DNA from: a virus
Strand: one strand, 5' to 3'
IMG/VR virus record: IMGVR_UViG_3300038425_000003
Coordinates: 1 to 20,389 of that record
DNA: 20,389 nt
In this document: positions 1 through 20,389 of the stretch, piece by piece
Position numbering within the stretch: position 1 is the stretch's first letter
How the letters are laid out: the number at the start of each line of letters is the position of its first letter
Translations under genes and position numbers: made by a program
Notes under the pieces: generated by a model
Told to the model about the DNA's origin: nothing
What the model saw: only the letters and a program-made list of their open reading frames with translations
The model's database searches: none

Positions 1-161
1 ATGCCAGGCGCGTTGGTTGCGTAATCGGTTTGCGCTTGGGTGATGGTTGCGTTGCTCGCAGCCAGAGTCTCGTAGGCCGTCTGGTCCCACGATGCACATC
101 CCTTCGCGGCCATAAGCGGAATTGCCAGAAAAGCCAGTGTAAGGATTGCGATTCGTTTCAT
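1..161 (-). CDS. Lipoprotein-like protein, 3' partial
   Basis: ATG 161 follows GAGGAACC, and the frame runs off the left edge after 53 codons. The product starts MKRIAILTLAFLAIPLM, then AAKGCASWDQ. This is a signal sequence with a hydrophobic core and a Cys in a lipobox-like place, although Lys at -2 makes the box unusual. The mature part, ASWDQTAYETLAASNATITQ, resembles small lipoproteins with a 'CaSW.q.aY.tLaas.a.i..a' opening that I recall from phages and soil bacteria. Near putative holin genes, an outer-membrane lipoprotein could be an o-spanin, but the length and C-terminus are not visible, so I leave the function open. Confidence 0.6.
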   Translation of the reverse strand, partial: MKRIAILTLAFLAIPLMAAKGCASWDQTAYETLAASNATITQAQTDYATNAPG

Positions 162-288
162 GGTTCCTCTTTTCGGTTGAGTTGCGGGAGACTCTCGCCA
201 GTGAGCCTTTAATCAATTCGTCTTCGTAGACCGCCGCGATGCTTTTTTTGCAATCGCTACGATGCTGGACTGGGCCTGACCCGCAAGG

Positions 289-360
289 TTATTCTGCTGG
301 CGAAAAATCAACGTTGAACGCCTTACATCCGATGATGGCAAAGCGTTTCAGTTCGCTCAT
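289..360 (-). CDS. Micro-ORF, possibly a frameshifted small gene (23 aa before stop)
   Basis: ATG 360 follows the same CAG-TGA-GGCCGC ribosome site as the gene before it, so translation should start here. The peptide is MSELKRFAIIGCKAFNVDF followed by SPAE and TAA (291-289). At the five-T run (303-307) a one-base shift would instead read through RQQNNLAGQAQSSIVAIAKK and end at TGA 215-213, giving about 48 aa. Which version is real is unclear: a short gene, a frameshift mutation, a sequencing slip in the T run or +1 shifting are all possible. The function is unknown. If the long form is wrong, 162-288 is simply a 127-bp gap with nothing recognised. Confidence 0.35.
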   Translation of the reverse strand: MSELKRFAIIGCKAFNVDFSPAE

Positions 361-521
361 CGCGGCCTCACTGTTTGAAGTTGAATTGCACTAGGTAGCG
401 CAGCCAGCCAACCCAAACGCATTTACCATAGGCTTTCCCCCACGAAAAACCTATGAGCGGGGTAATGTAAAAACCCATGTCATCCTTACTGAAAACAAAT
501 CTTGTCATTGCGGCCTCACTG
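358..521 (-). repeat. Duplicated stop/ribosome-site junction (16 bp, two copies)
   Basis: CATTGCGGCCTCACTG at 506-521 and CATCGCGGCCTCACTG at 358-373 (plus strand) differ at one base. On the coding strand each copy reads CAG-TGA-GGCCGC-(A/G)ATG, so it contains the last sense codon, the stop, the GAGG ribosome site overlapping the stop, and the next ATG. The entry spans both copies and the gene between them. Confidence 0.7.
368..508 (-). CDS. Small aromatic-rich phage protein (46 aa)
   Basis: ATG 508 is preceded by GTGAGG with five bases spacing; the longer open frame up to 637 is a shadow of the holin-like gene. The peptide starts MTRFVFSKDDMGFYITPLIG, continues FSWGKAYGKCVWVGWLRYLV and ends in QFNFKQ. 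The order 'F..I.D..G.Y.TP.IG.SW....G...W.GWL' is one I recognise from tiny proteins scattered in phage late accessory regions; their role is unknown. The many Trp/Tyr/Phe residues suggest a membrane-associated or beta-rich product. It has the same stop-plus-ribosome-site junction as the gene before it. Confidence 0.62.
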   Translation of the reverse strand: MTRFVFSKDDMGFYITPLIGFSWGKAYGKCVWVGWLRYLVQFNFKQ

Positions 522-740
522 CTTGTTGACAGCGGCCAGATCAGCGGCCTTGGCGTCATCGGTTGCCGCCTGCACCTGGGCAACGGTTGAATGGTTGTCA
601 AAATCCTTGGCGTAAAGGCCAAGCGCCAAAGGAACAAGGCATTGGAGGTATCCTTGCCACGTTCTCTCGCCGCTGTAGTTTGCCGCTGCCATCAGCAACG
701 CGCCGATAGCGCCGATGAGTGATGTTTTCCAGTTCTTCAT
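516..740 (-). CDS. Small two-segment membrane protein, holin-like (74 aa)
   Basis: The open frame reaches 779, but AGGAG is five bases before ATG 740 (MKNWKTSLIG), so this is the start. Two hydrophobic stretches are visible: SLIGAIGALLMAAANY (about 7-22) and YLQCLVPLALGLYAKD (about 29-44), then a polar, Ala/Asp-rich tail ending AAVNKQ. The pattern 'NWKT(S/T)L.G..gal ... G(L/I)...AKDf(D/N)' is common in small phage membrane proteins placed near lysis genes, often called putative holins. Lethality or pore formation is not shown by sequence. The TGA stop is part of a CAG-TGA-GGCCGC junction that is repeated at the end of the next gene. Confidence 0.7.
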   Translation of the reverse strand: MKNWKTSLIGAIGALLMAAANYSGERTWQGYLQCLVPLALGLYAKDFDNHSTVAQVQAATDDAKAADLAAVNKQ

Positions 741-748
741 GCTTGCTC

Positions 749-952
749 CTACTTGTGCAGGGATGCGCGGACGAAGCAATCCTTCGCCTCAAGCAGTTTA
801 CGGAGTCCTGCCGACAACTCCGGTCCGGTTTCATTGTTGTGGGGGATGGAATCCACCATGGATTCTGCGAGTTCGCCGAAAGGTTTGCTCACTACCTGCA
901 AATGCTCCGGAAGATGAGAATACTTGAAATACTTGAGAATCGGAAAAAGCAT
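749..952 (-). CDS. Conserved small helical phage protein (67 aa)
   Basis: The ATG at 952 has AAGGAG seven bases upstream. The sequence has a hydrophobic-aromatic start (MLFPILKYFKYSHLPEHLQ), then VVSKPFGELAESM, an acidic turn, and LRKLLEAKDCFVRA near the C-terminus. The phrase 'HLPxHLQxVSKPFxxLA....LRKLLEAKDxxVRA' recurs in small proteins of many tailed phages, usually among accessory or lysis-proximal genes, so I regard this as a real conserved family without a proven role. It should fold as a two-helix hairpin. The Acb2/Tad1-type hairpin of anti-defence sponges has a roughly similar layout, but I cannot show homology from sequence inspection. It ends with TAG 751-749, and the next start is only nine bases away. 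Confidence 0.78.
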   Translation of the reverse strand: MLFPILKYFKYSHLPEHLQVVSKPFGELAESMVDSIPHNNETGPELSAGLRKLLEAKDCFVRASLHK

Positions 953-953
953 T

Positions 954-1145
954 TTACCGCTCCTTGTCTGTGCGAATGAGGTTTCCCGCTTTTCCGACGC
1001 GATATTCCCGGTTGCCTATCTTCACATTCTTTCCGGGCTGATACACCAGCGCCGAAACAAAATCAGGCCGCGCCGCCTCTCGCGCAAAATCCTCTTCAGT
1101 GTAAGGCATGATTTGGTTGGTTCCATCTTCATACGAAACGTTCAT
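954..1145 (-). CDS. Small hypothetical phage protein (63 aa)
   Basis: I do not recognise the family. The open frame continues upstream through the tRNA-like element to 1382, but that part gives only the kind of translation produced by structural RNA. ATG 1145 has AGGAG eight bases upstream, so I start there. The product begins MNVSYEDGTNQIMPYTEEDF and contains a REAARPDFVSALVYQ helix region and a C-terminal beta hairpin rich in Lys/Arg/Gly (KIGNREYRVGKAGNL). It is close to neutral and soluble, with no membrane segment. The TAA at 956-954 is followed one base later by the next gene's ATG. It belongs to a run of tiny genes in the distal part of the late operon. Confidence 0.65.
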   Translation of the reverse strand: MNVSYEDGTNQIMPYTEEDFAREAARPDFVSALVYQPGKNVKIGNREYRVGKAGNLIRTDKER

Positions 1146-1169
1146 TGTTCTTGCTCCTTTGCTTTGCGC

Positions 1170-1238
1170 GTGCCCGGGCAGGACTCGAACCTGCGACCTG
1201 ACCCGTAGACCCGCTCTATCCGACTGAGCTACCGGACC
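1170..1238 (-). tRNA. Degenerate tRNA-like element (tRNA-Arg-like, short anticodon region)
   Basis: Read 1238 to 1170, the strand shows a tRNA plan: acceptor GGTCCGG, TA, D stem GCTC (1229-1226)/GAGC (1216-1213) with an AGTCGGATA loop, and a T arm GCAGG-TTCGAGT-CCTGC (1194-1178) followed by CCGGGCA. Between the D and T arms are only 18 bases instead of about 23. The best anticodon stem (GGTCT/AGGTC, two wobbles) leaves loop ACGGGTC, with C rather than U before a putative GGG, and no variable loop. The core around CTACGG resembles tRNA-Arg genes. G1 faces A72. No CCA is encoded. The flanks TTTGCGCG/CGCGCAAA extend the acceptor helix. I consider it a tRNA relic or tRNA mimic rather than a working tRNA. 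Confidence 0.55.
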
Positions 1239-1249
1239 GCGCAAACTGT

Positions 1250-1273
1250 GCCGGAGCAAGTTGGCCCTCCGGC
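1250..1273 (-). ncRNA. Hairpin upstream of the tRNA-like element
   Basis: On the minus strand GCCGGAG (1273-1267) pairs exactly with CTCCGGC (1256-1250) around a ten-base loop. It lies in the 233-bp gap between the RHH gene and the 63-aa gene, just 5' of the tRNA-like element. No real T run follows, so a terminator is less likely than a structural RNA part or a processing signal. Confidence 0.45.
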
Positions 1274-1378
1274 TGGCCTGAGTGAGCAATAATCTGTCCT
1301 CACTCTGCTTATGTGGGGCGATTCGCACTGCTCTCTCTCGATGAATAGACCGTATTGCTTCCCATCGGTCTACCAAAC

Positions 1379-1537
1379 TCACTTCTTCCGTGCTTGTTTA
1401 TCGCGCATCTTCTGAATCTGCGCCATTTGAATCAGATCAAGCACATATTCACTTAGGCTGATATTTCGCAACGCCGCCTCTGATTTGAGTCCGCGCTTGA
1501 AGTTTTCATTCACGTTGACAATCTTCATTTCAGCCAT
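1379..1537 (-). CDS. Ribbon-helix-helix DNA-binding protein (52 aa)
   Basis: I translated this short frame by hand from ATG 1537 to TGA 1381-1379. The sequence has a beta strand MKIVNVNENF, then KRGLKSEAALRNISLSEYV with LDLI after it, and a basic C-terminus ending QARKK. The order 'strand - F-K-x-x-L-K-x-E-A - S-L-S-E-Y-V-x-x-L-I' is the ribbon-helix-helix fold of Arc/ParG/CopG-type regulators, with the polar residues of the strand expected to read the DNA major groove. Length is normal for such repressors. A perfect palindrome lies just upstream, suggesting self-regulation. It could act as a phage gene regulator or as the antidote part of a toxin pair, but no toxin-like gene is seen next to it. 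Confidence 0.72.
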   Translation of the reverse strand: MAEMKIVNVNENFKRGLKSEAALRNISLSEYVLDLIQMAQIQKMRDKQARKK

Positions 1538-1538
1538 A

Positions 1539-1561
1539 GGGGAATACTACCCCTATTCCCC
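1539..1561. promoter_or_regulatory. Perfect palindrome upstream of the RHH gene (candidate operator or RNA hairpin)
   Basis: GGGGAATA (1539-1546) and TATTCCCC (1554-1561) are exact inverted repeats separated by seven bases. They end two bases upstream of the ribbon-helix-helix gene's ATG at 1537 and overlap the proline-rich gene's stop. RHH proteins often repress their own promoters by binding such repeats. On the RNA, the same arms form an 8-bp hairpin whose loop holds GGGG, the only Shine-Dalgarno-like sequence near the start. Confidence 0.6.
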
Positions 1562-1684
1562 CGCGCTGTCAAGCGGTATTTCCGGCTCCGGCTCCGGCGC
1601 GGGGTCGAGGGTTACGGGCGCTTCGACTTCGCACGGAATTGGTTCGTTAGGCGGAGGGCTTCCAGGTGGCGGCATGGGTTCCAT
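1553..1684 (-). CDS. Proline-rich micro-protein (43 aa)
   Basis: An open frame runs from ATG 1684 (with a GTG directly before it at 1687) to TAG 1555-1553. A good AGGAG (1699-1695) overlaps the preceding gene's stop, seven bases before the GTG and ten before the ATG. The peptide begins MEPMPPPGSPPPNEPIP and has a PAPEPEPEIP stretch; it is very rich in Pro and Glu and should be disordered. Because the ribosome site is clear and the spacing fits the operon, I regard it as a probable gene. Function is unknown, and a short Pro-rich ORF could be fortuitous. Confidence 0.5.
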   Translation of the reverse strand: MEPMPPPGSPPPNEPIPCEVEAPVTLDPAPEPEPEIPLDSAGE

Positions 1685-1699
1685 CACTATGATTCTCCT

Positions 1700-2122
1700 T
1701 TACCAGGATGTTCGAGAAATGTCTGAGATCGGCGAAGTCTTCTGCTTTTCAGCGAGTACTCCGCTTGGAACTGCTTTCGATTGCGGCTTAGGCGCATCAT
1801 TCTTCGCTGTTCCGGGTTCGGAGGGAAGAGTTGAGTGCGCAGGGTCGTTCACGTAGCAGCGGAACTGCACGCAAAGCACGGTGAGAATATCGTGATCAGC
1901 ATTGAGGGTCGCGCCGTGGACAGACAGCGTGTTTGTCACCGCCTCCAATCGCTTGCCCTGCTCATCCTGTGTCTTCACAAGGCTGTCGAGGGCGATTCCG
2001 GCATGGAAGAGACCTGCGGCTATCGCAAGACCCACGGTGAGGATTCCTGCATCCTCTTTGGCCTTTTTCCAGATATAGGAGCCGATCATTTTCATATCGA
2101 GATTCATTGTTTCACCGCTCAT
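1700..2122 (-). CDS. Single-span membrane protein with coiled segment (140 aa)
   Basis: I do not recognise a named family. I start at ATG 2122 because GAGGG lies seven bases upstream; GTG 2125 and ATG 2107 are alternatives. The protein has a short cationic N-terminus (MKMIGSYIWKKAKEDAG), one hydrophobic helix (ILTVGLAIAAGLFHAGIAL, about residues 28-47), then a charged helical stretch likely to coil (LVKTQDEQGKRLEAVTNTL) and a polar Pro/Lys/Ser-rich tail with two Cys in the middle (VLCVQFRCYV). This arrangement, a membrane anchor plus a coiled region in a small phage protein after the fibre genes, is compatible with a holin or a membrane-bound tail/lysis accessory protein. It is followed at once by a proline-rich micro-ORF. 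Confidence 0.65.
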   Translation of the reverse strand: MSGETMNLDMKMIGSYIWKKAKEDAGILTVGLAIAAGLFHAGIALDSLVKTQDEQGKRLEAVTNTLSVHGATLNADHDILTVLCVQFRCYVNDPAHSTLPSEPGTAKNDAPKPQSKAVPSGVLAEKQKTSPISDISRTSW

Positions 2123-2197
2123 CACTGTGCCCTCGTTCTTTCGCCTATGCTCCCGGCTGTTACTACCGGGCGGCGCTCGTGTTCCGCCTGCAAAGTC

Positions 2198-5100
2198 CTA
2201 CTGGCAACTATAGCTCCACCTATAGCTATTGCTAGCTGTCAGCGCAGCTCCGCCTACATTGATAACCCACCCGCTTGTGGTCGGCGCAGACACCCACACC
2301 ACTGACCCAGCCGGAACTATCGTCGTAGCACTAGCGGGAGTCAGGCTGCACTGAATAGGGGCAGTCGCCACGCTAGGGTTGAAAGAAATGGTAGTAAGAA
2401 TGCCTGTTGTCGTCCCCGTTCCTGTCACACACGTTAACGTTCCACTCATATTGACGCCGGTCATTGCCGTGCAAGTTGGACTGCTGCCAGCCGCGGCTCC
2501 AGGAGCCATCGTTGGCAGCGAGCCCGTGGGAATCACCTGAGTAAGATTCACCCCGCTTGTCCACGATGTGAAATCCACGTGTCCAAGTCCCGTTGAAGTT
2601 CCCGGAACGTATCCAAAATAGAGTGTTGCCGCTGGGTCTGCTCCCGATCCGAACTGCATGTATTGGTCATACCCCACACTCACGCCAACTCCGCCATGGT
2701 TCACGCTGCCATAGCCATAGAGCCGCGTCCCAGCGATGTTTGCGCCGCTAGTCCATATGGTTGCAGGTATGAGCGAGAGGTTGTGTGGCCAGCTCTCGCC
2801 GTTGTTCGCCACGCCATAACACGCAGAAGAAAAATAGTCGCAGTATTTTAGTACCCAATACCCTGAAGTTTGGGTTTGATTGTTCGCTGTGACCGGTGTT
2901 TCCACGGCTGCCGTACCGGTCACGTTGAACGCGCCGAGTGAGGTGCTTGCCGTACCGGCGGATGAATCAGTAATACTAAAGAAGTTGCCTAACGCCGTGC
3001 TGCTGCTGGTGACCTGGCTCATGACGCTGGCAAGGTTGGGCCCAAGTCCATAAACCCCCGTCGCGGTTTGCAGACATTGCTGCACGCTGTCCGCGCCTGT
3101 GACAGGAGTTATGTTGTAAACAGCCGTCCTATTCCACTGACTGCACGTGGGTGCAAAAGTGACGTTAAATGTTGCGGGCAATACGTAGGCTCCGTTTGAC
3201 AATTGAGCCATTGCGTTGTATGTCTGATTTGTCGAGTTTGTATACTGTGCCCCAGTAAATGTTATGTTGGCATTCGTCGCATTGCTTGAGGCGGCTGGTA
3301 TCGTGCTTTGTGTGGGGTTCGCGGTCAACAGTCTCGCATTCCCCACGCCTGACGATGTTCCGGTCACAGTTGTAGCCGTCGTGAGCTGGAAAGTAGTGCT
3401 TGAAAGCCCTGTTGCGGAGACAATGCCATAGGTTCCGTTGAGGTTCGCCGCAAGGCTTGTGAATCCCGACAGGTCAATCAAGTAACCCGCTGTCAGGTTG
3501 TTTGTGCCTGTATTGGTGAAAGACAGGACGCCCGGCCCCGTGCCCGTAAGCCCGGTAATGGCGATGTTGTTCGTCTCGTTTCCATTGCTCGTATAACTGA
3601 GCGCAGACGCTGGCACTGTGGCGATGGGCACCATGGATGATACTGTGGCGGTTGTTCCGCGCCAGACAGTGTACATGGGCGTCGCTCCGGCTACTGTGGT
3701 AAGCGGATACTGTGATGGAAAAGTGATCGTGATGTTCTGACCGGCAGATGGTGTGATTGCAGCGGCCGTCGAAGTAGTCATCTGGCAGAGGGGTATATTG
3801 GTTGTCGCCGCCAGACTTGGAATGCAGCTTCCAGACCCGGTGCCTTGCACAGCGAAATACCACGCTGTCGCGGTGTATCCAGAACCACTCCCCGATGCTG
3901 AAAGCGTAGGCGGGTTCGTTCCTACCGGGTGACCTTGCGGCTGGTCGATTGTCAACAGCGAGTAGCCTGTTGTCTGGAAGGGTGCTTGAGCGCCAGTGCC
4001 GGACCCGGCAGTTCCGTGATAGTGGACAACTGCCGTGCTGGAATCACTAAAAACATCTATCGGCGTTCCTTCCATGTCGCCAATGGTTACATCCGCATTG
4101 GCCACCGATCCGGCCACAGCGGTGTTGTTTCCAACCCGTACCCCGATGGTGCAGCCCGCCACGGCGTTAAACGCAAATGTGTTCCCTGCTCCAGTCCATA
4201 CGCGGAAGAATCCCGCGCCGGTTGCAGCACCGCTTGGATTACAGCTTCCGTTAAATATCCCATTCGATGAGTTTATGGTGCTAAAGTACGGTCCGCCGAT
4301 ATACGGAAGGCCCATTTCAATCGTATAAGAATTTGCGTTTGTCTTGCTGTTTCCAGCGCACCATACGCCCATTCCCACGGCGTTCGTCGTAGTTCCTGCT
4401 GTCGTGAGGCACTCCGCGAATCCTCCCAAGAAAACGCCGTCTAACTTGAAATAGTTGTTATTGTTTCCCCCGGTTGTACCGTTGGCCGAAAGAGCCACTC
4501 CAGAAGATAGGCCGGTAGAGCTAACAATGCGGATGTTGTGCAGCTCGACCCCTTCGCACGGGTTGCCGCCGCCAGTTCCGGATTGGCAATCAGCAATATC
4601 TGCGACAATTCCCGTCGTGGAAGATGTAGTATTACTGCCTGTAAAAATGGTTGTCGGCATATTGAACGTGTACTGCGATGATGTTGCCGAAGTCACATAC
4701 GCCTGGTAGCCATTCAGCGCCGCCATGTTATCACCGGGTGGAACATTGAATGAAACCAAATCAGCCAATTTTGCGTTGGCATTTCCAGTGAATGAATTTG
4801 TGGCCTGCACCGTGCAGACGTTAGACGCGCATACGTAGCTCGTATTCGATGCGTCCGGCATATTATTCATAATTTCCGTTACGCCCGTACCAGCCTGATT
4901 CGTTCCAATAACAGACCCGCTCAAAGAGAAGTTGTTATGCGTGAAGTGAATCGTGTGCGTAGCGAGACAGTAGTTATCATTCCCTTGCGAAGAGGAGGGC
5001 AGTATATAAGCCCCAAATCCGCCGTTTGTCACGGCGTTGATTGTTGCGGAATCGTCCGTCACCCCATCGCAAGCAATACCCGGAATAGGTAGCGGTCCTC

Positions 5101-5548
5101 CACCTGCTGTGTGCAGGTTATTCAGAGTTGTTTGGCCCGCGCTCACTGGAGAGAACGCTATCGCGCCGGACATCGTCCCACCTGTAGTAGGTAACCCAGA
5201 GCCCCCAGTGCAAGCGTTTATCGTGTACGATGTGCTGTTCCATGCGTAACAAACCGTAGGCAATCCATTATGTTCATCTTTAATCACAGCATTTGTGCAT
5301 CCGCCAGTAACTCCACTGATAGGATCGCTGCCAGTATAAGATGCAGGAATATCCACCACACTTTTTTCGCCAGATGCGCAGGCATCTGTCACCGCGCTCT
5401 GGATTGTCGGGTAAAACTGCAAGCCGCTTAGTGAACCCACATAGTAGGTCGAATTGATGCGCGGAGTGTTTATCGGCCCCTGATCTTGAGCCAAAGCGTA
5501 AGCAGCCGCAAATAAAAGAATCATCATTGCTAAAACGCGAAATTTCAT
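2198..5548 (-). CDS. Large beta-helix tailspike-like protein with N-terminal signal peptide (1116 aa)
   Basis: This is probably the main adsorption protein. Residues 1-20 are a textbook Sec signal: basic KFR, hydrophobic core AMMILLFAAAYA, and cleavage-like ALA-Q. Next come FYPTIQSAVTDACASG with VVDIPASYTG, and GIACDGVTDDSATINAV (158-173), the entry motif of pectate-lyase-3-type right-handed beta helices. TTGGTMSGAI (121-130) is a fibre-type motif. Residues ~200-530 are Gly/Asn/Thr-rich and repetitive, with many Cys. After ~550 come Ser/Thr-rich beta modules. The C-terminus has a compact Trp/Cys-containing domain (VVWVSAPTTSGWVINV..WSYSCQ). AGGGGG precedes the ATG. No catalytic residues can be assigned. 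A secreted host-derived spike is the alternative to a normal cytoplasmically assembled one. Confidence 0.78.
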   Translation of the reverse strand: MKFRVLAMMILLFAAAYALAQDQGPINTPRINSTYYVGSLSGLQFYPTIQSAVTDACASGEKSVVDIPASYTGSDPISGVTGGCTNAVIKDEHNGLPTVCYAWNSTSYTINACTGGSGLPTTGGTMSGAIAFSPVSAGQTTLNNLHTAGGGPLPIPGIACDGVTDDSATINAVTNGGFGAYILPSSSQGNDNYCLATHTIHFTHNNFSLSGSVIGTNQAGTGVTEIMNNMPDASNTSYVCASNVCTVQATNSFTGNANAKLADLVSFNVPPGDNMAALNGYQAYVTSATSSQYTFNMPTTIFTGSNTTSSTTGIVADIADCQSGTGGGNPCEGVELHNIRIVSSTGLSSGVALSANGTTGGNNNNYFKLDGVFLGGFAECLTTAGTTTNAVGMGVWCAGNSKTNANSYTIEMGLPYIGGPYFSTINSSNGIFNGSCNPSGAATGAGFFRVWTGAGNTFAFNAVAGCTIGVRVGNNTAVAGSVANADVTIGDMEGTPIDVFSDSSTAVVHYHGTAGSGTGAQAPFQTTGYSLLTIDQPQGHPVGTNPPTLSASGSGSGYTATAWYFAVQGTGSGSCIPSLAATTNIPLCQMTTSTAAAITPSAGQNITITFPSQYPLTTVAGATPMYTVWRGTTATVSSMVPIATVPASALSYTSNGNETNNIAITGLTGTGPGVLSFTNTGTNNLTAGYLIDLSGFTSLAANLNGTYGIVSATGLSSTTFQLTTATTVTGTSSGVGNARLLTANPTQSTIPAASSNATNANITFTGAQYTNSTNQTYNAMAQLSNGAYVLPATFNVTFAPTCSQWNRTAVYNITPVTGADSVQQCLQTATGVYGLGPNLASVMSQVTSSSTALGNFFSITDSSAGTASTSLGAFNVTGTAAVETPVTANNQTQTSGYWVLKYCDYFSSACYGVANNGESWPHNLSLIPATIWTSGANIAGTRLYGYGSVNHGGVGVSVGYDQYMQFGSGADPAATLYFGYVPGTSTGLGHVDFTSWTSGVNLTQVIPTGSLPTMAPGAAAGSSPTCTAMTGVNMSGTLTCVTGTGTTTGILTTISFNPSVATAPIQCSLTPASATTIVPAGSVVWVSAPTTSGWVINVGGAALTASNSYRWSYSCQ

Positions 5549-5556
5549 CTTTCCCC

Positions 5557-6051
5557 CTACGAGTACATCATTGGTCCCACAGCATTCAAGCTACCATCGA
5601 AATCGACAGCAAACATTTGTACAGATCGCGCATTTGCCGTTTTGTTCACACTCCCACCATTGCGCACATTTGAAGGCCATGCGAACGAATGACCGCCAAT
5701 CGCATCTTGCGTGATCCTGAAAACGATTATAGATGGACCGATATTCCCATTGATAAATGTTGAGCTTGTTACGGTTGTGGATAAAGTGATTCCAAGTTCC
5801 AACCCCTTGCTTGCATCAAAAACAGGAGTTGCGCTCGGAGTTACCAGCACGATCCCTGTAGAAATTATCCCGGTGATGCTGCCAGCAGTGAGCGTACCGC
5901 CGATAGTGACATTACCGCTGATGGTCAAAGCGGGAATGGTTTGCAGGCCATTAAGAAACTGGTCCAGCAATGCCCAGCCTGCATTAGTGGGGAGGCCCCA
6001 TTGATTCGATCCTATCGCGGGTTGAGGAAATCCTAAACTTGTCGTCGGCAT
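5557..6051 (-). CDS. Small fibre/tail accessory protein sharing the fibre module (164 aa)
   Basis: The open frame extends to 6081, but AGGAGG lies four bases before the ATG at 6051 (MPTTSLGFPQP), so I start there. Residues about 10-40 (PAIGSNQWGLPTNAGWALLD) look like the N-terminal 'P..gs..WG...n.n...ld' part of tail proteins, followed by an NVTIGGTLTAGSITG beta repeat. Residues about 74-163 parallel the middle module of the preceding fibre: TPVFDA, FRITQDAIGGHSFAWPS, SVQMFAVDFDGSLNAVGPMM. This is a paralogous segment, suggesting duplication or exchange between adsorption genes. It lacks the gp53-like tip of its neighbour. It may be a short fibre, a fibre chaperone or an adaptor for the large tailspike that follows. 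Confidence 0.75.
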   Translation of the reverse strand: MPTTSLGFPQPAIGSNQWGLPTNAGWALLDQFLNGLQTIPALTISGNVTIGGTLTAGSITGIISTGIVLVTPSATPVFDASKGLELGITLSTTVTSSTFINGNIGPSIIVFRITQDAIGGHSFAWPSNVRNGGSVNKTANARSVQMFAVDFDGSLNAVGPMMYS

Positions 6052-6059
6052 GAATCCTC

Positions 6060-6992
6060 CTAAAATCCTACTGCAATCCACGAGGCTGCATCATTTCCGC
6101 CTGAACATCCTATGTAAAAACCACTTACAGAAGTTGACGATGCAGTAATAGGGGATTCTCCACCGCTATTGTTTGAACCAGGAACGACAACGGCAAATGA
6201 AGAAAAATACGGAGAGAAATTTACGAAAGCATTTGAAGATGATACCGTTCCCCATTGAATCATAAATGATCCAACCCATGAAGGGAATTTCACATATCCA
6301 TTCGTTGTGGCGCTGTAAGAAAAACCACCTGTAAGCGCGGAAATCAATCCTTTTACCCAGCTTGTAGTAGCAATCCTTTGCGTAGAATCCGAGCTGCTTG
6401 GAGGATTCGGAGCAAATATTCCATTGTTGCTAATCATCGGCGAGACAGCCCGCACAGTTCCACTCAAGTCTGCTCTGAAAAGCATCACGCTCACGGATGC
6501 CGCCGCCGTGTCCGGCTGCAAGGCTCCAACAAAAGATGACGGCCACGAAACTGTTCTACTGCCTACCGAATCTTGCACAAAATAAAACGCAAGCAACTGA
6601 CCGGGCGTTATTCCGATGATCGACGATGCGGTAATGTTTCCCGAAAGTGTCATCTGAAATCCGTTGTTATTCGTCGCATTAAACGCAGGAGTGGGCGAGT
6701 AGGCAACGGATATGATGTTAGTAGCGAAATCGGATTCGGTCACCACGTTTGCTAGTACAGATGCAAGTAATGCCACAGATGAATCGCTATTCGTATATCC
6801 CTTTGTGGCGAGCATCTGACCGAAGGCTGCGATAAATGTCGATACCTGATAGTAGAACTTGTTCATCGTTGCCGATGGCGCAAGGCTTCCCGTTGTCACG
6901 CCTCCAAGACGCTGAGTGTCGGCGAGGTATTCCGCGTCCGTCTCCTGATTAAGCGATGATGGGTTCCATTGCTCGAAATTCGTTGTCGCCAT
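6060..6992 (-). CDS. Tail fibre with gp53-like C-terminal domain (310 aa)
   Basis: This is probably a receptor-binding fibre. The N-terminal ~65 residues would attach to the baseplate. Residues about 94-188 form a beta module with FYFVQDSVGSRTVSWPS and VMLFRADLSGTVRAVSP. A linker with DSTQRIATTSWVKG (about 203-215) is the common fibre motif 'd.s..iATTaFV'. The C-terminus begins NGYVKFPSWVGSFMIQWG (231-248) and ends in GNDAASWIAVGF, which is the pattern of gp53-like putative fibre tip domains ('GY.k.P....iiqWG ... w.aiG'). GGAG precedes the ATG by six bases. Receptor and host cannot be deduced from sequence alone. Confidence 0.8.
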   Translation of the reverse strand: MATTNFEQWNPSSLNQETDAEYLADTQRLGGVTTGSLAPSATMNKFYYQVSTFIAAFGQMLATKGYTNSDSSVALLASVLANVVTESDFATNIISVAYSPTPAFNATNNNGFQMTLSGNITASSIIGITPGQLLAFYFVQDSVGSRTVSWPSSFVGALQPDTAAASVSVMLFRADLSGTVRAVSPMISNNGIFAPNPPSSSDSTQRIATTSWVKGLISALTGGFSYSATTNGYVKFPSWVGSFMIQWGTVSSSNAFVNFSPYFSSFAVVVPGSNNSGGESPITASSTSVSGFYIGCSGGNDAASWIAVGF

Positions 6993-6994
6993 GA

Positions 6995-7627
6995 CTAGCT
7001 CCAGTGGCCGGTATCGTATCCGGCGATAAATGCGTTGTTTTCATCGTACCCGAAGAATGGAAGAGTTCCGAATACGAAAACATATTCCACTGCTTCCGTC
7101 CTTGGAATGATGTAACCGTTTACAATCAAGTCTTGGATGATTGAAGAGAATACACCCGTTAAAGTGATTGTACAGGTCATATTTTGATTATCAAATATGA
7201 CGATTATTCCACTTGAAAACAGTTGTTTCCATATAACATAAAGCTCGTCTTGCGTTCCTTGCCATTGATTGTTAGCAATAGTCGCCTTGATAACCAGTCT
7301 ATATGTCGTATCATCCAATATCGGACTCACGCCGCCTGATGGCTGAAACGACACTGTTCTTGAAACTCCGGCGATAGAGCCGAGAATATCTGATTGAACG
7401 CCTGCGGCATAATCCAGATCAAACGCCTCAGTCATGGTCCCATTGCAGTTCATCACATCCACGAATAGCTGAATCGAAGATGCAAGATTTGCATTAAAGT
7501 TGGGAGCCATTTTGTATTCAGAAGTTACGAGATTCAGGTAATAGTAGGGTGACATGGCATAGATCGGCCCTGTATCGGCAACGCCGTACTTTCCAGACCC
7601 GTATCCGCTTTGTGAATATAGAGGCAT
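6995..7627 (-). CDS. DUF2612 baseplate protein (210 aa)
   Basis: This gene occupies the position of P2 gene I/Mu gp48, next to the J-like gene, and its sequence fits DUF2612. It has an N-terminal YYYLNLVTSEYKMAPNFNAN segment ('Y..lit.qy...p.f...'), then FDLDYAAGVQSDILGSIAGV ('fdld.AvG.QLd.lG..vG.sR'), DDTTYRLVIKATIANNQWQG ('dd..YR.li.aki..n.wdGt'), and a beta-rich C-terminal part with GYIIPRTEAVEYVFVFGTLP ('g.l.P.pagV......'). These matches are strong. The family is known from phage tails and is thought to complete the wedge and connect fibres. Length is typical. It is followed by the fibre genes after only three bases. Confidence 0.82.
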   Translation of the reverse strand: MPLYSQSGYGSGKYGVADTGPIYAMSPYYYLNLVTSEYKMAPNFNANLASSIQLFVDVMNCNGTMTEAFDLDYAAGVQSDILGSIAGVSRTVSFQPSGGVSPILDDTTYRLVIKATIANNQWQGTQDELYVIWKQLFSSGIIVIFDNQNMTCTITLTGVFSSIIQDLIVNGYIIPRTEAVEYVFVFGTLPFFGYDENNAFIAGYDTGHWS

Positions 7628-8871
7628 TAGGCTTGGCTCACAATGACGTTAGCGGAGATTCCCTGAGCCACTTGATAGTAGTTCAAAGAAATGTTTGTTG
7701 TGCCGGATGGTGAGGACGATAGTCCGGTAAAGAGTGATGTTATCGAAAACTGAGGATTGAGCAGACTCGGCATGACGGACTGCGCAACTGAATAAAGCGA
7801 TGAAAATGTAACCGTCTCGCCTATCTGCAAATTGTTGAGATAGGTCACAATCGCGCTTTGAACCAAACTCAAAACTGCGCTCGTGTAGCCCGTCAGTCCA
7901 TGCAAAACCATCGTGACGTAAATCGGGACGTAGGTTGGCCGCTGAAATCCAATCGTCATGATCGTGCCGGTATTTGGATCGGTCACTGGAATGCTTGTTG
8001 AACCCGCTGTGGAATCAGGATTCGTATAGACTCCAAGTCCGCGCTTTTGGAAAATGGCCGTCGCTACTGCAAGGTCAGTGCCGCCTTCCACAACCATGCT
8101 GATGCTGTGCGGCGGGTTGCCCCAAAAGTCGATGGACGCTGTGGGATTCTCGATCGAGCTTCCCGGCCCACTATCGGGCGTTGGCGTTCCTGTAGCGTAG
8201 CGCGTGACGCCTGAGACGGCTGCTATGGCCGCGATGGTAGCAGCAAGCCGCGTAAGAGATGGCGCAGCCACAGAAAGAGCCTGACGCGCCCGGAGTTGCG
8301 AATCTGCCTCTGTCGGAGAACCCGGCAAAGCGGCGCTCGGATTCGTTGCGCCGGTCCATCCCGCCGTGGTGCCGCCTGACATTGTAGTGATGGTTCCCGC
8401 CGCCGCTTGGATTGATCCCGCCGTTTGGCAGGTTGCGGAGACAATCACATTGCCTCCGCTGGGAATGGTGATCGGCGAAGGTAGCGCCCATGCATAGCCC
8501 TGAGAATCGGTCACAACGCCATTTGTGATAGGTGTGGTTGGAACACCTGAAACTAGGATCGGAGCAGTTGAGAACGTCGCCACAAGTCGCGCTATGCCGT
8601 TCATCTTGACGATGCTATCGAGGTCACTGCCGACAGCCGAGAGCGGCGAGCGGGCGTTGTAGGCAAGCTGAGATCCAAGATTGCAGTCGTAAGCCGCAAG
8701 CGCGTCAATTGAAAGTTCCTGATATTTCGCCGTGTCTGTGCCGAGATAGACCACTTGCGGATAGATCGCCTGATATTGAGAAATCCGCCATGCGAGAATA
8801 CTGGCATAGCTGGGAATCACCATCCCGGCTACGGGGTCAATGTACGGGGCGACATACGCAGGCGTGGTCAT
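7627..8871 (-). CDS. Baseplate J-like protein (414 aa)
   Basis: This is the main wedge protein of the baseplate periphery (P2 gpJ/T4 gp6 type). Signature regions include an N-terminal YASILAWRISQYQAIYP helix and an SAVGSDLDSIVKMNGIAR segment in which 'G..LD..a...gi.R' is conserved. A beta domain (residues about 100-180) is followed by EADSQLRARQALSVAAPSLT ('tde.lR.R......') with TRLAATIAAIAAVSGVTRY after it, and SISMVVEGGTDLAVATAIFQ ('v.v.gg....va.ai'). The C-terminal part is more variable. It starts with an ATG overlapping the wedge gene stop (ATGA) and ends with a TAATG overlap into the next gene, so translation is probably coupled. Confidence 0.82.
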   Translation of the reverse strand: MTTPAYVAPYIDPVAGMVIPSYASILAWRISQYQAIYPQVVYLGTDTAKYQELSIDALAAYDCNLGSQLAYNARSPLSAVGSDLDSIVKMNGIARLVATFSTAPILVSGVPTTPITNGVVTDSQGYAWALPSPITIPSGGNVIVSATCQTAGSIQAAAGTITTMSGGTTAGWTGATNPSAALPGSPTEADSQLRARQALSVAAPSLTRLAATIAAIAAVSGVTRYATGTPTPDSGPGSSIENPTASIDFWGNPPHSISMVVEGGTDLAVATAIFQKRGLGVYTNPDSTAGSTSIPVTDPNTGTIMTIGFQRPTYVPIYVTMVLHGLTGYTSAVLSLVQSAIVTYLNNLQIGETVTFSSLYSVAQSVMPSLLNPQFSITSLFTGLSSSPSGTTNISLNYYQVAQGISANVIVSQA

Positions 8872-9275
8872 TGGCTAATCACCTGGGCGCTCGATCCGGG
8901 CGCGTTCGTTACTATGATTGTACCGAATTGAGTTTGCACGGAGGCGCGAAACGTGGAGGCCGCCGTCGCGGTATTGTTGTAGAACGTAAAATCAACAATT
9001 CTTTGCACATACGGACAGCCAAGAATCGTCTGCTGAATGATGAGCATGACCCCGGCCTGATTCGTGGGAGCGCCCGATGCGCCGATAAGCGATTGGAAGA
9101 GCGGAAATCCGATTGAGAGATTCTCCCACCACTCCCCCAAGAGCAGGCGAAGTGTGGTGTAGACGATCTGTGCAACCGCGTCAATATCTGTCAAAAAGAC
9201 AGGTCCATTCGGTCCCTCAATAGGATCGTTGTTCGCGTCATTCTGTTGCACCATGATTGTCGGCGTGGTACTCAT
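8868..9275 (-). CDS. Baseplate wedge protein, GPW/gp25-like (135 aa)
   Basis: This protein is predicted to form the inner wedge that anchors the sheath. FLTDIDAVAQIVYTTLRLLL, GEWWENLSIGFPLFQSLIG, TNQAGVMLIIQQTILGCPYV and QRIVDF follow the gp25/W-like sequence order: N-terminal 'd.d.v.Q.i...L.t..GEw..n...G.p', then a helix and '..i......p.V..i..f'. The C-terminus is a beta segment (FRASVQTQFGTIIVTN). Two ATG codons are adjacent (9278 and 9275). The second has the better spacing from GAGG and forms a TGATG coupling with the spike gene stop. It sits between spike and J-like protein, as in P2- and Pam3-like baseplates. Confidence 0.75.
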   Translation of the reverse strand: MSTTPTIMVQQNDANNDPIEGPNGPVFLTDIDAVAQIVYTTLRLLLGEWWENLSIGFPLFQSLIGASGAPTNQAGVMLIIQQTILGCPYVQRIVDFTFYNNTATAASTFRASVQTQFGTIIVTNAPGSSAQVISQ

Positions 9276-9961
9276 CATTGCCCCTCTACGACTGTTGTAA
9301 TGCTGTTAAGTGGTGGAAGTGGACCCGCATATCCTTTGCTTTGCAAAAATGGCAGAATGTCCGTTGTCCAGTAAAGCAGGAAATTGTTCGTCATCAATGC
9401 CGCCGCGCTCCCTCCGTCGCCAATCTGTACAGACGGAGCAACAATCTTCACAGCGGACCCGGTAAGCGTGATTGCAACCGTTCCATCGTCCGAGCGCAAT
9501 TGTGCGCTGGAAGTCGAATAGTTCGCAAGAACGCGGGTTTGATTGCGCAGCCCGAAATGAGCCTTTGCGTCGCCGATGTCGTGCCGGTATAGTTTTCCGT
9601 CAGGCTGCTGTTGTACGCCTCCGGACTGCCACCATAGGTCAAAAGCCATATCCGAGAAAACGAGATCGCATTCGTCTCCCGGCTGTATCGGAAACGTCAG
9701 GCTGAATCCGCCGCCGCACGGTAGCACAATCGGCACATCGTCAAGGATGGGAAGTGTAGTAGGGGTCAGCACGGCATTCACGCGCATGAGTTCTTTGATT
9801 GCGGGCTGGACAGAAACCACTTGCCGTCCAGCATCAAAAGAAACCACAATCGCGGGAATAGACACGCGCAAATCGCACTCGAATTGGTGGAGCGCCTGGT
9901 CTATCGGAGCAGTCTGAATGCCGAGCCGCTGCTGAATCGGAATCATTACGTTAGTGGCCAA
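9275..9961 (-). CDS. Gp138-like membrane-puncturing spike (228 aa, TTG start)
   Basis: This protein would form the needle under the hub that breaches the outer membrane. The N-terminal OB-type region matches the Gp138 family: RVSIPAIVVSFDAGRQVVSV, then LPILDDVPIVLPCGGGFSLT followed by FPIQPGDECDLVF, then FDLWWQSGG and YRHDIGDAKAHFGL, in which 'p.GGgfsltfPi..GDe...vf.d...d.W...G' and 'R.HDl.Da' are conserved. The C-terminal part is a short repetitive beta stretch; I see no His-x-His iron-binding tip. The open frame could begin at a GTG at 9988, but GGAGG (9973-9969) is seven bases before TTG 9961, whereas the first ATG (9946) is too far. I therefore choose TTG, overlapping the hub gene. Confidence 0.78.
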   Translation of the reverse strand: MATNVMIPIQQRLGIQTAPIDQALHQFECDLRVSIPAIVVSFDAGRQVVSVQPAIKELMRVNAVLTPTTLPILDDVPIVLPCGGGFSLTFPIQPGDECDLVFSDMAFDLWWQSGGVQQQPDGKLYRHDIGDAKAHFGLRNQTRVLANYSTSSAQLRSDDGTVAITLTGSAVKIVAPSVQIGDGGSAAALMTNNFLLYWTTDILPFLQSKGYAGPLPPLNSITTVVEGQ

Positions 9962-11015
9962 CGGGTGACCTCCGATCCATTTCCACACCGCCTACGCTCT
10001 CGGTGATGAAATTCAGCATTCCATTCGTTGACGTAAGCGCGACAATCTCCGTTTCCCACTGATTGCCCCGGCTGTCACCGCGAAACTGCAAGCCGTTTAC
10101 CAGATAGTTGCCATTCGCGTCTAGCAGCGGTTGCCAGTTTGGAGGCTGATACTCCATCTGCCGGATGATTGAACTGGCGATATTGATTTGCATAGGCGGA
10201 TTCTGTACGCGCAAGCGCGGGTCAAGCGTCACGACCAGATTCACGCCAGACGCGCCGGTATGCGAATCATAAGTTTGCTGAGGGACGCCTAGAATCCCGC
10301 TTGTGCTGGTATAGGTAATCGTCGCATCCGAGTTTGTGTCTTCCATGCGCGTGATTACAACTCCATTAGACCCATACCACGATTGCAGGTTGTTCGCCGC
10401 CGAAACCTCATTGATGTACTTGATTGGATCGCCAAAGACAGGGCGAGCGCGGGGAAGTTGCGTCTGCGAAATCTTGTCTACCGCCGCCATGGTTGCTTGA
10501 GTCGATGGATCAATCGGAATCGGCACGGTTGCGCCCGCGCACATATTCGCAATGAGCGCAGCCTGGGTCATCTTCGCATTGCCGCGCATCGATGCGAAAT
10601 TTCCAATCGTGTTTGCAAGCCCGGTATAGCACATCAGAGTAACTTTGGAATCCACCACGTCCGGGCGCTCGTAGTATGCCGCGTAGACTGTCCCTGCAAA
10701 GATGATTCCGTATGGTCCGGCCTGATAGCCCGCCGACAGTTCAACCGTGGAACCTTGCCCCAAAAGAAACTTTTGCGCTTGATCCGCACTGAGATTGTAA
10801 AGTTCGATCTTTGCGGTCCAGCAAGTGCCATGCGCCATATAGCCCACGAGATTGGCCTCAAAGACAATGCGCATTGTCTCTGGAGTCCAGCCCGTCTCGC
10901 CCATAGATTGTGGCAAGGGAGTTTTGCCAGTCGCATCAGGTACTCCGGTAATGACAAGACTCCACTTCTGCCCGAAGTTGGGAATCTGCGAGACGTTATT
11001 GAATTGAGTGGTCAT
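9951..11015 (-). CDS. Baseplate hub protein (354 aa)
   Basis: This is predicted to be the central hub that joins tube and spike, equivalent to T4 gp27 or Mu gp44. It shows the typical series: ANLVGYMAHGTCWTAKIELYNL (a first beta domain with 'i.lyNLs....'), VELSAGYQAGPYGIIFAGTV ('v.l.AGY....g.iF.G.i'), a second domain with VTLMCYTGLANTIG, a helical linker, and a late GILGVPQQT / VVTLDPRLRVQNPPMQINI region with the 'G.PQqt....v.v...LdP.l..g..v.i' pattern. Its ATG overlaps the plug gene stop. The stop TAA (9953-9951) lies inside the N-terminal part of the spike gene. Motif spacing and position support the call; sequence divergence prevents naming a closer homologue. Confidence 0.75.
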   Translation of the reverse strand: MTTQFNNVSQIPNFGQKWSLVITGVPDATGKTPLPQSMGETGWTPETMRIVFEANLVGYMAHGTCWTAKIELYNLSADQAQKFLLGQGSTVELSAGYQAGPYGIIFAGTVYAAYYERPDVVDSKVTLMCYTGLANTIGNFASMRGNAKMTQAALIANMCAGATVPIPIDPSTQATMAAVDKISQTQLPRARPVFGDPIKYINEVSAANNLQSWYGSNGVVITRMEDTNSDATITYTSTSGILGVPQQTYDSHTGASGVNLVVTLDPRLRVQNPPMQINIASSIIRQMEYQPPNWQPLLDANGNYLVNGLQFRGDSRGNQWETEIVALTSTNGMLNFITESVGGVEMDRRSPVGH

Positions 11016-11350
11016 GAGGCTGTATCATCCCAAAGCAATAGAAACCCGGTCCCAAGCTCTGTATCTGTCGGGTAATCGTCAGCAACCATGCCGAGATTGA
11101 TTACATAGGCACTGCCGATCTTCATGTATGCCTGTTGCGCCAAAAGGTTCGCGGCTGGCCACGCGCCGGTGATGAGCGGAACGCTGGAAAGAAGAAGATT
11201 GTTTTGCGCATCCGAAATGCTCATCAGCCAGTATTGCGCCATTTCGCTAAAAGTGATTGCCAGATTCAAGCGCAGCACGGCCCCATCAACATTCAGCGCA
11301 ACGCTGAGTTGCTGATTTGGTGCGTTCGTCAATGGGATAATTTGCGCCAC
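11012..11350 (-). CDS. Baseplate plug protein, Pam3-gp18-like (112 aa)
   Basis: This is a small beta protein beginning IIPLTNAPNQQLSVALNV, where the 'I-P-L-x-N-x-P-N-Q' opening is the mark of the phage baseplate plug family. It continues with LRLNLAITFSEMAQYWLMSI and ends with an acidic YPTDTELGTGFLLLWDD segment, again typical ('lG..l.L.Y'). In cyanophage Pam3 the equivalent protein closes the baseplate hub. The start is a GTG at 11350 that overlaps the upstream TAG (TAGTG), with GGTGG upstream. The stop overlaps the hub gene start as ATGA. The size matches the family's usual ~100-110 aa. Confidence 0.75.
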   Translation of the reverse strand: MAQIIPLTNAPNQQLSVALNVDGAVLRLNLAITFSEMAQYWLMSISDAQNNLLLSSVPLITGAWPAANLLAQQAYMKIGSAYVINLGMVADDYPTDTELGTGFLLLWDDTAS

Positions 11351-12213
11351 TAGATTCCACCGCCTACGTTATTGCTTGACCAATTTCCAGCGCCCTGCAA
11401 AATCGCATTGATCGAATCTTGTGACAATGTTGGAACTTCGTTTTGCGAGGTCACGCCCGCCGGAACCGGTGTTATCGCTGTCTGGCCAATTGTCGTGCTT
11501 GTCGTGGTTTGATTCCTTGCGCTAACCGTTGCGGTCGCCACGGTGAAAAGATTCAATTGCCGCAATTCCAGCGTGCCGCGCAGACCATAGCGATACTTCA
11601 CCGTCTCATCAGGCGTGAAATCCACGATGAACATATTCTGATACGTCTTGAGGCGCGTGGTCACTGTCAGCGGAACCCGCGCACTCCGTAGGTTATCAAT
11701 CGTCTGAAAACAGGCGACTGATTTTGAGGCGTTACCTACCCAGCTTGGATTACCTCCCGGCGCGTAATCTGGCAGTACATCGGTCATTAGAATATCGAGC
11801 GTCAAATGCGCGGGTTCCAAGACAATATGATCGCTGTAGTTTGCGCCGTCCTGAATCGGATGCTCCGTTGCGCGCGCGTGTTGCGAATGCGACGCGCGCA
11901 TGACTCCATCGAAGACAAGCATCAGTGGTACGGCATTCGCGGGCGTTGCCGTGCTTTGCGTTACGGCCCCTGGCGCGGGCGTAGATGATCCTTGCGATGT
12001 TACATAGGCCGCTGGCACGGTCAGCATGACCATTGCGGGCTGTGACCACTGCGGAGGACGGAACTGCGTATCAAGGCCGTTCACAACGCCCAGTGCGGAG
12101 TTTAGGCGTCCGGCAAGCGCGGCCTTTTCTTTCGCGGATTCGGCATAAACGACAATTGCGCCCGCTCCCGTGATGAGAGTCGAGGAGAACGCCGGTAGTG
12201 AGATTCCGCCCAT
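11350..12213 (-). CDS. Dit-like baseplate/tail protein (287 aa)
   Basis: This protein probably forms the ring linking the tail tube to the baseplate hub. The central region (about residues 98-222) has the pattern seen in Dit-like N-terminal domains of contractile tails. It includes LMLVFDGVMRASHS, then HPIQDGANYSDHIVLEPAHL, in which 'HP(v/i)..G....SDH(i/v)...p..l.l' is characteristic, and later ARVPLTVTTRLKTYQNMFIV, in which 'v.t....y.nM.i' is characteristic. The C-terminal ~60 residues are Ser/Thr/Asn-rich and probably flexible (NQTTTSTTIGQTAI). The ATG follows a GGGGGA site overlapping the tape measure stop. Its stop TAG overlaps the next GTG start by one base. The role follows from position directly after the tape measure and from the motif match. 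Confidence 0.72.
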   Translation of the reverse strand: MGGISLPAFSSTLITGAGAIVVYAESAKEKAALAGRLNSALGVVNGLDTQFRPPQWSQPAMVMLTVPAAYVTSQGSSTPAPGAVTQSTATPANAVPLMLVFDGVMRASHSQHARATEHPIQDGANYSDHIVLEPAHLTLDILMTDVLPDYAPGGNPSWVGNASKSVACFQTIDNLRSARVPLTVTTRLKTYQNMFIVDFTPDETVKYRYGLRGTLELRQLNLFTVATATVSARNQTTTSTTIGQTAITPVPAGVTSQNEVPTLSQDSINAILQGAGNWSSNNVGGGI

Positions 12214-13770
12214 TTATCCCCCCGCGTATGCGCCGTTGGTTGCCAAAATCTGATGACTCATGTGCATCTTGAGCGCATCGCTGACGCCTGTCTTGATTGC
12301 CTTTGTATGCTGCTCAGGGGTCATGGACGGCGCGGATTGAATCACGATGGTCCCGATTGTGATACCCCCGGCCTGCTCAACCTTGCGAACGTAATCATCA
12401 GGCGATTGCGTCCTAAATCCGCCGTATTCTGCGAGCGTGTCATGCACGTTTCCGCCATGCTTCAAAAGCAACTGTGCAAGATACTTCTCTCCGCCTGCTA
12501 AATTCTGCGCTGCGTTATAGGGATCAACTCCAAGCATTTTAGCTGTGCCTGGCATAAGCTGCATCATGCCGATAGCGCCAGAAGTTGGATTGATGATCGT
12601 CTTTCCGCTTGCGTCTATCTGTCTTCCGTCAGATTCGATCAGCGCAACGCCCCTAACAAGGCGCTGGAAATCCTGATTACTGTAAGCAGATGGAGGAACA
12701 TTGATTCTCATCTCGCTTTGCAATGCGCCGCCGCTAGGAGATTCAAACTTGTCACCATAAAAACTGCCTGGGAGCAAAGAAGCGCCAATATCCTGAAACC
12801 CGTGCGCTGCTACAAGCGATTGATCCCTCGCCGCCTCCAGTTGTTTATATGCATTCTTGTATTGATCTGGACTCCCGTCCAACGCCCAGGCTGCTTTACC
12901 AATATCCCATACTGCTCCGATACTTCCAGTCACCACTTTTTCAAGACCGATGACGGCCTTGATTCCCTCTCCCACCCAGAAAACTACATGAGAAACAGAC
13001 CGCGCGAAGCTCTCAAAGTCTGCGCTCTTCTTGTTGATTGAATCATCACCTGAAATCGTTCCGATAAAATTATCAAAGTCTACCGATAAATCAAGGAACA
13101 TTCCGCCCGTCTTCTTGAGAATGTCGTAAGTCTGCTCAAGCACCGGAACTAGATTATCGACAATCTCCTCAGACCAGCGCGGCATATTCTGGAGAACAAA
13201 ATCATTCATCCGCTCAAGCTGAAGCAGTATTCCGCCCTGCCCGAAACCGAGTTTTTCAAGAAGATCGGAAGCGAATTTCATGCCGAAGTATTCGCCCTTG
13301 AGTTTCAGGCGGTCAATCTGATGATGAACGTCTTGAATGTCCTGCATCTTCTGTTCAAAATCAGGTCCAAGTACACCATTCAGTTTTACTTGGTCATTGA
13401 TTAGCTCAGCAAAATAACTCTTCATTTGAGCCGTGCCGTTGAACACATCTTCGAGCGAAACGCCCATCGTATCGAGCGCCATTGTCATAGCGCGATACTG
13501 TTGCACGGTCATCATGTTTTGCATCGCGTGCTGTTTCATCATGAGATCGGCGCGGCCTAATTTATCTATGTAGGAGACGACGCCAAAACCAACCGATGCA
13601 AATGCAGTCGTACCGGCAACTTGAAACGCAAGCATCTTGCCCGCCATCGCTCCGACAGATGATGCAACCATCTTTTCAGAACCGGCAAGCGTGGAAGCAA
13701 ATTTATCGAAAGATGCTTTATCGACATTCGCGGAGAGGCTGACCAGATAACTTTTGATCGTATCGGCCAT
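12214..13770 (-). CDS. Tape measure protein with lytic transglycosylase domain (518 aa)
   Basis: This protein sets tail length and is ejected at infection. The N-terminal two thirds are mostly helical with two hydrophobic stretches (about residues 40-68 and 260-292). The C-terminal part, about residues 365-455, is a soluble lytic transglycosylase domain. The catalytic Glu is in GVALIESDG (E379), followed by SGAIGMMQLMPGTAKMLGV (the G-x-x-Q-x-M-P-x-T-A motif), then a NLAGGEKYLAQLL helix and the AEYGG motif. This activity would cut peptidoglycan during DNA delivery. AGGAGG lies eight bases before the ATG, which directly abuts the chaperone extension stop. At 518 aa it is short for a myophage; at roughly 0.15 nm per residue the tail would be under about 80 nm. 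Confidence 0.88.
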   Translation of the reverse strand: MADTIKSYLVSLSANVDKASFDKFASTLAGSEKMVASSVGAMAGKMLAFQVAGTTAFASVGFGVVSYIDKLGRADLMMKQHAMQNMMTVQQYRAMTMALDTMGVSLEDVFNGTAQMKSYFAELINDQVKLNGVLGPDFEQKMQDIQDVHHQIDRLKLKGEYFGMKFASDLLEKLGFGQGGILLQLERMNDFVLQNMPRWSEEIVDNLVPVLEQTYDILKKTGGMFLDLSVDFDNFIGTISGDDSINKKSADFESFARSVSHVVFWVGEGIKAVIGLEKVVTGSIGAVWDIGKAAWALDGSPDQYKNAYKQLEAARDQSLVAAHGFQDIGASLLPGSFYGDKFESPSGGALQSEMRINVPPSAYSNQDFQRLVRGVALIESDGRQIDASGKTIINPTSGAIGMMQLMPGTAKMLGVDPYNAAQNLAGGEKYLAQLLLKHGGNVHDTLAEYGGFRTQSPDDYVRKVEQAGGITIGTIVIQSAPSMTPEQHTKAIKTGVSDALKMHMSHQILATNGAYAGG

Positions 13771-14007
13771 CTACTTTGCCTCCTGCGCCGCTCTCCATGC
13801 GCGGAAGTCGGCCTGATTCTTTTCCTTTACGTCCAAGTATTCATGCACATCGCAAAGGTCACGAAACGTGAATACGCCTTCGATAATATCCCGATGCGTC
13901 CAAACTCCAGCCGCGACCGGACGCCAAAGAAACGGGTCTAGGCTTGGGTACTCAGTTGGCTCGAATCCAATGCCGGATTCTGATTCACATTCAATCCGGC
14001 TGCGGGA
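13771..14007 (-). CDS. Tail assembly chaperone extension, -1 frame (GT-like 'T' part, 78 aa)
   Basis: This frame has no usable start of its own. The only in-frame initiator is a GTG at 14037 with no ribosome site, and the residues encoded before the slip site are a shadow of the other frame. It is joined to the chaperone by -1 slippage at 14013-14007, giving ..APFF-SRSRIECESE.. and then a globular-looking segment (DPFLWRPVAAGVWTHRDI, then a helical DLCDVHEYLDVKEKNQADF part). The stop TAG at 13773-13771 is immediately followed by the tape measure ATG. In lambda and many tailed phages the T extension recruits the tail tube to chaperone-coated tape measure; I infer the same here. A fused product of about 218 aa is predicted. 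Confidence 0.72.
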   Translation of the reverse strand, partial: SRSRIECESESGIGFEPTEYPSLDPFLWRPVAAGVWTHRDIIEGVFTFRDLCDVHEYLDVKEKNQADFRAWRAAQEAK

Positions 14008-14426
14008 AAAAAAGGGGCGATATTGAAAGCGATGCACTGCTTTGTCAGTTCCAACACGGCAGGCGCATCAAACTCAAGCTCTGGAATCGCATAGCGCCCA
14101 TCGGCAAAGAGAATAGGCTTAGCAATCGGAGACCCAAGGCGGGAATCGTAACGCCCGCAAACGGAAAGGCAGAGTGCTTGGACCTCGGCCAGTTCACCGC
14201 GTCCAAGCTGTTCCACGAGGAACGCTGCGGTCACTGCAAAGCCCACTTCCGGGTCAACCGGCGCGACGATGGTTTCCGGCTGCGATTCATCGCTCGGATT
14301 CGCTTCTTTATATGCGCGATACCGCTTGACGAAAGTAGAGAAAATCCAGCCGCCGTCCGCTGCTTTCAGAAGCCCGATGCGATACTGATTCTCACCAATG
14401 GTTACATCTTTGTAGTTCGCTGGCAT
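13938..14426 (-). CDS. Tail assembly chaperone, short (0-frame) form (162 aa)
   Basis: This is predicted to be the short chaperone that coats the tape measure protein during tail assembly, like lambda gpG or the equivalent protein of contractile phages. It lies between tube and tape measure, the conserved place for this function. It opens with YKDVTIGENQYRIGLLKAAD, a beta-hairpin start common in these proteins, followed by WIFSTFVKRY and a helical domain. The frame ends shortly after ..NIAPFFPAAG. At the two Phe codons there is a T7 slippery run, and a second frame continues to the tape measure start, so a fraction of ribosomes should make a longer fusion (140 + 78 residues). GGAGAG precedes the ATG. 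Family assignment comes mostly from order and the frameshift arrangement. Confidence 0.75.
   Translation of the reverse strand: MPANYKDVTIGENQYRIGLLKAADGGWIFSTFVKRYRAYKEANPSDESQPETIVAPVDPEVGFAVTAAFLVEQLGRGELAEVQALCLSVCGRYDSRLGSPIAKPILFADGRYAIPELEFDAPAVLELTKQCIAFNIAPFFPAAGLNVNQNPALDSSQLSTQA
13972..14013 (-). promoter_or_regulatory. Programmed -1 ribosomal frameshift signal
   Basis: On the mRNA strand the slippery run T-TTT-TTT (14013-14007) is in the correct phase: 0-frame codons CCT TTT TTT re-pair one base back. Six bases later (CCCGCA), GCCGGATT (14000-13993) pairs perfectly with AATCCGGC (13979-13972) around a 13-nt loop. A heptamer, a 5-9 nt spacer and a stable stem-loop are the three parts of classical -1 frameshift sites. 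The new frame runs exactly to the tape measure gene. Confidence 0.82.
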
Positions 14427-14437
14427 GGTCTCTCCGC

Positions 14438-14893
14438 TTACTGGTTAGCAATGTTTGCGGCCATCAGTTTCCACTGAATGTACTCGCCCTTTGCGCCATA
14501 AGGCTGAGGCGGTTTCTTTGTGAATGAAGCTCCAGTGCAAATGTTTTGATCGCCAGTTACGGGATTCTGCAAGTCAAGCGAGATTGCCGCCCAGTTGCTT
14601 GAATCGCCATTGATGAGTGCCGTCTGATGAGCATTCTGCGCAGACTTGAGATAGGCGTTAATGGCTGAGGTCTGCTGACAATCAACCGTCACAACGCCAT
14701 TCTGCCCCGGCGAAGCGGAAACCATCACCGCACCATCTACGGCCACGTCCTGCTCTGTCCATTCATGCGTCATCTCGACAGTGATCTTTCCACTGCCCAG
14801 CGTTCCGCCCGCAAGGATGAACGGTCCCATCAGCGGAGAGGCAATCGCCCCAGTCAAGTCTTTGAACGAATAGGTGGTAGTTCCGTTCGCCAT
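14438..14893 (-). CDS. Tail tube protein, DUF3277 type (151 aa)
   Basis: This gene encodes the inner tube that stacks inside the sheath and guides DNA. The N-terminus (TTTYSFKDLTGAIASPLMGP) matches the 'tYSFkDv.a.i.gP' opening of DUF3277-type tube proteins. The middle has a DGAVMVSASPGQNGVVTVDC beta segment with an Asn-Ala turn, like the 'G.v..s.....gtvtv.l..tSp.N' pattern. The C-terminal region has a FTKKPPQPYGAKGEYIQW segment. At 151 aa it is the usual size. AGGAG precedes the ATG by six bases. Its place immediately after the sheath and before the chaperone pair is the standard order in contractile tails. Confidence 0.85.
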   Translation of the reverse strand: MANGTTTYSFKDLTGAIASPLMGPFILAGGTLGSGKITVEMTHEWTEQDVAVDGAVMVSASPGQNGVVTVDCQQTSAINAYLKSAQNAHQTALINGDSSNWAAISLDLQNPVTGDQNICTGASFTKKPPQPYGAKGEYIQWKLMAANIANQ

Positions 14894-14905
14894 TGCAATC
14901 TCCTG

Positions 14906-16348
14906 TTACTGTTGGACGTTTACTGCGATTGTAAAGCTCTGCTGTGTTCCGGCAAGGATCACAGCGATGTAGACCGGCATGGACTTGAAGAGTGCCCGAT
15001 CACCACTCGACTGAGTGGAGAACGAAGACGAACCAACCCAGAAACCATTTGCAAGCGAAGTTCCCGGCACCAGACCGCCCGTAGGAAGCAGCGGGATCGC
15101 CACACCGTTCCATACTCCGCCCGCAATAAATCCACGGTTTGCAGACCGGCTGCAAGCCCCACGCGCGGCATTCAGGATAAGCGCCTGCCCTGGATCTTCC
15201 TGCGGAATGGATGGAAGCGATTGCAGAACATTCAGAATCGAAATCTGCGCATCCGCTGCCAGCATATCGAGGCCGAGAACGGTCATGAAGTTTAGGCCAT
15301 TGCCATTCACGCCCTGGTAGTAGAAGTCGTAGGAGTTGGCATAATTGTTATAGCTGTTGCCATTGTTCCCGAATCCAAGCCCCGGCGTTCCGGCAAAGAC
15401 ATTGATCTGCGTTTGCTCCAGAGGCTCCGGAGTCACGCCGATAAGAGTTTTGGCTGCGAGAGAAAAATTGCTATTCGCAAGGCCGGTATTCAGCCCCATC
15501 GCTTTACCGGCAATCGCGCCCGCGATATAAGCGTTGTTTGGAGCCAAGCCGCCCTGAACAGTGGAGTAACAACCATGAGCGCGGCCGTAGTTCGCGGCCT
15601 TAATCAGCGAGAACACATTGCCGACAGTTCCCTGCAAGGCGGAAAGGCTCTGTGTGCTGTAGATGAGTTGTGCAGCAGGCTGTGCGTTCTGGAGATAGGC
15701 GACAATCGCAACATTGTCCGAGTCTGTCGCCGTGGTGGTGGAAACCGTGTACCAAGCGGGCTGCGCAACACGGCAAGCGGTAACCGCCTGCAACGGCGTC
15801 TCGCCCACGGCGATAATGTTCACTTCGAGGCCCGCGCCAGTGCTGGGAAGCTGCGCAGTGGTCAGCAAACCAACAGCCGCCGAATATCCCGTTCCCTGCT
15901 GCCCGGAGATTACTTGGACAGTCTGGACCGCTCCGCCGCTTGCCGTCAAAACCTTGCCGTATCCGTAAGAGGCGTTCGACTGCAAAACTAGAAAAGTGTC
16001 GCCCGCACTCCAGTTAGTGCCACCATGCCCGGAATCTAGCGTTATCGTTTGCAGCGCCGAGGGATCTTGACAGCCCATCCAAAGATACGGCGATTGCGGT
16101 GCCTGGTCTGCATAGAGTTGCGCTTCGATGTATTCAGGATCAGTTGGCTGATAGCCGAGAGCGGCGAGCGATGTGTTGAGTGTGGAAGTGGGAACCAAGA
16201 CGCAACGCGAGTTTGCGCCATAGGAGGGGATGCGCCCGCTGTTGCCGATGATGAGTCCCTGATTGAAGGCCGAGACCGAAACCCCAGCGGGAGTAACGGA
16301 AACGCTCATATCGCAAAGAATCGAAAGCGGTAAAGGCTGTGTGGACAT
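14906..16348 (-). CDS. Tail sheath protein, DUF3383 type, with inserted domain (480 aa)
   Basis: This gene encodes the contractile sheath. DUF3383-type markers are visible. The N-terminal part contains VSVTPAGVSVSAFNQGLIIG. A later segment reads AANYGRAHGCYSTVQGG (the family's 'YGRt.G.YS' region), followed by NFSLAAKTLIGVTPEPLEQ, where the phrase G-V-x-P-E-x-L is highly typical. A Gly/Asn/Tyr-rich loop follows, then FYYQGVNGNGLNFMTVLGLDML and a C-terminal strand region. Residues about 100-182 (GGTNWSAGDTF ... GGAVQTVQVISGQQGTGYS ... GAGLEVNI) form an additional Gly-rich beta module that interrupts the sheath core and probably projects from the tail surface. AGGAGAGAAA precedes the ATG. The presence of sheath followed by tube makes the virion a myovirus. 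Confidence 0.87.
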   Translation of the reverse strand: MSTQPLPLSILCDMSVSVTPAGVSVSAFNQGLIIGNSGRIPSYGANSRCVLVPTSTLNTSLAALGYQPTDPEYIEAQLYADQAPQSPYLWMGCQDPSALQTITLDSGHGGTNWSAGDTFLVLQSNASYGYGKVLTASGGAVQTVQVISGQQGTGYSAAVGLLTTAQLPSTGAGLEVNIIAVGETPLQAVTACRVAQPAWYTVSTTTATDSDNVAIVAYLQNAQPAAQLIYSTQSLSALQGTVGNVFSLIKAANYGRAHGCYSTVQGGLAPNNAYIAGAIAGKAMGLNTGLANSNFSLAAKTLIGVTPEPLEQTQINVFAGTPGLGFGNNGNSYNNYANSYDFYYQGVNGNGLNFMTVLGLDMLAADAQISILNVLQSLPSIPQEDPGQALILNAARGACSRSANRGFIAGGVWNGVAIPLLPTGGLVPGTSLANGFWVGSSSFSTQSSGDRALFKSMPVYIAVILAGTQQSFTIAVNVQQ

Positions 16349-16356
16349 TTTCTCTC

Positions 16357-16977
16357 CTAAAGTTCTACCACTACATCACTGATTATACCCAAGGCGCTTT
16401 GAAGTATAACCTCAACACTTTGGGCGGCTTGTTTCGTGAGCGTATCCGTAACCTGCTCATTCATTTGCGCGGTAAAATCCGTGCGCTCCCACCATTGATT
16501 TTGGAACAATTCGGGAGCGCGGCGCGGCGTGCCGATGACAGTATTGAGATACAGATTTGATGCTGCCAGCGCATCATGTACAAAATCCTGATAGAGACAC
16601 GCTTTGACCTGACGCGCCCGGTCGAACGAGTTTGGACCGTAGAAGATGAAAAAAAGCTCCCATACTCTCGTGTAGATGGTCGTTTCCAGATAGGTCATTC
16701 CCGGCTGAGTGACGGGCTGAATCTCGTGCGCCGTGTTGTATCTGTCTGGTGCTTCGGTTGCGCGAATGAACGCCACATCTTGCGTGATCGGCCATGCGGG
16801 TTGCCCCGGTGTTGGCCAGTCAATGCGTACCTGAGAATAGGACGCGCTGTCTGTTGGGCCGCTAGGAGTGATGCCAAGGCATTGCAAGACAAGATTCTGC
16901 CAGATGACGGACACTTGCGCCTGAGTCAAGCCTGTGCTTGTCATTGTGCCGACATTCGGGACCGGGAAGCTACTCAC
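16357..16977 (-). CDS. Neck/tail terminator protein (206 aa)
   Basis: This matches the phage neck terminator family, which caps the tail tube and sheath before head attachment. Recognisable segments in order are VRIDWPTPGQPAWPITQDV with the following FIR, the ETTIYTRVWELFFIFYGPNS segment where Y-T-R-V-W and YGP are conserved, then DRARQVKACLYQ, and PELFQNQWWERTDFTAQMNE near residues 154-173. The start is a GTG at 16977, chosen because GAGG lies seven bases upstream; it overlaps the previous gene by eight bases. A later ATG (MTSTG) would lose the ribosome site. The following sheath gene starts only 9 bases upstream of this stop in window coordinates, so the two are closely linked. Confidence 0.78.
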   Translation of the reverse strand: MSSFPVPNVGTMTSTGLTQAQVSVIWQNLVLQCLGITPSGPTDSASYSQVRIDWPTPGQPAWPITQDVAFIRATEAPDRYNTAHEIQPVTQPGMTYLETTIYTRVWELFFIFYGPNSFDRARQVKACLYQDFVHDALAASNLYLNTVIGTPRRAPELFQNQWWERTDFTAQMNEQVTDTLTKQAAQSVEVILQSALGIISDVVVEL

Positions 16978-17338
16978 CGCTCAACCTCGCTGCAATTGCC
17001 TTGCTGAATCCAAAATCCCGCCACGGCACGACCGCCACAATGCGGTATTCCTGCCCGTTCCATGTGATCGTGTCGCCGAGGCCGGATGCGCTGCCTTGCG
17101 CTCGCGTCTTGTACATCGGCTGCTCGGAAATGAATCCCATCATGCCGGTTGAACGATCACCCTCTGGCAATTGCGCTAAATCCTCTTCGGTTGCGGGTTG
17201 AATAATGCCCCAAAACGGAATCGCGGTCGTAACCGATACATAGCCGCCCTGCTGAAAATTTCCCGATGAGCGGTTGACCGTGAACGCTTGCGCGAACGCG
17301 GGAGAATTGGCAACGCGGGTTAGGCTGATTGTCGGCAT
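16970..17338 (-). CDS. Head closure/head-tail joining protein (122 aa)
   Basis: This is a small beta-rich protein predicted to seal the neck between connector and tail. It contains GIIQPATEEDLAQLPEGDR (residues about 44-62), the common 'QPA...DL..LPEGDR' signature of head-tail joining proteins in this phage type. It ends with an Ig/SH3-like 'I.WNGQEYRIVAVVPWRDFG' stretch, where a base-state strand pair and the W-G-x-x-Y-R-V motif are typical of stopper proteins. The start is coupled to the previous gene (TAATG). The stop TAG (16972-16970) lies within the next gene's start region. Length is normal for the family. The assignment rests on motif recognition and position; the distinction between stopper and adaptor is not secure. 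Confidence 0.72.
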   Translation of the reverse strand: MPTISLTRVANSPAFAQAFTVNRSSGNFQQGGYVSVTTAIPFWGIIQPATEEDLAQLPEGDRSTGMMGFISEQPMYKTRAQGSASGLGDTITWNGQEYRIVAVVPWRDFGFSKAIAARLSGE

Positions 17339-17928
17339 TAGACCGCTGCCACCTCCACCACTTCTTCTATCGCTCCCTCAGATTGCGGCCCGAAAGCTAT
17401 CTCGGTATCCGGCGCAAAGTTCGCAGCATTGCCCTCACGCACGCCTTGACCGGCCTCCACGACATGAGTGATCGCGCGGCGCATCTGTCCGGTAGAAATA
17501 CCAGGCGTCTCGCTTCCTTTGGCCCGAATCGTAGAAGGCGCATTAGGCTCCCATCCGTTTCGAGAATCAGTAAACCAGCGTTTCGCCGCGCTCTCGCCAA
17601 TGGTCCCGGCGCGGTCTAGCGCATCCATCATTCCCGCTTCATTGCCGTCAAGCGCCGCCGTCGAAGCCGCCGCCAATGCGCGCGCAATGCGTTCGGCTGT
17701 TGCAGGTTCTTCGATTGCAGGCTCGATTACCGGGCGGCCAGGTTGACCGCGCAATGGGCTTCCGTTGCTGAAAATGAAAAGTAGCGCCGCGTTTCCAATG
17801 TCGCCCTCTTTGCGCCCGGTATTTGATTCAGGTATGCCCACCAACGCGTCAGCCCCATTCAGCGCAGCGATTCCCGCCATGATGTTTTTCATGCCGGGAC
17901 CGTCGCTGCTGTAGGAAACCTGCATCAT
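17338..17928 (-). CDS. Tail completion/virion morphogenesis-like protein (196 aa)
   Basis: This is likely a neck or tail-completion protein of the broad phage morphogenesis group. The pattern agrees with that group: an N-terminal VGIPE segment, then NAALLFIFSNGSPLRGQPGRPVIEP, which parallels the 'N-E-F-G....IPPRPF' core seen in these proteins. A long Ala-rich helix follows (TAERIARALAAASTAALDG), and then a C-terminal 'W.P..P.TI..KGS..P.I.TGQMR.AI' segment, seen as NAPSTIRAKGSETPGISTG with QMRRAITHVVE after it. The start shares ATGA with the upstream stop; a second ATG at 17925 is an equally good start. The stop and the next start overlap as TAATG at 17338, a translational-coupling arrangement. 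It belongs to the head-tail joining block with the genes on both sides. The exact role (completion versus terminator) is inferred. Confidence 0.72.
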   Translation of the reverse strand: MMQVSYSSDGPGMKNIMAGIAALNGADALVGIPESNTGRKEGDIGNAALLFIFSNGSPLRGQPGRPVIEPAIEEPATAERIARALAAASTAALDGNEAGMMDALDRAGTIGESAAKRWFTDSRNGWEPNAPSTIRAKGSETPGISTGQMRRAITHVVEAGQGVREGNAANFAPDTEIAFGPQSEGAIEEVVEVAAV

Positions 17929-18125
17929 GCCGCCTTATATTCGCGCATTTCGCATGCGCCTTTGAGACACTCTTCCAACGTCCAATTTGTTTTTCTTAAC
18001 TCTGGCGGTAAAAGATGGACAGTATTCACGTATTCAATAAGCGCCTGCAAAGCATAAAGCGCATCGTTTCTTTGAGTTTCCAAAACGCCATTGATGTGAA
18101 CTTCGATTGCGCTTACATTTGCCAT
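17925..18125 (-). CDS. Small hypothetical phage protein (66 aa)
   Basis: I do not recognise this family. The open frame extends to 18215, but the start is best placed at the ATG at 18125 (MANVSAIEVHINGV). AGGAG (18135-18131) then sits five bases upstream, and the adjacent in-frame ATG at 18128 would leave a spacer of only two. The upstream extension is basic shadow sequence. The product has a short N-terminal strand-like part (SAIEVHINGVLET), then a helical QRNDALYALQALIEYVNTV and a charged C-terminus with two Cys (EECLKGACEMREYKAA). It lies between the connector and the tail-completion gene, and its TGA overlaps the next gene's start (ATGA). The position suggests a minor head or neck component, but no function is assigned. 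Confidence 0.7.
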   Translation of the reverse strand: MANVSAIEVHINGVLETQRNDALYALQALIEYVNTVHLLPPELRKTNWTLEECLKGACEMREYKAA

Positions 18126-18133
18126 CATTGCTC

Positions 18134-18871
18134 CTATCGTCTGAAATATGCCGGACCCGCGCCCACAACACGCGCCAGTGTTGCCAGTTGAACGCCGTAC
18201 TGAGTCAGCGTCCATGCTGCCCAGTTCTCCAACTTTGTGAGCGCCTGCAATCCCTGAGAAACACCGTCTGCCCCTTGCGAAATGGTGATTCCAGCCTGCA
18301 AACTGTTTGCCACGATCTGATTGGCAGTTGTCTGCGCATTGCCCTCAGTTTGGCACCAGAGCGTCAAATAGTGCGCGATGTACAGCGCCATGCCAAGCTG
18401 CCACGATTCGCGCCAGCGCGATTGCATGAGAGAAACATAGGCAAGGTTGAGATAAAGTTGAATGACTGCCAGAGGGACCAGCGGAGCTTCATAAACCGAA
18501 AGCGTTACCGCGCCGGATTGGGTTGCATCGCTAGAAACCGTAATCGTTGGCATAGTTACTGAGTTGATTACCGTCCCTGGATTTAGCCCTTGACAAGCAA
18601 TCAACTGACCCGCCGCGAGTCCTTGCGCGGTTGAATCGACCGTGATCTGATTCGACCCGGATGTGAGCGTTCCCGATACCAGCGTCGCCGCGCCGAAGAA
18701 CTTGGGATAGATTGCAAGAAAATCATTGACCGTGTACGGCGGATTGCCTGTTTGCGGAATGCCGGACGCAAGCGACTGAAACCCCCAGCCTTGACATCCG
18801 AAATTCTGCCAGCCGTCATAGCCGTAAATCAGCATATAGAACTGGTCAATGCCTTGCGTCGGGAACGGCAT
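18134..18871 (-). CDS. DUF4054-like head-tail connector with inserted beta module (245 aa)
   Basis: This is probably a head-completion/connector protein that docks to the portal ring inside the assembled neck. DUF4054-type proteins begin with a pattern like TVxDFxxxxPxF, and here YTVNDFLAIYPKFFG (residues 46-60) matches. They continue with helices ending in LxAHxLxLW, seen here as MALYIAHYLTLWC (161-173). Between these parts, residues about 63-128 form an extra segment with a GLAAGQ....GLNPGTVINSV pattern. This is a recurrent beta-sandwich-type repeat module of phage virion proteins and is not part of the usual compact domain. There is also a roughly 45-residue N-terminal extension rich in aromatic residues and Gly. 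The start ATG follows AGGGG, and the gene comes directly after the capsid gene. The family call is fairly sure; the function of the insertion is unknown. Confidence 0.75.
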   Translation of the reverse strand: MPFPTQGIDQFYMLIYGYDGWQNFGCQGWGFQSLASGIPQTGNPPYTVNDFLAIYPKFFGAATLVSGTLTSGSNQITVDSTAQGLAAGQLIACQGLNPGTVINSVTMPTITVSSDATQSGAVTLSVYEAPLVPLAVIQLYLNLAYVSLMQSRWRESWQLGMALYIAHYLTLWCQTEGNAQTTANQIVANSLQAGITISQGADGVSQGLQALTKLENWAAWTLTQYGVQLATLARVVGAGPAYFRR

Positions 18872-18882
18872 ATTTACCCCTG

Positions 18883-18918
18883 AAAAATCGGGCAGAGCAA
18901 CGTGAAGTCACCCTGCCC
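18883..18918 (-). terminator. Possible weak terminator after the capsid gene
   Basis: On the minus strand GGGCAG (18918-18913) and CTGCCC (18895-18890) form a perfect 6-bp GC-rich stem with a 17-nt loop, followed by GATTTTTC with five T residues (18887-18883). It lies in the 72-bp gap between the capsid gene and the next gene, one of the larger gaps in the head-tail block. A leaky terminator here would let capsid mRNA exceed connector mRNA. The long loop and short T run make it weak, so this is only a candidate. Confidence 0.35.
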
Positions 18919-18943
18919 AGTCTGTGCTTCGGCTGCTGCCGCG

Positions 18944-20098
18944 TTAGATGCCGTACTGATAGATCAGCGTGGTGGGCCGCAAAACCTTGACGATGCCGGT
19001 ATTGGCGATGTACGTCTTGACGTAAGCGCCCTCCTGGAGACTCAAAGGTCCGCCCATCGCTTGCAAGTCCTGGAGAATCCCAAAATTCAGGAAATCGTCA
19101 TTGAACACATAGGCGGTCAACTGCTTGCTGCCAGTGTGCGCAACACCGCCGATGCTCTCAGCCCAGTAGGGAAGCGGAACAATTTCGGGAACCTTGCCGT
19201 TGATGCTGATGCCGAAATAGTTGGCTTTGATGTACTCCAGCACGTTCTTGAATGCCGGAATCGTGCCGCCGCCCGTGCCGCCCGTGGGAAGAGTCATCGG
19301 CTGGAGCAAGTAAGTCCAGAGGCTCGCCGGAACCAAGAATCTGTCGGGGATGGATTCAGGAGAATAGCCGGAATTCTGATAGGCCAGCACTGCGGCATTG
19401 TTGAAGTCGTTGAAAATATCCAGCGGCGTTTTTCCGGACCAGAGCGGCGATCCGCTCGTTGCTCCATTAGCAGCCGCCTGATTGACCACTCCGGAGATGA
19501 CCGAATTGAGCATTCCCTGATTGGCCTGCACGCCCCAGTACACACGCGCGTCAAGCGTCTTGTCGAAGTCAGTGCGGACGGCCTTCGTGAGAATGTCATT
19601 CGGGCTGCGATTCGCCTGTGCCAGTTTCAGCGATTCGATCAGCGGAATACGGACGTTCACCTGATAGGGATTCGTCGGGTAAACGTCTTGGCTCCGGTTG
19701 AAATTCAGCGTGCGGATATTATTTGACGCCGTGCCGGTCGTATTCGGCGAAGACGTGCTATTGGGCGAGAACACGTCAACGAACTGCGCCGTCTCGGTAT
19801 CAACCCATCCGCCGCCATTCATCAGCGGAATGTCGCGGAAGTAGGTATGACCCTCCATCGGCATATGCAGCCGCGCATCGGGCTTGTTGAGTTCCGACTG
19901 GAGGAAAATCTGGCCAGTCGCCGATGCGTCGCCGGTTGCCGAGAATTGCCGATAACCATTCATGCGCATCTGGTAAAGGCTGCGCATATAGTTAGAAACG
20001 CTTATTCCCGCATCTGCGCAAGCCGCGCTAATCGTGCCTTTGTCGGCACGCGCCGGACCTGCCTGTTGAAAAGAAGAAACTGTGATCGTGTTGTTCAT
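18944..20098 (-). CDS. Major capsid protein, DUF2184 type (384 aa)
   Basis: This gene encodes the main shell protein, predicted to have the HK97 fold. The open frame extends upstream to 20374, but I chose the ATG at 20098 (MNNTITVSSFQQ) because GGAGAGG lies just before it and the extension is Arg/His-rich shadow sequence overlapping the previous gene. Features typical of DUF2184 capsid proteins are visible: a central SPNDILTKAVRTDFDKTLDA region, a FLVPASLWTYLLQPMT segment, a VPEIVPLPYWAES segment, and the family's C-terminal pattern VLRPTTLIYQYGI, where a basic-Pro motif precedes an aromatic-Gly-Ile end. The family is usually about 300-400 aa, so this length fits. Its neighbours, a cement-like protein upstream and a connector downstream, agree. 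I see no prohead protease or scaffold in the window; they would lie further upstream. Confidence 0.88.
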   Translation of the reverse strand: MNNTITVSSFQQAGPARADKGTISAACADAGISVSNYMRSLYQMRMNGYRQFSATGDASATGQIFLQSELNKPDARLHMPMEGHTYFRDIPLMNGGGWVDTETAQFVDVFSPNSTSSPNTTGTASNNIRTLNFNRSQDVYPTNPYQVNVRIPLIESLKLAQANRSPNDILTKAVRTDFDKTLDARVYWGVQANQGMLNSVISGVVNQAAANGATSGSPLWSGKTPLDIFNDFNNAAVLAYQNSGYSPESIPDRFLVPASLWTYLLQPMTLPTGGTGGGTIPAFKNVLEYIKANYFGISINGKVPEIVPLPYWAESIGGVAHTGSKQLTAYVFNDDFLNFGILQDLQAMGGPLSLQEGAYVKTYIANTGIVKVLRPTTLIYQYGI

Positions 20099-20112
20099 CG
20101 TCCTCTCCAGTG

Positions 20113-20389
20113 TTACGGGATAAGCCTGTTCAACATGGTTACTTGCGCCGAGATTTGGCCCGTCTGCGGATCGGTGGAAAGCACGCCGGTCGTGAAGACA
20201 ATGCCGTTGGTCAGAAGTGTATTGCCGGTCAGGGAAGAGCCTTCGATCTGGCCGATTGCGCTGAGCGGATAGGTGAGGTTGGTGGCTGTGCGGATGTAGC
20301 ACTGAGCGCCCGCGCCTGCCGGGGTTCCGTAGGGAACCGCAACCGTGATCGTACCGCGAACCAGAGCGTCGCAAGGCTGGCCGGGAAGA
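20113..20389 (-). CDS. Capsid decoration/cement-like protein, 5' partial
   Basis: An open frame enters from the right edge and ends at TAA 20115-20113. I translated about 92 residues by hand, ending ..VTMLNRLIP. The composition is rich in Gly, Thr, Ala and Val, with a stretch reading TVAVPYGTPAGAGAQCYI, and no Lys in the visible part. This pattern, a small beta-rich protein with an AGxxV/C core and a TTGV..GQISAQV tail, resembles phage structural cement or decoration proteins that stabilise the capsid. Those genes usually sit directly upstream of the major capsid gene, as here, 14 bases before the next start. The N-terminus is outside the window, so length and start are unknown. Seen: the frame and composition. 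Inferred: the role, from resemblance and position. It could instead be another small head protein. Confidence 0.6.
   Translation of the reverse strand, partial: LPGQPCDALVRGTITVAVPYGTPAGAGAQCYIRTATNLTYPLSAIGQIEGSSLTGNTLLTNGIVFTTGVLSTDPQTGQISAQVTMLNRLIP

Follow-up and report, generated by a model that had tools for sequence, protein, structure and literature searches.

The tail assembly chaperone (TAC) gene in the viral record IMGVR_UViG_3300038425_000003 almost certainly encodes its product in two forms, joined by a -1 programmed frameshift. The window, i.e. the whole stretch of DNA that was analysed, is a 20.4-kb fragment of this record. The frameshift reading is supported by the protein family, the gene order, an invariant slippery heptamer, a synonymous constraint that starts at the slip site and homologous peptides in the -1 frame, and the cassette proposed for the TAC gene in the initial annotation is upheld by the same evidence. 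The following genes surround the site:

12214..13770, minus strand: tape measure protein with SLT lytic transglycosylase domain; own Shine-Dalgarno sequence AGGAGG at 13784-13779
13771..14007, minus strand: -1 frame extension (gpT-like C-terminal domain), 78 aa; phrog_4364, E 3.7e-10; followed by TAG 13773-13771
13938..14426, minus strand: TAC short form (gpG-like), 162 aa; phrog_1688, E 1.9e-5; stop codon TAG 13940-13938
14438..14893, minus strand: tail tube protein, KPP10_Orf10 family; PF11681, E 3.2e-34
14906..16348, minus strand: tail sheath protein, DUF3383 / phrog_205; PHROG/Pfam match

The TAC gene is flanked by the tail tube and tape measure genes, the position expected for a G/GT-type chaperone. 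Other neighbours are genes for a Dit-like protein, a hub and baseplate J. By its predicted products (sheath, tube, tape measure, Dit-like, hub, baseplate J), the neighbourhood is a contractile-tail operon. The order sheath-tube-TAC-tape measure is retained in nine of nine annotated isolates. The tape measure protein is short (518 aa), and its SLT lytic transglycosylase domain spans approximately residues 369-449. Elsewhere in the window, at 1170-1238 on the minus strand, an Rfam tRNA model scores 34.8 bits (cut-off 29); ARAGORN makes no tRNA call there.

The elements of the frameshift site were obtained by direct reading, in the case of the hairpin together with folding:

14035..14037, minus strand: GTG, the only start-like -1 frame codon ahead of the slip site; considered unused
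14007..14013, minus strand: slippery heptamer T_TTT_TTT, in phase; an in-phase TTTTTTN is present in every intact relative
14001..14006, minus strand: 6-nt spacer CCCGCA
13993..14000, minus strand: 5' arm of a putative stimulatory hairpin, GCCGGATT
13972..13979, minus strand: 3' arm of the putative stimulatory hairpin, AATCCGGC

The seven T lie in frame 0 of the TAC gene in the codon context GCC CCT TTT TTT CCC, which is the X_XXY_YYZ phase. The open stretch of the -1 frame starts 54 nt before the slip site and extends to TAG 13773-13771; the tape measure ATG (13770-13768) begins at the next base. A shift at the heptamer is predicted to yield a fused TAC of 140 + 78 = 218 aa with the junction peptide APFFSR. 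The initial annotation had described this layout correctly in each coordinate, from the heptamer phase and the 6-nt spacer to the perfect 8-bp stem and its 13-nt loop. Its -1 frame reaching a TAG that abuts the tape measure ATG, and its product lengths of 162 aa (short) and 218 aa (fused), agree with the reading frames.

Relatives were collected with the TAC short form and then with the -1 peptide as bait. A tblastn search with the short form against isolated phages gave no match; therefore, the better conserved -1 peptide was taken. The resulting set with an intact junction comprises 101 contigs (77 viral contigs, 13 genome contigs, 10 isolated phages and the window), which form 17 clusters when the -1 domain is grouped at 60% identity. 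Three further viral contigs end before the junction and stand outside the 101. The isolated phages (L051 to L060) are Pam3, RHEph04, Erebus, AB434P2, Omnitron, PSTCR3, MiCath, RHph_N17, RHph_TM26 and yong1. Each of the 101 contigs has an in-phase TTTTTTN at the junction. The 17 cluster representatives carry TTTTTTC (11), TTTTTTT (4) or TTTTTTG (2), preceded by the triplet GAT, AGT, CCT or AAT. The background frequency of in-phase TTTTTTN is 1 in 29,729 codons, counted in open reading frames of at least 150 codons of the representative loci. Runs of six T are not commoner in the window than chance predicts (7 matches, 14 expected). A T6 alone is not rare; chance cannot explain the site because it is in phase, lies at the junction and is conserved in all intact relatives. 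Another in-phase heptamer, T_TTT_TTC, is located at 16654-16648 on the minus strand, in the tail terminator gene (16977-16357). It was considered as a rival slip site, is kept by no relative and looks incidental, and it serves as a negative control.

Homopolymers are the classic place of indel errors, and the two frames could accordingly be one long gene that is split by a sequencing error or by a disabling frameshift mutation. The probability of this explanation is practically negligible, as the same two-frame layout recurs in 101 contigs, among them isolate and bacterial genomes determined in different laboratories; the relatives exclude it. A single continuous frame across the junction was found in 0 of the 101 intact contigs. 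The initial annotation had named homologues with a single intact frame, or with the T run lost, as evidence against a frameshift; neither kind occurred among them. The homopolymeric run of seven T could also join the frames by RNA polymerase slippage, which would generate mixed mRNAs. In most clusters, the run is limited to six T before a C or G (TTTTTTC in 11 of 17, TTTTTTG in 2), which is short for transcriptional slippage. Polymerase slippage, moreover, does not need the X_XXY_YYZ phase, whereas tandem tRNA slippage does. A transcriptional origin of the two forms is highly improbable.

A synonymous-change test was applied to a codon alignment of 27 distinct TAC genes. Upstream, the ratio of synonymous differences to expectation is 1.18; it declines to 0.63 over the eight codons that precede the slip site and is 0.31 from there onwards. 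Past the TAC stop codon, most differences are at third positions of -1 frame codons. TTT accounts for 53 of 54 codons at the two slip-site phenylalanines, whereas phenylalanine elsewhere in the same genes is encoded by TTC 113 times and by TTT 63 times. In an alignment of 40 members, no TAC residue except F139 and F140 is invariant. The onset of the constraint near the slip site, and not at the GTG, matches the prediction from frameshifting.

Translation of the -1 frame as a separate gene, either from GTG 14037 or by reinitiation, has been weighed against this prediction. Public records often give the second frame as a separate hypothetical protein, as the initial annotation had foreseen, and the window's own clade does carry this GTG, 24 nt upstream of the slip site. 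The initial annotation was inconsistent in this respect: it stated that the -1 frame lacks its own start, yet expected it to be called from 14037. The frame indeed has no ATG, but the GTG is present. In most lineages, however, the -1 frame contains no ATG, GTG or TTG from its upstream stop to the slip site. A Shine-Dalgarno sequence was not found at GTG 14037; such sequences are present for the TAC (GGAGAG) and the tape measure gene (AGGAGG). Two separate genes would also leave the invariant in-phase heptamer unexplained, and the synonymous constraint would be expected to begin at the GTG instead of at about the slip site. Independent translation of the -1 frame is very unlikely. None of the nine annotated isolate records among L051 to L060 contains a join of the two frames; the frameshift extension is either unannotated or listed as a separate hypothetical protein. 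The record of Omnitron (L055) is without any annotation.

The conservation of the -1 peptide extends to its family assignment. It matches phrog_4364, described as "unknown function", in 18 of 18 members tested, and PHROG 4364 likely represents the C-terminal extension domain of the chaperone. The short form reaches 20.9 bits with PF21822 (Phage_TAC_15), just under the 22-bit cut-off, and this family is matched by 38 of 40 aligned relatives. The structure of the short form was modelled with AlphaFold2 from an alignment of the window and the collected loci. The model has a mean pLDDT of 77.5, a last helix at residues 121-139 and a predicted disordered segment at 142-162. The model is ordered to about residue 140 and of low confidence from 142 to 162; therefore, the slip site is placed at the edge of the domain. 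The -1 domain is predicted to be helical. Sequence profiles of both the short form and the -1 domain gave no convincing match in the PDB. A Foldseek comparison of the short-form model with predicted viral proteins identified chaperones as the best named matches. The model aligns with the HK97 chaperone 2ob9 over 85 residues at 3.9 A with a VIA-align Z of 5.3, a value in the range of common folds. The HK97 chain ranks second of nine chains with Z of at least 2 (Foldseek E 3.4), and this match of a predicted model is suggestive only. Among solved structures, the model matches 5ir0 best, which is ORF19 of a Vibrio cholerae PICI-like element (Z 7.9, 97 residues). This hints that the satellite protein may share the chaperone fold.

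Downstream of the spacer, GCCGGATT and AATCCGGC form a perfect 8-bp stem with a 13-nt loop. In 12 close sequences, 93.8% of the stem cells are paired, and two pairs are compensated (G-C / G-U / A-U at columns 18-38 and G-C / A-U at columns 19-36). This degree of pairing was matched by 1 of 500 shuffles, and sliding the partner by one to three columns reduced pairing to 27-52%. L040, L041 and L043 were left out of the pair count, as MAFFT misaligned their 3' stem arm; their own folds retain a GCCGG/CCGGC stem with a shorter loop. One stem pair is broken and the hairpin weakened in L031-L036 and L038. No strong hairpin was seen by folding in the distant relatives L054, L055, L056 and L060. The folding energy of the hairpin is only mildly better than that of shuffled sequences (z -1.8; 14 of 300 shuffles equally stable), and these weak thermodynamic z-scores were not used as main evidence. 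The initial annotation had proposed to check homologous loci for conservation of the T run and the stem: the T run is retained in all intact relatives, and the stem is supported only in the window's own clade, with one pair broken in some members. The putative stem is likely a clade-level stimulator and not a defining part of the site.

The observed sequence elements, their phase, their conservation and the dual-coding constraint are consistent with the following mechanism, in which slippage, its rate, the hairpin effect and the protein contacts are proposed. Most ribosomes would stay in frame 0 and yield the 162-aa short form, a folded domain up to the slip site followed by about 20 residues predicted to be disordered. 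At CCT_TTT_TTT, the phenylalanine tRNAs in the P- and A-sites may sometimes re-pair one base back, probably aided in the window's clade by the hairpin 6 nt downstream. The ribosome would then continue in the -1 frame, resulting in the 218-aa form with the additional 78-aa domain. If lambda gpG/gpGT are a guide, the tape measure protein would be coated by the short form, and tube subunits would be brought in by the extra domain.

In lambda, it is established that a low-rate -1 shift yields an extended TAC besides the short one, and this arrangement is widespread in tailed phages (PMC5009743). Lambda gpG/gpGT and the window share the short and the -1 extended TAC at the same genetic position, but lambda is a siphophage and no sequence relation was detected. 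The lambda slippery sequence is GGGAAAG. The likeness to lambda drawn in the initial annotation holds for the two-form layout, but the slip site of the window resembles that of P2. The E/E' gene of P2 slips at T6G, and that of the P2-like Smp131 at T7G (PMC3931495). P2 and P2-like phages share with the window a myophage tail operon, a T6/T7 run and a -1 frame reaching the tape measure gene, but no protein sequence similarity between P2 E/E' and the window was found. The available text of a 2025 report describes the same TAC -1 frameshift layout with a GTTTTT motif in Vandenendeviridae and Andersonviridae and also remarks on the mis-annotation of the second frame (PMC12846349). The Pseudomonas phage Adele and its kin are, like the window, myophages with the TAC between tube and tape measure, and, according to this text, the -1 frame extends without a stop to the tape measure in each of their genomes, with GTTTTT as poly-T slippery motif (PMC12846349). 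The tube tree given there is rooted on RHEph04 and Erebus, both among the relatives of the window found here. The window differs from the Adele group in its diverged sequence, its CC-TTTTTTT site and a clade-specific hairpin with compensated pairs, whereas a hairpin is not mentioned for that group in the available text of the report (PMC12846349). The closest kin of the window are Vandenendeviridae/Andersonviridae-type phages.

The window is a further, divergent case of an established TAC arrangement, and the understanding of phage tail assembly is unchanged by it. As far as the literature in its available text shows, the following points are apparently new: T6N is uniform across a wider set, PHROG 4364 has been assigned, and one clade has a hairpin with compensated pairs. 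It is fairly probable that the in-phase TTTTTTN frameshift is ancestral and near-obligatory in myophages with a DUF3383 sheath and a KPP10-type tube and in related prophages, that PHROG 4364 occurs solely as the C-terminal chaperone domain produced by frameshifting, and that the hairpin tunes the rate in the window's clade. This group spans phages of cyanobacteria, Alphaproteobacteria, Gammaproteobacteria and a Firmicute as well as deltaproteobacterial and Zixibacterial genome contigs. The finding corrects a recurrent annotation gap in the TAC extension and gives PHROG 4364 a likely role. The large and uniform set of T6N sites offers material for studying how the frameshift rate is set.
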